Assembly (NCBI GenBank): GCA_947575805.1
Contig: CANPOY010000007.1
Location: forward strand, 16,147 to 80,146
Direction of reading: 5' to 3'
Source of the DNA: an uncultured Lachnospiraceae bacterium
GTDB taxonomy: Bacteria > Bacillota > Clostridia > Lachnospirales > Lachnospiraceae
DNA: 64,000 nucleotides
The notes under the pieces were generated by a model. It made no database searches and was not told where the DNA came from. It worked only from the letters and a program-made list of their open reading frames with translations. This document shows, piece by piece, positions 1-64,000 of this stretch (position 1 is its first letter; the number at the start of each line of letters is the position of its first letter). The position numbers and the translations under genes are program-made.

Positions 1-543
1 CTCCCGATTATCCTGATGCTTTTCCGCTATGGCCGTCATTCCGATAATAGCATTCATCGGCGTACGGATGTCGTGGCTGATCTTGTTCAGAAATTCTGAC
101 TTTGCAGCATTGGCACGCTCTGCCGCCTCATACGCCTCCCGCACGGCCTCCTGCTGCCGGATTTCCGACTGCATATTTCTTGCTCCCAGATATATACAGG
201 AAAGCATTTCACCCTCGAACGCAGGTGTCAGCACAATACGATACAAGTTCTCGCTGCCGCCTTTTTGATGCAGATGAATATCAAAGGAAGTCTCCTTCTT
301 CAGAGCCTTCATCATTTCGAAATCCATATACCGCTCAAAAACAGGCATCTCATCCCTGCTGACCTTATTTTCAACATAATCGCAGAAGGTATCATTATAA
401 GAAAATTCAACACCGTCTTTATTCGGCTCACTGCTGTCATGCAGGACCACTACCGTACCTGTCAGCATATTAATCTCCCACACAATGTCCATAAAAAACA
501 CCATGTTTTGAAAAAGCCCATGGTTGTAATCGTGCAGATTCAT
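1..543 (-). CDS. Sensor histidine kinase, N-terminal part (runs off left edge)
   Basis: Partial gene, absent from the ORF track because it has no stop inside the window. I translated 181 codons from an ATG preceded by GGGAGG. The first ~130 residues form a PAS-like cytoplasmic input region with no membrane segment. They are followed by a short linker rich in Ala/Glu and a HisKA H-box ([14 protein letters not shown]) close to the cut edge. The ATPase domain and any receiver lie outside. It starts 19 bp after the stop of the hybrid kinase upstream and is on the same strand, so the three signalling genes are probably one transcript. Family assignment is secure; the ligand is unknown. Confidence 0.88.
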
Positions 544-562
544 AATCGGCCTCCCTTCCAGC

Positions 563-3241
563 TTATAATAATTTTTCCCATTCTACCATTAGTTCTTCGC
601 AGACATCTACATCTATATTTTCTACGGCTTCCAACAGCCCGTTAAGCAATTCACTCTGTTTTCCGCTGTAGGAATACTCCTTAATGCCGTCCGCAGCTTC
701 CTCCATGCGGTCCATATCCAAATCATCTATAGCCGCCCGCATGTCCGCAAACAGTTTCCGCAGTTTTCCCTTCGGAATCTCTCCCTTGTCCCGCCTTGTC
801 TCCTGCTCCTCACAGAAGGGGGCAAGCACCTGTATATATGATTTATACTCCGCCAGCATATCATCCGTGCGCTCATGGATCAATGCGGTATTCTTTTTAT
901 TGCCGGCTTCCTCCAGTACCGCTGCCTTCTCTGACAGAGGAATCGCCCCGATCTGTCTGGCCGCGCTTTTGAGAGCATGCACTTCTATAGTATATGTGCT
1001 CCAGTCTTCATTTGTTTCTGCTTCTTTAATCTGATTCCGTTTCTTTTCAATTACCCGATAAAAATCCTTCAGCACCGCTCTGAACAGCTTCTCACTTCCA
1101 AGCATGTTAATTGCCGTCGCCGTATCCAGATTTCCGATTTCAAGCTTTCCGCCCTTCTTCTTTTCCACTGCAAGGTCAATCACATCCTTGTCGATTTTCT
1201 CTATTTTCTCCGGAGAAAGCCATTGCGCCACCTTTGAGATCAACGTCTTCAGCTCTACAGGCTTCGCAATAAAGTCGTTCATACCCTCCGCCAGAAATAC
1301 CTCCCTGGTGCCGTTCATAGCGTTAGCCGTCAGGGCTATGATGGGCACATCGTTATATTCCGGGTGGAAACGTCGGATGATATGAGTGGTTTCCACACCG
1401 TCCAGTTCCGGCATCATGTGATCCATAAACACAATGTCATACCGCCGTTCGGATATCTTGGTAATGGCTTCCTTTCCGCTGAGCGCCAGATCCACCTTCA
1501 TCTGCAGCGGTTCCAACAGGCCTTCCGCCACCGTAAGGTTGATGGCATTATCGTCTACGATCAGCACCTCCGCCTCCGGCGCAATAAAGTTAAATTCTAT
1601 CACATCCACATCCTCACCGGTATAATGCAGACCCTCATGATTAAAAATCAAGGCCGCATTCATGGAATACAGCGGCTTTCTGACCATATGTATATTGGGC
1701 GCGTTATATCGGCCTTCCAGAGATTGGAAGGGAAACAGAAACACTGCTGTAAGCTTCGGAGTATCTTGTACAAATTCCTCGATCGAAGGAGTCAGCAGCT
1801 CCCGCTCCACAAACAGGAAACTTTCCCTGCCCTCCAGGAATCCGATCTCCTCTATGGAAGCAACCTCGTAATATTCCACTCCCAAACGCTCGCAGTCCGC
1901 CGCCAGGCTCCTCTTCAAATATTCATTCTTTAACAACCCGAAAGCCAGAACAGCTTCCGGTTTCTTCACGGAAATACTGGGTGTTTCGTCGATCAGCCTC
2001 TGCGGCAGTTCAAAAGAAAACTCAGTCCCTTCCCCGTACGTACTGCTGACATGGATCTCGCCGCCCATCAGATGGGTCAGCTGCCGGGAAATTGCCAGCC
2101 CTAAGCCGGTTCCCTCAATATTACGGTTCCGCTTGCTGTCTACCTGCTGGAAAGAATTAAAAATCCTTTTCAGATCCTCCTCCTTGATGCCGATTCCCGT
2201 GTCCTTAACGGAAAAATGCAAAAGAATCTTTTCGGCAGCCCACTTTTCGGGAAACATCTTTACAACAATCTGACCTGTAGTGGTAAATTTTGTGGCGTTA
2301 TTAACAATATTCAAAAGAATTTGCTTTATGCGGATATTATCTCCGTAAAGCTTGCTGGGAACCTCCGGGGAAATGTCCAGAATCAGCTCCACTTCCTTCT
2401 CCTTCAGCCTTTCCTCCGCAATATTCGCAATGTCATTGATAATGGACATGGGCTCGTATTCCACCGGCACAATATCCATTTTTCCTGCTTCAATTTTTGA
2501 AAAGTCCAGAATATCATTGATAATGGTCAACAACGCCTTGCTGGAAGATTTAATCTGGCGAACATACTCTCTTGCTGCCGGAGGAAGCTTCTCCCGCAGC
2601 GCCATCTCCGCCATACCGATTACCGCATTCATGGGCGTCCTGATCTCATGGCTCATATTGGCCAGAAAATCAGATTTCATATTATTTGCGCGTTCAATCT
2701 CTCCGGTGGCCTGTATGCTCCGATACTTTCCGTAAGCCATGTCGGACAACACATTTGCCACGACATAAAGGAATTCCGCCGCCTTGTCTATCTCCGTCTT
2801 CTCAAGTACTCTGACCTTCTGGGCCGCCTCCCAAAGCTCCTGGGGTCTCATTCCCAGTTCCCAGGCGATCTGGAAAATCTGCTCCTTCTGAGGAGGCGCC
2901 GTCAGCACCTGGCCGCCGATAAAGCTGCCCACGATCTGTCTGTCGGCAAGTATAGGTGCCGCATAATCGATCAGGCCCGCATGACAATAATATGTAGTAG
3001 GTCCACCCTTATTCCAGGAATCCTCCGCCCCAAATTTATCACACTGCTCACAGCGCAGATGGCCATCCTTTGAATTTCTTGCACAGATACAGAACTCCGA
3101 GAAATTTGACCCCTTTGTCACCGGAACACCATTTGCATCCGTAGTGATCGCCGACATACCCGTCATGGTGGAAAAAGCATCCTGGACGCGCTGCAGGGTT
3201 CTGACACTGATCAGGTCTGTTAAATGTAACATTTCACCCAT
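563..3241 (-). CDS. Hybrid sensor histidine kinase with PocR sensory domain, receiver and HPt
   Basis: Multi-domain phosphorelay kinase, 892 aa from the start chosen here. The ORF-track start is 7 codons longer, but the SD (GGGAGGAAG) lies inside those codons, just before ATG-GGT-GAA. Domain order: PocR-type ligand-binding domain (~1-160) with clustered cysteines (CICARNS, RCEQC); HisKA with [10 protein letters not shown] (His about 198); HATPase_c with N and G boxes ([14 protein letters not shown]); a degenerate receiver-like stretch; a canonical receiver (VLIVDDN, phospho-acceptor in [11 protein letters not shown]); and a C-terminal HPt ([10 protein letters not shown]). No membrane segments, so it senses a cytoplasmic signal. 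PocR domains in known regulators bind small organic ligands; the ligand here is not predictable. Confidence 0.93.
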
Positions 3242-3268
3242 GGTCTCTTCCTCCCATGCCAAATTCTT

Positions 3269-4102
3269 CTATGCGAGCTGATTTTTGATGGCCGCAATCA
3301 GCTTGTCGTGCTCAATAGGCTTTAAAAGATAACCCTGAGGCTTTAACTGCAATACCTTCTGAATCTTTGACTTATCCTTTACACCTGTCAGAAAAATGAC
3401 CGGTATATCCTTTGTAGATTCGTCCTGCCGAAGCTTCTGCAGTATCTCCGAGCCGTTTTCATCCGGCATCTCGTAGTCCAGAAGAATCAGATCCACCGAT
3501 TTGTTCATTAAATATTTCCTGGCTATCTTCCCGCTGATCGCGGTGGCCACCTCATAATCCTCCCTGAGACTTTCCTTGATCACCTTCAGCATCATCGGGT
3601 TGTCGTCCACTACCAGAATATGCTTTTTCCCAGCAGGCTTAGTTATATCCAGATCCAGCATGCGCATGGCCTCCAACAGCTTCTGGTCGTCCGACTGGCT
3701 GCTTATGCCGTTTCCTGCCGAATGCTGTCTGTCGTCCAGGTATTTCATCAGACGTGCACACATCTGTGTGATCGTCAGCGATCCCTTTATCATTACCATA
3801 TCTGCAGCATTTGCAGAATAGCGGCCGAATTCATCGCAATCCTCCTGCTGCCCGATGATCACAAGGGGGACATGCTCCTCCTCAAGCCTATTCTTTGCCG
3901 AAATCACCTGCTGCATCTCGTCAAAGCTGTCTTCCAGCAGGCAGTAGACAAGAGCATCCGGCGTAAAATGCTTCAGATGATTCCTTATATCGACAAAGCG
4001 TCTGCTGCAGGAAAGGCACTCCAGGTCATTGCCCAGATGGTTGAAAAACTCCCCGATTAAAACTTTATTTCTTCCCACCAATAATACACTGTATTTTGCC
4101 AC
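3269..4102 (-). CDS. Double-receiver response regulator without output domain
   Basis: 277 aa from a GTG start with SD AAAGGGGG seven bases upstream; the track ORF adds 42 unlikely residues. The N-terminal half (~1-115) has a receiver-like fold pattern (VLLVGRN) without the acidic pocket. The C-terminal half (~150-277) is a canonical receiver: HILVVDDNPMML, phospho-acceptor Asp in LILLDYEMPDENG, Thr in FLTG, and Lys in LLKPIEHD. There is no DNA-binding or enzymatic output domain. It lies 27 bp upstream of the hybrid kinase in the same operon, so it probably acts inside that phosphorelay, possibly as an acceptor for the HPt. Confidence 0.88.
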   Translation of the reverse strand: MAKYSVLLVGRNKVLIGEFFNHLGNDLECLSCSRRFVDIRNHLKHFTPDALVYCLLEDSFDEMQQVISAKNRLEEEHVPLVIIGQQEDCDEFGRYSANAADMVMIKGSLTITQMCARLMKYLDDRQHSAGNGISSQSDDQKLLEAMRMLDLDITKPAGKKHILVVDDNPMMLKVIKESLREDYEVATAISGKIARKYLMNKSVDLILLDYEMPDENGSEILQKLRQDESTKDIPVIFLTGVKDKSKIQKVLQLKPQGYLLKPIEHDKLIAAIKNQLA

Positions 4103-4142
4103 GGTATGCCCCCTTTCATGATTGCTTCCTTTACCTATGGTT

Positions 4143-4172
4143 ATTATACCATATTCCGATTGCAAAAAACAA
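4143..4172 (-). promoter_or_regulatory. Sigma-A type promoter of the signalling operon
   Basis: On the minus strand TTGTTT and a perfect TATAAT are separated by 18 bp, about 40 bp upstream of the GTG start of the double-receiver regulator. Sequence-only prediction. Confidence 0.55.
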
Positions 4173-4454
4173 TATGAACCCCGTTGGTTACCGGAACTTT
4201 TGCAGGAGCATCCCGTCTGTTTTATCACAAGATAATGCCTTCCGGCGAAAGGGGAAATGTTGCTATCTCATGTATCTGGTCGGCGCCCTGGCTTTCGATG
4301 CCGAATGGCAGACAATGAACTGATGTACTCCGAGAAGCAGGCTTATCTTAAGCGGGCTGCCTGCAGATTACAATCTATCCGGATCAGCCCTTTCTGTATA
4401 GGATCATCGGCTGCGAGGAAAACATTCCCGTCTTTATGGAAACGGTAAACGATC
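4173..4454. other. Intergenic stretch with possible eroded coding sequence
   Basis: This gap between two minus-strand genes has no intact gene. On the plus strand several short frames read like protein (a frame ending in PFLYRIIGCEENIPVFM) but are cut by stops and frame changes, and no ribosome site is seen. I could not identify a family. It may be the remains of a decayed gene or chance coding bias from GC content. Confidence 0.25.
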
Positions 4455-5579
4455 CTACCAGATGAACAGCTCCTTACCAACCAGCTTCATTATAGCCTCT
4501 AGGAAATAGTAATCGCCGTAAATAATTGAGAATTCATGCTCCGGATCATGATATGCCGCCGTACACTTCTCCAGCAGATTATCCTCCGCCTCGTTCCAGT
4601 TCGTGCTGTGCTCCGCCAGCGCATGAAGCAGCTTCAGGGCAGCATCCAGGTAAACCTTTCCCTGCCGCCCTTCACGAACCTTTGACAGCTCGATCAGGCC
4701 GCAAGCCGCTATGGCCGCCGCAGTGGAATCCTGGTAAGCCGGTTCCCGGGGCTGTCTGAAATCCACAGGAATCAGCCCGTCCTCCGGGATATTGGCAATA
4801 AAATAATTGGCAATGCGCTCTGCCGTCTCCAGATACGCCTCGTCCTTTGTGTGCAGATAGCTCAGGGTAAATCCGTACAATCCCCAGGCCTGCCCCCTTG
4901 TCCAGGAAGAGCCTGAGCCGAACCCCTGGCCGCCGTAGCTCTTTACCTTCTCGCCTGTTTCCAGGTCAAATTCCACAATGTGATTGACGGAGCCATCCCC
5001 TCTGACAAAGGCTTTCATGGCAGTATTGGCATGACTGACCGCAATCTGCAGGAATCTGGGATCCCCGGTTTCCTCAGAAGCCCAATACAGGAGAGGCAGA
5101 TTCATCATACAGTCGATGATCGCCCAGCCCCGATGGTCATCTTCTCCCCAATCGTTCCAGGCACGGATAAAACAACCCTTATTGTTATATCTTCCTGCAA
5201 GGTTTCCAGCCGCCAGAAGTCCGCGATTTCTGGACGCCTCGCTTTTCGTCAGACGATAATTGGCCACAGCCGTTGGAAGCCATTTAAAACCGTTGTCATG
5301 ATCCAGTTTACCGTAGTCCATGAAACAGGCATCCAGCTTTTTCTCATTATCCTCCGCGATCCGGCGATACTTTTCCTCACCTGTAAGATGATACATCTGC
5401 CACATCATACCGCCCCAGAATCCGTTGGTCCACCAGCCGATGTCACCGCTCCTGTCGTCATGCACCCCCTGCACCGCAGAATAGGGGATCTTGGCTGCAG
5501 ACCTATCACTGACCTTCGCCAGCTTGCATTCTACTCGACTCAGTATATCCTCCGCCCAATTTTTCTGTTCCTCTTCCAT
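4455..5579 (-). CDS. GH88/GH105-type unsaturated glucuronyl hydrolase
   Basis: 374-aa cytoplasmic enzyme with no signal peptide. By family it removes the unsaturated uronic acid left at the non-reducing end of oligosaccharides made by polysaccharide lyases, by hydrating the C4-C5 double bond. The (alpha/alpha)6-barrel signatures are clear: IGWWTNGFWGGMMW, the HDNGF segment carrying one catalytic Asp (D95), the second Asp in WAIIDCMMN (D156), and SSWTRGQAWGLYG near residue 237. Length fits the family. SD AAGGGA precedes the ATG. It is the last gene on this strand before the signalling operon; no lyase or transporter adjoins it, so its substrate (glycosaminoglycan- or pectin/ulvan-like fragment) is open. 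Confidence 0.9.
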   Translation of the reverse strand: MEEEQKNWAEDILSRVECKLAKVSDRSAAKIPYSAVQGVHDDRSGDIGWWTNGFWGGMMWQMYHLTGEEKYRRIAEDNEKKLDACFMDYGKLDHDNGFKWLPTAVANYRLTKSEASRNRGLLAAGNLAGRYNNKGCFIRAWNDWGEDDHRGWAIIDCMMNLPLLYWASEETGDPRFLQIAVSHANTAMKAFVRGDGSVNHIVEFDLETGEKVKSYGGQGFGSGSSWTRGQAWGLYGFTLSYLHTKDEAYLETAERIANYFIANIPEDGLIPVDFRQPREPAYQDSTAAAIAACGLIELSKVREGRQGKVYLDAALKLLHALAEHSTNWNEAEDNLLEKCTAAYHDPEHEFSIIYGDYYFLEAIMKLVGKELFIW

Positions 5580-5689
5580 ATTCTTGTCCCTTTTACGGTT
5601 ATTTTGCCGTTCTGTTTTTCAGCCGGAAACTTAGAAAAAACCGCCTGCGGATTCTTCGGTGTAAGTGGTTTCGTTTTGGCATCACCTAC

Positions 5690-6970
5690 TCACACCGGGA
5701 TCGGCGTCGGATTTTCTTCTACCACCCACGGCAGCCCATACTCATTCAGCGCCTCCATAAAGGGATCCGGGTCAAACTCCTCCACATTATAGACTCCCGC
5801 CTTCTTCCAGGTACCGTTCATCACCAGCATGGCCCCGATCATGGCCGGGACACCCGTGGTATAAGAGATTGCCTGAGAGCCCAGCTCCTGATAGCATTTC
5901 TGATGATCACATACATTATAAATATAAATTGTCTTTTCCTTTCCGTCTTTAATACCGGTAAAAATGCAGCCGATATTCGTCTTGCCCACAGTGCGGGGAC
6001 CCAGGGACGCAGGGTCGGGAAGCAGTGCCTTCAGGAACTGGATCGGCACAATCTCACGCCCCTCGTACATCACAGGGTCGGTACGCAGCATACCCACATT
6101 TTCCAGGCATTTCATATGGGTCAGGTAACTCTGCCCAAAAGTCATGAAAAACCGGATTCTTTTGATTCCCGGAATATTTGCGGCCAGGGACTCTATCTCT
6201 TCATGATGCAGAAGGTACATATCCTTTTTCCCCACCTGGTCAAAGTCATACTCTGCCTTGATCTCCATGGGCTTCGTCTCCACCCAGTGACCGTTCTCCC
6301 AATAGGACCCGTTCGCAGAAACCTCGCGCAGATTGATCTCCGGATTAAAGTTTGTGGCAAAGGGATACCCGTGATCCCCTCCGTTGCAATCCATAATGTC
6401 AATATAATGAATTTCGTCGAAATAGTGCTTCAGAGCATACGCCGAAAACACCCCGGTGACACCGGGGTCAAAGCCGCTGCCCAGCAGCCCCGTGATTCCT
6501 GCCTTTTCAAAGCGCTCCCTGTACGCCCACTGCCAGGAATAATCAAAATAAGCCGTAAAGCCCTTCTCTCTGCAGCGCTTTTCATAGACCGCGCGCCACG
6601 TCGGATCCTCCGTATCCTCAGCCTCATAATTTGCGGTATCAATATAATCCACACCGCAGGCAAGGCAGGCGTCCATGATCGTCAGATCCTGATAGGGCAA
6701 TGCCAGATTTAGAACTGCTTTCGGCTGCTCTTTTTTGATCAGGACTGTCAGATCCTCTACGTCGTCCGCATTGACTTTCGCAGTGGTAATAACGGGAGAT
6801 TTCCTTCCGGACTTTTTACAGTCCTCCTCGATTTTCTCCTTCAGCGCGTCACACTTGCTGACTGTGCGGCTGGCAATACAGATTTCGGAAAACACATCCG
6901 CTTTCACCGCACACTTTTGAATTGCCACGGAAGCCACCCCTCCACAGCCGATAATAAGAATTTTTGACAT
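5690..6970 (-). CDS. Carboxynorspermidine/carboxyspermidine dehydrogenase (saccharopine dehydrogenase family)
   Basis: 426 aa. By family it condenses L-aspartate semialdehyde with putrescine (or diaminopropane) and reduces the product with NADPH to carboxyspermidine (carboxynorspermidine). N-terminal Rossmann motif ILIIGCGGVASVAI; conserved NLALPYQDLTIMDAC, YIDTANYE and GSGFDPGVTGVFSAY stretches typical of this subfamily. SD GGAAGGAG precedes the ATG. It lies downstream of speD-speA-speE but separated from them by a GH3 gene and a membrane protein. The enzyme that normally decarboxylates its product (NspC) is not visible anywhere in the window, which is odd. Alternative: another saccharopine-dehydrogenase-like reductase, less likely given the neighbours. 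Confidence 0.9.
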   Translation of the reverse strand: MSKILIIGCGGVASVAIQKCAVKADVFSEICIASRTVSKCDALKEKIEEDCKKSGRKSPVITTAKVNADDVEDLTVLIKKEQPKAVLNLALPYQDLTIMDACLACGVDYIDTANYEAEDTEDPTWRAVYEKRCREKGFTAYFDYSWQWAYRERFEKAGITGLLGSGFDPGVTGVFSAYALKHYFDEIHYIDIMDCNGGDHGYPFATNFNPEINLREVSANGSYWENGHWVETKPMEIKAEYDFDQVGKKDMYLLHHEEIESLAANIPGIKRIRFFMTFGQSYLTHMKCLENVGMLRTDPVMYEGREIVPIQFLKALLPDPASLGPRTVGKTNIGCIFTGIKDGKEKTIYIYNVCDHQKCYQELGSQAISYTTGVPAMIGAMLVMNGTWKKAGVYNVEEFDPDPFMEALNEYGLPWVVEENPTPIPV

Positions 6971-7003
6971 TTCCCGTCTCCTTCCTGTTATATTTCTTTT
7001 CTG

Positions 7004-7579
7004 TTATATTTTTTCCTGACACGTTTCCGTGCCCTCTGAAATCTCTTCCCTTTTCCTGCAGAACATGATCAAAAGATAAATACCCGTAACCACATAAAAC
7101 AGAGATGCGCCCGCCAGCAAAACAGTTCCGATAATTTCAGCCGCTTCTGCCGTCTGCGCATAAAACAACCCCGTCAGACCTTCCCCGGCAATCCGCAGCC
7201 CGAATGCACCTGCAATAACTTTAAATATCTGATCCGCGATTCCCCAGGGCTTCCTCCTGGAAAAAGTCCTGGTCCGACAGTTGGCCTTCCAGAATATCAG
7301 CCACATCAATATTTGCCAGACAGTAAAAACAAGAAGTAAAAAGCCAAGAAAGATTACCGCGAGACCTCCCACCATCCCACCGAACATTTCAAAAATAATT
7401 CCCCAGCCTACGACATCATCTATCTCTCCCTGACGATAGGCATTGATGTCACCGAACAGGCCTGCCACTGCTGCCCGAAGCACCAAAAAGCCCAGCAGCA
7501 AAAAAGCATAAAACAGGCAAATCAAAATGTTCTGGGCCAGCGCCAGGTTACGCAAACGTTTTCTTTCTTTTTCCTTCAT
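7004..7579 (-). CDS. Small four-helix membrane protein, unknown
   Basis: 191 aa, unrecognised. Four hydrophobic segments are visible (about residues 15-40, 63-95, 118-140 and 150-172), separated by a basic cytoplasmic-type loop (WKANCRTRTFSRRKPW). Both ends are charged. Its ATG overlaps the stop of the upstream GH3 gene by four bases, so the two are translationally coupled. It sits between that GH3 gene and the polyamine dehydrogenase. No catalytic or transport motif is evident, and I do not assign a function. Confidence 0.75.
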   Translation of the reverse strand: MKEKERKRLRNLALAQNILICLFYAFLLLGFLVLRAAVAGLFGDINAYRQGEIDDVVGWGIIFEMFGGMVGGLAVIFLGFLLLVFTVWQILMWLIFWKANCRTRTFSRRKPWGIADQIFKVIAGAFGLRIAGEGLTGLFYAQTAEAAEIIGTVLLAGASLFYVVTGIYLLIMFCRKREEISEGTETCQEKI

Positions 7580-8868
7580 TTGCTTCCTTCCCGAAGAATA
7601 CCCCTCTCTTCTTTCAACTTCAGTATCCTAAGCACACTCTCGTCCAGGCGTTCTTCTGAAATGACTCCTGTTTCCACTGCCTCCAGCAGGGCGTCGGCAG
7701 CCTCCTCCAAATCCGCAGGACACAGCAATATGTCTACTCCCGCCTGCACTGCCAGTACCGCAGCCTGTCCGCTGTCATAAAACTTCGTAACAGCCTTCAT
7801 CTGCAGGGAATCTGTTATAACCACGCCGTCGAAGCCCATCTCCTCCCGGAGGAGCTGCGTCACAATCCGATAGGAAAATAATGCCGGAACCTCCTCCACA
7901 TCCGTGACTGTCAGATGCCCTGTCATAACCATGTCCGCCCCTGCGTCTATTCCTGCCTGAAAGGGAAGCAGCTCCCCGTCCCTCAGCTCATCAAGGGTCT
8001 TTGTCACATATGCGGCACCTGTATGAGAGTCCGCCGCCGTATCCCCGTGGCCGGGAAAATGCTTCAGGGTACAGGCAGCTCCTCCCTCGTGGAAACCCTC
8101 CACAGCGGCGGCAACCAAAGTAGCCGCCCGGGCAAAATCGTCACTGTATGCCCGATCTCCAATCACCGTATTTTGAGGATTGGACCATACATCCGCCACC
8201 GGAGCCAAATCTGTATTAAAACCGCAGCTCACCAGATCCCCGGCAATAATCTCCGCATTTTCCATCGCTTTCTCCGGTCCCTGATCCCGGTAACTCATCA
8301 TACAGTCTATATATGTGGTTCCTACGGTGCTCATCAGGCGGTTTACCCTGCCTCCCTCCTCATCACAGGTCAGAATCAACGGAATCTTCGAACAGGCCTG
8401 CACTGAGGTGAGCATTTCCGTCACCTGCTCCCTGCTCACCATATTTGACTTATCATAGAGAAACCCTCCCACAGGGTAGTCCGCAAGCCCCTGCCGGGTC
8501 AAATCTCCCGTTTCCGTCACAGGTGACACACCTGTCACCTGTGACGGAAACACCACAAAAAGCTGGTAAACCTTTTCCCGGATACTCATATCTTCCAGCA
8601 GAAGCTCTGCCTGACTGCTCTCGGGTTCTGAAGTGGACTCCGGCTCCGGATTCTCCTGATGCTCCGGTTTCGGGGAGATTACAGGCCCCCTGCCAGACTG
8701 TGACATGTCTGTCGTGTCTTCTTCCTGCCGCGCAGCTTCGCTATTTCCTGCAGTCTGCTCCTTATTTTTTATATCCTGCATAACCACCAGGAGAGCTGCC
8801 AGAAGAACCGCCACTGCCATTCCCGCCAGCGCCGCAGACGCCGACATCTTTCCGGAACTGCCCTTCAC
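7576..8868 (-). CDS. GH3 beta-N-acetylhexosaminidase-like enzyme (NagZ type), membrane-anchored
   Basis: 430 aa from a GTG start one base after the speE stop, with GGAGG nine bases upstream; the track start lies inside speE and lacks support. N-terminal hydrophobic helix (ALAGMAVAVLLAALLVVM) without a clear cleavage site suggests a membrane anchor. It is followed by a Pro/Glu/Ser linker (residues ~45-90) and a GH3 TIM barrel. NagZ-type signatures: TCDEEGGRVNRL and KHFPGHGDTAADSH, the latter holding the His-Asp acid/base dyad that marks this subfamily. Expected role is cleavage of beta-N-acetylglucosamine links in cell-wall fragments or other glycans outside the membrane. Translational coupling to speE is unexpected for a wall enzyme. 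A perfect 19-bp inverted repeat lies in its coding region. Confidence 0.88.
   Translation of the reverse strand: MKGSSGKMSASAALAGMAVAVLLAALLVVMQDIKNKEQTAGNSEAARQEEDTTDMSQSGRGPVISPKPEHQENPEPESTSEPESSQAELLLEDMSIREKVYQLFVVFPSQVTGVSPVTETGDLTRQGLADYPVGGFLYDKSNMVSREQVTEMLTSVQACSKIPLILTCDEEGGRVNRLMSTVGTTYIDCMMSYRDQGPEKAMENAEIIAGDLVSCGFNTDLAPVADVWSNPQNTVIGDRAYSDDFARAATLVAAAVEGFHEGGAACTLKHFPGHGDTAADSHTGAAYVTKTLDELRDGELLPFQAGIDAGADMVMTGHLTVTDVEEVPALFSYRIVTQLLREEMGFDGVVITDSLQMKAVTKFYDSGQAAVLAVQAGVDILLCPADLEEAADALLEAVETGVISEERLDESVLRILKLKEERGILREGSK
8510..8551. repeat. Perfect 19-bp inverted repeat inside a coding gene
   Basis: GTTTCCGTCACAGGTGACA and its exact reverse complement are separated by four bases (cacc), inside the GH3 gene near codon 110. 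The encoded residues (FPSQVTGVSPVTE) fit the expected GH3 alignment, so the repeat was not obviously inserted. No T-tract follows, so it does not look like a terminator. Confidence 0.95.
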
Positions 8869-8869
8869 G

Positions 8870-9727
8870 CTACCGCACCTCCACTTTCCGCAACAATTTC
8901 TCCACATAAGCAGGAAGGCAGAATGCACCCTCATGGAGCTTCGGCGTGTAGTACAGAGTGTCCAACTCTCTGTTTAACCAGCGCTCCCGATCCAGGTCAT
9001 GCACCGGATGATATTTCCTGGAAGCAAAACCAAACAGCCAGTGGCCGGAAGGATAGGTGGGAATATGAGCCTGATAAACCCGGCTGATGGGAAAGGTTTC
9101 CACAATGCGCTTGTGAGCCCGCATACAGGCAGTAGCATCCGCTTCATAAAAGGGGCTTTCATGCTGGTTTACCATGATACCGTCCTCCTTCAGCGCCTTG
9201 TAACAGTTGCCGTAAAACTCCTTGGTAAACAAACCCTCCCCCGGCCCAAACGGATCCGTGGAATCCACAATAACCAGGTCATAAGCATCCTCCCGGGCGC
9301 GGACAAACCTCAGACCGTCCTCATAATGAATGTGAACCCTCTCCTCGTCCAGCCTGCAAGAGGTTCTTGGCAGAAATTCCCTGCATACCTGGATCACCTG
9401 CTCGTCAATCTCCACCAGATCAATATCCTCTATTTCCGGATATTTTGTAAGCTCTCTGATCACACCGCCGTCTCCGGCCCCAATGACAAGCACCCTTTTT
9501 ACATCAGGGTGAACAGCCATGGGTACATGCACGATCATCTCATGATAGATGAATTCGTCCTTCTCCGTCAGCATGATATATCCGTCCAGCACAAGAAACC
9601 TGCCAAACTCCGGCGACTCAAACACATCAATTCTCTGAAATTTACTTTCCCCGCTGTACAACTGCCTGTCCACACGGATTGACAGCTTTACATTAGGGGT
9701 ATGAGGCTCCGAAAACCACAACTCCAT
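8870..9727 (-). CDS. speE: Spermidine synthase (polyamine aminopropyltransferase)
   Basis: 285 aa; transfers the aminopropyl group from decarboxylated SAM to putrescine. The N-terminal beta domain is followed by the Rossmann methyltransferase-like core with VLVIGAGDGGVIREL and the acidic DLVEIDEQVI. The catalytic Asp lies in VIVDSTDPFGPGEGLF. Length is normal for bacterial SpeE. The gene follows speA by 32 bp and speD further upstream, supporting a complete decarboxylase-plus-synthase route to spermidine. The downstream GH3 GTG start begins one base after its stop. Confidence 0.96.
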   Translation of the reverse strand: MELWFSEPHTPNVKLSIRVDRQLYSGESKFQRIDVFESPEFGRFLVLDGYIMLTEKDEFIYHEMIVHVPMAVHPDVKRVLVIGAGDGGVIRELTKYPEIEDIDLVEIDEQVIQVCREFLPRTSCRLDEERVHIHYEDGLRFVRAREDAYDLVIVDSTDPFGPGEGLFTKEFYGNCYKALKEDGIMVNQHESPFYEADATACMRAHKRIVETFPISRVYQAHIPTYPSGHWLFGFASRKYHPVHDLDRERWLNRELDTLYYTPKLHEGAFCLPAYVEKLLRKVEVR

Positions 9728-9759
9728 ATCCTGCCCTCCATAATTCCATTCCCTTCACG

Positions 9760-11220
9760 CTAAGCCCAGACCTCTTTCAGCACGTTCAGCCGCTCAATCC
9801 GTGGGTCCTCCGGCCCGGTCATAGAGCAGCCCTTTTCTTTGGCATAAATTATATACTCCAGAATCTCCCCGGTGATTTCTTCTCCAGGCGCCAGAATGGG
9901 AATGCCGGGTGGATAGCACATAACAAACTCACTGCAGATGCGGCCCTTTGTCTCTGCCAGGGTCAGGGACTCTTTTTCCGCATAAAACGCGCTCTGCGGC
10001 GACACTGCTACCTTAGGTTCAACATATTCCTGCGTATACATGCCGGAATTGTCCCTTGCGTATTTTCTCCTGATCTCCGCCAGGGCTCCGATCAGCCTTT
10101 CCATATCCCGCTCCCTGTCGCCGATGGAAATATATGCCAGAACGTTGGCAATATCACCCAGCTCCATCTGAATATCATACTCGTCCCGCAGAATGTCATA
10201 AACTTCGATCCCCGCCAGACCGGTTCCCAGGGTGTTGACCGTCAGCTTCGTCTTGTCAAAATCAAAGATACTGTCCCCGTTAATTAACTCCGCAGTATAG
10301 GCATAGTATTCGCCGATGCGGTTAATCTCCTGCCTCGCATACTCCGCCAGAGCCGTGACCTTGGCAAATTCCTCCTTTCCGCGAAGTGCCAGATTCCTCC
10401 TTGAAATATCAAGGCTCGCCAACAACAGATATGAGGCACTGGTAGTCTGGGTCAGGTTAATAATCTGCCGCACATAGCCGGGGTTCATAGACACTCCCGT
10501 CAGCAAAATGGAACTTTGGGTCAGGCTTCCGCCGGATTTGTGCATACTGACGGCCGCAAGATCCGCTCCCGCTTCCATGGCCGATACCGGCATACCTTCG
10601 CCAAAATAGAAATGTGTCCCGTGCGCTTCGTCCGCCAGCACCTTCATACCGTTTGCGTGTGCAATCTTTACAATGCTCCGCAGGTCAGAACAGATGCCGT
10701 AATAAGTGGGATTATTCACCAGCACAGCCACTGCGTCCGGGTTTTCCCGGATCGTCTTCTCCACTTGAGAAACCTTCATTCCCAGGGCAATTCCCAGATC
10801 TTTGTCCATATCCGGATTCACGTATACGGGGATGGCTCCCACCAAAACCAACGCGTTAATAACGCTTCTGTGAACATTCCGGGGCAGAATAATCTTATCC
10901 CCCTTTTTGCACACGCTCAGCACCATGCTCTGCACGGAGGAGGTAGTCCCGCCCACCATAAGAAAAGCGTATGCCGCCCCAAAGGCTTCCGCCGCCATTT
11001 CTTCCGCTTCCCGAATAACCGACACCGGATGACAAAGGTTGTCCAGAGCCTTCATGGAGTTTACATCAATTCCAACACACTGCTGCCCCAGCAGCTCCAC
11101 CAGTTCCGGATTTCCACGCCCCCGCTTATGCCCCGGCACATCAAAGGGCACAATCCTGTTTTCCCGAAATTCCTCCAGCGCCTCATACACAGGTGCCCTC
11201 GACTGATTGAAACGCCCCAT
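9760..11220 (-). CDS. speA: Orn/Lys/Arg decarboxylase, fold type I (probable arginine decarboxylase)
   Basis: 486-aa PLP enzyme of the short Firmicutes class. PLP lysine in SMHKSGGSLTQ; cofactor-phosphate region around GGTTSSVQSMV; DEAHGTHFYFG holds the Asp/His that contact the ring; C-terminal Orn/Lys/Arg decarboxylase domain with YPPGIPILAPGE. By family it decarboxylates arginine, lysine or ornithine. Its place directly after speD and before speE suggests arginine to agmatine, or ornithine to putrescine, feeding spermidine synthesis. No agmatine-processing genes (aguA, aguB, speB) are present nearby, so substrate choice is inference. Confidence 0.92.
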   Translation of the reverse strand: MGRFNQSRAPVYEALEEFRENRIVPFDVPGHKRGRGNPELVELLGQQCVGIDVNSMKALDNLCHPVSVIREAEEMAAEAFGAAYAFLMVGGTTSSVQSMVLSVCKKGDKIILPRNVHRSVINALVLVGAIPVYVNPDMDKDLGIALGMKVSQVEKTIRENPDAVAVLVNNPTYYGICSDLRSIVKIAHANGMKVLADEAHGTHFYFGEGMPVSAMEAGADLAAVSMHKSGGSLTQSSILLTGVSMNPGYVRQIINLTQTTSASYLLLASLDISRRNLALRGKEEFAKVTALAEYARQEINRIGEYYAYTAELINGDSIFDFDKTKLTVNTLGTGLAGIEVYDILRDEYDIQMELGDIANVLAYISIGDRERDMERLIGALAEIRRKYARDNSGMYTQEYVEPKVAVSPQSAFYAEKESLTLAETKGRICSEFVMCYPPGIPILAPGEEITGEILEYIIYAKEKGCSMTGPEDPRIERLNVLKEVWA

Positions 11221-11265
11221 CCGGTGCCTCCTTTCCGCTGCACAAACTACCGCGAAGCAAATCCG

Positions 11266-12024
11266 TTAATATACATTTCTCCCACTGAATATCTCGATCA
11301 TCTCCCTGCGCAGATTATCCATAATCTCCAGCCGAATCTTCGGCGGCAGCTCGTAGACATCGCTGTTAAACAGATACTCCTGCAGATCAATTTCTTTAAT
11401 CAGCATCTTTGTATGGAAAATATTTGCATCGTACACATTAATGTCCACAGCATCATATCTTCGCAGGATGGATTCGTCAATATAATCCTGAATGGACGTT
11501 ATCCTGTGATCCATAAACAGCTTATGGCCGCCAATATCCCTGGTGAAACCCCTGACACGGTAATCCATGGTAATAATGTCAGAGTCAAAAGAGCCAATCA
11601 GGTAATCCAGGGTGGACAGAGGCGTAATCTCTCCGCAGGTAGCCACATCAATATCCACCCGGAAGGTAGCCAGACAAGTCTCCGGATGATACTCCGGATA
11701 GGTATGCACCGTAATATGGCTCTTATCCAGATGGGCCACGGTAGTATCTCCCACCGGCACCATACTCTTTTCGGCCACCAGTATAGTTACAGAACTGCCC
11801 TGGGGCTCATAGTCCTGACTGGAAATATTCAGCACCCTGGCCCCAATCATATCCGTTACGGTAGTCAGAATATTGATCAGGCGCTCAGAATTATACTGTT
11901 TATCAATATAGGCAATATAATCCTTCTGCTCCCGCTGGCTCTTCGCATAACATACATCATAAATATTAAAACTAAGAGACTTTGTCAGATTATTGAAACC
12001 ATACAGGGAAATCTTGTCGCTCAT
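11266..12024 (-). CDS. speD: S-adenosylmethionine decarboxylase proenzyme, E. coli (class 1A) type
   Basis: 252 aa from ATG-AGC-GAC with AGGAGG six bases upstream; the track ORF adds 12 residues. Makes decarboxylated SAM for SpeE. The self-processing site is recognisable: KSHITVHTYPEYHPE matches the segment of E. coli SpeD in which Ser becomes the pyruvoyl group. Conserved LYGFNNLTKSLSFNIYD start and long chain length mark the class 1A type rather than the short Bacillus/Thermotoga type. First gene of the polyamine cluster; a structured leader RNA with a terminator lies about 100 nt upstream. Confidence 0.95.
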   Translation of the reverse strand: MSDKISLYGFNNLTKSLSFNIYDVCYAKSQREQKDYIAYIDKQYNSERLINILTTVTDMIGARVLNISSQDYEPQGSSVTILVAEKSMVPVGDTTVAHLDKSHITVHTYPEYHPETCLATFRVDIDVATCGEITPLSTLDYLIGSFDSDIITMDYRVRGFTRDIGGHKLFMDHRITSIQDYIDESILRRYDAVDINVYDANIFHTKMLIKEIDLQEYLFNSDVYELPPKIRLEIMDNLRREMIEIFSGRNVY

Positions 12025-12127
12025 AAACAGCCTCCTCTCATGTTGATCCTCATGCTGCACCGGCAGCCCGGATAGTAATAAAACGCCGGGGCTTTCTTTT
12101 CTCTGTGCAGGCTTTACGCATAAACTT

Positions 12128-12158
12128 AAAAAAGCAAGCGATGCCTTACATCACTTGC
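12128..12158 (-). terminator. Intrinsic terminator ending the speD leader RNA
   Basis: Minus strand: GCAAGTGATG, five-base loop, CATCGCTTGC (10 bp with one G-U pair), then TTTTTT. It lies ~100 nt before the speD start. An upstream TTGCCTT in the leader is complementary to AAGGCAA at the 5' shoulder of the stem, so an alternative antiterminator fold is possible. Confidence 0.85.
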
Positions 12159-12481
12159 CTTGAAAATCTGTCTGCTTATGCCGTAACGCCGTTTAAAGGC
12201 ACTGCCGCGCACTTTATCTGCGGAATCGTTCAAAACCGGCAGGCAGGCCGTTCCTGCTTCTCCGGTATAACAGCTGCGTATGGACAGATATGTGGTTTTT
12301 AGAGTCTATATAGCAAATATTTTACTTTTACTACTCTTATTGACCGTTTCACAAGTTAGATGTGCATCAGCACCGGTTTATAGTAACCAACTTATAAAAT
12401 TTGAGCTTTTAACTCAATCAATAAGGCAACCCCGTTGCCAAAATATTTGCATGGAAGACTCTCAGCCCCTGTTTTCCATAC
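12128..12481 (-). ncRNA. Candidate structured leader RNA or independent ncRNA upstream of speD
   Basis: About 350 nt between a good sigma-A promoter and an intrinsic terminator, with no ORF of note. On the minus strand the RNA shows nested complementarity. GGCAAC/GTTGCC forms a hairpin. CTTATTGA pairs perfectly with TCAATAAG, about 75 nt apart, closing a branched domain. This domain holds TTGAG/CTCAA and an AAGTT/AACTT stem that encloses GGTT/AACC and GTGC/GCAC arms. Further on come AGAGT/ACTCT and GCAGG/CCTGC flanked by CCGG pairs. It does not match tmRNA, RNase P, SRP, SAM, lysine, T-box or TPP signatures as I know them. No clear second promoter lies between it and speD, so attenuation control is plausible; an independent small RNA is the alternative. 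Confidence 0.6.
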
Positions 12482-12487
12482 ATTCAT

Positions 12488-12517
12488 ACTATATCATGAA
12501 ATCTCTCAAAAAGTCAA
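12488..12517 (-). promoter_or_regulatory. Sigma-A promoter for the speD leader RNA
   Basis: TTGACT and TATAGT on the minus strand, 18-bp spacing, placing the start near position 12481. It partly overlaps the end of a 13-codon micro-ORF. Confidence 0.65.
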
Positions 12518-12555
12518 ATAGAATTTCCGTCCTGCGCCTTTCCTGCCGGCGTCAT
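12514..12555 (-). CDS. Possible 13-aa micro-ORF downstream of a small gene
   Basis: ATG with AAAGGAG at good spacing, reading MTPAGKAQDGNSI then TGA. It begins 19 bp after the stop of the 113-aa gene, and its end overlaps the leader promoter. It could be a true micro-peptide, a decayed start of a longer gene, or chance. No similarity recognised. Confidence 0.25.
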   Translation of the reverse strand: MTPAGKAQDGNSI

Positions 12556-12574
12556 AATCTGACACTCCTTTGCC

Positions 12575-12916
12575 CTACAATTCCAACTCCTCCTGGCAGT
12601 ACTGCAAATCTTCTTCTATCAGGCCGATACCCACGAAGACCGCCCAAACATAGGGCGCGCCGTAAACGTTCAGGGTCTTAGGACCCACAATCCGCCTCGG
12701 CGCGTCTTCCCCACACTGATCCCTCTCCAGCTTATCATATGCCTTCTCAAAGGTGCTGCGAGTAATGGACCGCTCCCGCCTGTCGGTAAAAAGCTCTCCG
12801 CCCTTTATGGAATACACAAAGGGCAGTCCTTTTTTTGTGGCAAAGCTTTCTCCTTCATGCCGCGTGATCACATCCCACAGATTGGTAACCGTTATCTGAT
12901 CCCTGTTGAATTTCAT
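12575..12916 (-). CDS. Small conserved-looking cytoplasmic protein, unknown
   Basis: 113 aa with a strong ribosome site (AAAGGAG) before the ATG and a promoter at ordinary distance. Soluble, mixed composition, no membrane segment. The middle is basic and polar (RRERSITRSTFEKAYDKLER) and the end acidic (EEDLQYCQEELEL). The segment FVYSIKGGELFTDRRERSITRSTF hints at a substrate- or nucleic-acid-binding fold, but I do not recognise the family. It lies alone between the DUF4097 operon and the polyamine leader. Confidence 0.7.
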   Translation of the reverse strand: MKFNRDQITVTNLWDVITRHEGESFATKKGLPFVYSIKGGELFTDRRERSITRSTFEKAYDKLERDQCGEDAPRRIVGPKTLNVYGAPYVWAVFVGIGLIEEDLQYCQEELEL

Positions 12917-12948
12917 AGACGTCTCCTTTGTAAAACGGTGCTGAAATA

Positions 12949-12977
12949 ATTGTATACCAAGATGCCTATAGATTCAA
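12949..12977 (-). promoter_or_regulatory. Sigma-A promoter of the 113-aa gene
   Basis: Minus strand TTGAAT and TACAAT with 17-bp spacing, about 35 bp upstream of the ATG. Confidence 0.55.
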
Positions 12978-13030
12978 CTGCTTTCCAATGCGGTCTAACA
13001 ATACTCCGTCAAAAATGCTTGCTTTTCCGC

Positions 13031-14122
13031 CTATTTTTTTCTTATTGTTATGTCTCCGCTGGTGGTGGAAATCTTTACTTGGTGTTCCCCACTGCCCACA
13101 ATTCCTGCAGCATGGTTTCCCTTCTTGGAAAAACTCAGATTTCCGTCAAAAAACGTATTGATGTCCCCGCTGGTGGTGTCTGCGTCAAAATTCAGAGACA
13201 TTGTCTCCGGCAGCTCAAGGGCCACTTCACCGCTGGTGGTATTGACTGAAATGTCCCCGGTAAGCTCTCCCACGGAAAACAGTATATCTCCACTGGTGCT
13301 ATGCAGACTTCCGTCTCCCTGATCTCCCCAAAGAAGAAGTTCTCCGCTGGTGGTATTGGCCGAAATGCTGCCTGTAAGGCCGTCCACCCGGACATCCCCT
13401 GAGACGCTGCTTATCCTCCTGTCCCCTGCACCACCGGAAATAATAATCTCACCGCTGGTACTGGAACAAGATACAAAACCTTCCGCTTCTTTCACAGATA
13501 TATCTCCGCTGGTGGTGCTTATATTGATTTCGTCGGCCTCCAGCATCGGCAGCCGGATTTCTCCGCTGGTAGAAGATATATTGATCTTTTCGGCCTTAAG
13601 CTTCTGACTGCCGGCATAAATATCCCCGCTGGTACTGATCAGGTTCAGCTGTCCGTTCAGCAGAAGATCCTTGGTTATGGAAATCTCGCCGCTGACAGTA
13701 GCAATTTTCAGCTCACCGGAATAGTCCGCAGGAACATAAATTTCCGTATTAATATATTTATTGATATTAAATAAGACTTTGAAACGCCGCGGCCCCTTTA
13801 CCGTAAGCTTTCCCGACTGACATTTCATCTTTGCCAGTTCATCGTCAGCTGGCTCATAGCTGGCATACTCACGTATAATAACGGAATCTCCCTCTGCTTC
13901 ATACAAAGTTACATCATTGCTGCTCTGTGTATACTCGACATAAATACTGCTAATATCATCCACGGGGAATTCCTGCTCCTGAACCAGTCGGTATCGGCCT
14001 TCGGCACTCCCGCTCGTGATGCCTCCCGAAAACCGGCCGCTGAGTCCTATTCCCAACAGGACGCAGAGCCCAAGTATTACGACGCATAATATTACAGTCA
14101 ATAATATCTTTACATTTCTCAT
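13031..14122 (-). CDS. DUF4097-family beta-repeat protein with N-terminal membrane anchor
   Basis: 363 aa. One N-terminal hydrophobic helix (residues ~5-28, ILLTVILCVVILGLCVLLGIG) is followed by an outside domain made of short beta repeats with the core STTSGDI or STSGEI about every 18-21 residues, expected to wind into a beta-helix or prism. The repeats are visible in the DNA as a recurring ccgctggtggt on the plus strand. Third gene of a PadR/DUF1700/DUF4097 operon; its ATG overlaps the previous stop in TAATG. In Firmicutes this trio is common and is thought to respond to envelope stress, but its function is not firmly known. Confidence 0.9.
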   Translation of the reverse strand: MRNVKILLTVILCVVILGLCVLLGIGLSGRFSGGITSGSAEGRYRLVQEQEFPVDDISSIYVEYTQSSNDVTLYEAEGDSVIIREYASYEPADDELAKMKCQSGKLTVKGPRRFKVLFNINKYINTEIYVPADYSGELKIATVSGEISITKDLLLNGQLNLISTSGDIYAGSQKLKAEKINISSTSGEIRLPMLEADEINISTTSGDISVKEAEGFVSCSSTSGEIIISGGAGDRRISSVSGDVRVDGLTGSISANTTSGELLLWGDQGDGSLHSTSGDILFSVGELTGDISVNTTSGEVALELPETMSLNFDADTTSGDINTFFDGNLSFSKKGNHAAGIVGSGEHQVKISTTSGDITIRKK

Positions 14123-14811
14123 TATGGTCTCTTCTCCTTATCCATCCGTAAACTGTTGATCAACACCGCCACTGACTGCACGCAGGCAGCTATCAGGAAA
14201 ATGACCCAGGTAATATGCCAGCCGCCCACGGTAAAGCTGATCAGAAAATACAGCACCAGTGCGGCCGTCCAAATGATACAGCTGATGGCACCCATGATCT
14301 CTTTGTTCCTGCCGCTGCGATATCTTTCCTGCTGAAATTCTTCCACCATATTCATGCTTTCCTTTTTACTGTAGCCGGGATACATATTCGCCGCGTAGAC
14401 CAGCATAATGGTGGGTGCAATGCAAATCAGCCCGGCTGCTACAAGTCCTATCCCGTCAAAAGGATAAGCCGGAACCACAGCACTTATCATTTCCAGACTA
14501 AAGAAGATCACTCCCGCAAAAATGTACAATCCCACCGCCACCGCTTTCAGCATGGCACGCTTTTTTCTGTCTTTCTCCGGCAGCTCCAACAGGCTTTTCT
14601 CTTCCAGATCGTCAAAAAGCTCGTTCACATCGCCGACAGACTGAATCACATTCTGGTAGGCATCTTCTTCCGAATACCTCCCCTCCTGTATCATATCCTC
14701 ATATTTATCCAGAGCGTTCTGGGTCAGCTCCTGTTTCAGCTCCAATGCCTTCCGCGTCTTCGGCGCTTCCTCAAATAACTGGTTAAAATACTGTATAATT
14801 TTCTCTTTCAT
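14122..14811 (-). CDS. DUF1700/HAAS-type membrane protein
   Basis: 229 aa from the ATG preceded by AAAGGGAG; the track start is ten codons longer without a site. The N-terminal ~75 residues form a helical, charged HAAS-like domain (KTRKALELKQELTQNALDKY, DAYQNVIQSVGDVNELFDDL). The rest has four hydrophobic helices. HAAS domains in these operons are linked to the neighbouring PadR regulator, perhaps as its partner. One-base overlap with the DUF4097 gene downstream. Confidence 0.85.
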   Translation of the reverse strand: MKEKIIQYFNQLFEEAPKTRKALELKQELTQNALDKYEDMIQEGRYSEEDAYQNVIQSVGDVNELFDDLEEKSLLELPEKDRKKRAMLKAVAVGLYIFAGVIFFSLEMISAVVPAYPFDGIGLVAAGLICIAPTIMLVYAANMYPGYSKKESMNMVEEFQQERYRSGRNKEIMGAISCIIWTAALVLYFLISFTVGGWHITWVIFLIAACVQSVAVLINSLRMDKEKRP

Positions 14812-14890
14812 TCTTTCTCCCTTTCCGCCAAGATGAGGCAATCACCTTATAGTACCTGCCTCTTTGATAGTGACATTTAATGTACCGCTC

Positions 14891-15220
14891 TCATTGCAGC
14901 AAATGGTCTATCATTTCCTTTGCCTCTTCCCATTCCTGCTTGTAGCTTAGGTAGGCCTGCCTGCCGAAGTCGGTGATGGCATAATATCGGCGTCTGGCCC
15001 CTGTGGTCTCGTCACCCCAATATGTCCGAATAGAGCCCGCCTGCTCCAGTCTGCGGAAGGCGGAATACAATGTGGCTTCCTTTAATTCATAGCGGTTATT
15101 GGTCTTTTTCATAATATCCTTGTTAATCTGGTAACCGTAGCTGTCCTTTTCCAGAAGGTGAGACAGGATGATCGCCTCTGTATGCCCCCGCAAAATGTCC
15201 GATGTAATAGACAAGGTCAT
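14891..15220 (-). CDS. PadR-family transcriptional regulator
   Basis: 109 aa: winged helix (GHTEAIILSHLLEKDSYGYQI, LKEATLYSAFRRLEQAGSI) and the short C-terminal dimer helix of subfamily 2. The signature ATLYSAFRRLE and the ARRRYYAITDFGR wing are diagnostic. First gene of the operon with the HAAS membrane protein and the DUF4097 protein. Likely represses its own promoter, where a short dyad overlaps the -10 element. Confidence 0.95.
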   Translation of the reverse strand: MTLSITSDILRGHTEAIILSHLLEKDSYGYQINKDIMKKTNNRYELKEATLYSAFRRLEQAGSIRTYWGDETTGARRRYYAITDFGRQAYLSYKQEWEEAKEMIDHLLQ

Positions 15221-15280
15221 TCCTCCTTTCGGTTAAAATATTGCCCCCATTTCATGATAAACAGGTTTATTTGTAGATAC

Positions 15281-15309
15281 AATATATCATCATATACCTC
15301 GTCTGTCAA
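15281..15309 (-). promoter_or_regulatory. PadR operon promoter with overlapping dyad
   Basis: TTGACA and TATATT on the minus strand, exactly 17 bp apart. TATAT-4 nt-ATATA (positions ~15283-15296) overlaps the -10 and is a candidate PadR operator. Confidence 0.7.
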
Positions 15310-15384
15310 GGTATGTTTTCTGTTTTAGTATATTACATTTTTATAATACTTTAAAAGACATAACTTGCAAATTGCCGGAACATT

Positions 15385-15513
15385 ATGGCAGCGCCATATC
15401 CGCAAAAAGTCTCCATACAGGCAGAAAAGGTTTATCCCATGCACTACTGGGATAAACCAAACATTGTCGCACAGTTCCTGGAAGAACGTCCGCATACCGG
15501 GAACGCATTATAA
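15385..15513 (+). pseudogene. Relic of an MBL-fold metallo-hydrolase (C-terminal end)
   Basis: 42 codons on the plus strand with no ribosome site. The reading VYPMHYWDKPNIVAQFLEE resembles the C-terminal His-x-Tyr-Trp tail of metallo-beta-lactamase-fold hydrolases of the YycJ/UlaG-like type. A stop lies eight codons upstream in the same frame, and the rest of the gene is missing. The MHYW codons sit inside an 11-bp hairpin that appears to serve as terminator for the opposite strand. Confidence 0.45.
15425..15458 (-). terminator. Terminator after the trmL operon
   Basis: Minus strand: GGTTTATCCCA, 8-nt loop, TGGGATAAACC (11 bp perfect), then TTTT. It lies ~60 bp past the trmL stop and within the MBL relic on the other strand. 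Confidence 0.7.
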
Positions 15514-15520
15514 CATTCCC

Positions 15521-16030
15521 CTAAATTTTATCTGCCGGTTCTTTCCAGCACAGCCTGTGAAGCTCCCCTTCTGCCTCCAGACCCTGAAATCCGTTTTGCC
15601 TCAGCGCCTCATACAGCACGATGGCCACGGCATTTGACAGATTCAGGGAACGTATGGCAGGAAGCATGGGGATTCGAATACAGCTCTCCTGATGCTCCAC
15701 CAAAATCTCTTCCGGAATTCCCGCGCTCTCCCTGCCAAACATGATATAATCTTTCTCCCCGTAGCTTACCTCCGTATATGCCCGCTTTGCCTTGGTAGTG
15801 GCCATCCAGATTCTGGCATCGGGATGCTGCTTTCTGAATTCCTCAAAATTTACATATCTGTGGACATCCAAATTCTTCCAGTAGTCCATTCCCGCCCGTC
15901 TGATAGATTTTTCATCCAGACGAAATCCCAACGGCTCGATCAAATGCAGGAACGTACCTGTGGCAACACAGGTACGCCCGATATTTCCGGTATTTCCCGG
16001 TATTTCCGGCTGATGAAGTATAATATTCAC
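15521..16030 (-). CDS. trmL: tRNA (cytidine/uridine-34 2'-O)-methyltransferase
   Basis: 169 aa SPOUT-family methyltransferase that uses SAM to methylate the wobble ribose of certain leucine tRNAs. Typical start NIILHQPEIPGNTGNIGR; trefoil-knot motifs FGRESAGIP and IRSLNLSNAVAIVLYEALRQ. Full length for the family. It starts one base after the stop of the aminotransferase and is the last gene before a terminator hairpin. Confidence 0.95.
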   Translation of the reverse strand: MNIILHQPEIPGNTGNIGRTCVATGTFLHLIEPLGFRLDEKSIRRAGMDYWKNLDVHRYVNFEEFRKQHPDARIWMATTKAKRAYTEVSYGEKDYIMFGRESAGIPEEILVEHQESCIRIPMLPAIRSLNLSNAVAIVLYEALRQNGFQGLEAEGELHRLCWKEPADKI

Positions 16031-16031
16031 A

Positions 16032-17204
16032 CTACTGCTTTTCCTTTCTCAGCTTCTCCACGAACCGTCCCAATCTTTTCAGGGCTTCCCTAAGCTGCTC
16101 CAGGGAATAGGCATAAGAAATTCGTAAAAATCCCTCACCGCAGTCACCAAAAGCTGTTCCCGGCACCACCGCCAGCTTTTCCTCCGCCAGCAGCTTTTCG
16201 GCAAACACATCACTGGTCATACCAAACTCTTTGATGCAGGGGAAAACATAAAATGCACCGTAGGGTTCAAAACATTCCAGCCCCATCTCCCTCAGGGCAT
16301 TCATAAGATACCGCCTGCGCTGATTATACGCCGTACGCATTTCATCCACATCAACGTCGCCGTTCTTCAGCGCTTCCACCGCCGCATACTGGCTGGTGGT
16401 CGGCGCACACATAATGGCAAACTGATGGATCTTTGTCATCTGCGTTATAATTTCTTCCGGTCCGCAGGCATAACCCAGCCGCCATCCGGTCATGGCATAC
16501 GCTTTGGAAAAACCGTTAATCAGAATCGTCCGTTCCTGCATTCCGGGAAGCTCCGCAATGGACACATGTTTCTCTTTATAGGTCAGCTCGGAATAGATCT
16601 CATCTGACATGACATACAGGTCATGCTTCAGGATCACTTCTGCAATCGCTTCCAGGTCCTTCCGCTCCATAATGGCTCCGGTAGGATTGTTGGGAAAAGG
16701 CAGGATCAGTATTTTGGTCCTGTCCGTAATGGCCTCCTCCAGCTCCTGAGCCGTAAGGCGAAACTCATTCTCCGCCTTCAGATTGATAATGACAGGTGCA
16801 GCCCCTGCCAGCACCGCACAGGGTTCATAGGAGACATAACTGGGCTGGGGAATCAGCACCTCGTCTCCGGGATTGCACATGGCCCTGAGCCCCATATCAA
16901 TGGCTTCCGATCCCCCCACGGTAATCAGTACTTCCTTGATGGGATGGTATGTAATGCCCTGTTTTCTTTGCAGGTAATTACAAATCTCCTGACGCAGCTC
17001 TACAAGTCCTGCATTGGAGGTATAGTGCGTTTTCCCTTTTTCCAGAGAATAAATTCCCTCGTCCCGGATATGCCAGGGCGTGTCAAAATCCGGCTCGCCT
17101 ACCCCCAGGGAAATAGCATCCTTCATCTCACTTACAATATCAAAAAATTTGCGGATACCTGACGGCTTGATCTCCACAACCTTATCTGCTAACGGATTTC
17201 TCAT
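16032..17204 (-). CDS. PLP-dependent class I/II aminotransferase (aspartate/aromatic type)
   Basis: 390 aa. Fold-type I signatures: LGVGEPDFDTPWHI, NNPTGAIMERKDL, SDEIYSELTY, the PLP lysine in INGFSKAYAMTGWRLGY, and a C-terminal Arg in FLRISYAYS for the substrate carboxylate. Closest to the PatA/AspC-like group found widely in Clostridia. Its ATG overlaps the stop of an Lrp-type regulator by four bases, suggesting control by amino acid levels. The exact amino donor cannot be told. Confidence 0.92.
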   Translation of the reverse strand: MRNPLADKVVEIKPSGIRKFFDIVSEMKDAISLGVGEPDFDTPWHIRDEGIYSLEKGKTHYTSNAGLVELRQEICNYLQRKQGITYHPIKEVLITVGGSEAIDMGLRAMCNPGDEVLIPQPSYVSYEPCAVLAGAAPVIINLKAENEFRLTAQELEEAITDRTKILILPFPNNPTGAIMERKDLEAIAEVILKHDLYVMSDEIYSELTYKEKHVSIAELPGMQERTILINGFSKAYAMTGWRLGYACGPEEIITQMTKIHQFAIMCAPTTSQYAAVEALKNGDVDVDEMRTAYNQRRRYLMNALREMGLECFEPYGAFYVFPCIKEFGMTSDVFAEKLLAEEKLAVVPGTAFGDCGEGFLRISYAYSLEQLREALKRLGRFVEKLRKEKQ

Positions 17205-17683
17205 GGCGTAATCATCTCCCTCTCATCTTCTTTTTTCCGGGAGAGCACTGTGCCGTGATCCTTGTACTTTTTCAGAATGAAATGGGTCGCCGTACTTAAG
17301 ACCGTGTCCAGGGCAGAAAGCTTATTGGACACAAAGGAAGACACCTCCCGAAGGGTCTTTCCCTCCAGAATGATCATCAAATCATAGCCGCCGGACATCA
17401 GATAGACGCTCTGCACCTCCGGGTACTTCTGAATACGCTCCGCCATATTGTCAAAGCCCTGCCCCCTCTGTGGGGTCACCCGCACCTCGATCAGCGCGGA
17501 AACCTTTTCAATATCCGTTTTTTCCCAGTCAATCATGGTGTGATAGCCACAGATAATACCCTCGTTTTCCAATGCTTCCAGCTCATTGACAGCATCTATT
17601 TCCTCTACTCCGAGAATGACTGCCAGCTCCTTTAAGTCAATGCGGCTGTTCTTTTCAATAATAGTAAGTAATTCGTCTCTCAT
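17201..17683 (-). CDS. Lrp/AsnC-family regulator
   Basis: 160 aa from ATG-AGA-GAC with SD GGAGAGG; the track start adds 11 residues. N-terminal HTH (DLKELAVILGVEEIDAVNELEALENEGII) and C-terminal ligand-binding RAM domain (SGGYDLMIILEG). Such proteins sense amino acids and form octamers. Translationally coupled with the aminotransferase, which is probably its target. Confidence 0.93.
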   Translation of the reverse strand: MRDELLTIIEKNSRIDLKELAVILGVEEIDAVNELEALENEGIICGYHTMIDWEKTDIEKVSALIEVRVTPQRGQGFDNMAERIQKYPEVQSVYLMSGGYDLMIILEGKTLREVSSFVSNKLSALDTVLSTATHFILKKYKDHGTVLSRKKEDEREMITP

Positions 17684-17719
17684 TTTTCCTCTCCTCTTCT
17701 GCGGCTGCCAAAACAACCG

Positions 17720-18718
17720 CTACTGTCGATAGATCTCGTCCCCCCTCGGTCTGTCCAGAAAACGTGATTCTTCGCCGTTTAGAATGATCCTGTCGTTGCT
17801 GTCCGTAGTCCTTCCCACAACAGCCGCCGGAATCTTCTCCGCCTCCAAAGCTGCGGCAAGCCCGGCTCCGTCGCCCGTGACCATCACCAGCGCGCCTCCC
17901 GACAGCAGCTCGTAAGGGTTAATATTACAACATTCACATACCTCTACCGTCTCCTGACGCAGAGGAAGCTTTTTTAAATCTATGGTCAGTCCAACGCCTG
18001 CTCTTTCTGCCAGCTCCCACAGGGCTCCGAAAATCCCGCCCTCTGAAGCATCGTGCATCATGCAAACGCCGGACTTCACGGCGGTGGCGGCCTCCGGTAT
18101 CACGGAAAGAAACCGGTCAAAACCTGCTGCCTCTTCCACGAAATAAGCCGGGTATCTCTGCAGCAGCTTTTCCCGGTGCCGCCAGGCCAGAATCGCCGTC
18201 CCCTCCAGCCCGATCCACTTACTGACAACTATGTCCTGTCCGGCACATACCGCTTTCTTCCCACTCTGGCCGGTTCCCGGTGCAAAGGGTCTTCCGTACC
18301 CCGTCACCGCAGCCACGGGCTGCCTTACCGCCCGGCTGACCCAGGTCTGGCCGCCGGCTATCTGAATCCTCAGCTCTTTACATTTCGCTTCCGCTGCAGC
18401 CATCAATGTCTTAAGCTCCGGCTCCTCTGTTTCCTCCGGCAACGTCAAGGCAATCGCCACTCCTACAGTCTCTGCCCCTGCTGCCGCCAGATTATTGGCA
18501 CACCGTCCGATCAGCCGGCCCATGACATTTTCGGAATCCGTCGGGGCTGCCCTCACCGCTGCAGTCTGCACGCAGGTCATCATATCGGCGCCGTCAAACG
18601 AAAAAATGGCGCAGTCTTCCCCTATACCTGCGCCGCTTACAATTTCATCCCTCTTCGTTTGTATTTGTCTTAAAACAGAACGTTTTAAAACGTTCTCCGG
18701 AACCTTCCCGATCTTCAC
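17720..18718 (-). CDS. AIR synthase-related protein (PurM/HypE/ThiL/SelD superfamily)
   Basis: 332 aa with the two-domain ATP-binding fold: IGEDCAIFSFDGADMM resembles the metal/ATP DD motif, RCANNLAAAGAE the N-terminal domain, and MMHDASEGGIFGALWELAERAGVG the C-terminal domain seen in HypE-like proteins. No hydrogenase or thiamine genes adjoin, so it is probably an uncharacterised paralogue rather than true HypE. Its ATG overlaps the VanW stop by four bases, so it belongs to the same operon. Confidence 0.82.
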   Translation of the reverse strand: MKIGKVPENVLKRSVLRQIQTKRDEIVSGAGIGEDCAIFSFDGADMMTCVQTAAVRAAPTDSENVMGRLIGRCANNLAAAGAETVGVAIALTLPEETEEPELKTLMAAAEAKCKELRIQIAGGQTWVSRAVRQPVAAVTGYGRPFAPGTGQSGKKAVCAGQDIVVSKWIGLEGTAILAWRHREKLLQRYPAYFVEEAAGFDRFLSVIPEAATAVKSGVCMMHDASEGGIFGALWELAERAGVGLTIDLKKLPLRQETVEVCECCNINPYELLSGGALVMVTGDGAGLAAALEAEKIPAAVVGRTTDSNDRIILNGEESRFLDRPRGDEIYRQ

Positions 18719-20205
18719 TGCTGCTCTCCTGTTTCCCCGCTGTTAGAAACCACTGGCGTCGTCAATGCCGCAATCACGGCCTTTACCTGATCCACACTGC
18801 CGGAATTGATCGCCGCCATAATCTGTTCATATGCCGCAGGGTTATCCGTAGCGGTCCCCACCGTTGCACTCCTTGGCACCATCTTGTATGTGCTGCTGTT
18901 GACCTGGGTACGGCTTACTTCCTTGCCGTTCTCCTTCACAATCTTCCATAGCTTCGCCTTGTAACCGATATGAGCACCCTCGGATACTATGTACCCTATC
19001 GGTCTGGATGCGTCTGCATAGATCTGATCTCTGGGCGGTATGTTTACCTCCAGCTCCTCACTCTCAAAAATGACCTCCCTGTCCGGATCCCGGGTCTCCA
19101 GACCGTATATATTAAAAGTGATCTGCTTCTTGTCCACATACCCTTCGACATAGACAGGATGCTCCAGACTGTTCACAAACCGGAAATCCTTACCTGCGCT
19201 TTCCGCAATCGCCGCATCCGCAGACCGGGGCACATAGCTCACCACCATGGAATGATTATGCCGCTCCGTAACCTCCAGCTCCGCCCGCAATACCGCATTA
19301 TATAGAGTAGTGGATACCTGGCAGATACCGCCGCCAAGGCTGTCTACTACCTTTCCGTTGATATAAGAGCCCGCCATGTAATAACCGTTTTTCTCGGTAA
19401 AGGGAGAAACCGTCTTGTATGTAGAAAATTCATCGCCGGGATAAAGAAGGATTCCGTTGATCAGCTTACAGCCATTTTCCACATTAGCGCTCCTGGATGA
19501 GCCGGAAGATTTAAAAGAGGTGGTAAAGCTCCCCAGAATATCCTTAACCTGAGCAAGCTCTTCCATGCTTCCCCTTGGCTCTTCCACCTCCACCTGCAGT
19601 GCAATGGCACACGCCCGGCCGTCCCAGTCCCGGGTCAGGTAGTCATTGATCAGATCAATGGATGTTTCTACGTCCAGAGAATACCCTTTCTGCCCCTCAA
19701 TAATCCTGAACTCGTCATTTTCCCGGGTAAGACCGTAATCCACGGCCTCCTGATCATAGACGACACATTTCCCGGTAAGAATATCACTGATTCCCTGAAT
19801 ATTGAAAGACAGTTCAATAGGGTATATTTTGTTCTCGTGCTCCAGATCCTTTAGAATTTTGTATCTCTCGATCACGTTCCCCCGAGTGCCGATCTCTGCT
19901 GCCTCCGTCACAATTTCCCTGTTCGCCCAGGAAATACCCAGATCCCCGGCAGTTACACTAACCTCTGCCTCGGAAGCATACTGCAGCAAAATTTCCGTCC
20001 CCTCCAGGGAACTCACATACTCTTCCACTGCAGCTTCCGCCTGGGCCTTCGTCATACCGGACAAATCAATATTACCGGCAAAAATACCGGACTTTATGGT
20101 GTCTTCTTCCTCAGCTCGGACCGTTGTACCGAACATCAGGAAAAATGCTGCCATCAGCGTAATACACAGTATGCTCCCTCTAAGGGTTTTCCCGGTATTT
20201 TCCAT
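18715..20205 (-). CDS. VanW-family secreted protein with peptidoglycan-binding-like domains
   Basis: 496 aa from the internal ATG with GAAAGG upstream; the track ORF is 16 codons longer. Signal peptide at 1-34 (ILCITLMAAFFLMFGTTVRA). N-terminal PG-binding-type domain (SGMTKAQAEAAVEEYV), then the VanW domain (YPGDEFSTYKTVSPFTEKNGY, LGGGICQVSTTLYNAVL, ERHNHSMVVSYVPR), then a G5-like beta segment and a low-complexity tail. Family members stand near cell-wall genes; activity is not established. First large gene of the operon leading to trmL. Confidence 0.9.
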   Translation of the reverse strand: MENTGKTLRGSILCITLMAAFFLMFGTTVRAEEEDTIKSGIFAGNIDLSGMTKAQAEAAVEEYVSSLEGTEILLQYASEAEVSVTAGDLGISWANREIVTEAAEIGTRGNVIERYKILKDLEHENKIYPIELSFNIQGISDILTGKCVVYDQEAVDYGLTRENDEFRIIEGQKGYSLDVETSIDLINDYLTRDWDGRACAIALQVEVEEPRGSMEELAQVKDILGSFTTSFKSSGSSRSANVENGCKLINGILLYPGDEFSTYKTVSPFTEKNGYYMAGSYINGKVVDSLGGGICQVSTTLYNAVLRAELEVTERHNHSMVVSYVPRSADAAIAESAGKDFRFVNSLEHPVYVEGYVDKKQITFNIYGLETRDPDREVIFESEELEVNIPPRDQIYADASRPIGYIVSEGAHIGYKAKLWKIVKENGKEVSRTQVNSSTYKMVPRSATVGTATDNPAAYEQIMAAINSGSVDQVKAVIAALTTPVVSNSGETGEQQ

Positions 20206-20260
20206 CTTTAACCTTTCCGCCACACCGGCACAGACAATTATTGCCCTTTTCATTGAATTA

Positions 20261-20365
20261 TCAAAAGAAATATGCTAAAGTGGGAATGATCATAGCAAGC
20301 ACCAGCACCACGATAATTACTACAGATATTTTCCGCCTGGTTTTTTTGTTGTTCATGTTAAACAT
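20261..20365 (-). CDS. DUF4044-like single-helix micro-protein
   Basis: 34 aa, too short for the ORF track: positively charged start (MFNMNNKKTRRK) and one hydrophobic helix (VVIIVVLVLAMIIPTLAYFF). Size and pattern match the DUF4044 family of Firmicutes. A weak SD (GAGG) precedes the first ATG; an internal ATG three codons on is also possible. It lies 55 bp upstream of the VanW gene on the same strand. Confidence 0.7.
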   Translation of the reverse strand: MFNMNNKKTRRKISVVIIVVLVLAMIIPTLAYFF

Positions 20366-20444
20366 TTAAAAGCCTCGTTTCCGCCATGTCCCCCGGAATC
20401 TGTGCATGGCCTGCTTAATACAAAACTCTGGAAGGATATTATAT

Positions 20445-21062
20445 ATGAATTTATTTTTTTTGGCAAGCTTTCTCGTTTTTATCATCATGATTTTCTTTGT
20501 GATAAGAGCACAGCAGAGGAAAATTAAGGAACAGGAAGCGGAATTCTGGTCCCGGGAAGCGCGGGCCAATTCCGTGCGGCGCATGCCTTTGGATGATCTG
20601 AAATATATTCACATCCCCCTGGAAGCCTTCCCCTCCCACCTGATGAACGATGACCCGGAGGTGCTGGAGTACATTAATACTCTGGAAAGCCTGACTTCCC
20701 GTAAAATCGTCAACTTCACCGGCAAGTCCAACACCGACCTGAAGCTGGAATACGGCACTGCAAATCTGGATGTCCTGACGGAATATGACCAGAACTATAC
20801 CGTCCTGGTGCGCACCCTGCAAAAATGGGCGGATCGCCTGATAGAGGGCGGCCTCCAAAAAGAAGCTGCCGTATTAATGGAATTTGCCGTCAGCACGGGT
20901 ACGGACATCAGCCGCACCTACTATTGTCTCGCCGAGTATTACGCATCCCTGAAACGGTTTCAGGAAATCGACCGCCTGCGGGAAGCAGCCGGGAACCTGA
21001 AATCCGCTAACCGAAAGGTCATTATACGGCGCCTTCAGGAGAGTTATCCCGACGTATTCTGA
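20445..21062 (+). CDS. Membrane-anchored protein of unknown function
   Basis: 205 aa from ATG-AAT with GGAAGGA upstream; the ORF track begins 13 codons earlier without a site. One N-terminal helix (FFLASFLVFIIMIFFVI), a charged coiled-coil-like linker (AQQRKIKEQEAEFWSREARA), and a helical cytoplasmic domain. The end reads like TPR-type helix pairs (KWADRLIEGGLQKEAAVLME, YYCLAEYYASLKRFQEIDRL). Divergent from the DUF4044-VanW operon. Probably a scaffold-like conserved Lachnospiraceae protein; function unknown. Confidence 0.8.
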   Translation: MNLFFLASFLVFIIMIFFVIRAQQRKIKEQEAEFWSREARANSVRRMPLDDLKYIHIPLEAFPSHLMNDDPEVLEYINTLESLTSRKIVNFTGKSNTDLKLEYGTANLDVLTEYDQNYTVLVRTLQKWADRLIEGGLQKEAAVLMEFAVSTGTDISRTYYCLAEYYASLKRFQEIDRLREAAGNLKSANRKVIIRRLQESYPDVF

Positions 21063-21166
21063 AATGGGAATGGCCTTGCACCGATTCATTGATTGTTTGT
21101 GCCGGCACTTTCACAATCAGTATATGCACCTCCGCAGAGTAATATGACGGACTTCCCCTCCATCCG

Positions 21167-22678
21167 TCATGACAGTGCCCCGATAAACCTGTCGAATGCC
21201 TTCCGGCCTTCCTCCGTCCTTTTGTATACGCCGGCGTCCTCCAGAACCTCCATGAACACCAGCCCTATCTCCTTCTCGATTACGGCATCAATATTTGATC
21301 TGTCAATCTTTTCGTATTTGGGCATGAATTCTTCCACCCAGTCGGCATGCTTGGCAAGCTCCTCGTCTTCCCGAAGATCGCTAACCGCAAGCACCGCCTC
21401 TTTCAGCCTTGCCATTTCTTCCTTTAAGCGGGCAGGCAGCACCGCCAGTCCCATTACTTCAATCAAGCCGATATTTTCCTTCTTGATATGATGAAGCTTT
21501 GCATGAGGATGGTATACTCCCAGAGGGTGTTCCTCTGTGGTAATATTGTTTCGCAGCACCAGGTCCAGCTCAAACTCTTCTCCACGCTTTCTGGCAATGG
21601 GCGTAATGGTATTGTGAGGCTCGCCGTCGGTACAGGCATAAATAAACGCATCCTCATCCGTATATTCCCGCCATCTTTCCAGAATCCTGTCCGCCAGGGC
21701 AATGATACGATCCGTATCCCTTCCGTTCAGACGAATCACGGACATAGGCCACTTTACCACTCCTGCGGCAACGTCCTCAAAACCCTTGACCTGAAAGCTC
21801 CTCTCCACGGGAGCCTTCGCCATGGCAAATTCATAATGTCCCCCCTGGAAATGGTCATGGCTTAGGATAGAGCCGCCTACAATCGGCAGATCCGCGTTGG
21901 AACCCACAAAGTAGTGGGGAAACTGCTTTACAAAGTCAAATAGCTTGCAAAAGGCGGCATGGTCAATCTTCATGGGCACATGCTGGTAGTTAAATACAAT
22001 ACAATGCTCGTTGTAATAAACATACGGGGAATACTGAAATCCCCACTTGCTCCCGTTGATGGTCACGGGAATAATGCGGTGATTCTGTCTTGCAGGATGG
22101 TTCAGCCTGCCCGCATAACCCTCGTTTTCCCTGCAGAGCAGACATTTCGGATATCCGGACTGCTTTGCGTTCTTTGCTGCCGCAATGGCCTTGGGATCCT
22201 TTTCCGGTTTGGAAAGATTGATCGTGATGTCCAGATCACCGTACTTCGTAGGCGCAATCCACTTTATATCCTTACAGACCCGGTATCTCCTGATATAATC
22301 GGAGTCCCGGCTGAGCTTATAATAATAGTTCGTAGCCGCCTCCGGAGATTCCTTCTCATACAGTTCCCGAAATCTGCGAATGACCTCGCTGGGCCTGGGC
22401 ATTAGTATACTCATAATTTTCGTGTCAAACAGGTCCCGGTATGTCACGGTGTTCTCAGCTAACATACCTTTCTCAAAAGCATAGTCGCACATCTGCCCCA
22501 GCACCGTCTCCAGCTCCTCCGGTTCCATTGCCGCAGGGCTGCCACATTCTTCCGGCTCATCCATTTCGAACAGCTCCAGAAGCCTGTTTACGGTATATGT
22601 GGCATCCTCCTCCGGCACCAGCCCTGTCTGCAGTCCATACGCTACTAACTTCCTGATATTTTCGGTTAATGTGTTCAT
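21167..22678 (-). CDS. galT: UDP-glucose-hexose-1-phosphate uridylyltransferase, class II
   Basis: 503 aa from the ATG after GGGAGGGAAT, four codons inside the track ORF. Leloir pathway: transfers UMP from UDP-glucose to galactose-1-phosphate. The long form without the N-terminal zinc motif of class I is typical of Firmicutes. Signatures: CLLCRENEGYAGRLNHPARQNHR, YFVGSNADLPIVGGSILSHDHFQGG with the active His-x-His-type region, and HPHAKLHHIKKENIGLIE. It lies 41 bp after galK in one operon. Confidence 0.95.
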   Translation of the reverse strand: MNTLTENIRKLVAYGLQTGLVPEEDATYTVNRLLELFEMDEPEECGSPAAMEPEELETVLGQMCDYAFEKGMLAENTVTYRDLFDTKIMSILMPRPSEVIRRFRELYEKESPEAATNYYYKLSRDSDYIRRYRVCKDIKWIAPTKYGDLDITINLSKPEKDPKAIAAAKNAKQSGYPKCLLCRENEGYAGRLNHPARQNHRIIPVTINGSKWGFQYSPYVYYNEHCIVFNYQHVPMKIDHAAFCKLFDFVKQFPHYFVGSNADLPIVGGSILSHDHFQGGHYEFAMAKAPVERSFQVKGFEDVAAGVVKWPMSVIRLNGRDTDRIIALADRILERWREYTDEDAFIYACTDGEPHNTITPIARKRGEEFELDLVLRNNITTEEHPLGVYHPHAKLHHIKKENIGLIEVMGLAVLPARLKEEMARLKEAVLAVSDLREDEELAKHADWVEEFMPKYEKIDRSNIDAVIEKEIGLVFMEVLEDAGVYKRTEEGRKAFDRFIGALS

Positions 22679-22719
22679 ATTCCCTCCCATGATACAATTG
22701 TACAGGATCTTCTTTCCTC

Positions 22720-23883
22720 TTATACCACCCTGGGCCCGTCCCCGATCTCCACCACATAAAAGTCCGCGGCATAACCGATCTTTTCCTTATAAGCGGTACC
22801 CACCTTCTCAATAAAACTGTCGATGGCCTCATCTTTCACAATACTGACGGTACAACCGCCGAAGCCCGCGCCCGTCATACGGGAGCCAATAACGCCCTCC
22901 ACCTTCCAGGCTTCCTCTACTAAAGTATCCAGCTCAATACCCGTAACCTCATAATCGTCTCTGAGGGACACATGGGAAGCATTCATCAATCTGCCGAACT
23001 CTGCCACATCATTGGCCTTCAGGGCCTCTACCGCCCGTACGGTACGCTGATTCTCGTACACTGCATGCTTTGCCCGCTTTCTGCGCACGTCACTCCCTAT
23101 GGCTCCCTGATGCTTTTCAAAGGTCTCCTCATCCAGCTCGCCCAGGGTTCTGACCTTTACTGCCTGCTGCAGCTCTAACAAAGCGGTCTCACACTCGCTG
23201 CGACGCTCATTGTATTTAGAATCCCCGAGTCCCCGCTTCTTATTGCTGCAGGCAATAACAATCTTTGCTCCCTGCAGGGCAATGGGTGCATACTCATAGG
23301 AAAGATCCGCCGTATCCAGAAAGATTGCATTGTCCTTCTTGCCCATTGCTATGGCAAACTGATCCATGATGCCGCAGTTTACCTTGTTGAACTGATTCTC
23401 GGAGTACTGTCCGATCAGCGCCAGATCCTGATTGCTGACCTCAAAACCAAACAAATCCCTCAGGATAAAGCCCGTCAGCACTTCCACTGACGCAGAGGAG
23501 GAAAGCCCGGAGCCATTAGGAATATTGCCGCTCAGCAGCAGGTCCATTCCGCAGGGAACCTTCATACCCTTCTCTCCAAACGCCCAGATCACTCCCTTGG
23601 GATAGTTCGTCCAGTCTGCCTCCTTAGAGGGAACAAGATCCTCCAGAGAAGATTCCAGAACCCCCAGCTTTTCAAAATTCATGGAATAAAACAAAAGTCT
23701 GTTATCCTCTCTTTTCCTTGCCACACCGTAAGTACCGATGGTCAGCGCGCAGGGAAATACATGCCCTCCGTTGTAGTCGGTATGTTCACCGATCAGATTC
23801 ACCCGGCCCGGCGCAAAATAGGCCTTTGCCCCTTCCGCATCCCCAAATACCTCTGCGAACTTTTTTAAGATTATATCTTTCAT
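22720..23883 (-). CDS. galK: Galactokinase
   Basis: 387 aa GHMP kinase; phosphorylates galactose at C1. Galactokinase signature GRVNLIGEHTDYNGGHVFP, ATP loop GSGLSSSASVEVLTG, and the C-terminal GHMP motif MTGAGFGGCTVSIV. Full length. First gene of galK-galT, behind a terminator for the AraC gene and a TATAAT element. No galE or transporter lies beside it. Confidence 0.97.
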   Translation of the reverse strand: MKDIILKKFAEVFGDAEGAKAYFAPGRVNLIGEHTDYNGGHVFPCALTIGTYGVARKREDNRLLFYSMNFEKLGVLESSLEDLVPSKEADWTNYPKGVIWAFGEKGMKVPCGMDLLLSGNIPNGSGLSSSASVEVLTGFILRDLFGFEVSNQDLALIGQYSENQFNKVNCGIMDQFAIAMGKKDNAIFLDTADLSYEYAPIALQGAKIVIACSNKKRGLGDSKYNERRSECETALLELQQAVKVRTLGELDEETFEKHQGAIGSDVRRKRAKHAVYENQRTVRAVEALKANDVAEFGRLMNASHVSLRDDYEVTGIELDTLVEEAWKVEGVIGSRMTGAGFGGCTVSIVKDEAIDSFIEKVGTAYKEKIGYAADFYVVEIGDGPRVV

Positions 23884-23943
23884 ACCCTCTCCAATCCGTA
23901 TCCTGCGATACTTTGCATGTTAAATTTCTTTCATCTAAATTCT

Positions 23944-23949
23944 ATTATA
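23944..23949 (-). promoter_or_regulatory. Probable -10 element of galK-galT
   Basis: Perfect TATAAT on the minus strand just past the terminator T-tract; the -35 match is poor because that region lies in the terminator stem. Confidence 0.4.
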
Positions 23950-23950
23950 C

Positions 23951-23983
23951 AAAAAAACAAACGGATTACTACATCCATTTGTT
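23951..23983 (-). terminator. Terminator after the AraC gene
   Basis: AACAAATGGAT, 6-nt loop, ATCCGTTTGTT then a run of T on the minus strand. T-rich flanks on both sides could make it work in both directions. It separates araC from galK. Confidence 0.8.
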
Positions 23984-24045
23984 TTTTGATCCTGTCAAAA
24001 TGTTGTCTGCATAACATCGTGGAAACAGGGCTTTTTCATTGGGGC

Positions 24046-24936
24046 TTAGTGGGACTTTAACAGCTCCGCAATCAGGCCCTCCACCTCCTGCAGCTGTTCC
24101 CTGGAATTCTCCCGATGGCTCTGCTTACGGTATTGGGAAGGCGACATTCCTTTCATGGCGTGGAATGCCCTGGTAAAAACAAGAGCGTCGCTGTAGCCGC
24201 AGGAAAGGGCAATGCTCTCAATGGGATAAGAGGTAGAATCCAAAAGCTCCCGGGCCTTTGTAATTCGAAAGGTAGTCAGAAACTGCTGAGGAGACATTCC
24301 CAGGTAGTTCTGAAACAAAGTATACAGATAGCTTCTGTTAATGCACACATAATCAGCCACGTCCGTTACTTTAATGGGGTTACAATAATTGCTTTGAATA
24401 AAGGAAACCGCCTTCTTTACATACTGATTCCCCCTGTCTTCCTCATCCTTCGCCACCACCCCCGCGCTTTCCGCCAGTACCGACAAAAAAATCCCCAGCT
24501 GTCCGTTTCGCCGCAGGTCGTCCGCCATGCCAAAGGTATTATGTTCCATCATATCCCGCACAATCCTGTATAACTCCTGATCCCTGGGGCAGGAAAAAAC
24601 AGGATGTCTGGCAGAAAGTCCCATAGCAGTCAGATATTCCTCCACACGACTGCCGCCGAATCCCACCCAGAGATAGCTCCAGGGCTCCTCCCCATCCGCT
24701 TGATAATAGGCCAGCTCGTTAGGCTGGATAAGAAAACCGTACCCTGCCTCTAAACGGTATTCCTTGTCATGAAAGCGGAAAATTCCTTTCCCGCTCAAAA
24801 CGTAATGGATCAGATAATGGGGTTTTGAAGCGGGGCCAAAGCTGTGCAGACTTTCCGTCTGAGAACAGCCACAGCAGTTCACATAAAGACTGCCTGTTTT
24901 GTCATTTTGAAAATCCAGCTTAAACGCTTTCTCCAC
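24046..24936 (-). CDS. AraC-family regulator with cupin sensor domain
   Basis: 296 aa, GTG start with GGGAGG seven bases upstream. The N-terminal ~160 residues form an AraC-type cupin arm (HYVLSGKGIFRFHDKEYRLEAGYGFLIQP). The C-terminal double HTH (KVTDVADYVCINRSYLYTLFQNYLG; IALSCGYSDALVFTRAFHAMKGMSPSQYR) is canonical. Such regulators bind sugars and activate glycoside-use genes. It follows the aldo/keto reductase and a GH3 gene on the same strand and is the likely activator of that GH3 gene, with galK-galT a second candidate target. Confidence 0.93.
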   Translation of the reverse strand: MEKAFKLDFQNDKTGSLYVNCCGCSQTESLHSFGPASKPHYLIHYVLSGKGIFRFHDKEYRLEAGYGFLIQPNELAYYQADGEEPWSYLWVGFGGSRVEEYLTAMGLSARHPVFSCPRDQELYRIVRDMMEHNTFGMADDLRRNGQLGIFLSVLAESAGVVAKDEEDRGNQYVKKAVSFIQSNYCNPIKVTDVADYVCINRSYLYTLFQNYLGMSPQQFLTTFRITKARELLDSTSYPIESIALSCGYSDALVFTRAFHAMKGMSPSQYRKQSHRENSREQLQEVEGLIAELLKSH

Positions 24937-25019
24937 AGCCTGGCCTCCCTTCCGTCATCAGGCACTTTCGGACAGGCAGGGCCTGATGCGCGAAAATGCC
25001 GCACTTCAGACCCCAATCG

Positions 25020-26159
25020 TCAGGACAGAATGAACTCTTTCCTGTCCAGATCAGCCTGCACCTTTTCCAGATGATCGCGAATGGAAAGCTTCTGGGGACA
25101 TACCTTCTCACACTTTCCGCACTTGATACAGTTCTTTGCCTTGTGCTCATCACCCATATGTTTCTCCCATTCACCCTTCACCATGTTGTAGTTGCGATAC
25201 ATATGATAGGTGTTCCAGATGCGGAAATTTCTGGGTATTTCCACTCCTGCGGGACAAGGCATACAGTAGCCGCAGCCGGTACAGCCGTTCTGGACACGAC
25301 TGTTGATCAGGGCTACCACCTTGTCAATAGTTTCCTTTTCCCTGTCCGAAAGGGGCGTAAACGTTCCGAAGGTCTTAAGATTATCCTCCACCTGCTCCAT
25401 GGTTGACATACCGCTTAAGATCACCTTCACACCGGGCAGGCTTCCCACCCAGCGCAGAGCAAAACTTGCCATGGAAGCGGACGGATTTAAGCCATGGTAC
25501 ATTTCTGTAATGTCCTCGGGAAACGCTGCCAGGGAACCTCCCTTAACCGGCTCCATGATTACAAGGGGCACCTTCTTTTCCGCCGCCAGCTCATAACCCT
25601 TTATCCCTGCCTGCTCTTTCGCATCCATATAGTTCAGCTGGATCTGGCAGAAATCCCAATCCCGGTAATTGAGTATATTCTCAAAGGCTTCATAATTGTC
25701 ATGGAAGGAAAATCCCAGATGTCTGATCTTTCCCTTTGCCTGCAGCTCCTCCAGCCTTTCAATACAGCCCAGCTCCACCATCTCCCGGAACCGGTCCTTG
25801 TTTAGGGCATGCATCAGGTAGAAGTCTATGTAATCCGTCTGCAGCTTATCCAGCTGCTCCTGAAAAAGCCGATCTACATCCTCCAGGGTTTTTACCGCCC
25901 AGCAGGGCAGCTTGGTGGCAAGATAAAAGCTGCCTCGGTCATACTTTTTCATCACACGTCCCACCACACGCTCGCTCTCGCCGCCATGATAAGGATACGC
26001 CGTATCATAATAATTCACTCCCGCAGCATAGGCTTTGTCCAGCAGACGTTCCGCCTCTGCCTCGTCGATCTTACCGCCTTCTGTCACAGGAAACCTCATA
26101 CACCCGAACCCTAAAAGGGAAGTTTCCACTCCCAGCTTCTCCATTTTTCTCTTTTCCAT
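25020..26159 (-). CDS. Aldo/keto reductase with C-terminal 2x[4Fe-4S] ferredoxin domain
   Basis: 379 aa from ATG after GGAAAGG, eight codons inside the track ORF. AKR barrel at ~1-280: MRFP start segment, NYYDTAYPYHGGESE, the catalytic Lys region LATKLPCW, and YLMHALNKDRF. C-terminal ferredoxin part with two cysteine clusters (GCTGCGYCMPCPAGV and NCIKCGKCEKVCPQ) able to hold two cubane clusters. Typical of anaerobic Clostridia; substrate not known. It lies between the GH3 and AraC genes. Confidence 0.93.
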   Translation of the reverse strand: MEKRKMEKLGVETSLLGFGCMRFPVTEGGKIDEAEAERLLDKAYAAGVNYYDTAYPYHGGESERVVGRVMKKYDRGSFYLATKLPCWAVKTLEDVDRLFQEQLDKLQTDYIDFYLMHALNKDRFREMVELGCIERLEELQAKGKIRHLGFSFHDNYEAFENILNYRDWDFCQIQLNYMDAKEQAGIKGYELAAEKKVPLVIMEPVKGGSLAAFPEDITEMYHGLNPSASMASFALRWVGSLPGVKVILSGMSTMEQVEDNLKTFGTFTPLSDREKETIDKVVALINSRVQNGCTGCGYCMPCPAGVEIPRNFRIWNTYHMYRNYNMVKGEWEKHMGDEHKAKNCIKCGKCEKVCPQKLSIRDHLEKVQADLDRKEFILS

Positions 26160-26208
26160 TGTTATACCTTTCCTTTCATACATTATAATTTAGATTGTTT
26201 TTCCTACA

Positions 26209-28638
26209 TCAGTCGATCTTCAGAATCAGCCCCAGAATCCTCTTAGCGCAGATTTCCATTTCCTCCCGGGTTAAAGCGCCTTTCTCCACGGCTTCCAGCA
26301 GCCTCTCCGGAAAACCGACACCCATCTTCATATCGTTGCCTGCCTTAACCTCCTTATAATGCTCTCCGCAGGTCCACCAGTCCGTAGTTACCATACCTTC
26401 AAAGCCCCATTCCCCCCGAAGAATGTCTTCCAGCAGATCCCGGTTTTCCGAAGCCCTGCGGCCGTTTATAATATTATAGGAGGACATAATGCTCCAGGGC
26501 TTTGCTTCCTTGACAATAATTTCAAAGGCTTTCAGGTATATTTCACGGATCGCCCGCTCAGATGCCCTGGAATCGCTCTCCCGGCGGTTCGTCTCCTTGT
26601 TGTTCAAAGCAAAGTGTTTCACGGTAGCCGCTACATGATTACTTTGAATACCCCTTACCATAGCTCCTGCCATCCTGCCGGTCACAAAGGGATCCTCGGA
26701 ATAATATTCAAAATTCCTGCCGCAGAGAGGGCTTCTGTGGATATTGACCGCCGGTGTCAGCCAAGCCCCGATATTGTTTTCCTTCGCCTCCGCACCTCCT
26801 GCCGCGCCTACCCTTTCCACCAGCTCGGGATTCCAGGTACACGCCAGCATAGTGGAACAGGGCCAGGCAGTGGTACAGACGCCGCAGCAGGGCGCGATCC
26901 TCACTCCCGCAGGCCCGTCGGCTGTCATAATGTTGGGCACACCATAATCCGGCAGATTACCGTAACCAAACGTATTTGCAACACCGGTATTAGGCTGTCC
27001 GCCCAGAAGCTCCGCCAGCTGTTCATCGGAAAGCTTTGCCGCAAATTCATCCAGCGTCATTCTGCCTTCCGCCACATCAATCAGCTTGGGACGAGTGTCC
27101 GAATGCCCCCACAAATGATAGCTTTCCCGGCGCCTTACTACCGGAGTAATGCCGTCTGTCTCCTCGGGCGACAGCTTTGCAGGGAAAATGCTGGCATCCG
27201 TGTCCACCGGCTCTCCCTGAGGAAGCTCCTCATACTGCCCGTCCGCAAGCAGCCTCCTTTTCAGCTGAGTGGGAACCATTTTCGGGGAAAGCTGCTCCGT
27301 GACCACATCCTCCTTAAGCACCATCACGTAATTATCCTCCACAGTATCCCGCACGGAGGTTCCCACATGAAAACGATACTCTCCTTTTTCCAGCACGTAG
27401 GCAGATTTTGACACCTTGCCCAGATCATCATAGGACGCCATGTCATTGATCTGGAACCGCAGAATTACCGTCTGGGTCTCACCGGGCTGCAGCAGTCTGG
27501 TCTTGCGGAATGCCACCAGCTCCTTGGCGGGTTTGCCCAGCTTCCCCTGAGGTGCGCTGTAATATACCTGGACGACCTCTTTGCCCGGCAATTCCCCGAT
27601 ATTACAAACATCCACCATCACCCGGAGATGATGTCCCCGCTTCTCCACCACCGGCATGGAGAGGGAGAACTTCGTATAAGAAAGTCCGAAGCCAAAGGGA
27701 TAATTCACCTTCTCCGCAGCGCCCGGAATCGTTTCAAAGTAACGATAACCCACATAGATGTCGTCCGTGTATTCCACGTAATCATCGGACTCATGAAAGT
27801 TGCAGCTGGACGGATAATCCTCCAGCCTTTTGGCAAAGGTATCCGTCAGCCTGCCGCTGGGATTCCCCTCCCCGATCAACAGTTCTGCTGCTGCCAGGCC
27901 GCCCTCGATACCGCCCTGCCAGGCCAGAAGTACGGACTGTATTTTATCATCCCCGGCAAACCAGTCCGTATCCACCATTCCGCCCACATTCAGAACCACG
28001 ACGACTCTGTCAAAGCAGCTCTTTACCGCCTCCACCATGGCCTTCTCCCCATGGCTCAGGTAGAAATCTCCGTCCTCAAAAAGCTCTTCCTTCTTCTGCT
28101 CCTTCTCTTCCTGTCCGGCAATGGCCAGATTGTTTTCCTTTCCCTTTCTGTCATAGGTACTCTTTCGGTCCCAGCCCTCGCCGGAAAAACGGCAGATACT
28201 TATGACAGCCGTGTCAGTATATGCCCTGGCCTTTTGCAGCAGTTCCGCCGGGATCTTCGGCTCTGCTGTCATTCCCGGTTCCTTCCCCGCCGCATACTGC
28301 TGCTTCACGTTTTCCTTGTAAAAAGAAGCCAGATCCTCAAACACCTCTACATGACCTGCTTTCTCCTTGAAACCCTGGTACAGATTACGGGTATATGCCA
28401 CGGTGACGTCCCCGCTTCCCCCGCCGCCCTTTACGTAATCAAAAGTTGCCTTGCCAAACAGGGCTACTCTGCTTCCTCTTGGCAGGGGGAGCACCTGCTT
28501 CTCGTTTTTCAAAAGTACCATTCCCTCTTTTGCCGCCTCTTTGGAGAGGGTAATGTGCTCCCTTCCCGCGGTGAGACGGCGTCCTTCCTCTCCCATGGGA
28601 AGCACCGGCTGATATTTTGCTCTCGCCCATCTTTCCAT
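26209..28638 (-). CDS. GH3 beta-glucosidase-type enzyme with swapped domain order
   Basis: 809 aa from ATG-GAA-AGA, 23 codons inside the track ORF. The usual GH3 order is reversed. The (alpha/beta)6 sandwich domain comes first (LSKEAAKEGMVLLKNEKQVLPLP), then a fibronectin III-like domain (NIGELPGKEVVQVYYSAP). The TIM barrel comes last (ADGPAGVRIAP, KHFALNNKETNRR), with the nucleophile Asp in VTTDWW at about residue 753. This permuted form is known from Ruminococcus and Butyrivibrio beta-glucosidases. No signal peptide, so it acts on imported oligosaccharides. Likely an operon with the reductase and AraC gene. Confidence 0.94.
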   Translation of the reverse strand: MERWARAKYQPVLPMGEEGRRLTAGREHITLSKEAAKEGMVLLKNEKQVLPLPRGSRVALFGKATFDYVKGGGGSGDVTVAYTRNLYQGFKEKAGHVEVFEDLASFYKENVKQQYAAGKEPGMTAEPKIPAELLQKARAYTDTAVISICRFSGEGWDRKSTYDRKGKENNLAIAGQEEKEQKKEELFEDGDFYLSHGEKAMVEAVKSCFDRVVVVLNVGGMVDTDWFAGDDKIQSVLLAWQGGIEGGLAAAELLIGEGNPSGRLTDTFAKRLEDYPSSCNFHESDDYVEYTDDIYVGYRYFETIPGAAEKVNYPFGFGLSYTKFSLSMPVVEKRGHHLRVMVDVCNIGELPGKEVVQVYYSAPQGKLGKPAKELVAFRKTRLLQPGETQTVILRFQINDMASYDDLGKVSKSAYVLEKGEYRFHVGTSVRDTVEDNYVMVLKEDVVTEQLSPKMVPTQLKRRLLADGQYEELPQGEPVDTDASIFPAKLSPEETDGITPVVRRRESYHLWGHSDTRPKLIDVAEGRMTLDEFAAKLSDEQLAELLGGQPNTGVANTFGYGNLPDYGVPNIMTADGPAGVRIAPCCGVCTTAWPCSTMLACTWNPELVERVGAAGGAEAKENNIGAWLTPAVNIHRSPLCGRNFEYYSEDPFVTGRMAGAMVRGIQSNHVAATVKHFALNNKETNRRESDSRASERAIREIYLKAFEIIVKEAKPWSIMSSYNIINGRRASENRDLLEDILRGEWGFEGMVTTDWWTCGEHYKEVKAGNDMKMGVGFPERLLEAVEKGALTREEMEICAKRILGLILKID

Positions 28639-28678
28639 ACAACAAGCTTTCCTTTCCGAATAAGAATAAGATACTTTA

Positions 28679-28707
28679 ATTATCCTAAATTTACAGACAT
28701 TTTGCAA
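28679..28707 (-). promoter_or_regulatory. Promoter of the GH3-reductase-AraC operon
   Basis: TTGCAA and GATAAT on the minus strand with 17-bp spacing, about 40 bp upstream of the GH3 start. Confidence 0.55.
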
Positions 28708-28739
28708 TCATTTTCTTATACCGGATCCGTCTTTTCCTG

Positions 28740-28768
28740 TTGCGCTTATCTGCCGGTAACTATATAAT
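28740..28768 (+). promoter_or_regulatory. Promoter of the secreted 5'-nucleotidase gene
   Basis: TTGCGC and TATAAT with 17-bp spacing, followed by AGGAGG before the ATG at 28817. Confidence 0.55.
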
Positions 28769-28816
28769 CATAATAGGTACATCACATCAGCAGCAGACAC
28801 AGGAGGTTTACCATAT

Positions 28817-30790
28817 ATGAAACATCATTGCGGACCGGCCGCTCTCATCCTGGCGGCAGCGATTCTGTTATCGGGAATCATCTCTTCCACGGCAAAGGCA
28901 GCACCTGCCCCTTCCGCCACCGGCAAAGAGATGGATCTTCTTTTTCTGCACGACACCCATTCCCACCTGGAGAGCTTTCTTACCATGGAAAACGGCCAGG
29001 CCGTTACAGTAGGCGGCTTCCCTCAGATTAAGACCCTGATTAACGAGGCAAAAGCAGAAAAGCCGGAGACCCTGGTAGTAGACGCCGGAGACTTTTCCAT
29101 GGGTACTTTGGTGCAGACCATCTTTGCAAGCGAGTCCGCGGAGCTGCGTATGCTGGGGAAACTGGGCTGTGAGGTCACTACCCTGGGCAACCACGAATTT
29201 GACTACCGTTCCCGGGGATTGGCGGCAAGTCTGCAGGCAGCGGCAGATAGCGGGGATCCCATCCCTGCTCTGGTACTCTGCAACATCGACTGGGCCGCCA
29301 TGGAAGCGGAAGGTCTTACTGAAGAACAAAGACTTTTAAAAGACGCTTTTGAAGAATACGGCTTGAGTGACTATACTGTTATCACCAAGGGCGATGTCAA
29401 AATTGCAGTCCTGGGTATCTTCGGAGAGGATTCTCTGACCTGCGCCCCCACCTGTGTCCTGAAATTTAAGGATGCCTCCGAGGCCGCCGCAGAGACTGTT
29501 GCAAACATCAGGGCCAATGAGAATGTGGATATGATCCTCTGTGTGTCCCACAGCGGCACCAATCCCGATCAACGTAAATCAGAGGACGAAATCCTGGCAA
29601 AGAACGTTCCCGAAATTGACCTGATTGTCAGCGGGCATACCCATACTGCCCTGGAAGAACCCATTTGCCACGGGGATACCTATATTGTATCCTGCGGTGA
29701 ATACGGCAAAAACCTGGGTACCCTCTCCATGCGCCAGCGGGCAGACGGGCGCTGGGAAATGGCTTCCTACAAGCTTATACCCATTACGCCTGCCATTGCG
29801 CCGGATGCGCTCACCCAGGCAGGCATAGATGGCTTTATGGAATTCGTAGATTCCGAATATCTCTCCCTGTTCGGCTATACCCGGGATCAGGTTCTCGCCA
29901 GAAACAATATTACCTTTTCCACCTCGGATGACCTGTACAACATCCACCTCGATCATAATCTGGGCAATCTGCTGTCCGATGCCTTCCTGTATGTGGTTTC
30001 AAAAGAAAATACCGGGGACAGCCATCCTGTGGACGTATCCATTGTCCCTTCCGGCAGTGTCCGGGATACCTTTGTCAAGGGCGACATAACCGTCGCGGAT
30101 GTTTTCAACGCCTATTCTTTGGGAATAGGACCGGACGGCATACCGGGCTACCCGCTGATCAGCATCTATCTGACCGGGGCAGAACTGAAAACCGGAGTGG
30201 AAATCGACGCTTCCCTGACGGATATTATGCCTTCCGCCAGAATGTATTTGTCCGGAATAAACTTTACCTTTAATCCCCACCGCCTGATTCTCAACAGGGT
30301 TACGGATCTCTATCTGACAGATGAGTCCGGCAGCCGGATTGAAATCGAAGACGACAAGCTCTATCGGGTGGTCTGCGATCTGTACAGCGGACAGATGCTG
30401 GAAACGGTAAACAGCCTTTCTATGGGTATTCTGTCCGTTCAGCCTAAATTTGCGGACGGTACTCCTATTGAAAATATTGAGGATGCCATTCTCACTACCG
30501 AGCAGGGAACCGAGATTAAGGCCTGGGCTGCCATTGCAGATTACATTGACAGCTTCGAAGACACGGACGGAGACGGCATTTCCAATGTGCCCGCCGGTTA
30601 CGGCGTGCTCCACGGCCGCAAAATCGTAGAAGACAGTCGGAATATCATAGACCTGATAAAGAGCCCGAATAAATATGCGGTAATCATCGTGACGGCAGCG
30701 GCCCTTGTGCTGACCACTCTGATTCTGATCCTGACACGGATCATAAAATGGATCCGCAGACGCCACGGCGCATCCTCAAAATGTGCCTGA
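28817..30790 (+). CDS. Surface 5'-nucleotidase / 2',3'-cyclic phosphodiesterase (UshA-like)
   Basis: 657 aa. Signal peptide (LILAAAILLSGIISSTAKAA). Metallophosphatase domain with all metal motifs: LHDTHSHLE, DAGDFSMGT, LGNHEFDYR, VSHSGTNPD and SGHTHTALE. C-terminal nucleotidase domain at ~350-560 with SGSVRDTF. Then a short Ca-loop-like EDTDGDGISNV stretch and a transmembrane helix (VIIVTAAALVLTTLILILTRI) with a basic tail, so it stays on the outer face of the membrane. Likely releases nucleosides or phosphate from external nucleotides. A single gene facing away from the GH3 operon. Confidence 0.93.
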   Translation: MKHHCGPAALILAAAILLSGIISSTAKAAPAPSATGKEMDLLFLHDTHSHLESFLTMENGQAVTVGGFPQIKTLINEAKAEKPETLVVDAGDFSMGTLVQTIFASESAELRMLGKLGCEVTTLGNHEFDYRSRGLAASLQAAADSGDPIPALVLCNIDWAAMEAEGLTEEQRLLKDAFEEYGLSDYTVITKGDVKIAVLGIFGEDSLTCAPTCVLKFKDASEAAAETVANIRANENVDMILCVSHSGTNPDQRKSEDEILAKNVPEIDLIVSGHTHTALEEPICHGDTYIVSCGEYGKNLGTLSMRQRADGRWEMASYKLIPITPAIAPDALTQAGIDGFMEFVDSEYLSLFGYTRDQVLARNNITFSTSDDLYNIHLDHNLGNLLSDAFLYVVSKENTGDSHPVDVSIVPSGSVRDTFVKGDITVADVFNAYSLGIGPDGIPGYPLISIYLTGAELKTGVEIDASLTDIMPSARMYLSGINFTFNPHRLILNRVTDLYLTDESGSRIEIEDDKLYRVVCDLYSGQMLETVNSLSMGILSVQPKFADGTPIENIEDAILTTEQGTEIKAWAAIADYIDSFEDTDGDGISNVPAGYGVLHGRKIVEDSRNIIDLIKSPNKYAVIIVTAAALVLTTLILILTRIIKWIRRRHGASSKCA

Positions 30791-30796
30791 TACTGT

Positions 30797-30829
30797 CGGG
30801 AAATCCTACATTTTTCGCAGGATTTCCCG
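30797..30829. terminator. Hairpin between convergent genes
   Basis: CGGGAAATCCT, 11-nt loop, AGGATTTCCCG (11 bp perfect), between the stop of the nucleotidase gene and that of the Nudix gene. T-tracts are weak on both sides, so terminator function is likely but not certain. Confidence 0.6.
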
Positions 30830-30855
30830 GAAATATCTTTGATTCCTGTCCTGTC

Positions 30856-31347
30856 TTAGAATTCCGACAGCTCCAGAAATTCCACCCTTTCGGAATTTGC
30901 AATACCGGCATATAATTTATCCGTATAGCGGCCGGTTTTAAAAAAATGTTCCATAACATATTTTGCCGTAAAAGGCATTTCCAGCGAGCAGATCTCCTCC
31001 AGAGAAAACCACCTGCTGATCCCCTCATTGGAAACCGGATCCTCTCCTGACTGCTCCTTCAAATCCGCAAAAAAGTAATAATTCTGCCTGACTTCGCCCT
31101 TTGTTCTTCTCAAGGTAATATAGCGCAGCACCAGATTCTCAATATCCTCCGGCTTTAAACCCAGCTCTTCCTGCAATTCCCGTAATACGCAGGCTTTTGC
31201 GTCATTCAGCTCATACTCTTCGAAGTGACCGCCTGCAGAGCCGGTCCACACATTATTTACCACCCGTCCTCCCTGCCTGTACAAAAGTAATACCTTTTCT
31301 CCCTGAAACAGGTAGGCGGACGTCATGTTGCGTAGCTTTCCATCCAT
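30856..31347 (-). CDS. Nudix hydrolase
   Basis: 163 aa from ATG-GAT with AGGAGG eight bases upstream (track ORF +7 codons). The Nudix box is complete: GGHFEEYELNDAKACVLREL followed by QEELGL. Hydrolyses a nucleoside diphosphate linked to another group; the substrate cannot be told (8-oxo-dGTP-type or ADP-sugar are common). Convergent with the nucleotidase gene and divergent from the TetR gene. Confidence 0.93.
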   Translation of the reverse strand: MDGKLRNMTSAYLFQGEKVLLLYRQGGRVVNNVWTGSAGGHFEEYELNDAKACVLRELQEELGLKPEDIENLVLRYITLRRTKGEVRQNYYFFADLKEQSGEDPVSNEGISRWFSLEEICSLEMPFTAKYVMEHFFKTGRYTDKLYAGIANSERVEFLELSEF

Positions 31348-31442
31348 AGCAGCTTCCTCCTTCCGCAACCATAGTAAATATTATTCTATCATTCCCTGTT
31401 CCGAAAATCCACAGGACTTAACGCATACAAAGGATTTGGTTA

Positions 31443-31490
31443 TTGACTTTCTGAACAGTGTTCACTATAATATTTATGAACATCGTTCAG
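31443..31490 (+). promoter_or_regulatory. TetR promoter with paired operators
   Basis: TTGACT and TATAAT with 17-bp spacing. CTGAACAGTGTTCA fills the spacer and TGAACATCGTTCAG lies just past the -10; each is a near-palindrome, and the two are inverted copies of each other. The layout indicates direct repression by the TetR protein encoded next. Confidence 0.8.
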
Positions 31491-31501
31491 AAAGGATTGT
31501 T

Positions 31502-32119
31502 ATGACTGAAAACAAAAAAAGCAAAAACCATATCATTGAAATTACTACGGAATTAATTAGAGAATATAACGGGAATACACAGAAAATCACCTCGCGTTTG
31601 ATTGCGGAACGGGCAGGTATCGGGTTAGGTTCCATCAATTATTTTTTCGGAAACAAGGATAACCTGATTACAGAATGTATTCAAAGAAGCCTCAATAAAA
31701 TGTTGGCAGGATTTGCACCGGACATAATGGATTTTACCGAAGATGACGGTTTTTCCGATCAATCCCGGTTAATCTCCTGGGCAAGCCAGACCTTTGATTT
31801 TCTTTTCGAAAATCAGGAAATTGCAGGCATTTCCATCCTAAGTGATATGCAAAATTATCTGGCTGACAGCAATTCCGTTTATACGCAAAAGGGATTTTCA
31901 TTTGCAATCCGAAGCTATCAAAACGAAGCACACAGAAAATTACTTATATTCCTTCTTGTCTCCGCTATGCAGACCGCTTTTCTTGCCAGAAACTGTGCAA
32001 AAGAAATTCTGGGATATAATTTATATTCCAAACCTGAGCGTGATCAGTTTATTTCTGACACAGTTCACCTGCTTTTACATGATATAAATGACAAAGAGGA
32101 CACTACCGATGAAAAATAA
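31502..32119 (+). CDS. TetR-family regulator
   Basis: 205 aa from ATG after AAAGGATTGTT; the track ORF adds 59 unlikely residues. N-terminal HTH (KITSRLIAERAGIGLGSINYFFGNKDNLI) and a divergent C-terminal ligand domain. Its promoter carries two matching dyads, so it is probably autoregulated. Its stop overlaps the start of the frameshifted CPBP gene, its probable target. Confidence 0.93.
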   Translation: MTENKKSKNHIIEITTELIREYNGNTQKITSRLIAERAGIGLGSINYFFGNKDNLITECIQRSLNKMLAGFAPDIMDFTEDDGFSDQSRLISWASQTFDFLFENQEIAGISILSDMQNYLADSNSVYTQKGFSFAIRSYQNEAHRKLLIFLLVSAMQTAFLARNCAKEILGYNLYSKPERDQFISDTVHLLLHDINDKEDTTDEK

Positions 32120-32818
32120 TAAAAATATATGGCTTATTTTATCCATGCGCTGCCTGTTGTTTATCGCTATGTTTTCTTTCCTCAGTGTCATGACCCACAG
32201 GAACCTGACAGAGCTTACCCATTGGTGGTCAGCCATTGCATCTGTGATTAACATTGTTACTATTTGTATTCTATGGATTCTTTGCCGGCGTAACAATACA
32301 ACATATCGCGAAATGCTACGGTACGAAAAAGGCAGAAAAAGCGTGCTTCGCGGCTTTGTGTTTATTATTTCATGCTCTTGCTGGGTATGGGCGGAATGTA
32401 TCTGGCCGGATGGCTTTGCTATGGTATGTTTCCTTATTTTGCGCCGATGATGATAGCACCCATCCCTCCATATCTTGCCTTAATCAATATATTCATTCTT
32501 CCGCTGACGACGACAATCGCAGAAGACGGACTATATCTGGGATATGGCATAAACGGCTTCCCTTCAAAATGGGCAGCTGTCTTTGTTCCTGCATTTTTCT
32601 ATGCCCTGCAGCATAGTTTTATTCCTACGATATTTGATGTAAAATTTATGACATACCGGTTTTTGTCTTTTCTTCCTTTAACAATATGGATCTGTTTACA
32701 ATATCACAAGGGCAGTTCTGTTTCCTATATTATGACGGGCCACTGGATATTGAATATAGCTACCACATTACAAATTGCCGTAACTTCCTTTTATCCGGAA
32801 TGGTACGGAAGCTTTTAA
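32109..32818 (+). pseudogene. CPBP-type intramembrane protein, frameshifted
   Basis: Two overlapping frames make one protein: codons from 32109 (KNNKNIWLILSMRCLLF) run to about 32368, and the reading continues from ATG 32372 (LLLGMGGMYLAGWL). A one-base loss or two-base gain near FVFIIS breaks the frame. The joined product of about 236 aa is nearly all membrane helices. The second part holds CPBP-like motifs: AEDGLYLGYG in place of EExxxRG, FFYALQHSF, and GHWILNIA. The Glu pair is altered to Glu-Asp, so protease activity would be doubtful even if intact. Coupled to the TetR gene. Sequencing error is an alternative. Confidence 0.65.
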
Positions 32819-32885
32819 AATCCTGCAGCACAGCAGGCTGCGGAGGCTTCACCCCCGCAGTCCCGGCAATCTCTCCCAATAATAT

Positions 32886-34853
32886 TTATTCCTTTGCTAA
32901 ACGTTGTTCCTTAATTTCTATCATATTAACTTTGTTCTTCAGGGTATTGCACAAAACTTCTACTGCGTATTTTCGTGTCTTGCCCTTATAGTCTAATTTT
33001 TCCAGGCGTCCTATCAAATCCTTTAACATATCTGCATCATCGCTGTAAAACTCATTTAGATTACTGAATCCATATACGTTTTCAAAACCTTTGGCAATAT
33101 CATAAATTCCTTTTAGGTCACCTGTTTTAATAACGTAAATCAGTTTGTCGAAATCAATATATTTGACAAAAGATTTTTTCCTATTAAACTTATCCGAATT
33201 CTCATAACAACAATTCAAAAAATCATTTCCGCTCGAATAATCCAGCATCTGGTCAATTTCTCTTATGTCCGCTTCCCTGTTTTTCTCCAATATAATAGAG
33301 TATAGCGGATCATACAATTTATGAAATAACGCTAAAGAATCTTGATCCGAAAAGTCCTGACCAAAATTTTCTACCTTAATTTCACCTTTCATATCCATTA
33401 GTTTATTATTCAAAGCAGTAGTAATATCATTGATAAATTCTTCTTGAACCAATTCCTTTTGTTTCAATATTACCAATAAGGTGATAATATCCTGATACTT
33501 CTGCGGCTTAAATTCATCATTTTCTATTTCCGCTTTAAAACATTGCAAACTTTGGTATATTTCTTCATCCTCAAGATAATACCATTTTTCTAGTTTATTA
33601 TATGCCTGCCTCATTGATGATTCTTCTTTATAATTTTCCACCTCTTGTAATTCACTTATAATGGCTTTTGCCGCATGGCATACCCGCGGTTCCTCAAGGA
33701 AAGACTCTTTGAACAGGTCATCTACAAATCTATATCCCTGAAGCTTCTCACAATTGTCATTCTCCAATCTTACAATCCCTATTTCAACATCATCTTCCCA
33801 ATTTTTAAGGGCTCTATTATTCTCAAGCGCGCAAGCTACTCTGATGGAATAAACGGCAAACCTTTCAAAGATTTCATCAAAGTACCGTTTATTTTGATTA
33901 TCGGTAAAATGTTTTCTGATAACATTATAAATTCTCTCAAAATGGATCAGCCATATCTTCATGATACGAATATTGCTATTTCTGCACTTATTCATACATT
34001 TCAATATTTCTTCTTTTTGCTGTATAAGTTTTTCAGAAAACTCTGAGGGATTTACAGTATCAAATATGATAGACTCATATTCTTCTTTTAAATATGGAGT
34101 GTATTTTAAAGTCAGGCCAATAACTTTTTCTTTTATGTCTTTATAAATGTAGTTTTCTGAATATATTTTTTCGTTAAATTTTTTTAAATCTTTAGCTGTA
34201 ATCTCATTTACATTATTACCTTTTTCCCCCGGAGTCTTTTCCTGCCTGAACTCCAGACTTTTTCCTGTCAACAGTGTGAGATACTTTGCTTCAATATTTG
34301 TATTGGCGTACATTTTACCTATATTGTCTTCATCCGCCAATATAATAACCTTACAGTTACAGTGTTCCACCAGATTATTAATCACACCAAATAATTCATT
34401 CATCGGAATAACACATCGTTCAAAATCATCCAGGCAGATGATCATATCTTTCAATTTAATGTTATTCTTTAATTCTTTTATACAGTTATCCAAATCTACT
34501 GATAAATTTTTAGTAGAAAATGTAAAAGTCTTACTAAAAACGCTTATTAACCTGCTAATTTGTTTGTATAACCTTTTCCTGCTGTTATCTCCTTGCAGCT
34601 TTGCCTCCACAAAATAATTCATAAGCAGCTCTTTTGACAATTGTTCTACCGAAGAGATACCATAAAGTGAAATATATACATTAGCTTTTCTATGACCTTT
34701 GCCATTTTCTGTTTTTGTTAATTCCGTTATTAAATAATGCCTATAAAGATATGTTTTCCCTGAGCCCCAGACACCGTTAATTAAAACTGCATAGTTTGCT
34801 TTTTCGTTATTCACATAATTTCTAATTACTTCTATTATTTGATCTTTTTTCAT
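32886..34853 (-). CDS. KAP-like P-loop NTPase, possible defence protein
   Basis: 655 aa. Walker A GVWGSGKTYLY near residue 28 and Walker B DMIICLDDFERC near 140, with a following sensor-like KVIILADEDNIGKMY; this spacing and the FERC segment fit the KAP family (Kidins220/PifA-like). Beyond ~250 the protein is long, helical, charged and without a recognised domain; no membrane segment is visible. Base composition is markedly more AT-rich than neighbouring genes, and Asn/Lys/Ile/Tyr use is high, a sign of transfer. It stands alone with a weak AT-rich promoter. KAP NTPases occur in phage-exclusion and defence settings; that role is inference here. Confidence 0.72.
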   Translation of the reverse strand: MKKDQIIEVIRNYVNNEKANYAVLINGVWGSGKTYLYRHYLITELTKTENGKGHRKANVYISLYGISSVEQLSKELLMNYFVEAKLQGDNSRKRLYKQISRLISVFSKTFTFSTKNLSVDLDNCIKELKNNIKLKDMIICLDDFERCVIPMNELFGVINNLVEHCNCKVIILADEDNIGKMYANTNIEAKYLTLLTGKSLEFRQEKTPGEKGNNVNEITAKDLKKFNEKIYSENYIYKDIKEKVIGLTLKYTPYLKEEYESIIFDTVNPSEFSEKLIQQKEEILKCMNKCRNSNIRIMKIWLIHFERIYNVIRKHFTDNQNKRYFDEIFERFAVYSIRVACALENNRALKNWEDDVEIGIVRLENDNCEKLQGYRFVDDLFKESFLEEPRVCHAAKAIISELQEVENYKEESSMRQAYNKLEKWYYLEDEEIYQSLQCFKAEIENDEFKPQKYQDIITLLVILKQKELVQEEFINDITTALNNKLMDMKGEIKVENFGQDFSDQDSLALFHKLYDPLYSIILEKNREADIREIDQMLDYSSGNDFLNCCYENSDKFNRKKSFVKYIDFDKLIYVIKTGDLKGIYDIAKGFENVYGFSNLNEFYSDDADMLKDLIGRLEKLDYKGKTRKYAVEVLCNTLKNKVNMIEIKEQRLAKE

Positions 34854-35080
34854 TAAATTTGTCCTTTTGCTTTTTTAGTATATTTATTTTCTCAAAAGAA
34901 GTTTCTATTTCCCGTCGTTATTCGTTAATAATATTATAACATATTATGACTAAATATGAATTTATTTTAGTATTATTATATGTTAAACTTGTTTACACGA
35001 TTCTTTGTGTCTGTATAGATCATAAAAGATGATAAAAATTCATTTTATACAAATGAAGTTCTCTGTCTGTCCAAGTAAAT
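34854..35080. other. AT-rich intergenic stretch upstream of the KAP-like gene
   Basis: No gene seen. On the minus strand a TATAAT (near 34935) with a weak TTCATA-like -35 could drive the KAP-like gene. The low GC continues that of the gene, so the inserted block probably spans at least 32.88-35.08 kb. I saw no clear flanking direct repeats. Confidence 0.45.
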
Positions 35081-35112
35081 AGTGCCTGATGTGAATACTC
35101 ACATCAGGCACT
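35081..35112. terminator. 14-bp perfect hairpin after the GH3 operon
   Basis: AGTGCCTGATGTGA, four-base loop, TCACATCAGGCACT. Placed 28 bp past the GH3 stop on the minus strand; the following sequence is AT-rich (ATTTACTT) but not a pure T-run. Confidence 0.7.
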
Positions 35113-35139
35113 TAGACCGTTTTCTAAAAGTATTCTTTT

Positions 35140-37980
35140 CTATTCCGCCACTTCCTCTTTGCGTTCCCTCAGCCTCCTGCGAAGCTCCTCCTCCATGGAC
35201 TGTGTCATCACTATCTTCACATCCTTAAGCTCCATTCCGCTCATTCCGAAGAACAGCCTGATAAAGAACGTATAGTGGAACAAAGGCACGGGAAATTCTA
35301 TCGACCTTTTCTGCCACGCCTTCTCCGAGCCTGCAATTGTCACCGTACCCGACAACTGCTTATCCTGAAATACGGACAGAGGCAGCTGCGCCAGATCCAG
35401 AGCACCTTCGGATGCTCTGCAGGAAAATTCAAGCCGGAAGGTACCTCTTTCCTTCACTGCCACCTGTATGGTAGTGGACTTGCCTTTTGCCGTATTAATC
35501 AGCGAAGAATCCACGCTGACCTCATCCTGCACTTCCACCTTTAAAAGTGTACCCATGGCATCGTTCTCCTGTCCGGCACACTTTTGCAGTTTCCTGTCCA
35601 GCTCCGTTTCTCTGTGATTCTTTCTCAGATATGCCGGTGTTTCCAGCAGAAAGTGGCAGATATTAGCCGCACTCCGCACATACTCCCCTCTGGTTACGGA
35701 ACCTTTCTTTAATTCCTCCATAGAATTATCCCCGTTTGAATTGCTCAGGGCGTCTCCCGTCACCATATAAAGATCATTTTGCGCACGTATCATAGCCGCC
35801 ATATTCTGAATGGAGGCAGGTCTGCCTTCCTCGTTGGCCTTTGCCCACCAGTCGGTCATGACAATACCCTTATATCCCCATTCCTTCCGCAGAACCGTAG
35901 TAAGAAGGTCGTAGCTTCCCGCCGTCCAGAGCCCGTTGATGGGCCCATAAGTAGTCATAACGGAGCGGGCATTTCCCTCTGTAACCGCGATTTCAAAACT
36001 TCTTAAGTACAGCTCCCGCAGCGCTCTCTCGGATACCACGCTGTCCGCAAAATTGCGGCTGTGCTCCTGATTATTGCAGGCAAAATGCTTGATCGTGCCG
36101 GTGACACCGTATTTGTGCATGCCTCGCAGCTGCGCGGCCGCCATTTTGCCTGTCAGCAGGGGATCCTCGGAAAAATACTCAAAGTTTCTGCCGTTTAAAG
36201 GGTTCCTGTGAAGATTCATGCCGGGACCCAGCAGGGTGTCCACCTGATTCTTACGGAGTTCCAATCCCTCCCACTCATACAGCTCCTCCGACAGCTTTTC
36301 GTTAAAACTGCAGGCCAGGCAGGTCCCGTTTGGCATGGCAAAGGCAATGGTTCCGCAGTCCATGCGGATACCGCTGGGACCGTCGGCACAGCAGCCTGCA
36401 GGAATACCGTAATGATCCAGTGCCTCCGTGATACCGCCAAAGGCTCCGGCCGTCCCCGGTGTCACCTTAGGAGAGCACATTCCTTCGCCGCGAACCATAC
36501 AGCAAAGCTCTTCCTCCGTCAGCTGGGCCAGAAACTCTTCCATGGAAACCATTCCGCTTTCCACATCGGTAAGCTTATATCCCTTGTCTCCTGTAAATTT
36601 GCATTCCGGCAGCGTTTTCATTCGTTCCAGCCTCCGCCGGGCCGGATCCGTCGTGCGCAGAGGCGTCTGCTGCCAGGTAACCCCATAAGTACCGTCTTCC
36701 CGGGGATTTCCCGGCTTCATACGCTCGAAAACCGTCAGCGGCGCCAGGACTTCCTCCAGCTGTTTCAGCACCACCGTGTCACCACACACGGTATAGGTCC
36801 CGCTGCGTCGGGCGTCCCGTACATTTTCGCCCACATAGAAGACATATTCCCCCGGTTCCAGCACCAGACAGGATTTGTGACCCGTAATACCGCTGTCATC
36901 ATAGGAGGCGATGCAGGTCATGGAAATCTCAATGCTGATCTCCTGGCTTTCTCCGGGTGAAAGCTGCCTGGTCTTGACAAATCCGCAGAGCACCCTGACA
37001 GGCTTCCCCAGCATTCCCTGAGGTGCCTGACAATACACCTGAACCACCTCTTTCCCCGCACAGGCACCCATGTTTGACACCATAGCGTGTACGGTGATAC
37101 CCTCTGACAAAGTACCGCCTACCACGGCCCTTATATCGAAGTCCGTGTAGGACAGCCCAAACCCAAAGGGATACAGTATCTTCTCCGGCGCAAAGGTGGA
37201 AAAATAACGGTATCCCACATAAATGTCCTCTGCATAGCAATTTCTCACAGAATCTCCGTAATTTCTCGTGGAAGGGTAATCCGTAATATCACTGGCAATG
37301 GTATCGGCCAGCCTTCCCGAAGGACATACGTCGCCGCTAATTATATCCAGCACGCCGCTGCCGCCTTCCTGGCCGCCCTGCCACACATAAAGCACCGCAC
37401 CCGGCCGGTATTTATCCACCCACTTCATGTCAATGATATTACCCACGTTCAGCAACACCACAGTCCTGCGGAATACGCTGCACACCGTCTCCAGCATTTC
37501 CTCCTCTGTTTTCGTCAGCAGATAGCTTCCCTCGCCCGCAAAGTTGTCTTTGTCCTCTCCGGCAGTGCGTCCAACGATAATGACAGCAGTGTCGGAATCC
37601 TTTTCCGCCGCCTCGGCCAGCTCCCTTGAAACCGGCATCTCCTTCTGAAACCATGGCTCGCCGGCCCAACCTTCCCCTGCATAAAAAGGGTTGCTCTCCA
37701 GCCAGGTCTCATAAGCCTTAGTCAGCTCCCTGTTCAGCTCAAACCGTCCGTCCTTTTGCAGTGCCTCCCGAATACCCGTCACATAGGCCGTGTTCACCAT
37801 ACCCCCTGAGCCGGTTCCGCTCTTGTAGTAATTAAACTGACTTCTGCCAAACAGCGCAATCCTGCTGCCGCCGGGCAGAGGCAGGATGCTGTCCTCGTTC
37901 CTCAGCAGCACAACGCCCTCCGCCACTGCCTGTCTGGCCTTTGCCCCATACTTTTCCACCGAAAACACATTCTCACTCAT
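35140..37980 (-). CDS. Second domain-swapped GH3 glycosidase with extra C-terminal domain
   Basis: 946 aa from ATG with AAAGGA six bases upstream (track ORF +13 codons). Same inverted order as the other GH3 gene: sandwich domain first (GVVLLRNEDSILPLPGGSRIALFG), FnIII-like middle (NMGACAGKEVVQVYCQAPQGMLG), TIM barrel last (CADGPSGIRMDCG, KHFACNNQEHSRN) with nucleophile Asp in MTDWW at about 710. Roughly 100 further residues form a beta-rich tail (KGKSTTIQVAVKERGTFRLE) ending in a charged helix; this resembles a carbohydrate-binding-type sandwich. No signal peptide. Its start overlaps the end of an acyltransferase gene by eight bases, which links it to surface-glycan genes. Confidence 0.92.
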   Translation of the reverse strand: MSENVFSVEKYGAKARQAVAEGVVLLRNEDSILPLPGGSRIALFGRSQFNYYKSGTGSGGMVNTAYVTGIREALQKDGRFELNRELTKAYETWLESNPFYAGEGWAGEPWFQKEMPVSRELAEAAEKDSDTAVIIVGRTAGEDKDNFAGEGSYLLTKTEEEMLETVCSVFRRTVVLLNVGNIIDMKWVDKYRPGAVLYVWQGGQEGGSGVLDIISGDVCPSGRLADTIASDITDYPSTRNYGDSVRNCYAEDIYVGYRYFSTFAPEKILYPFGFGLSYTDFDIRAVVGGTLSEGITVHAMVSNMGACAGKEVVQVYCQAPQGMLGKPVRVLCGFVKTRQLSPGESQEISIEISMTCIASYDDSGITGHKSCLVLEPGEYVFYVGENVRDARRSGTYTVCGDTVVLKQLEEVLAPLTVFERMKPGNPREDGTYGVTWQQTPLRTTDPARRRLERMKTLPECKFTGDKGYKLTDVESGMVSMEEFLAQLTEEELCCMVRGEGMCSPKVTPGTAGAFGGITEALDHYGIPAGCCADGPSGIRMDCGTIAFAMPNGTCLACSFNEKLSEELYEWEGLELRKNQVDTLLGPGMNLHRNPLNGRNFEYFSEDPLLTGKMAAAQLRGMHKYGVTGTIKHFACNNQEHSRNFADSVVSERALRELYLRSFEIAVTEGNARSVMTTYGPINGLWTAGSYDLLTTVLRKEWGYKGIVMTDWWAKANEEGRPASIQNMAAMIRAQNDLYMVTGDALSNSNGDNSMEELKKGSVTRGEYVRSAANICHFLLETPAYLRKNHRETELDRKLQKCAGQENDAMGTLLKVEVQDEVSVDSSLINTAKGKSTTIQVAVKERGTFRLEFSCRASEGALDLAQLPLSVFQDKQLSGTVTIAGSEKAWQKRSIEFPVPLFHYTFFIRLFFGMSGMELKDVKIVMTQSMEEELRRRLRERKEEVAE

Positions 37981-39109
37981 ATGCAGTCCTTTCCCTTCTG
38001 TGACATTTATTCCATACAAATTTTCCCCCCGATTTTATCAGTTCCAGCACCACCGAATACGCTAATGACACACCTGTCAATACCAGAAAAATCACTGCTG
38101 CATAGCGGAAAGAATAAATGAATCCTCTGAAAAGCGACATGTAGAAGAAGGTATGCACGAAAAACATATTCATGGAATACCTCCCCAGGAAAACCAGACC
38201 ATGGGACAGCACCGGAATGCCCGACACAAATTCCCCCACGAACCAGCATAGGAAGAGAGCAACAGGCGCGTCCAATATCCACAGGAAATAAGTGTGCACC
38301 ATGAAGTTCTGCCGGATCAGAACCGACACTGCCAGAAGCGCCAGACTTATGACAAGCTTCCAGCCTTTTCTCAGCTTCAGGGCAAAAAGCTTTTCCAGCC
38401 ACTTCTCTTCGGCCGCCACCGCTCCCAGAAGCATCACCAGGTAATACCTCTCCGTGTTTTCGCCCATCTGCAGCACTGACGGCAGCAACAGGGCAGGCAC
38501 GATTAAATATCGTCCTGCTTTCTTTACCGTCGGATAGACCAGGGGAATCATGAAAATAATGACAATGGCAATCTCCATATACCACCAGGTCATATTGAGG
38601 GTAGGGGTATCAAAAATTTCCGCCAGCCCCAGCATGTCCAGCATTGCAAACATCCCTCCCTGCCAGCCACCGCCGTACAGCTTTACATAATCAAAATGGG
38701 AAAACCACAGTATGTTCACGCTTGCGTACATGACTGCGAAGCTCCCCACCAGCTTCAGGCAGCGTATTCCCGCTTTTTTCAAAGTGCGGGCAAAATCATA
38801 TCCCTCCGCCGCATCCGCCATCAGTCCCTTTGTTATGCCATATGCACTCAGAAAAACGAACAGTGCGACGCAGATATTTCCGTACCCGCTGAGCATTAGA
38901 AATGCTTCCTGAGAAAATGGTCTGTGATCCACATGCAGTGTGACTAACAGCTCCTGGGACTCAAACAGGTGATAAAAGAGCATCAGCAGTATCGCCACAC
39001 CCTTAACTGCCAGCGTATCCCTTTTTTCAAACCTCGTCTTTGGTGTTTCCTTCCCTGATGTTTCATTTCTCTCCGGAAAATCCTTCTTCTTTGTCTGTAC
39101 TTCCTTCAC
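37973..39109 (-). CDS. Acyltransferase family 3 membrane protein (OafA/NodX-like)
   Basis: 378 aa from a GTG with GGAGG eight bases upstream; the ATG five codons earlier (track) has no proper spacing. The basic cytoplasmic N-terminus is followed by about ten membrane helices. Family signature KGVAILLMLFYHLF near the start holds the conserved His. LTWWYMEIAIVIIF-like and RYSMNMFFVHTFF segments are typical. Such enzymes O-acetylate or otherwise acylate surface polysaccharides. It overlaps the upstream DUF6020 gene by 47 bp and the GH3 gene downstream by 8 bp, so all three are one operon. Confidence 0.88.
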   Translation of the reverse strand: MKEVQTKKKDFPERNETSGKETPKTRFEKRDTLAVKGVAILLMLFYHLFESQELLVTLHVDHRPFSQEAFLMLSGYGNICVALFVFLSAYGITKGLMADAAEGYDFARTLKKAGIRCLKLVGSFAVMYASVNILWFSHFDYVKLYGGGWQGGMFAMLDMLGLAEIFDTPTLNMTWWYMEIAIVIIFMIPLVYPTVKKAGRYLIVPALLLPSVLQMGENTERYYLVMLLGAVAAEEKWLEKLFALKLRKGWKLVISLALLAVSVLIRQNFMVHTYFLWILDAPVALFLCWFVGEFVSGIPVLSHGLVFLGRYSMNMFFVHTFFYMSLFRGFIYSFRYAAVIFLVLTGVSLAYSVVLELIKSGGKFVWNKCHRRERTAYE

Positions 39110-40889
39110 CGGTAACTCCTCCATTCATGACTCCGTAGAGGAACGGAATCGTAAACATAATCGGAAACGCATATCGCGGATGCAGATAAAAGCAGGGTGC
39201 CGCCATACAGATCAGCAAGCTGATAAACAGGGGAGCCAGCAGCACACCCCGCTTTAATTTCCCCCGCAGGGCAACTCCTGCGAGAATCAGCAAAAGCCAG
39301 GTGTATACACCCACATTCTCCAGAACAGCCAGAAAAGGAACATATCCTGCAAAACGATATATGAACAGCAGCACCTTGTCCATCCCCGGAATCAGGCCGC
39401 CCTGCCGAAACAGATCGGACTCCGCCTCATAGCGGATCGAGTTCACCGCGCCGGGATCAAACCATCCGTAAACATGGGCAAAAAACGCGTCCAGGTACAC
39501 CATTGGATGTTTCAAAAAGCCTGCTGCCCACACCTTAAAATAGGAAATCAGTTTTTCCGCACCGGAGTCCTTAAGGTATAACGCCTTTACCGGATCGGCA
39601 ATGTCAGGATTATAGCTTACCGCCACCAGATCCGCATCTGTCAGCACTCCATCTATCGCCTCCCGCTCCTCCGCCGTCAGTTCGTCACCGTAAAGCTGCA
39701 GATAACGTGCAGTCTGTTGGAAGGGTATGGAAAGCATTTCTCCCATGCTGCCCTTCTCCGCCGACAGGCCCGCGGACAGCGCCGCATTCCCTCCGAGACA
39801 AAGCACCAGGGGCAGCACCGCCGTGTACAGCAGCAAAATTTTTTTTCTATATGCAATCACCAGAATAATACCTGTCAATACCACCATATAAATGCCGTTG
39901 TTTCGCAACAGCCCCACCAGCACCTGGGCCAGCACAAGCTTTCCCCAGTAGATGGGCTTCCTGTCGCGGATACCTTCCGCCGCCAGCTCCTCCAGCAGCA
40001 GGAGATACCATATGACAGCGCCCATAAAAGGAACATCCTTGATCGCCGTGGACGCAATATTGGAATATACGGGTGCAAGCCCATAGACGCATACTGCCGC
40101 CAGTCTCAGGGAATAAGATACACCGCGCTTTGCCAGTCTTTCAGACGTACCTGCCAGTGCCGCCGCCAGCACTACCGCCTGCAGCAGGGTATAAAGAAAC
40201 AGCCCCGCATCGGCACTGCCGGTGAGCAGCCTTCCAAACCTGATGATGCCGCCGGCGATTAACGTATGCAGGAGGGGATGATGCGTAGAATAGCCCGTCA
40301 TTCCCAGCCCCTGTTCAACCTGTCCCAGAAAATCATAGCACAGGTTTCCCGGATATCCCAGAACAATAACGGGAATCCAGAGGATCAGCAAAAAAAGGAA
40401 TACATTGCGAAAGCTCTTTTCCCCCAGAAAGGCTTCCGCCTTCGCCGGATGCCGACCTGAAGCCGCAGCTCTTTGGTACAGATCCAGAAACAGGGCAATA
40501 CAATAGTGAAACAGGACAGAATAACCCGCAAAGGCCAGAAAAAAGCCCACCGCAGAGAAAACATCCCCAAAACAACTGCTGAAGCTTCCCCCCTGCCGAT
40601 AGCTTTGTCCTACCAACAGACAAAAAGAAAACAGATATGGCAGCACTCCTCTTTGATACAAATTCTTCCCCAAGTGCTGCCGCATCCAGCCGACAAAAAC
40701 CAGTGCCAGCAGAAAAATCAACAGTCCGTTTACGCTGTATTCTCCCAGCAGGCCCGTAACCTGTGCATAGAGATAGTGCATTCCCGATTTATAGTCTGCT
40801 CTGTTCAGCGACCCACTGTACTGCATCTGTACCGCAAATGCTATGAGAGCCGCCTGGAGAACAGCAGATACTTTTTTCCAAGCTTTCAT
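39063..40889 (-). CDS. DUF6020-like polytopic membrane protein
   Basis: 608 aa, SD AAAGGA before the ATG. About 12-13 hydrophobic helices. A large loop with YPGNLCYDFLGQVEQGLG and STHHPLLHTLIAGG near residues 180-215 resembles the acidic/His-rich first loop of GT-C-fold glycosyltransferases, and SNIASTAIKDVPFMGA follows. These features match proteins annotated DUF6020 that sit in cell-surface polysaccharide operons. Probably transfers a lipid-linked sugar, but no activity is proven. First gene of an operon with an acyltransferase and a GH3 enzyme. Confidence 0.78.
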   Translation of the reverse strand: MKAWKKVSAVLQAALIAFAVQMQYSGSLNRADYKSGMHYLYAQVTGLLGEYSVNGLLIFLLALVFVGWMRQHLGKNLYQRGVLPYLFSFCLLVGQSYRQGGSFSSCFGDVFSAVGFFLAFAGYSVLFHYCIALFLDLYQRAAASGRHPAKAEAFLGEKSFRNVFLFLLILWIPVIVLGYPGNLCYDFLGQVEQGLGMTGYSTHHPLLHTLIAGGIIRFGRLLTGSADAGLFLYTLLQAVVLAAALAGTSERLAKRGVSYSLRLAAVCVYGLAPVYSNIASTAIKDVPFMGAVIWYLLLLEELAAEGIRDRKPIYWGKLVLAQVLVGLLRNNGIYMVVLTGIILVIAYRKKILLLYTAVLPLVLCLGGNAALSAGLSAEKGSMGEMLSIPFQQTARYLQLYGDELTAEEREAIDGVLTDADLVAVSYNPDIADPVKALYLKDSGAEKLISYFKVWAAGFLKHPMVYLDAFFAHVYGWFDPGAVNSIRYEAESDLFRQGGLIPGMDKVLLFIYRFAGYVPFLAVLENVGVYTWLLLILAGVALRGKLKRGVLLAPLFISLLICMAAPCFYLHPRYAFPIMFTIPFLYGVMNGGVTGEGSTDKEEGFSGEK

Positions 40890-40950
40890 AATAATATTCC
40901 TTTAATATTTCTTTTATTATGCCTTACAAAGTATGAATTTTCAAGACAAT

Positions 40951-40981
40951 AAAAAAAATTTCGGTTAGTTTTAACCGAAAT
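40951..40981 (-). terminator. Terminator after the ABC/GntR operon
   Basis: ATTTCGGTTA, four-base loop, TAACCGAAAT, then seven T on the minus strand. A T-run also follows on the plus strand, so it may act in both directions. Confidence 0.88.
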
Positions 40982-41041
40982 CTTTTTTAGAGCTTCCCCT
41001 ATTCATAAGAAAATCATACTGTCATAAAACCTGAACCTTAC

Positions 41042-41740
41042 TTACATTTGCGTCCGCAGCTTAGCCCCCAGGGCCATCTTGGACACCGGCGCCTTATACA
41101 CTGCCAGGGAAATCAGATACTGCAGGAAACCGCAAACCAGAATCACCGCTGCCCCCAGGGCCGCTGTCAGTCCCCATCCTGCCCAGGATCCGTCAAAAAG
41201 CATTATATTTTCCAGCAGATTGTTTTGACTAAAACCAAAGACGTAACAAAAGAAAAATACAATTATAAACATAATTGTGGATGTATAAAAGTATTTAAAG
41301 CAGGCGCCGTAATACACCATGACGATTCCTGAAAGTATCGCGCCGGCAAACATCTGCATGGCTGCGGTAACTATTGCCGCCGGATGAAACCAGCATGTGA
41401 TCCCCATAATGACCACGGTGAACAAATATCCCGCCATCATCAGGGTAACGCTCAGAACCGCGGGAACAGAGGTCTGCAGCTTTCTTTTCCGGGGAGAGGT
41501 CTGCACCAGATTAGCAGCGCCGGCAGTAGAAAGCAGCTGCAGGAAAAGCAGCGCCACCATTGTCATGAAATAGCCTCCCGGAAGAGGACTGATATTTCCT
41601 CTGGTCGTTCCCCCCACAATGCAGGACAGGACGCAAAATAATACGCCAATCACCAGCAGAACCGCGCTGCTGATATAAGAAAGCTTTGCGGCATGCCCGT
41701 ATTTCATTATCTTAAACCCTAATTTCAGATTATTTATCAT
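41042..41740 (-). CDS. ABC-2-type membrane protein
   Basis: 232 aa, SD GGAGGG before the ATG. Six hydrophobic helices without sequence motifs. Its start overlaps the stop of the preceding membrane gene by 11 bp. With that gene it supplies the membrane part of the ABC transporter encoded upstream. Substrate unknown; GntR/YtrA-type operons often export antimicrobial compounds or respond to wall stress. Confidence 0.82.
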   Translation of the reverse strand: MINNLKLGFKIMKYGHAAKLSYISSAVLLVIGVLFCVLSCIVGGTTRGNISPLPGGYFMTMVALLFLQLLSTAGAANLVQTSPRKRKLQTSVPAVLSVTLMMAGYLFTVVIMGITCWFHPAAIVTAAMQMFAGAILSGIVMVYYGACFKYFYTSTIMFIIVFFFCYVFGFSQNNLLENIMLFDGSWAGWGLTAALGAAVILVCGFLQYLISLAVYKAPVSKMALGAKLRTQM

Positions 41741-42380
41741 AATAACTTCCCTCCACCTTCAGCATTGCTGTCTTTACCGCCAGGACGCTGAGTCCCGCAC
41801 CCAGAATTCCCAGGACGGCGTCCATCAGAAGCACCGGAAGAAATCCCCCGGCGGCAATCAGGAAAATCACCACTCCGACAATAGCCCCCACATAGGCAGC
41901 CAGCAGATTTACCCAAAGATAACTGAAGAACCTGCACAAAAAGATCCCCAGCAACGACAGAGTATATACCAGCAAAGCGACAAGCAGTACCTCCCACAGG
42001 CCCGGCTTTGCCCGAACCCCTTCCCCGGCAGTAAAAATGATTGTAAACAGCCAGGATACGCCGGCAATTACCACAAGAAATACTAGGCGTCTCACCAGAT
42101 CCATAATCAGGGCACTTTTCATAATCTGCCTTCCCCTGGCTGAAGTCTTGAGATAATCTATTTTCTGCGAATTCTTCTCCTGAATGCCTCCCAGATACCA
42201 ATTGTCCGACATCACCTCCGCCATAATCAGCAGCATGATATACGCCGGCATGGCACTGCCCCGAAAAACCACTGCAGCAATGAAATCCACCGCCAGCAGA
42301 AAGATCGGCAGCACGATCAGCATGACAATTTTATATCCTCTGGTGGCAAATACCAGATAACTTCTTACTCTATCCTTCAT
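41730..42380 (-). CDS. ABC-transporter membrane protein
   Basis: 216 aa from the ATG-AAG after GGAGGATGGGAAGG; the track start three codons earlier has no spacing to the SD. Six predicted helices; cytoplasmic segment EKNSQKIDYLKTSARGRQIM. Between the ATPase gene and the second membrane gene, with short gaps. Confidence 0.82.
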   Translation of the reverse strand: MKDRVRSYLVFATRGYKIVMLIVLPIFLLAVDFIAAVVFRGSAMPAYIMLLIMAEVMSDNWYLGGIQEKNSQKIDYLKTSARGRQIMKSALIMDLVRRLVFLVVIAGVSWLFTIIFTAGEGVRAKPGLWEVLLVALLVYTLSLLGIFLCRFFSYLWVNLLAAYVGAIVGVVIFLIAAGGFLPVLLMDAVLGILGAGLSVLAVKTAMLKVEGSYYDK

Positions 42381-42394
42381 CCTTCCCATCCTCC

Positions 42395-43285
42395 TCAGCG
42401 ACCCAGCTTGAGGCTTGTATTAACTTTCATCACTGCTACGCTGATCTGTGACAAAGTAGGTGTCTCCACGGAAATATCCATACCTGTCAGCCGGTCCAGC
42501 TGATCCGCAAGGCAGATCCCCTCGAATCCGTAAGAGCTTTTCGACATGGTAAACAGTATTTTCCCGGCCGCCTCCGCATCCCCGGATTCACCCTTTACCA
42601 GCAGGTACTTTTCCTTCAGGTCCTCCACGAACCCTTCCTCCACGATATTACCATGTTCCAGAATAATGGCGTAATCCGTCACGTTTTCCATGTCGGCAAT
42701 ATTATGGGTGGAGAAGAAAACGGAACGCCCGCCGTTCCCCTGCTCCAGGTACTCCCGAATGATGTCGCAGAGCTTGTCACGCATCAGCGGATCCAACGGA
42801 GAAGCAGGCTCATCCAAAATCAGCAGCTCCGTGTCTCTGGCAAGCACCGTCGCCAGCATCAGCTTCATTTTATTCCCGTCGGACAGCTCCTTAACGTTTT
42901 TCCTCTCCTTCACGGGAATGCTCAGCTCCTCACAAATTGCTTCAAACCTGTCCCGGTGAAAATTGCTGAACAGAAGCTCACTGATTTCCGCCACCTGCCC
43001 TGCATTCCAGTGAGGCAGGAAGAAGCTGCTGGGACCGGTGTAGCCAATTCGTTCCTGAACCCCTCCGCCGGAGAGCTTCTCCTTCCCGTCAAAATAGCTG
43101 ACCTCTCCCTTGAAATCCAGCCGGATTCCCGTCAGGAGGTTCAGCAGGGTAGTCTTGCCCGCCCCGTTCTCACCGATCAGCGCCGTGGCAAATCCCTTTG
43201 GTATCTGCAGCTTCGGTATGGAAAGCTCAAAGCCCCTAAATTTCTTTTCCAAATTTACTGCCTCTACTACACTGTTTATCTTCAT
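42395..43285 (-). CDS. ABC transporter ATP-binding protein
   Basis: 296 aa from ATG-AAG-ATA (track +4 codons). Walker A GENGAGKTTLL, signature motif KELSDGNKMKLMLA, Walker B LLILDEPASPLDPL, and switch His in FFSTHNIAD. The signature is degenerate (LSDGN instead of LSGGQ), as in the YtrB/EcsA-like group. C-terminal 80 residues form a regulatory extension. Operon with a GntR/YtrA regulator and two membrane proteins. Confidence 0.92.
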   Translation of the reverse strand: MKINSVVEAVNLEKKFRGFELSIPKLQIPKGFATALIGENGAGKTTLLNLLTGIRLDFKGEVSYFDGKEKLSGGGVQERIGYTGPSSFFLPHWNAGQVAEISELLFSNFHRDRFEAICEELSIPVKERKNVKELSDGNKMKLMLATVLARDTELLILDEPASPLDPLMRDKLCDIIREYLEQGNGGRSVFFSTHNIADMENVTDYAIILEHGNIVEEGFVEDLKEKYLLVKGESGDAEAAGKILFTMSKSSYGFEGICLADQLDRLTGMDISVETPTLSQISVAVMKVNTSLKLGR

Positions 43286-43305
43286 CATGTCCTCCATTCT
43301 CCGTG

Positions 43306-43674
43306 TCAGGATAGCTTCTGGAGCGCCGTCAGCGTCTCCTGCAGCTCCAGGTCAGTCATTCCCGCAATCTTCGCAGCGCGGATTGCCTCCGTAAGTGCCT
43401 CTTCCACCCTGCGCATATGCTGTTCCTTCAGCATTTCGCTGTCTTGGGCATTAACATAAAAGCCCTTGCCCTGCGCCGCGGTCACAAGCCCTTCCGCCTC
43501 CAGCTGCTCATACGCCTTCATCGTGGTAATCACACTGATCTTCAGATCCTTCGCCAGTCCCCGGATAGAAGGAAGATAATCTCCTTCTTTCAGCTTCCCC
43601 GCAAGAATATCGGTTCGCATCTGCTCCGCGATCTGCTGATAAATCGGTACTCCCGAATTTTGTAATAGTTTCAA
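43306..43674 (-). CDS. GntR-family regulator, YtrA subfamily
   Basis: 122 aa from a TTG start placed nine bases after AAAGGGG; a GTG three codons earlier (track) lies too close to the SD. Winged helix IYQQIAEQMRTDILAGKLKEGDYLPS and DLKISVITTMKAYEQLEAEGLV, with the short YtrA-type helical tail. First gene of the transporter operon and probably its repressor. The AT-rich dyad region over the -10 is a candidate operator. Confidence 0.9.
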   Translation of the reverse strand: MKLLQNSGVPIYQQIAEQMRTDILAGKLKEGDYLPSIRGLAKDLKISVITTMKAYEQLEAEGLVTAAQGKGFYVNAQDSEMLKEQHMRRVEEALTEAIRAAKIAGMTDLELQETLTALQKLS

Positions 43675-43703
43675 GGCGGCCACCCCTTTCTGTTTATATG
43701 TTA

Positions 43704-43732
43704 TATATACACCATAATCAGATAGATGTCAA
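43704..43732 (-). promoter_or_regulatory. Promoter of the GntR-ABC operon
   Basis: Perfect TTGACA and TATATA on the minus strand, 17 bp apart. GTTATATATACA overlaps the -10 and resembles known YtrA-type operators. Confidence 0.7.
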
Positions 43733-43761
43733 TAAGTTTGTCGAAAAATATTTCATACTCC

Positions 43762-43790
43762 TCGACATTCCTTAATAAATGTAGTATACT
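43762..43790 (+). promoter_or_regulatory. Promoter of the lipoprotein gene
   Basis: TCGACA and TATACT, 17-bp spacing, about 70 bp upstream of the ATG and divergent from the GntR promoter. Confidence 0.55.
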
Positions 43791-43861
43791 GCTAATCGGG
43801 TTACACAGGCGACCGTGACGGGCTTCAGCTGTCCCGGCAAACGGAAAGGATACGGTTCTTT

Positions 43862-44950
43862 ATGGAAAAAAGAAAGATTCTGACAATTTTAGCTGCGGCA
43901 GTCGCGACCTTTTCCCTTACTGCATGTCAGGGAGTCTCTTCCGGCGGTTCGGACAGCAAGGCCAGTACCGCAAGTGACGGTTCCGACTCCCTATCACTGC
44001 CTTCCAATGCTCAGGTATCGGAGGAAGAAGCTGCTCTTTCCATCAATCCGGAGGACGTGCTTGATGACGATACCACATATGAGCTCTATAATACCTACAT
44101 AGACATCAGTAATGACATCGTGGGACGGCTCAGCGATTCCCTGGACCGCTATTTCACTTATGTGGATTTTGATACCGAGTTTCGGCTTCTGGAGGATGAC
44201 GGAGATTATTACGACTGCTATTCCGTATCCGGCCCTCAGCGGAATGTATCGGATGCTTATGAGCTGGTCAGCAGCAAGGCAAAAAAGGACGAGCTTGATC
44301 AGGCCTTTCTGGATATGTATCCTTCCATCAGCTCTCTGATTCAGGCGCTAACGGACATTTATGAATATACCGACCCGAAAGCTTTCCTGGAGGACAGTTA
44401 TGCCAAATCCCAGGAACAGCACACCGCTCTCATCAGCGTCCTCGAAGAATACTATAACACCGGGGATGTATTTCGTGATACCCTCATAGAGGTTGCCGAC
44501 CAACTGCATCGGGAGGATCTGGAGCAGATGAAGGCAAATGGCTATGAGGTGCTTTATTCCCTGAACATGGTAATTGACCTGGCACAGAAGATCCAGATCG
44601 AATTATACGAGGAAGAAATATGGGATGAAAATATCCTGGATATGGATCTGACAAAAATACAGCCATTGTATGATGAATTTACCTCCTATGTGGAAGCAGT
44701 AACTGCCTATGCCAAAAACGATGAGACTCTAAATGCCGAAGGTTTTTATTCTACCTCACTGACAATGTTTGTCATGCACATGAATGACGCCCACTCCTCT
44801 ATTTCAAAGGTACTGGAAAAGGTAAAGGAAGGCGAGGCTCTGAGCAAATCAGACCTGATGATCACCATCGGCGGCCAGTGCAATCTCACGGCATTTTCCA
44901 CAAGTGTATCAAATATGGTTTCTTCCTATAACAGCCTGATTTCATACTGA
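43862..44950 (+). CDS. DUF3829-like lipoprotein
   Basis: 362 aa with a lipoprotein signal (ILTILAAAVATFSLTAC, Cys21). A Ser/Gly-rich linker to ~55 is followed by a helical extracytoplasmic domain; YELYNTYIDISNDIVGRLSD and LDRYFTYVDFDTEF match the pattern of the DUF3829 (YiiG-like) family. The C-terminal part is also helical. Function is unknown for the family. Own promoter, and a strong terminator follows. No clear link to the divergent ABC operon. Confidence 0.8.
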   Translation: MEKRKILTILAAAVATFSLTACQGVSSGGSDSKASTASDGSDSLSLPSNAQVSEEEAALSINPEDVLDDDTTYELYNTYIDISNDIVGRLSDSLDRYFTYVDFDTEFRLLEDDGDYYDCYSVSGPQRNVSDAYELVSSKAKKDELDQAFLDMYPSISSLIQALTDIYEYTDPKAFLEDSYAKSQEQHTALISVLEEYYNTGDVFRDTLIEVADQLHREDLEQMKANGYEVLYSLNMVIDLAQKIQIELYEEEIWDENILDMDLTKIQPLYDEFTSYVEAVTAYAKNDETLNAEGFYSTSLTMFVMHMNDAHSSISKVLEKVKEGEALSKSDLMITIGGQCNLTAFSTSVSNMVSSYNSLISY

Positions 44951-44968
44951 TTTCAACTAAACTAAATA

Positions 44969-45006
44969 CAGGGGCGGCCGCATCCTTGCTGATACGGCCG
45001 CCCCTG
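44969..45006. terminator. GC-rich hairpin between convergent genes
   Basis: CAGGGGCGGCCG, 14-nt loop, CGGCCGCCCCTG (12 bp). Strong stem without a long T-run; it lies between the stops of the lipoprotein gene and the 76-aa gene. Confidence 0.7.
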
Positions 45007-45010
45007 CTGC

Positions 45011-45241
45011 TTAGTAACGATATTCCTTTGTCTGATAGAGAAAATTCTGCATCCTGCTGTCCCGTCCGTAAGTAGTCGTCCTGCAGTCCACAACGTCCGC
45101 CCTGCTTTCCTGCGTGCTCTCTTCCAGAATGCTGGCAAAAAGGTTTTCCGCGCCTTTCTTTTTCATATCAAAGGACGATTCCCGACGCTCGTCGCGCCTT
45201 GTCTTTGAGACACCGGAAACAGCCGCTACTGAAGCCACCAT
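45011..45241 (-). CDS. Small unknown protein with unclear start
   Basis: 76 aa from the ATG. Polar, with an Arg-rich segment (KTRRDERRESSFDMKKK) and a tyrosine-rich tail (YGRDSRMQNFLYQTKEYRY) that looks conserved. The ATG has no good SD, but AAGGAGGG lies 33 bp upstream, and the frame stays open from there without ATG, GTG or TTG. The in-frame ATT right after that SD would add KAVNGFSGIF. So the true start may be a rare codon, or a mutation removed the start. Function unknown; single gene next to the exporter operon. Confidence 0.55.
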   Translation of the reverse strand: MVASVAAVSGVSKTRRDERRESSFDMKKKGAENLFASILEESTQESRADVVDCRTTTYGRDSRMQNFLYQTKEYRY

Positions 45242-45413
45242 GAAAATACCTGAAAATCCGTTTACTGCTTTAATCCCTCCTTGGATGCGTATTCCAACAG
45301 TGTCCGTTTATTTCTACTATATATTTCGTATAAATTGTCAGAAAACTTTAGGGCAAATACAAATAAATGAAAACGTCGTCAGCCATGCCGCCTATAAATG
45401 TTTGAGAATGTGT

Positions 45414-47216
45414 TTACGCATAGTACTGTGCCTGAGCCTGCCAGAGCTCGTAATATCTGCCCCCCTCGTCGGCCAACAGCTCTTCATGGGTACCCATCTG
45501 AACAATCCGGCCCCCGTCAAACACCGCGATCCGATCACAGAAGCGGCAGGACGAGAGCCTGTGGCTGATATAAATTGCCGTCCGATCTCCTACGATCTCG
45601 TCAAAGCGGGCGTATATTTCCGCCTCGGCAATGGGGTCAAGGGCAGCCGTGGGCTCGTCCAGAATGATAAAGGGAGCATCCCTGTACAGCGCCCGGGCAA
45701 GGGCAATCTTCTGAGCTTCTCCCCCGGAAACATTCACGCCGTCCTCGTCAAAATCCTTATAAAGAGGGGTTTCCAGACCTTTTGGCATCTTCTCGTACCG
45801 CTCGCCAAAGCCTGCCTGCCTTAACAGCCGCTCTGCCCTCTCCTGATCCCATTGCGCCGCCGATGCCACATTATTTCCCAGAGGCACGGAAAGCAGGTTA
45901 TAATCCTGAAAAACCACGGAAAATAACTCCAGATATTGTCTGTAATCATACTTGCGGACATTAAAATCATTCAGAATGACCTCTCCCTCCGTTGGATCGT
46001 ACAGGCGGCACAGCAGCTTGATAAACGTGGTCTTGCCGCTGCCGTTCATGCCTACCACCGCCAGCCGCTCACCCACCCTTAAGCTTAAGTTAATATGTTT
46101 CAACGCATCCTCATCACTGCCTGCATATCGGAAGCTGACATTCCGGAACAGAATTTCATACTGTCCGTCACTACGCTTTTCCACTGCCAGGCTGCCCTGA
46201 TACATATCATTCTTAATATCAAAGTATTCCAGCCAGGTTTCCAGAAAGCGCTCATTGATTTTTAATCCGCCGATCTTTAAAAAAATACCTTTGATACTAT
46301 TCATCAGCCCTTCCAGATAACCCACATATTTGATGATACTCCCGATAGGAAATGCACCTATAATACAATACAGACAGACAATCAGGCAGGCAAACAGTCC
46401 GGACAGCCTGGATAAAACCACATTCGGAACAGAGTATAGAAAACTCTTTTTACAAACCGCAGAAAAAATCCTCAGGTGCTCGTCATTCAGCTGCTTTTCC
46501 AGTTTATTCAGCAACAGCTGCTGCCGGTAAATTCGGTTATCCATTCCCTGAAGCTGGGTGCCTGCAGAGAACTGGTTTTCCCACAACATCAGTTCTCCTG
46601 ACTTATCCCATTGCGCCGAAATCTTCCTGTTCCCCACATTGTCAGAGATAATTGCCAGTGCCGCCGCTCCGAACATCAATGCAAGCAGCAGTAGTCCCAG
46701 CCATTGAAAAGATGTCCTCATCATCAGAGATACCATTTCCGCCATTAGGATCAGCGAAAAGACCAGCTTCACCAGATCGGCCATCAGTCCCTCTATCTGC
46801 AATCGCATATGGACAACGCCATAACTGTTAATCCAGCTGTTTTCAACGATCTTCCGACGCAGCTGTCGGATCTTCGGATCTTCCAGCTTATCATAGTCCA
46901 GGGACAGTGTCTTATTATAAAAAGCCAGCTCCTGGTTGTTTTCCAAAATTTCCAGGCTGTTTTTCGCCGCCCAGCCCATAAAGGCCTCGACAATACGCAC
47001 AAACAGGTTTACCAGCAGAGTAGCTGCAGCCAGCAGATAAACCTCCTCCTTTGATCTCCCCTGATACAACGCCGTTACGATTTCGGCGGACATCCAAAGA
47101 TTGAAATACGGTGAAAAATTACTCAACAGAATCGCCAGTCCCTTTATGGGAAAATAGGCCGGATGAAAGCCATGATACATTTTAAGGGCTCTCCATGTGA
47201 CATTCTTATTCCTCAT
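45414..47216 (-). CDS. ABC exporter half-transporter (membrane + ATPase), subunit B
   Basis: 600 aa from ATG with AAGGAGGG seven bases upstream (track +18). Six-helix membrane domain at ~1-330. ATPase: Walker A VGMNGSGKTTFIK, signature NVSGGEAQKIALARALY, Walker B FIILDEPTAALDP, and switch His in YISHRLSS. Paired with a second half-transporter whose gene overlaps by 11 bp, so they probably form a heterodimer. No peptidase domain. In Lachnospiraceae such pairs behind GHKL/LytTR systems likely export peptides or lipids; cargo unknown. Confidence 0.92.
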   Translation of the reverse strand: MRNKNVTWRALKMYHGFHPAYFPIKGLAILLSNFSPYFNLWMSAEIVTALYQGRSKEEVYLLAAATLLVNLFVRIVEAFMGWAAKNSLEILENNQELAFYNKTLSLDYDKLEDPKIRQLRRKIVENSWINSYGVVHMRLQIEGLMADLVKLVFSLILMAEMVSLMMRTSFQWLGLLLLALMFGAAALAIISDNVGNRKISAQWDKSGELMLWENQFSAGTQLQGMDNRIYRQQLLLNKLEKQLNDEHLRIFSAVCKKSFLYSVPNVVLSRLSGLFACLIVCLYCIIGAFPIGSIIKYVGYLEGLMNSIKGIFLKIGGLKINERFLETWLEYFDIKNDMYQGSLAVEKRSDGQYEILFRNVSFRYAGSDEDALKHINLSLRVGERLAVVGMNGSGKTTFIKLLCRLYDPTEGEVILNDFNVRKYDYRQYLELFSVVFQDYNLLSVPLGNNVASAAQWDQERAERLLRQAGFGERYEKMPKGLETPLYKDFDEDGVNVSGGEAQKIALARALYRDAPFIILDEPTAALDPIAEAEIYARFDEIVGDRTAIYISHRLSSCRFCDRIAVFDGGRIVQMGTHEELLADEGGRYYELWQAQAQYYA

Positions 47217-49026
47217 TGGTCTGCCCTCCTTCCTTATAATATCTGCTCTGTACATCAAACATTTCCGCATACCGCCCGTTCTGTTCCATCAACTCTTCAT
47301 GGGTACCGCTCTCCAGAATTACGCCGTCCTCCAGCAGGATGATGCGGTCACAAAAACGGGTAGACGCAAAGCGGTGAGAGATATAGACAGACGTCCTGCC
47401 GGCCGTCAGCGCTCTGTACAGGAGATACAGGTTATTCTCCGCAATGGGATCCAGTGCCGCCGTAGGCTCATCCAGAATGAAAATGGCACCGTTCTTGTAT
47501 ATAGCCCGGGCCAGAAGCAGCTTCTGCATTTCTCCGCCGGAAAGATCTACACCGTCCTCATAAATCCCTTTCATCAGATGAGTATCCATTCCTTTTGGCA
47601 GTGTCCTTATCTTCTCATAAATTTCCGCCGCTTTCATAGCAGCTTCTGCATCCTCCCGGGCTGTCGGCCTGTTCAGGTCACTGCTGGCCACAAACTCAAA
47701 GCAGGTGAAAGCGATAACCCTGACCTCCTGAAAGACTGCCGAGATCAAAGTATAGTATTCCTCTATGTTATATTCCCCGATGTCCTTGCCTCCCACCAGA
47801 ATTTCTCCTTCCGTAGGCCGGTACATCCCGCAGAGCAGCTTGACAAGGGTGGTCTTACCGGCGCCGTTGATACCTACCAGAGCCAGTTTTTCCCCCGCCT
47901 TGATCTTAAGATTGATTCCTTTCAGAGTATCTTCCTTAGCCCCGCCATACCGATAACGGATATTCTTTAATTCTATCTCCACAGGCGCCTTCGGCAGCGC
48001 TTCACCCGGTCCGTGGCAGAAACAGCTGGGGTAGTCAAAATACTCCCGGAAACAGGCGATCTTATCCGCCCTGGTAGTTAATGTTGCCACATCTCCGATG
48101 ATACCCTGCAGAAAACCCGCAATACCTCCCACCAGCCCGAAGTAGAACACAAATTCTCCTACTGTGATGCCGCCCCTGACCAGCGCCCCGATCAGCACAA
48201 AATAGGCCGCACCGTTCTGTACAAGGGTCATCAGTCCCGACAGCACGGAGGCCCATAAGCCTCTCAGGCTGCAGCGCCTGTTCCAAATAAGAAGATATGT
48301 CTGATAGTCCTTCATCATTTTCTCAAGCCACCTGTCCAGGCCATAAAGCTTAATGTCTTTTGCTTTGGAAAAGTCCTCCGAAAGCTTTCTGAAATAATCC
48401 TTTTTTCTGGATTCCTTCTCCCAGAGATGCTTATGGCTCTCATAATAGGCCGGCTGCCAGCGGGTGGTAAAATATGCACTGACTGACACCACCGCCGTAA
48501 CGGCAAACAAAACCGGGTCCAAGACTGCCAGGAGAGACGCATAGGTCACGATGCCGCTGAGATGGATCAGGGCCTGGGACAAATCATTGCCGAAAAATTC
48601 CATGGCGCAGTTTCCATGACAGGCATCCTCCCAGGCGTACTGCGAAATTCGCTTGAACTCCTGCTTCTCCGTATTCTCGTAATCCGTCCTGTAATTGGAA
48701 AACTCCGACATTTCAGACTGATATACACATGTAGGGTAGTAATGCCAGGCTTGCCTTGCCAGAAAGCCAAGCTTATTCAGCAGCTCCATAACCGTGATGA
48801 CCGCTATACAAACCGTCGCAAAGGCGGCCAGACGGCCAAGTGACATCCCTGCACCGATATTGTCAATCATCAGCCTGGTAAACAGAGACTCTGCAAGAGG
48901 CAGCAGCACCGCCATTGGCACCACCAAAAAGATCGAGAACACGAAACTCCTGTTGAGACCCCAAAGCCGCCTTATGGCCCAGGAAAGACATCCTACCCTG
49001 GAATATTTGCGCTTCATCTTTTCCAT
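47206..49026 (-). CDS. ABC exporter half-transporter (membrane + ATPase), subunit A
   Basis: 606 aa from ATG after GAAGGATG (track +15). Membrane domain at ~20-330, then Walker A VGINGAGKTTLVK, signature DLSGGEMQKLLLARAIY, Walker B FILDEPTAALDP, and YISHRFAS. Both subunits keep intact catalytic motifs. A terminator-like hairpin lies between the kinase gene upstream and this start, so expression may be partly separate from the two-component genes. Confidence 0.92.
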   Translation of the reverse strand: MEKMKRKYSRVGCLSWAIRRLWGLNRSFVFSIFLVVPMAVLLPLAESLFTRLMIDNIGAGMSLGRLAAFATVCIAVITVMELLNKLGFLARQAWHYYPTCVYQSEMSEFSNYRTDYENTEKQEFKRISQYAWEDACHGNCAMEFFGNDLSQALIHLSGIVTYASLLAVLDPVLFAVTAVVSVSAYFTTRWQPAYYESHKHLWEKESRKKDYFRKLSEDFSKAKDIKLYGLDRWLEKMMKDYQTYLLIWNRRCSLRGLWASVLSGLMTLVQNGAAYFVLIGALVRGGITVGEFVFYFGLVGGIAGFLQGIIGDVATLTTRADKIACFREYFDYPSCFCHGPGEALPKAPVEIELKNIRYRYGGAKEDTLKGINLKIKAGEKLALVGINGAGKTTLVKLLCGMYRPTEGEILVGGKDIGEYNIEEYYTLISAVFQEVRVIAFTCFEFVASSDLNRPTAREDAEAAMKAAEIYEKIRTLPKGMDTHLMKGIYEDGVDLSGGEMQKLLLARAIYKNGAIFILDEPTAALDPIAENNLYLLYRALTAGRTSVYISHRFASTRFCDRIILLEDGVILESGTHEELMEQNGRYAEMFDVQSRYYKEGGQTNEE

Positions 49027-49110
49027 TTGTCCACATCCTTCTTCTATTATAATTTGTATTACTTCCCGCACTTATGCCGGCGTGCAGCTGTAAAAATAGT
49101 ACCATACCTG

Positions 49111-49163
49111 AAAAAAAAAGAGCGCAGTTTGATACCAAATGTCAAAAAATCGGTATCAACTGC
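49111..49163 (-). terminator. Terminator between kinase and exporter genes
   Basis: Minus strand GCAGTTGATACC, 15-nt loop, GGTATC-A-AACTGC (12 bp with one bulge), then GCTC and nine T. It overlaps the end of the kinase gene. May limit read-through into the ABC pair. Confidence 0.75.
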
Positions 49164-49824
49164 ACTCAGCCACCCCTGCGCACTGGGGAAGCAGGATTTC
49201 CGTGGAAAAGGCGTTGTCCTCGGAGGCCCTGGTCACATAGCCGCCGTTTTTTTTCACCGCCTCGTCCAGACGCCGAAGCCCCAGACCGTGCCCCTCTCCC
49301 TTACTGCTGGCGAAGCTCTTCTTTTTCTTCCCGCCGGCGGTATTTGTCAGGGCAAGGTAGAGATAATTTCCCTTGATTTCCATATAAAGCCGGATCAGCC
49401 GCTCCGGGGGCGGAAGCTCCATACATGCGTCCATGGCGTTGTCCAGCAGATTTCCCAAAATGATACACAGGTCTACCGCCGAAGTGGTAAGGCTAACCGG
49501 CACCTTGGCATCCGCTTTCACCCGGACTCCCCTTTCCACCGCCAGGGTAAGCTTGCTGTTTAGAATCGCATCCAGCATCCGGTTCCCGGTTCTGATCACG
49601 GTCTCCACATTGGTCAGGTCTTCGTCCAGCATACTCAGGTAATCCTGTATTTCCTCCAGCCGTCCATCCGCTGCGTACACCTTCATAGCCTGGATGTGAT
49701 GCCTGTAATCATGCCGCCAGCCCCGCATTTTGGTATACATGCTCTCTACCTCGGCATAATATTTCTGCATGATTTCCTGCTCAAAAGTAGTGACTCTTTT
49801 TCTGATCAGCCTGTCAAACAACAT
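49156..49824 (-). CDS. Soluble GHKL histidine kinase (no sensor domain)
   Basis: 222 aa, SD AGGAGGG before the ATG. Dimerisation/phospho-acceptor helix with RGWRHDYRHHIQAMK, and a GHKL ATPase with N-box LGNLLDNAMDACMEL and GEGHGLGLRRLDEA. The membrane-spanning sensor domain usual for AgrC/ComD-like kinases is missing entirely. It starts 11 bp after the LytTR regulator gene. It must sense through another protein or a cytoplasmic signal; perhaps the downstream transporter acts as sensor, as in Bce-type modules (inference). Confidence 0.9.
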   Translation of the reverse strand: MLFDRLIRKRVTTFEQEIMQKYYAEVESMYTKMRGWRHDYRHHIQAMKVYAADGRLEEIQDYLSMLDEDLTNVETVIRTGNRMLDAILNSKLTLAVERGVRVKADAKVPVSLTTSAVDLCIILGNLLDNAMDACMELPPPERLIRLYMEIKGNYLYLALTNTAGGKKKKSFASSKGEGHGLGLRRLDEAVKKNGGYVTRASEDNAFSTEILLPQCAGVAECS

Positions 49825-49834
49825 TTTGTCCCTC

Positions 49835-50536
49835 CTATAGGTATCGGATCAGCGCGGCATGCACCTCATTGTACAGTCCCCGGCTTACGGGAATCACATC
49901 TCCGTTTGTCATGATGATTTCTGCGCGGGTAATCTTACTGATGTGTTTTAACCCCGCTATATAAGAGCGATGCACCCTGAAAAAGGTATCGTCCAACTGC
50001 TCCGCGAATTTGCCGAACGTCATCCGGGTGCGGCGGCTTCCCTGCACCGTATGCACATTGACATATGCCTTTTCCGCTTCCACATACAGTATATCCGCCA
50101 GAGGAATTTTAATCTTGCCCTCCTGGGTGGAAACCAACACCGAACGCTGTCTCCCGGCCAGGTTCTGCACCGCCTTTTCCAGCACGGGGCAAAGCTTGTC
50201 CCCATCCACAGGCTTGATCAGATAGTGAAGCGCCGACACATCAAAGCCGTCACTGAAATATTCATAATACCCTGTGACAAAAATAATCTGCACGGCCGTG
50301 TTTTCTTTTCTTACTGTCTTTGCCAGTTCTGTCCCGCTCATACCAGGCATCTCCACATCCAACAGCAAAATGTCAAAATCCTTCTGTTCCTCATAATCAA
50401 AGAAAAACGCCTTCGCGTCCGGGTACTGCCGCAATCTGAGTCCGTGGCAGTTCTCTCTTGCCCAGTCTGATATAATCTCTGAAAGATACCTTCTCTGTTC
50501 GTCCTCGTCGTCGCAGACCGCTATTTTCAACTCCAT
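49835..50536 (-). CDS. LytTR-family response regulator
   Basis: 233 aa from ATG after GGGAGGAATCT (track +13). Receiver IAVCDDEDEQRRYL with phospho-acceptor in ILLLDVEMPGMSG and Lys in YLIKPVDGD. C-terminal LytTR DNA-binding domain (DILYVEAEKAYVNVHT, FFRVHRSYIAGLKHI). LytTR regulators bind direct repeats near ACNGTT. Operon with the soluble GHKL kinase. Confidence 0.95.
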   Translation of the reverse strand: MELKIAVCDDEDEQRRYLSEIISDWARENCHGLRLRQYPDAKAFFFDYEEQKDFDILLLDVEMPGMSGTELAKTVRKENTAVQIIFVTGYYEYFSDGFDVSALHYLIKPVDGDKLCPVLEKAVQNLAGRQRSVLVSTQEGKIKIPLADILYVEAEKAYVNVHTVQGSRRTRMTFGKFAEQLDDTFFRVHRSYIAGLKHISKITRAEIIMTNGDVIPVSRGLYNEVHAALIRYL

Positions 50537-50566
50537 AGATTCCTCCCGGCTTCCTGCTTTTTCAAA

Positions 50567-50596
50567 AAAGACCACTGCATTTCAGCAATGGTCTTT
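50567..50596 (-). terminator. Terminator after the ComFB gene
   Basis: AAAGACCA-T-TGC, 6-nt loop, GCA-G-TGGTCTTT then more T on the minus strand, about 20 bp past the ComFB stop and just upstream of the LytTR gene. T-rich on both sides. Confidence 0.75.
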
Positions 50597-50617
50597 TATA
50601 CTTTCATTCTTCTGCGT

Positions 50618-50938
50618 TTATGCCTGTCCTCCGCTATTTCCACCGGAAGTCTGAGCGCCATCATTGCTGGCCGGATGATGAGGATGTGCTCCGATCACCT
50701 CTATGGCAGTAACAACCACCGAAAGAATCTCCGCTTCCACCTGCGCCGAGGATGTATCAAACCGATGAAGGATAACGCCGGTACTGGTGCGGGCGTATTT
50801 GGGCTGCAGACGGTTCAGGGCGTATGTTGCCATATCCAGCCTGCAGTCCATACAGGAGCAGATATGCGGCATAGTAGGCAGGATACTGTTAAGCGCCTTC
50901 TCCACATTGTCTTCCATTAAATTCTTTAGTCCTTCCAT
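50618..50938 (-). CDS. ComFB-family protein (late competence development family)
   Basis: 106 aa from ATG-GAA-GGA seven bases after GGGGG (track +21). Core LMEDNVEKALNSILPTM, ICSCMDCRLDMATYALNRLQPKY and EAEILSVVVTAIEVIG match ComFB, with a Cys-x2-Cys pair able to bind zinc. The tail is low-complexity (SNDGAQTSGGNSGGQA). ComFB-family proteins have lately been described as cyclic di-nucleotide receptors in other bacteria. No competence genes adjoin. It follows the large lipoprotein gene on the same strand. Confidence 0.85.
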   Translation of the reverse strand: MEGLKNLMEDNVEKALNSILPTMPHICSCMDCRLDMATYALNRLQPKYARTSTGVILHRFDTSSAQVEAEILSVVVTAIEVIGAHPHHPASNDGAQTSGGNSGGQA

Positions 50939-51025
50939 GTCCATTCCCCCGTTGTACACAAGTCTATTTCTTATTTTACAACTTTTTTCAAATGGAATCA
51001 ATCTCTATTTTGGGGGAATTACCGT

Positions 51026-53299
51026 TTATTCCGCTAAATACATCTTCAGTCCGTCTTCAATCTTTCCAATCGTTTCCTCCAGGGATTGGGTGTCTTTAAA
51101 ATATCCGTACAGGCAATCGTTCAATACCTCCTGTATCTTTACATCCTCCCTGATCGGGGTATCCAGAGCTCCGCAAATGTCAAGAAGCCGCCCGGCCGTC
51201 TCTTGGGAAAAGGCCTCACTCGTGAAATCTATAAAGCTTCCGTCGTCCGCCTCAAGCATAATAGCTGTCGTCATATTTGAACGATCCTTTTCCGCCTGTT
51301 TTTTCAGGGAATGACTGTTTACCGGAAAACCTTCGTTATGGTCTATATCCTGAACCTCCTGGGACAGCGCAAACCGCAGAAAATCCCTGGCAGTATCCTT
51401 GTTTTGACTCTTCGAACAGATACCCATCTGACCGGACGGTGCAAAGCTATTTTCAAAGACAGTAAAATCCCCCTTGATATAATTCACAATAGACATAGGG
51501 AATATACAATTTGCAAAGCCCGCTGCGCCGTTTACGGCAAACTTCGCCTGCGCGGCAAGCTCCCACATGCCATAACTGACTCCGTTTTCTGGTCGTTGGT
51601 CAATAATGCCGCAGTTATCGGCAATAGCTTTCAGATACTCCAGATATTTTCCCAGTGTCTCTTTATCCAGCTGTTTATCACGGACAATCCTGTTACAAAA
51701 ATAAGGATAAAACAGCTCTACCAGCTCCGCCGTCGTCTTGTCGCCCATATAACTATAATCTGTCTGAGAAAGAAACTTTGCCAGAACTTCCATGGAACTC
51801 ATACTTTCCACGGGAATATCCCGCCCCATCGCCAGATCAAAGCTAAACTGCAGGGGTACTACATACCGTTTGCCATCCTCCCTCACGTAGCAGCTCATAA
51901 TATTAGTCAGCAGGTCTCCGCTTTCTTCCAATGGTTTCACCACATCGTCAATATTTTCCAACAGGCCCTTGGAAATATAGGAATCCATATTTAAATGATC
52001 CAGCGACAAAATATCCGGCGACTCGTCACCTAAAAGCATAGTATTCAGCTTTTTGTATATGGTATCGTAATCCGGCGTTTCGTAATAATGCAAAGGGTAC
52101 TCGCTTTCTATCTCGATCATTACTTCGGGATGCGCCTTATGATACATGATTGCCGCCTGATTGAGCAGAGAGCTTTCATAGACCGTATACAGTCTCAGAA
52201 CCTGTGTTACTTCCGAAACTGCATTGGGATCATACTCGTAAAATTTCAGCTTTTGTCCCGTCTCCGATTGGAATAGCCCATAAATGCCGCCGTTTTCCAG
52301 AGCCGCAAAGCCCACACACCAGCAGTCTGACATGGAAAATTCCGTCTCCATACCCGGAATCAGCTCTTTCCACTCTCCTTCCGGCTCACCGCCCGGAAAC
52401 CGGAAAATACCGTCCTTGCCGGCAGCAATGAGCGTACCGTCCTTTAAAGCATCCAGAAAAAAGCTTCCGCTACCGCCAAAGCTCACTCCACCTTCATCGG
52501 CTCCGCCTGCAGGAAATGAAAGCAGCTGTGCACCCTCTTTACTGCCGCCCCTCCGCTTTTCAATCTGAACGTTTTGACCTTCCGAGAAACATAGATAAAT
52601 ATTTTCCCCATCGGTTATCATATCGGAATCATAAAAAGTGTTGTCATTGGACTCGCTTTCCAGCACGGTGCCGTCCTGTCCTGACAATATATCCACAAAA
52701 TCATAGGAAAGAACCGCCAGATTACCATTGTCCAGCACCGCCAGCCCCTGAATCATCTCATAGCTGCCCCAGGCATCACTACGGACAGTCCATTTTTCCG
52801 GAGTGATTTCTTCCGCCCCGTGATCCGTTTCCTTCCACAGATGTCCCCGGATGGAATCATCCTCTGCCGAAATATATGCGATGTAAAGATATTGCATTCC
52901 GTCGGCACTCTGGGCCAGCCTGGTCTTAATCCACTGCTCGTCCGGCAGTTCTATGGTCTTCAGCCAGTCTTTGGTTACCTCCGTAAAAGTACCGTCCTCA
53001 TAGGCCCACTCCCCCAGAAGGGCTTTCCCATCCTCGTCCTTCGCGGCGAACAGGTGCAATGTGTCATCCTTTGCATACATCTGTGTGACATCCCACCCGT
53101 CCAGCTCCTCGGGCAACGCTATCGATTTCTCTACATATCTGCCTTTCTCTTTCTCCGTCTGCTCTGACACGCCGCCGCTACCCGAGCCCGGCAGGCTTCC
53201 TTCTTTCGTTCCGTCCTTTCCGCAGGCCCCCAGCATACCTGCAAAAAGTCCCAGCGCCAGAAATGCTGCCAGTAGTTTAGCGCATTTTTTCTTTTTCAT
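51026..53299 (-). CDS. Large lipoprotein: beta-rich N-domain fused to an extracellular solute-binding fold
   Basis: 757 aa. Lipoprotein signal LLAAFLALGLFAGMLGAC (Cys26) and a Gly/Ser linker. Residues ~55-370 are rich in repeated beta strands with Gly/Asp turns, like a propeller (LAVLDNGNLAVLSYD, LLSFPAGGADEGGVSFGGSG). Residues ~380-757 are a family 1 solute-binding fold (TQVLRLYTVYESSLLNQAAIM, ESPDILSLDHLN, FSFDLAMGRDIP, FCNRIVRDKQLD). No ABC permease or ATPase genes stand beside it. It may be a sensory or orphan binding protein. SD AAAGGAG before the ATG. Confidence 0.82.
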   Translation of the reverse strand: MKKKKCAKLLAAFLALGLFAGMLGACGKDGTKEGSLPGSGSGGVSEQTEKEKGRYVEKSIALPEELDGWDVTQMYAKDDTLHLFAAKDEDGKALLGEWAYEDGTFTEVTKDWLKTIELPDEQWIKTRLAQSADGMQYLYIAYISAEDDSIRGHLWKETDHGAEEITPEKWTVRSDAWGSYEMIQGLAVLDNGNLAVLSYDFVDILSGQDGTVLESESNDNTFYDSDMITDGENIYLCFSEGQNVQIEKRRGGSKEGAQLLSFPAGGADEGGVSFGGSGSFFLDALKDGTLIAAGKDGIFRFPGGEPEGEWKELIPGMETEFSMSDCWCVGFAALENGGIYGLFQSETGQKLKFYEYDPNAVSEVTQVLRLYTVYESSLLNQAAIMYHKAHPEVMIEIESEYPLHYYETPDYDTIYKKLNTMLLGDESPDILSLDHLNMDSYISKGLLENIDDVVKPLEESGDLLTNIMSCYVREDGKRYVVPLQFSFDLAMGRDIPVESMSSMEVLAKFLSQTDYSYMGDKTTAELVELFYPYFCNRIVRDKQLDKETLGKYLEYLKAIADNCGIIDQRPENGVSYGMWELAAQAKFAVNGAAGFANCIFPMSIVNYIKGDFTVFENSFAPSGQMGICSKSQNKDTARDFLRFALSQEVQDIDHNEGFPVNSHSLKKQAEKDRSNMTTAIMLEADDGSFIDFTSEAFSQETAGRLLDICGALDTPIREDVKIQEVLNDCLYGYFKDTQSLEETIGKIEDGLKMYLAE

Positions 53300-53417
53300 C
53301 TCCTGTTGCTCCTTTACTCAAATCTATCGTTATGTCCATAGGATAACAGGGAAATGTCAAGCCCTTGTGTCCGACATGTGCCTAAGTTGTAAAATAATTC
53401 ACCAGTACAGCCATTCT

Positions 53418-53528
53418 ATGCGCAAAGGCAGCCGCGGCGGCGGTAAGCGCCCGCAGGAGCGTGACTATGCAAATGGCGTTGCCAAACGGATCCGGCGGCT
53501 AATGAATGGCATGGCTGAAGCGTATTGA
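53418..53528 (+). pseudogene. 36-codon basic ORF, probable relic
   Basis: Reads RKGSRGGGKRPQERDYANGV then AKRIRRLMNGMAEAY, strongly basic, with no ribosome site; higher GC than its flanks. Looks like the C-terminal end of a larger protein. The family is not recognised. Confidence 0.3.
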
Positions 53529-53553
53529 CTAATTTTGGTTTGTGCTATATTGT
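53525..53553 (+). promoter_or_regulatory. Promoter of the OmpR/histidine kinase operon
   Basis: TTGACT and TATTGT with 17-bp spacing (or TATATT at 15), about 35 bp upstream of the TTG start. Confidence 0.5.
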
Positions 53554-53588
53554 TTTAAATAACCTGAAAAAAGAGGGAGGCGAAAACT

Positions 53589-54242
53589 TTGTCAAATATT
53601 CTGATCGTGGAGGACGATGGGGCCATAGCGGATCTAATCTGCATGAATCTGGAATCGGATGGCTATCACTGTACTTGTGCCCGGGACGGCCTGGAGGGTA
53701 TGCACTCGCTGGAACAGGGAGGCTTTGATTTGATCCTGCTGGATATTATGCTGCCGGAACTTGACGGTTATACTTTACTGGATTATATCAAGCCTACGGG
53801 GACGCCGGTGATTTTTCTCACCGCCATGGGCGCCGTGGAGGATCGGATCAGAGGACTAAAGGCCGGTGCCGACGATTACCTTACTAAACCTTTCCAGGTC
53901 GGGGAGCTGCTGGCCAGGGTGGAGGCTGTGTTGAGGAGGCGAAAGCCTGACAGCGAACAGCTCCGGCTGGGAGACGTCACCCTCCGTCTGGATTCCAGGC
54001 AAGTGGAAAAAAACGGATGCCCCGTTTCACTTACCGCCAAGGAATTCGACCTTTTGGCGGAGCTTATACAAAACAAAAACGTGGCTCTTCACCGGGATCG
54101 CCTTTACGAAAAGGTATGGAAGGAGCCCTTTGTAGGGGAAACACGGACCCTGGATTCTCATATTCAGCGGCTGCGCAAAAAGCTGGGCTGGGAAGATCGA
54201 ATTAAAACCATCTTTCGCATAGGCTACCGCCTGGAGGGATAA
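53589..54242 (+). CDS. OmpR/PhoB-family response regulator
   Basis: 217 aa with a TTG start behind GGGAGGCG. Receiver ILIVEDDGAIADLI, phospho-acceptor in ILLDIMLPELDG, YLTKPFQVGELL. Winged helix LTAKEFDLLAELIQNKNVALHR and TLDSHIQRLRKKLG. Its stop is separated by a single base from the kinase start. Target genes unknown; the downstream membrane-anchored protein is the nearest candidate. Confidence 0.95.
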   Translation: MSNILIVEDDGAIADLICMNLESDGYHCTCARDGLEGMHSLEQGGFDLILLDIMLPELDGYTLLDYIKPTGTPVIFLTAMGAVEDRIRGLKAGADDYLTKPFQVGELLARVEAVLRRRKPDSEQLRLGDVTLRLDSRQVEKNGCPVSLTAKEFDLLAELIQNKNVALHRDRLYEKVWKEPFVGETRTLDSHIQRLRKKLGWEDRIKTIFRIGYRLEG

Positions 54243-54243
54243 C

Positions 54244-55812
54244 ATGAAACTTTTCACGAAAATTTTTCTATTGGGCACGCTGGTATTCGGCCTCGCTTTT
54301 TCTGCCGCAGGATACTTTCTGCTTCACTATTCTTTGGAAAGCAGCCTGGCCAGGGAGTCCGAATTTGCCTTAAAACAGTATCAATATGATAAATTTACCG
54401 TCCTATCCGCTATGCTGACAGCTACTTCCATCACGTTTACTCTGGAGCAAAATAATGAATTAATGTCGACAAATTATATGGCCTATACCATACAGAATTC
54501 TGCTTTGCAGGAATTTATCATACAGGATAAGCATCCGGAAGCAGGATTGTTTGAAACTCTGGCTTCGGAGCTCAGCGTTCCCGCAGCTTTTTACGGAGAA
54601 AACGGATCTCTCCTGTACTCCGCTTTTCCGGAACCGGGTTCCGACTTTGTGGACACCCTCACAGAGAACGCCCATACCTGGCAGTTTTGCACCAATGGGG
54701 ACGGCGGCTCTATCCTGGTCGGCAGCGCCCTGCGCCTGGAAAATATATCCGAAGCCAAAGACGACGGGCAGCTTCTATACTTTATTACCCAATGGGACAT
54801 CAGCAAAACCCTTGCACAGCAGAATATACTACGGCAATATTTTTTGCGCTGTTATCTGGTTGCCATGACGGCAGGGATGGTAATTTTAATACTTTTGTCA
54901 GCCTTCCTCACCCGCCCACTGAACAAAATGTCCGGCGTTGCCTGCAGAATGGCAGAAGGCGATTATCGGGAAAGGCTTTCCCGGAAAGGAAGGGACGAAA
55001 TCGGCATTCTGGCAGAAAGCTTTAATCGGATGGCAGATGCCGTGGAGGAAAAGATTGACCAGCTTGCAAAAGGCGCTCGGGAAAAAGAGGACTTTGTAGC
55101 AAATTTTGCCCATGAGTTAAAGACTCCCCTCACTTCCATCATTGGCTATGCGGATACAATATACCAGAAGGAACTGTCCCGGGAAGAGACCCGCAAGGCC
55201 TCCTGGCATATCTGGAACGAAGGTCTGCGTCTGGAAGCCCTCTCTCTGAAACTGATGGAGCTCACTGTACTGGGAAGTCAGGATTTCCCTCTCACGGAAC
55301 TGCCTGCTGACGAGCTGCTGCAGGATGCGGCGGAAGGCCTGGCCCCTCTTTTTACGGAGAAAAAAATCGACTTTCAGCTTCAGGCGGAACATTCTTATGT
55401 ATTGGCGGACTATGATCTCTTAAAAACGCTGCTGATCAATCTGGCAGATAACTCCATAAAGGCAGGCGCCACCCGCATAGACCTGTCTGGTCAGACAGAC
55501 GAAGCAGGAAAGCGTTATCTTATCCGGGTCAGGGATAACGGCTGCGGTATGGAGCCGGAGGAGCTTTCCCGAATCACAGAGGCCTTTTACATGGTGGACA
55601 AGGCCCGCTCCAGAAAGCAGCACGGCGCCGGGCTTGGACTTGCCCTTGCCGACAAGGTTGCAGCGCTGCACGGAGACAGGCTTTATTTTGAAAGCCGGGT
55701 GGGGGACGGTACCACAGTGAGCTTTTCTCTTGACATTCCGCCTGAGAATCCGAAGGCTTCGGGCAGTACGGCTGCTGACGGTGGCCCTGCGGAAGAGGAA
55801 ATGATAGTTTAA
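54244..55812 (+). CDS. Membrane sensor histidine kinase
   Basis: 522 aa. TM helix 1 at ~7-28 (FLLGTLVFGLAFSAAGYFLL), an extracytoplasmic sensor of ~170 residues, TM helix 2 (VAMTAGMVILILLSAF), HAMP (RPLNKMSGVACRMAEGDYRE), HisKA with FAHELKTPLTSIIGYAD, and HATPase_c with VRDNGCGME and HGAGLGLALADK. Cognate to the preceding OmpR regulator by position. Signal unknown. Confidence 0.95.
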   Translation: MKLFTKIFLLGTLVFGLAFSAAGYFLLHYSLESSLARESEFALKQYQYDKFTVLSAMLTATSITFTLEQNNELMSTNYMAYTIQNSALQEFIIQDKHPEAGLFETLASELSVPAAFYGENGSLLYSAFPEPGSDFVDTLTENAHTWQFCTNGDGGSILVGSALRLENISEAKDDGQLLYFITQWDISKTLAQQNILRQYFLRCYLVAMTAGMVILILLSAFLTRPLNKMSGVACRMAEGDYRERLSRKGRDEIGILAESFNRMADAVEEKIDQLAKGAREKEDFVANFAHELKTPLTSIIGYADTIYQKELSREETRKASWHIWNEGLRLEALSLKLMELTVLGSQDFPLTELPADELLQDAAEGLAPLFTEKKIDFQLQAEHSYVLADYDLLKTLLINLADNSIKAGATRIDLSGQTDEAGKRYLIRVRDNGCGMEPEELSRITEAFYMVDKARSRKQHGAGLGLALADKVAALHGDRLYFESRVGDGTTVSFSLDIPPENPKASGSTAADGGPAEEEMIV

Positions 55813-55832
55813 CAACATACGGAGGTACCTTT

Positions 55833-56696
55833 GTGAAATTGCAGAAAATACAACAAACTTCAACAAAAAGGTCCGGCGGATATTTCGTCAATTTTCTGGG
55901 AATTTTGGCCGCTCTGGCTATTGCCTTTGGCGGGCTTTTTCTGGTACAGGGCGGACTGGCCCGGGAGGAGGAAAAGCTTATGGCTGCCGGCGGTATGTTG
56001 GAACTGCCCCCCCCAATAACGGAAATAGAAATAACGGACACCGGGGATACCATCATTAATACTCTGCTGACAGAAGAAGAGCTATTGCAGGTTGCCGCAA
56101 GTCTGACACCACCGGTGGACGTCCGTCTCCATGAACCTCTTCAAGGACAGCTTTCCATGTCTCAGGCTGTGGAATGCGCTCAGACCTGGCTGGAGGATTT
56201 TATGATGCCTCTTCTGGGAATATCCGGCCCTTCCATCGCACAATACAGGACAAACTGCTACCTCTGGACACCGGAAACGGGGAAATCGGATCAGGAGGCC
56301 CAGCCCTGGCTCAGTTACTGGTCCGTGAGCCTGAGCAATCAGGAAATAGAGGCTTCTTTCCTTCTGAATGCGGTAAGCGGTCAGGTGCTGGATGTTTTGG
56401 TAGGCTGTACCGCTCCTGTGGAGCATCAGGATCAAGAGGATCTGATCGAACTTTTTGACGCGTACACTTCTTATTTTGGTGAGTATGGTAATCATTCGAT
56501 TATTTTCAATGGCGAGAGCGATTTCGGAGCTAAAAAGCTGCCCTGGTATCAGCCTATCGGCGACAATGGGCTCTATACCGTCATGATGGCAAGCAGCACC
56601 ATATCGATGAGCCGGGGTGCCGATTCGAATACCCTGGTGTCTCAGGAGCTCTTTTCCATACATCTGTATCTGAGCCTGGACTCGAAAGAAGAATAA
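55833..56696 (+). CDS. Membrane-anchored extracytoplasmic protein, unknown
   Basis: 287 aa, GTG start with GGAGG seven bases upstream. Basic N-terminus, one TM helix (NFLGILAALAIAFGGLFLVQG), then an outside domain with a Pro-rich segment (LELPPPITEIEITD) and a helix/strand pattern. It follows the kinase by 20 bp, as do many accessory proteins of two-component systems (YycH-like by position only). Sequence not recognised. Likely modulates the kinase or is its output. Confidence 0.75.
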   Translation: MKLQKIQQTSTKRSGGYFVNFLGILAALAIAFGGLFLVQGGLAREEEKLMAAGGMLELPPPITEIEITDTGDTIINTLLTEEELLQVAASLTPPVDVRLHEPLQGQLSMSQAVECAQTWLEDFMMPLLGISGPSIAQYRTNCYLWTPETGKSDQEAQPWLSYWSVSLSNQEIEASFLLNAVSGQVLDVLVGCTAPVEHQDQEDLIELFDAYTSYFGEYGNHSIIFNGESDFGAKKLPWYQPIGDNGLYTVMMASSTISMSRGADSNTLVSQELFSIHLYLSLDSKEE

Positions 56697-56717
56697 GCGG
56701 CTGATTGAAACCTGCGC

Positions 56718-56746
56718 TTGAAAAGCTTCTTTCAAAATGTTAGGAT
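56718..56746 (+). promoter_or_regulatory. Promoter of the DtxR-type gene
   Basis: TTGAAA and TAGGAT, 17-bp spacing. TTAGGATGAAC..TCTAA around the -10 faintly resembles an iron box, so autoregulation is possible but weakly supported. Confidence 0.45.
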
Positions 56747-56781
56747 GAACTTACGTCTAAAAAAAGGAGTAAATTGGTAAT

Positions 56782-57174
56782 ATGAGCTATATTCAGCATA
56801 AATCAGAGGAATCTCTGGAAGATTACCTGGAAGCAATACTTGTCTTGAGCAGGCGGCTTTCAGACGTTCGTTCTATCGATGTGGCAGGCCAACTGGGCTT
56901 CTCAAAGCCCAGCGTAAGCGTTGCCATGAAAAATCTGCGGAATCGCGGATATATTACTGTCTCGGAGGACGGTTATCTGCTTCTGACAGACCAGGGAAAA
57001 AAACTGGCGGAAAATATTTATGAACGCCACACCTTGCTGACGGACTGGCTGATTCATCTGGGTGTTGACCCTGAAATTGCATCCCGTGATGCCTGCAAAA
57101 TGGAGCATGACATTACTCCGGAAAGCTATGAAGCTATGAAAAGGTATATTTTACCGCTTTTAAAGAAGGATTAA
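56782..57174 (+). CDS. DtxR/MntR-family metal-dependent regulator
   Basis: 130 aa. Winged helix (SLEDYLEAILVLSRRLSDVR, LGFSKPSVSVAMKNLRNRGYI) and the dimer/metal-binding domain with ERHTLLTDWLIHLG and DACKMEHDITPE, which carry the His, Cys and Glu ligands. Short form without the SH3-like domain. Convergent with the feo operon, whose upstream region has two dyads of the type this family binds; so it probably represses feo when iron is ample. Confidence 0.93.
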   Translation: MSYIQHKSEESLEDYLEAILVLSRRLSDVRSIDVAGQLGFSKPSVSVAMKNLRNRGYITVSEDGYLLLTDQGKKLAENIYERHTLLTDWLIHLGVDPEIASRDACKMEHDITPESYEAMKRYILPLLKKD

Positions 57175-57185
57175 TCCGCCAGTAC

Positions 57186-57362
57186 CTATTTATTCTTTTC
57201 ATGACAGGATGCCCCCATGGGACAGTCAGCACATCCACACCCACAGGAAGACCTCCCTTTCTTTTTGTTGCGGATCATGCTGACAATAATTACGGTCACC
57301 ACCACAACCAGGATCGCGCTGACGATAATAGTTGCCATATTTTCCATAAACCATCCCCACAT
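57186..57362 (-). CDS. FeoB-associated Cys-rich membrane protein
   Basis: 58 aa from ATG with AGGAGG eight bases upstream (track +3). One TM helix (ATIIVSAILVVVVTVIIVSM), basic KNKKK-like stretch, and a cysteine cluster SSCGCGCADCPMGASCHEKNK at the cytoplasmic end. Found after feoB in many Firmicutes; possibly handles ferrous iron at the pore (FeoC-like role, unproven). Confidence 0.92.
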   Translation of the reverse strand: MWGWFMENMATIIVSAILVVVVTVIIVSMIRNKKKGRSSCGCGCADCPMGASCHEKNK

Positions 57363-57396
57363 GCAAAACACCTCCTGTTGTCGTTTCCAATTTCCT

Positions 57397-59604
57397 TCAT
57401 GCTGCCCTGGATCCGGACATCCCGGATACCCCTGCAGTCAGCCTGGCAGTTTCCCTGCAGGGCCTGCACAGCATATAAATGAATCCCGCCAGTACTGCAA
57501 TGGCCGCTATCAGACCAATCATATCAGGATTACCGGTAACAGCCGAACCAATCTGATAGACCATCAAAGATACCGCATAAGCCAGCCCACACTGATAGCC
57601 AATGGCGAACCAGGTCCATTTCGCATTGTTCATTTCCCTCCTGATTGCACCGATAGCTGCAAAACAAGGTGCACACAAAAGGTTAAAGGTCAGGAAGGAG
57701 TAACCGGCGATCCTGCTAAAGTTGCCGGCGATCTCAGGCCAACCGCCGGGATACAGGACACCCATAGTGCCCACAATATTTTCTTTTGCCACCAGCCCGG
57801 TTATAGAGGCCACTACGGCCTGCCAGTTTCCCCAGCCCAGCGGAGAAAAGATCCAGGCAATTGCGTCCCCTACAGCCGCCAGAATTGACTGATCCATCTC
57901 TTCCTCTCCCAGCATTCGAAGGCCTTGCGCGGAAAAACCAAAATATGTAGCAAACCAAATCAAAATAGTAGAAAGCAGGATAATTGTACCGGCCTTCCGG
58001 ATAAAGGACCAGCCCCGTTCCCACATGGACCGCAGAACGCTGCCCACAGCAGGCATATGATAAGCGGGAAGCTCCATGACAAAGGGCAGCGGTTCACCGG
58101 AGAACATCTTCGTCTTCTTCAGTATGATGCCGGAGATAATGACAGCCAACATTCCCACAAAATATGCAGAAGTAGCTACCCATGCAGAACCGCCGAAAAC
58201 AGCTCCCGCCACCATGGAGATAAACGGAACCTTTGCACCACAGGGAATAAAGGTAGTGGTCATAATTGTCATTCTGCGGTCGCGCTCGTTTTCAATAGTC
58301 CTGGAAGCCATGATTCCGGGAATGCTGCAGCCTGTGCCGATCAGCATCGGAATAAATGACTTACCGGAAAGACCGAATTTGCGGAAAATACGATCCAGCA
58401 CAAAGGCAATACGTGCCATGTAGCCGCAGGCCTCCAAAATGGCCAGAAGCAGGAACAACACCAATATCTGCGGCACAAAACCCAGGACTGCACCCACACC
58501 GGCAACGATACCGTCATTTATGAGTCCTGCCAGCCAATCCGCGGCGCCCGCCGCTTTCAACCCCGCTCCCACAAGCACCGGAATACCGGGAACCCAGACA
58601 CCAGCCGCCGCTTCTCCGTTTGCCGCGGTACCAATGCCAAACAGATACCAGCCGTCGCCAAACAACCCCTCATTGGCCCAGTCCGTAGCAGCGGCGCCCA
58701 CTGTTACCATGGAAATATAATACACTAAAAACATAACCGCCGCAAATATGGGCAGGCCCAGAAAACGATTGGTAACGATTCTGTCAATCTTATCAGAGGT
58801 AGAAAACTTTCCGACAGACTTCCTGTACAGACATTTCCTGATCATCTCTCCGATATAAATATATCTTTCATTAGTGATGACGGATTCTGCATCATCGTCC
58901 ATCTCTTTCTCCACTGCCGCAATATCTCCTTCGATACGGGAGCATACAGCCGGATCCAGGCCCATCTGCTCCAGCACTTTGTCGTCTCTCTCAAACAGCT
59001 TGATCGCATACCATCTCCGCTGCTCTTCCGGCATATTATGCACTGCTGCTTCCTCAATATACGCAAGAGCGTGCTCTACCGGGCCGGAAAAGGTGTGCAT
59101 GGGAACGGTTCTGCCGCTCTTCGCCGCATCCACGGCAGCCTCCGCCGCTTCCGTCACGCCGGTGCCTTTCAGCGCGGAAATCTCCACTACCCTACAACCA
59201 AGCGCCTTTGACAGCCCTGCCGTATTGATCTTATCACCGTTTTTCTGCACTACATCCATCATATTGACAGCCACCACCATGGGAATCCCCAGCTCCGCCA
59301 ACTGTGTGGTCAGATACAGGTTCCTCTCCAGGTTTGTGCCGTCAATTATATTCAAAACCACATCAGGACGCTCTTGAATCAGATAATTTCTCGCCACCAC
59401 TTCCTCCGGTGTGTAAGGAGACAGGGAATAGATTCCGGGAAGATCGGTAATCGTAATACCCTCATGCTTTTTCAGCTTTCCTTCTTTCTTTTCCACCGTA
59501 ACCCCAGGCCAGTTGCCCACAAACTGGTTGGATCCGGTCATGACATTGAACAGCGTCGTCTTACCACAATTCGGGTTACCTGCAAGGGCAATTCGCAAAC
59601 TCAT
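57397..59604 (-). CDS. feoB: Ferrous iron transporter FeoB
   Basis: 735 aa. N-terminal G domain with GNPNCGKTTLFNVMTGSNQ (G1), TVEKKEG, ITDLPGIYSL (G3) and VVAVNMMDV (G4); helical linker; then Gate domains (ACGYMARIAFVLDRIFRKFG, GTGCSIPGIMASRT) and about ten TM helices. Moves Fe(II) into the cell. Full length, intact. Follows two feoA genes and precedes the Cys-rich partner. Confidence 0.97.
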   Translation of the reverse strand: MSLRIALAGNPNCGKTTLFNVMTGSNQFVGNWPGVTVEKKEGKLKKHEGITITDLPGIYSLSPYTPEEVVARNYLIQERPDVVLNIIDGTNLERNLYLTTQLAELGIPMVVAVNMMDVVQKNGDKINTAGLSKALGCRVVEISALKGTGVTEAAEAAVDAAKSGRTVPMHTFSGPVEHALAYIEEAAVHNMPEEQRRWYAIKLFERDDKVLEQMGLDPAVCSRIEGDIAAVEKEMDDDAESVITNERYIYIGEMIRKCLYRKSVGKFSTSDKIDRIVTNRFLGLPIFAAVMFLVYYISMVTVGAAATDWANEGLFGDGWYLFGIGTAANGEAAAGVWVPGIPVLVGAGLKAAGAADWLAGLINDGIVAGVGAVLGFVPQILVLFLLLAILEACGYMARIAFVLDRIFRKFGLSGKSFIPMLIGTGCSIPGIMASRTIENERDRRMTIMTTTFIPCGAKVPFISMVAGAVFGGSAWVATSAYFVGMLAVIISGIILKKTKMFSGEPLPFVMELPAYHMPAVGSVLRSMWERGWSFIRKAGTIILLSTILIWFATYFGFSAQGLRMLGEEEMDQSILAAVGDAIAWIFSPLGWGNWQAVVASITGLVAKENIVGTMGVLYPGGWPEIAGNFSRIAGYSFLTFNLLCAPCFAAIGAIRREMNNAKWTWFAIGYQCGLAYAVSLMVYQIGSAVTGNPDMIGLIAAIAVLAGFIYMLCRPCRETARLTAGVSGMSGSRAA

Positions 59605-59625
59605 GTACTTTTCCTCTCTTTCCTG

Positions 59626-59850
59626 TTATATTTCGACTTCAATCATTTCTGCGTCGGCTTTTCGGAGGGAAAGCTCATAGCCGCGGACCGTTATCTCTAT
59701 GGGATCTCCCAGAGGTGCAATCTTACGGACCTGTACATCCACACCCTTTGTCAGTCCCATGTCCATGATACGGCGTTTGACAGCTCCTTTTCCGTGAAGC
59801 TTCACGACACGTACCTTGTCGCCCACCTTCGTCTGTTTCAATGTTTTCAT
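59626..59850 (-). CDS. feoA: FeoA-family protein (second copy)
   Basis: 74 aa SH3-like protein: DKVRVVKLHGKGAVKRRIMD, GLTKGVDVQVRKIAPLGDPI and EITVRGYELSLRKADAEMIE are hallmark FeoA segments. Needed for FeoB activity. 21 bp upstream of feoB. Confidence 0.95.
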   Translation of the reverse strand: MKTLKQTKVGDKVRVVKLHGKGAVKRRIMDMGLTKGVDVQVRKIAPLGDPIEITVRGYELSLRKADAEMIEVEI

Positions 59851-59896
59851 TTTTTCTTTTTCCCCCTGTCTTATAAATTTTGCCGCCTGATGCAGC

Positions 59897-60109
59897 TCAA
59901 ACCATAATCTTCTGCGCCATCTCCCTGCTGACCGCGATACGGGATTCTTTCACATTTACAATGATATTGCCGCCAATGATACTTACCACCGTGACCACCC
60001 CTCCCACGACGAAGCCCAGAACCTGAAGATATGCTTTAACCTCCTGCCTGCCTCCGATCCTTTTAATAGTGTTTACTTCTCCTACTTCTGCTAATGTAAG
60101 TGGCATCAT
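59897..60109 (-). CDS. feoA: FeoA-family protein (first copy)
   Basis: 70 aa, shorter and diverged: MPLTLAEVGEVNTIKRIGG, GFVVGGVVTVVSIIGGNIIV and ESRIAVSREMAQKIMV. First gene of the operon, right behind the iron-box-like operators. Two FeoA copies before FeoB are frequent in Clostridia. Confidence 0.93.
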   Translation of the reverse strand: MMPLTLAEVGEVNTIKRIGGRQEVKAYLQVLGFVVGGVVTVVSIIGGNIIVNVKESRIAVSREMAQKIMV

Positions 60110-60142
60110 TATTAGTTTTCCCTAACTCCTTCACAATCTTCT

Positions 60143-60160
60143 AGTTAGTGTTAGCTAACT
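60143..60160. promoter_or_regulatory. Iron-box-like operator at the feo start
   Basis: AGTTAGTGTTAGCTAACT: arms AGTTAG/CTAACT. It covers the expected transcription start just downstream of the feo -10, a position suited for repression by the DtxR-type protein. Confidence 0.7.
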
Positions 60161-60168
60161 CTTGTATT

Positions 60169-60197
60169 ATATTATGACACGGGCATATCTTTGTCAA
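60169..60197 (-). promoter_or_regulatory. Promoter of the feo operon
   Basis: TTGACA and TAATAT on the minus strand, 17-bp spacing, ~60 bp upstream of the first feoA. Confidence 0.7.
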
Positions 60198-60241
60198 TAC
60201 TCCTCGAGTCAATTTCGGCAAATTCGTCAAGCCTATCAATT

Positions 60242-60259
60242 GGTTAGTATATACTAACC
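60242..60259. promoter_or_regulatory. Second iron-box-like operator, perfect palindrome
   Basis: GGTTAGTATATACTAACC is an 18-bp perfect palindrome, sharing the TTAG/CTAA arms with the first box. It lies ~45 bp upstream of the feo -35 and between feo and the divergent XRE gene. Confidence 0.75.
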
Positions 60260-60294
60260 TTAGATTTGTGCATATTTCCTAAAATTTACAAATT

Positions 60295-60325
60295 GTTACT
60301 TATAACCCGTTGCTATATATACAAC
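60295..60325 (+). promoter_or_regulatory. Candidate C-box-like dyads upstream of the XRE gene
   Basis: GTTACTTATAAC and GTTGCTATATATACAAC are two neighbouring imperfect palindromes 38-68 bp before the XRE start, in the place where restriction-modification controller proteins bind. Tentative. Confidence 0.35.
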
Positions 60326-60362
60326 AAATACATAAAGTTTAAATACAAACATTAGATGGGAG

Positions 60363-60584
60363 GTGTCTGCCATAACTATTCAGATTGCATTTGGCCAGAA
60401 AATACAGGCACTACGCAGGGAACGCGGATTAAGCCAGGAAAAATTTGCTCTTTTGATCGGAATGGATCGGACTTATTATGCCTCTGTGGAATCGGGAAAA
60501 AGAAATATATCCATTTGCAATATTCAGAAAATAGCAAACAGTCTTGAAATCACTCTGGAAGAATTATTTCAAAACATTGGATAA
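60363..60584 (+). CDS. XRE-family regulator, controller (C) protein of a restriction system
   Basis: 73 aa, almost entirely a lambda-repressor-type HTH (FGQKIQALRRERGLSQEKFAL, DRTYYASVESGKRNISICNI). Size and sequence are typical of C proteins that time restriction gene expression. The GTG used by the track is too close to GGGAGG; the ATA three codons on has ideal spacing, so the start is uncertain. Its stop is 7 bp before the endonuclease gene on the same strand. Confidence 0.85.
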   Translation: MSAITIQIAFGQKIQALRRERGLSQEKFALLIGMDRTYYASVESGKRNISICNIQKIANSLEITLEELFQNIG

Positions 60585-60591
60585 GGAAAAA

Positions 60592-61413
60592 ATGTACGAT
60601 TTTTTAATAAAAGAATTTTATCAACAGATGAAAAAGGTAGATCTGAATACATTTGGAATTATTGATACAAATAATAAAATTCATACTTTGGGAACCGATT
60701 CAAAGATTATCGGATGAATTTTTGAAATGTTTGCTCAGCCAATCTTGGAAAATATAGCCAAATCCCATGAAATGCTGTTAGAAACACCGGAATCCCAAAC
60801 AGTTTACCCGGACTTTATTATGATGCCCAATCAATCGTCTCATGAAAAGGCAGCCATAGATATTAAAACCACCTATATAGACAGTAACCAGTCAACAATC
60901 AAATTTGCCCTTGGCTCTTATGGCTCTTACATGAGGAATAATACCAAAAATATACAATACTCCTATACCGACTATGTAAAACACTATGTTATCGGCTTTG
61001 TATACAAAAGAAACGGCGCCGCACAAGAAAGCAAGGTTTACGACTACACGGACAGGAAAGAAATTATTTTTCCTTACTGTGATGTCCGTTTTTTCATTCA
61101 GGAAAAATACAAAATCGCCGGTGACAAAACCGGCTCCGGAAACACAGAAAATATCGGTTCCTTTCCAACCAGAAATATCGACGATCTCAAAGACGGTAAG
61201 GGACCGTTCAGCGAACTGGGCGCAGACGCATATGATATATATTGGAAATATTATCCCCGATACCGCAGTCCTGAAAAAGCGTACTCTTCATTGGAGGAAT
61301 TTCTTGAATGGCTTCCCCGGCAGGATAACAATATACAGCTTTTTCATCCTTACGATCACGATGCACTTCTCCGGCAGGCTGAACTCTATCGGGAAAAGCA
61401 TAGCGCCAAATAA
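60592..61413 (+). pseudogene. EcoRV-family type II restriction endonuclease, broken by an in-frame TGA
   Basis: ATG with AAGGA opens a frame (YDFLIKEFYQQMKKVDLNTF) that runs 41 codons to TGA at 60715-60717 and then continues unbroken to 61413. The joined reading aligns along its whole length with EcoRV as I recall it: LGTDSKII(stop)IFEMFAQPI, AIDIKTTY, RNNTKNI, and the recognition loop AGDKTGSGNTENIGS. Counting through the TGA, Asp and Asp-x-Lys fall at 74, 90 and 92, the EcoRV catalytic numbers. The part after the stop (228 aa from ATG 60727) retains those residues but lacks the N-terminal ~45 used in dimer formation. Recognition of GATATC is likely for the ancestor. Confidence 0.9.
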
Positions 61414-61422
61414 GGAATAATT

Positions 61423-62001
61423 TTATGCTCCCCGCTTGACTGCCAGTATTTCAATCATCGGATGCCTGTTCGCCTCTTTTGCCCCTATGTGATAAAAGTG
61501 TTCCTGCTCATACCATGTAAAATCATTCCAGTACTGAAATAAGTGTTCATTTCTCCGGAATTCATTTTCCTTCCACATAGAGAGACAGACATTTGCAGGT
61601 GTCCGATGAGAGTATTCTGCAAGCGCTATCGCATCCGATTCTGTCCATTCGCCTACATATGACGTGTCCCTCCCTATATAAGGGGGATCCAGATAAATAT
61701 AATCGTTTTCGGAAACACCGCAAAACGCTTCCTGCCATGGATTGCAGGCAAATATCCATTCTTTCCCCCGCATTACCTGGCCGATACCCGCCACCTGATT
61801 GCAGATTTTTGTTATGTATGCTTTTGAAAAACGATTTGGCTTCTGACAAAAGGGAACATTGAATTTGCCCTGGCGGTTAAATCGGATCATCCCATTAAAA
61901 TCCGCCCTGTTCAAAAATAAAAAGTACAGGGAATCGCCGTTTTTGTTAAAAGTGTCCCGCATTTCCTTATAGTACTCTCCGCCGCGGTTTTTGGGACACA
62001 A
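61423..62001 (-). pseudogene. EcoRV-type adenine-N6 DNA methyltransferase, N-terminally truncated
   Basis: 192 aa matching the C-terminal two thirds of M.EcoRV/Dam-class (alpha) enzymes: LYFLFLNRADFNGMIRFN, GKFNVPFCQKPNRF, catalytic YLDPPYIGRD, FYHIGAKEANRHPMIE. The first ~95 residues expected, including the SAM-binding FxGxG motif, are missing. Homology starts near GEYYKEM, and upstream sequence belongs to a chemoreceptor-like gene, so a deletion or recombination joined them. Convergent with the endonuclease relic, 9 bp between stops. Without motif I it should be inactive. Confidence 0.88.
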
Positions 62002-62012
62002 ATCCCTAATAT

Positions 62013-62987
62013 CTAATCTTCCTGCCTTAATAATTGTGTCATCTTTTCAACCATTTCATTAATAACACCGGCCTGTGTTGCAATTTCCGTTGTATCACTT
62101 GCATTATTTTCCGCCATAGAATTAATCGAATTAAACTGTTCATTCTCATTTCTAATGCTTTCAGCAATATCCTGATTTATAGAAATGGTTTTCTTAATTA
62201 CTTCCGACTGATTTCCATGCGCTTCGCCCATAGTATTTATTGTTTCTACCGATGTATTTAACAGGTTTGTCATATCCTGCATACTCTTGAATACATTTTG
62301 GAAATATTCATTCTGTGTTCCCAGTTTCACAGCGTTTTCATTTACCTGGGCGGTAATATCCTTCACATTTTGCTGCACTCTTTCTATAACTGTCTGGACA
62401 ACCTGTAACGATTGCTGTGTGCTGTTAGCCAGATTTCCAACTTCTGTTGCAACAACTGCAAATCCTTTACCGGCTTCGCCGGCTCTTGCCGCTTCAATAG
62501 AGGCATTCAATGCCAATAAATTGGTAGAGCTTGAAATATCACTTATAAGACTAAGTGTTACACCGATTTCCTGCACTGCCTCTGACAGACGCTGGGTTAT
62601 CTCCGTTGTTGTCTTCATTGACTCAGATACTTCGTTGTTGATTGTATGTAAATCACCGAGAAGTTTTTCGTTTTCTACGGATTTATCCAATAAATCTTTT
62701 GAAACCTGTTCCACCTTTTCAACATTATCTGCAACTACACTTTCCCATTCGCTTAATTCATCAAGATTTGCCATACTTTCATCCGTCTTGGAACTAAGCA
62801 GATTACTTCTTTCAACCAACAGCTCACTTGTAGCCGCCAATTCTTCAGCCGAAGCACTTTCATTCTCCGATATTTGTGAAAGTGATAAACCTGCTGCCTG
62901 CAGGCTCTCAGATAATGTCTGTATTGCCGCAAGGACACTTGTAACATGTTCATTGTTCTTTTCCAATTCATCTTTCTTTGCATTCAT
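62013..62987 (-). CDS. Methyl-accepting chemotaxis-type signalling domain without sensor
   Basis: 324 aa from the ATG after TCGGGGAAT (weak SD); the track start is a TTG four codons before. All-helical coiled coil with the conserved hairpin tip ([37 protein letters not shown]) of chemoreceptors. No membrane segment and no ligand domain, so it is either a soluble receptor or an N-terminally cut gene. It begins just behind a terminator with no clear promoter, and a methyltransferase relic starts 11 bp after its stop. No chemotaxis genes nearby. Confidence 0.85.
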
Positions 62988-63024
62988 ATTCCCCGACAAA
63001 CTTTAATACAATCAAAACGGATAC

Positions 63025-63065
63025 GAAAAAAGCGAGTACCACATCAAAAGGTGTGCATACCCGCT
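63025..63065 (-). terminator. Terminator after the 81-aa gene
   Basis: Minus strand AGCGGGT..CACACC, TTTT loop, GATGTG..ACTCGCT then TTTTTC; imperfect but long stem. It lies directly upstream of the chemoreceptor-like gene. Confidence 0.7.
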
Positions 63066-63126
63066 TCTCATTCCCATATTCTCAAACAATTTTCCCTAAA
63101 ATGAACACCCCTCCAAGGCCGCCCAT

Positions 63127-63372
63127 TCACAGATTCGGATACCACCGCAGCAGATCCCCATCCCCATGCTCAATCAGATAATTCACCGCATAATACAGCC
63201 ACTCCTCCGGCGTGGGGATATCCCCCTCATGGGGTATCGCTTCCCACTGCGCCCGCTTCTCTGGGTCAGGGTCATTCATCCCCCGCCTGATCCGTGCCGA
63301 GATAATCTCCCGCATCTCCTCCACCGTGATACCCCGCTCACGGGCAAGCCTCTCAAATAAATGTTCTCCCAT
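63127..63372 (-). CDS. Small acidic protein of mobile-element type, unknown
   Basis: 81 aa from ATG with GGAGG upstream (track +38 unlikely residues). Predicted helices (ERLARERGITVEEMREIISARI) and a Trp/Tyr-rich end (TPEEWLYYAVNYLIEHGDGD). Small proteins of this pattern occur beside XRE genes in Lachnospiraceae integrative elements. Divergent from such an XRE gene here. Function unknown. Confidence 0.65.
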   Translation of the reverse strand: MGEHLFERLARERGITVEEMREIISARIRRGMNDPDPEKRAQWEAIPHEGDIPTPEEWLYYAVNYLIEHGDGDLLRWYPNL

Positions 63373-63530
63373 GCAAAAAACGCCTCCTAACTTCCTATGA
63401 TAGCATATCCATTTATCCACCATACTATGATTATGTTCCTTCTGGGTTGTATGTGCTTTACTGATTATGACTATTATATCACCCATTTGGAAACTAAAAT
63501 AGATACAAATGGAAATGGGTGGTGACGGTG

Positions 63531-63839
63531 ATGGAAATGGATATCATAAAACACATAAAAGACCTTATGGATGAACGCGGCTGGACAAACTACCGGCTCG
63601 GAAAAGAAGCCGGCCTTTCCCAGTCCACCATCACAAACCTTTTCAACCGCAACAATGCCCCGACCATACCGACCCTGGAGGCCGTATGCCGGGCATTCGG
63701 TATTACTTTATCGCAATTTTTCTCCGAGGGAAATACCCCCGCCGAACTGACCGAGGAGCAGCGTACCTTATTCGCCGCATGGAGCACCCTGAATGACGGG
63801 CAGAAAGAAGCCCTGCTCCTTCTCATGAAACGCATATAA
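63531..63839 (+). CDS. XRE-family transcriptional regulator
   Basis: 102 aa from ATG-GAA-ATG (track starts at a GTG four codons earlier; no strong SD for either). N-terminal HTH (NYRLGKEAGLSQSTITNLFN, PTIPTLEAVCRAFGITLSQF) and a helical tail (TEEQRTLFAAWSTLNDGQKE). Common in integrative elements as a maintenance or excision regulator. A strong terminator follows. Confidence 0.9.
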   Translation: MEMDIIKHIKDLMDERGWTNYRLGKEAGLSQSTITNLFNRNNAPTIPTLEAVCRAFGITLSQFFSEGNTPAELTEEQRTLFAAWSTLNDGQKEALLLLMKRI

Positions 63840-63847
63840 ACCAGAAA

Positions 63848-63894
63848 AATCCCGCAGGCTCTGCTATCCCAAGAACCTGCGGGATTCGTTTTTT
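63848..63894 (+). terminator. Terminator after the XRE gene
   Basis: AATCCCGCAGG, 17-nt loop, CCTGCGGGATT, CG, six T. Perfect 11-bp stem. Confidence 0.9.
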
Positions 63895-63899
63895 CTCCG

Positions 63900-64000
63900 C
63901 TATGCCGCCTTCCACCTATCCGCCGGAACCTCCACCTGCGTATGATCCCGGAAAGTAAATACCATGCGCTTATCCTCGTATACCGCCACATGATCCACCG
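63900..64000 (-). CDS. C-terminal end of a probable site-specific (serine) recombinase
   Basis: Partial at the right edge, translated by hand: VDHVAVYEDKRMVFTFRDHT, ending QVEVPADRWKAA then TAG. The alternating-strand end with VDxVxVYEDxRxVFxFRD is typical of large serine recombinases of Firmicutes integrative elements. Only 33 codons are visible, so the call is tentative. With the two XRE genes it suggests a mobile element covering the right end. Confidence 0.5.
   Translation of the reverse strand, partial: VDHVAVYEDKRMVFTFRDHTQVEVPADRWKAA

Follow-up and report, generated by a model that had tools for sequence, protein, structure and literature searches.

A conserved leader RNA preceding polyamine genes in Bacillota: a predicted riboswitch acting through transcription attenuation

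The polyamine operon of the window (the whole 64,000-nt stretch of DNA analysed here) lies on the minus strand, as do all features described below unless stated otherwise. It contains speD, which encodes S-adenosylmethionine decarboxylase (11266–12024; TIGR03331, 9.1e-117), a speA-type Orn/Lys/Arg decarboxylase gene (9760–11220; PF01276, 1.4e-66) and the spermidine synthase gene speE (8870–9727; TIGR00417, 1.7e-95), the end of which is overlapped by a glycoside hydrolase family 3-like gene (7576–8934). Upstream of speD stands a sigma-A promoter (12488–12517) with 10/12 matches, composed of TTGACT (12517–12512), 18 nt and a TG-extended TATAGT (12493–12488). Counted from its inferred start through the last base of the U tract, the predicted leader RNA is ~355 nt long (12128–12482), a reading that draws on its fold and its homologs. 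A first-pass annotation of the same DNA had proposed this promoter, a highly structured RNA of about 350 nt with several inner stems, and the lack of any other promoter for the polyamine genes; all of this holds. Besides 12517–12488, no promoter-like site is found from the upstream gene to speD. The minimum free energy (MFE) of the segment 12482–12115 is −119 kcal/mol, compared with −93.6 ± 4.4 kcal/mol for shuffled sequences (z −5.74), and none of 100 shuffles folds as low.

Two other readings of the leader region were considered and set aside. Open reading frames on the plus strand (12105–12302 and 12280–12681) are regarded as chance, and a leader peptide, for which the sole in-frame reading runs through helix P6 (TTG ATT GAG TTA ...), was rejected on the ground that both the length and the sequence of P6 vary in relatives. 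Upstream of the RNA promoter lies a conserved small ORF of 113 aa (12575–12916); a similar C-terminus is visible upstream of the RNA in two homologous loci (L002 and L007). Beyond it lies a gene for a protein rich in SGDI/TSGE repeats (13031–15220), followed by genes for a membrane protein and a PadR-like regulator, a gene set resembling the usual regulator-membrane cassette.

A DNA search showed that the 5′ part of the leader is conserved. An aptamer-like domain of ~200 nt (12284–12482; query positions 1–199) is 90–96% identical in several genomes of the same genus, whereas the spacer before the terminator is unconserved; chance matches of ~18–35 nt from this search (L018–L030) were left out. 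Only the RNA sequence was used to gather homologous loci, either through a covariance model of the core (R1, 154 positions) or through an independent 22-nt pattern. The model matches 96 of 397 genomes of Lachnospiraceae, the family of the window, and 24 of 399 genomes sampled across the phylum. The pattern recovered at least 118 stretches in genomes of named species; the first 80 are all true members by score, as are the remaining ones. The core is thereby found in Bacilli, Clostridia and Negativicutes, and the genera among the matches listed include Bacillus, Neobacillus, Heyndrickxia, Paenibacillus, Acetobacterium, Faecalibacterium, Blautia, Acidaminococcus and Phascolarctobacterium. It should be noted that a few loci represent one genome counted twice. 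A promoter-like site with at least 9/12 matches stands upstream of the RNA in 60% of loci, with a mean score of 8.2 versus 5.9 in shuffled sequences.

The conserved domain is predicted to fold into a set of helices. P1 is a hairpin (12451–12479) formed by ATGGAA (12479–12474) and TTCCAT (12456–12451). P2 pairs GCAAATATTTT (12440–12450) with AAAATATTTGC (12313–12323), and encloses the P4 hairpin GGCAAC-loop-GTTGCC (12425–12439), in which all six pairs show two-sided changes. The perfect long-range pair of the first-pass annotation corresponds to P5, in which TTATTGA (12418–12424) pairs with TCAATAA (12337–12343), the latter followed by the conserved GAGTAGTAAAAGT; the additional C-G pair that had made it an 8-mer shares a base with P4. 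Next come the P6 hairpin TTGAG/CTCAA (12401–12417), which varies in length among relatives, and P7 (12399–12389 with 12357–12347), which is capped by a three-way junction with P8 (12388–12385 with 12378–12375) and P9 (12373–12370 with 12365–12362). The whole P7-P8-P9 element (12347–12399) is indicated by conservation, arm permutation and individual folds.

Covariation in homologues, which had been suggested as a check, is present in six of these helices. When arm matching within each sequence is compared with arms permuted between sequences, a measure that ignores ancestry, z is 8.5 for P1 (n = 124), 10.7 for P2 (n = 126), 13.5 for P4, 10.3 for P6, 12.4 for P8 and 9.4 for P9. P5 and P7 are nearly invariant and hence give no covariation signal; in P5, five of the seven pairs are constant across 81 distinct sequences. 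Over the whole structure, compensatory changes occur in 84 cells, compared with 19.9 ± 3.3 in shuffles, and sliding the register cuts the paired share from 95% to less than 48%. The loop of P1 contains GAGAGTC, which is complementary to the conserved 3′ tail AGACTCT (12301–12307); the tail, as TATATAGACTCT, is present in 103 of 124 sequences. A pseudoknot between the two is plausible; its z of 0.1 was obtained on near-invariant sequence, on which permutation is uninformative.

Wherever sufficient sequence follows the RNA (196 loci), the first gene after it is without exception a polyamine gene. Of 164 loci collected at first, eight, each with less than 350 nt of downstream sequence, were left out; the other 156 comprise 72 with a speA-type decarboxylase, 52 with speD, 26 with carboxynorspermidine synthase and 6 with potA as the first gene. 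A further 40 of 40 loci, selected so as to cover the weakest family matches (E up to 0.006) and a phylum-wide sample, agree. In more distant members, the RNA directly precedes an Orn/Lys/Arg decarboxylase gene in place of speD, and at six loci (L034, L080, L097, L163, L171 and L173) it is found before genes of a potABC-type polyamine transporter, not biosynthesis genes. NCBIfam and Pfam models confirm adenosylmethionine decarboxylase, Orn/Lys/Arg decarboxylase, spermidine synthase, carboxynorspermidine decarboxylase and the PotA-like ATPase; carboxynorspermidine synthase scores 418 bits, below the strict cut-off of 800, and matches no other family. The downstream genes represent non-homologous routes with spermidine as their common term. 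Among 40 genomes of the family, speE is present in 20 of 20 that bear the RNA and in 7 of 20 that lack it; these seven, which carry speE without a detected RNA, count against the explanation proposed below.

An intrinsic terminator separates the RNA from the first gene at 152 of 156 loci, versus 66 in dinucleotide shuffles. In the window this terminator, AAGGCAAGTGATGTAAGGCATCGCTTGCTTTTTT (12128–12161), is a strong one and has a stem of 14 pairs (12161–12131), not 10 as first annotated; the run of six T after it and its distance of about 100 nt from speD were given correctly, the latter being 104 nt to the ATG at 12024. In homologous loci, the T tract lies a median of ~51.5–53 nt from the start codon, which leaves little space for a second promoter, and a 9/12 promoter site occurs within this interval in 6% of loci.

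The 5′ arm of the terminator has a preferred partner within the conserved domain, namely the 3′ strand of P9-P7. In the window, GCACATCTAACTTG (12352–12365) stands opposite CAAGTGATGT (12156–12147). When the leader is scanned with a 16-nt window, the mean pairing energy of 147 loci shows a single sharp peak of −11.6 kcal/mol at this strand, compared with −5.1 kcal/mol for the mean of all windows and −6.7 kcal/mol for the best competing region, near P4-P5. Pairing of each arm with the strand of its own locus averages −10.78 kcal/mol, versus −8.89 (sd 0.17) kcal/mol when strands are permuted between loci. The peak persists in 83 representatives left by a 60% identity redundancy cut (z 9.5), and the best window falls on this strand in 61% of loci, with 11% expected by chance. 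The first-pass annotation had suggested a different pair for the switch, TTGCCTT/AAGGCAA. In the window the two pairings are about equal (−9.2 kcal/mol for TTGCCTT/AAGGCAA and −8.2 kcal/mol for the P9-P7 strand), yet over all loci the former is the weaker, and it cannot be maintained as the conserved switch. The P9-P7 strand cannot pair with the terminator arm while P7/P9 or the terminator is formed. The predicted arrangement of aptamer, antiterminator and terminator is thus conserved.

In our opinion, the leader is best explained as a cis-acting riboswitch of the OFF type that attenuates transcription in response to a polyamine, most likely spermidine; we assign this reading a probability of roughly 0.7. 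The computation itself shows that the structure is conserved, that it keeps its position in front of polyamine genes, that a terminator is present and that the P9-P7 strand is conserved in its complementarity to the terminator arm; from this we infer that a ligand binds, which ligand it is and in which direction it acts. According to the model, the nascent leader would fold into P1, P2, P4, P5, P6 and the P7-P8-P9 three-way junction. A ligand stabilizing P7 and P9 would keep their 3′ strand occupied and, because the antiterminator excludes both P7/P9 and the terminator, would favor termination, so that speD-speA-speE are switched off. When polyamine is scarce, the 3′ strand of P9-P7 would pair instead with the terminator 5′ arm, forming an antiterminator and permitting read-through. 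An OFF switch of this kind would fit feedback by the end product. In the window, before the 3′ arm of the terminator is made, the aptamer fold (−97.7 kcal/mol) is favored over the antiterminator fold (−88.6 kcal/mol) by ~9 kcal/mol, and the unconstrained MFE fold is the OFF state, terminator included. The switch is therefore not predictable from energy alone in the window, and the ON state would need kinetic or unmodelled effects. Like riboswitches in general, the RNA is a conserved structured leader associated with particular genes, with an expression platform that competes on comparative grounds, a point that the energies of the window do not confirm.

The identity of the ligand deserves separate consideration. 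The first-pass annotation had thought a switch for polyamine, SAM or arginine conceivable, and of these the tie to polyamines is borne out by the downstream genes. SAM and arginine have lost much of their plausibility: the RNA would also control carboxynorspermidine genes and potABC-type transporters, and neither compound is used by these. A riboswitch for some other metabolite of the pathway, such as putrescine, agmatine, arginine, decarboxylated SAM or norspermidine/spermine, would suit the fact that speA and speD encode early steps, and putrescine serves as a substrate in both routes to spermidine as well as for Pot transporters. Carboxynorspermidine enzymes and Pot transporters use no arginine, agmatine or decarboxylated SAM, and leaders of the carboxynorspermidine synthase/decarboxylase (26) and potA (6) genes accordingly speak against these three, while what all four gene sets appear to have in common is spermidine, as their product or their cargo. 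We therefore regard another metabolite as unlikely. It should be noted that the binding of polyamines to RNA is unspecific, so that a case for specific recognition is harder to make.

The same attenuator might instead be operated by a polyamine-sensing protein bound to the leader, given that complex conserved leaders can serve as protein targets and that metabolite binding is here deduced. Large conserved folds with multi-helix junctions are, however, typical of metabolite aptamers, and the elaborate, strongly conserved fold of ~200 nt found here is of this kind. Moreover, a co-inherited regulator would be required, given that the RNA is spread over Bacilli, Clostridia and Negativicutes and precedes different genes. 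A protein sensor is, in our estimate, quite unlikely.

A part of this RNA is already catalogued. RF02440 (SpF59_sRNA, or “ldcC RNA”) is a 54-nt, pseudoknot-like family typed as “Gene; sRNA” in Rfam. It is absent from the window (both at the gathering score of 37.2 bits and at E 10) and from the whole genome to which the window belongs, and it is not matched in ten of the homologous loci (L001–L008, L016 and L017), the closest relatives among them. It adjoins the core in L009–L015, L034 and 11 further loci (8 of 20 loci in one scan and 11 of 15 in another), and where present is inserted just 5′ of P4. The pseudoknot of this accessory domain has an arm-permutation z of 7.2, ancestry being ignored. 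In the family sample, RF02440 occurs in 66 genomes, 65 of which also carry the core, with adjacent positions among those listed; the single exception has a degenerate core right after the domain. In the phylum sample, all 17 genomes with RF02440 carry the core as well. Conversely, 31 of 96 core-bearing family genomes have the core without RF02440. By comparison of these loci, RF02440 is a dispensable subdomain of a wider RNA, and the window holds the core-only form. The Rfam model leaves out the conserved core, the P7-P9 junction and the terminator wiring. The part of the wider RNA in Rfam is 54 nt long, and its name points to the leader of a lysine decarboxylase gene; work by Weinberg published in NAR in 2017 is the likely source of that name.

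The Rfam type implies a trans-acting small RNA that merely adjoins the operon. The 82-nt F59 of Streptococcus pneumoniae, located between SP0915 and SP0916, indeed appears in a survey of small RNAs (PMC3395615); SP_0916 encodes an arginine decarboxylase, with speE and nspC nearby (PMC7998104, PMC6727871). A terminated leader would likewise show up as a short RNA, and, judging from its map position, the annotated F59 probably represents such a leader, that of the polyamine operon in the pneumococcus. The RNA always shares the strand of a polyamine gene and lies directly upstream of it; the terminator before the start codon is wired to the RNA fold, and an independent function in trans seems very improbable. 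The inclusion of the terminator in the MFE fold would also suit a structured 5′ UTR that terminates constitutively and senses nothing. This reading is scarcely credible, given that the competition involving the terminator arm and the P9-P7 strand is conserved and that paired and unpaired motifs are nearly invariant across phylum-wide samples.

The leader also differs from other known RNAs. The window matches none of 4227 Rfam families, T-box and other cis-regulators included, at gathering scores, so the recommended search yielded no unrelated ncRNA; at E 10, weak matches to sok, skipping-rope, mir-1822 and DAOA-AS1 (E 0.1 to 8.5) are far below the cut-offs and attributable to chance. The earlier statement that the RNA belongs to no known class is therefore accurate for the window, but not for relatives in which RF02440 forms a 5′ subdomain. 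The spermidine riboswitch already known is a close variant of SAM-I, with 13 examples reported (Salvail et al. 2023, PMC10853860); rare as it is, it is the sole validated bacterial polyamine riboswitch found in the literature searched. It shares with the window RNA the proposed ligand, downstream polyamine genes and termination-based OFF control, but its fold is different, and a search of the window for SAM-I (RF00162) finds nothing up to E 10. The potE, odc1 (Brewer et al. 2021, PMC8632094) and speF motifs are likewise candidate leaders before polyamine genes; they are described in Veillonella or alphaproteobacteria and, going by these descriptions, lack the features of the window RNA. 6S RNA (RF00013), a promoter-proximal structured RNA of similar length, was discounted: the genome has its 6S RNA elsewhere, and the window does not match RF00013. 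No description of the core was found in the literature searched.

On balance, we think it probable that the RNA represents a second, widespread natural class of polyamine riboswitch across Bacillota, structurally unrelated to the first, of which the pneumococcal SpF59 domain is only a removable piece; the window would carry the minimal form. If so, a common and independent class spanning gut commensals (Faecalibacterium, Blautia), Bacillus and Paenibacillus would govern two pathways of spermidine synthesis together with import, and would reveal how widely polyamines are measured in Bacillota, major gut species and possibly the pneumococcus among them. An Rfam “sRNA” would become a cis-regulator whose expression platform is known and whose ligand can be tested, and a comparison case would be at hand for how RNA specifically binds a flexible polycation.

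Two unusual loci should be mentioned. In one (L238:643–1211; contig 59 of genome G256), the RNA occurs twice, ~390 nt apart, before speD; the copies are identical as far as read and could represent a tandem arrangement or an assembly artefact. In another (L237, genome G146), the RNA is degenerate, retaining the RF02440-like domain and P4-P5 with P6–P9 mostly gone, and still precedes a terminator and a decarboxylase gene.
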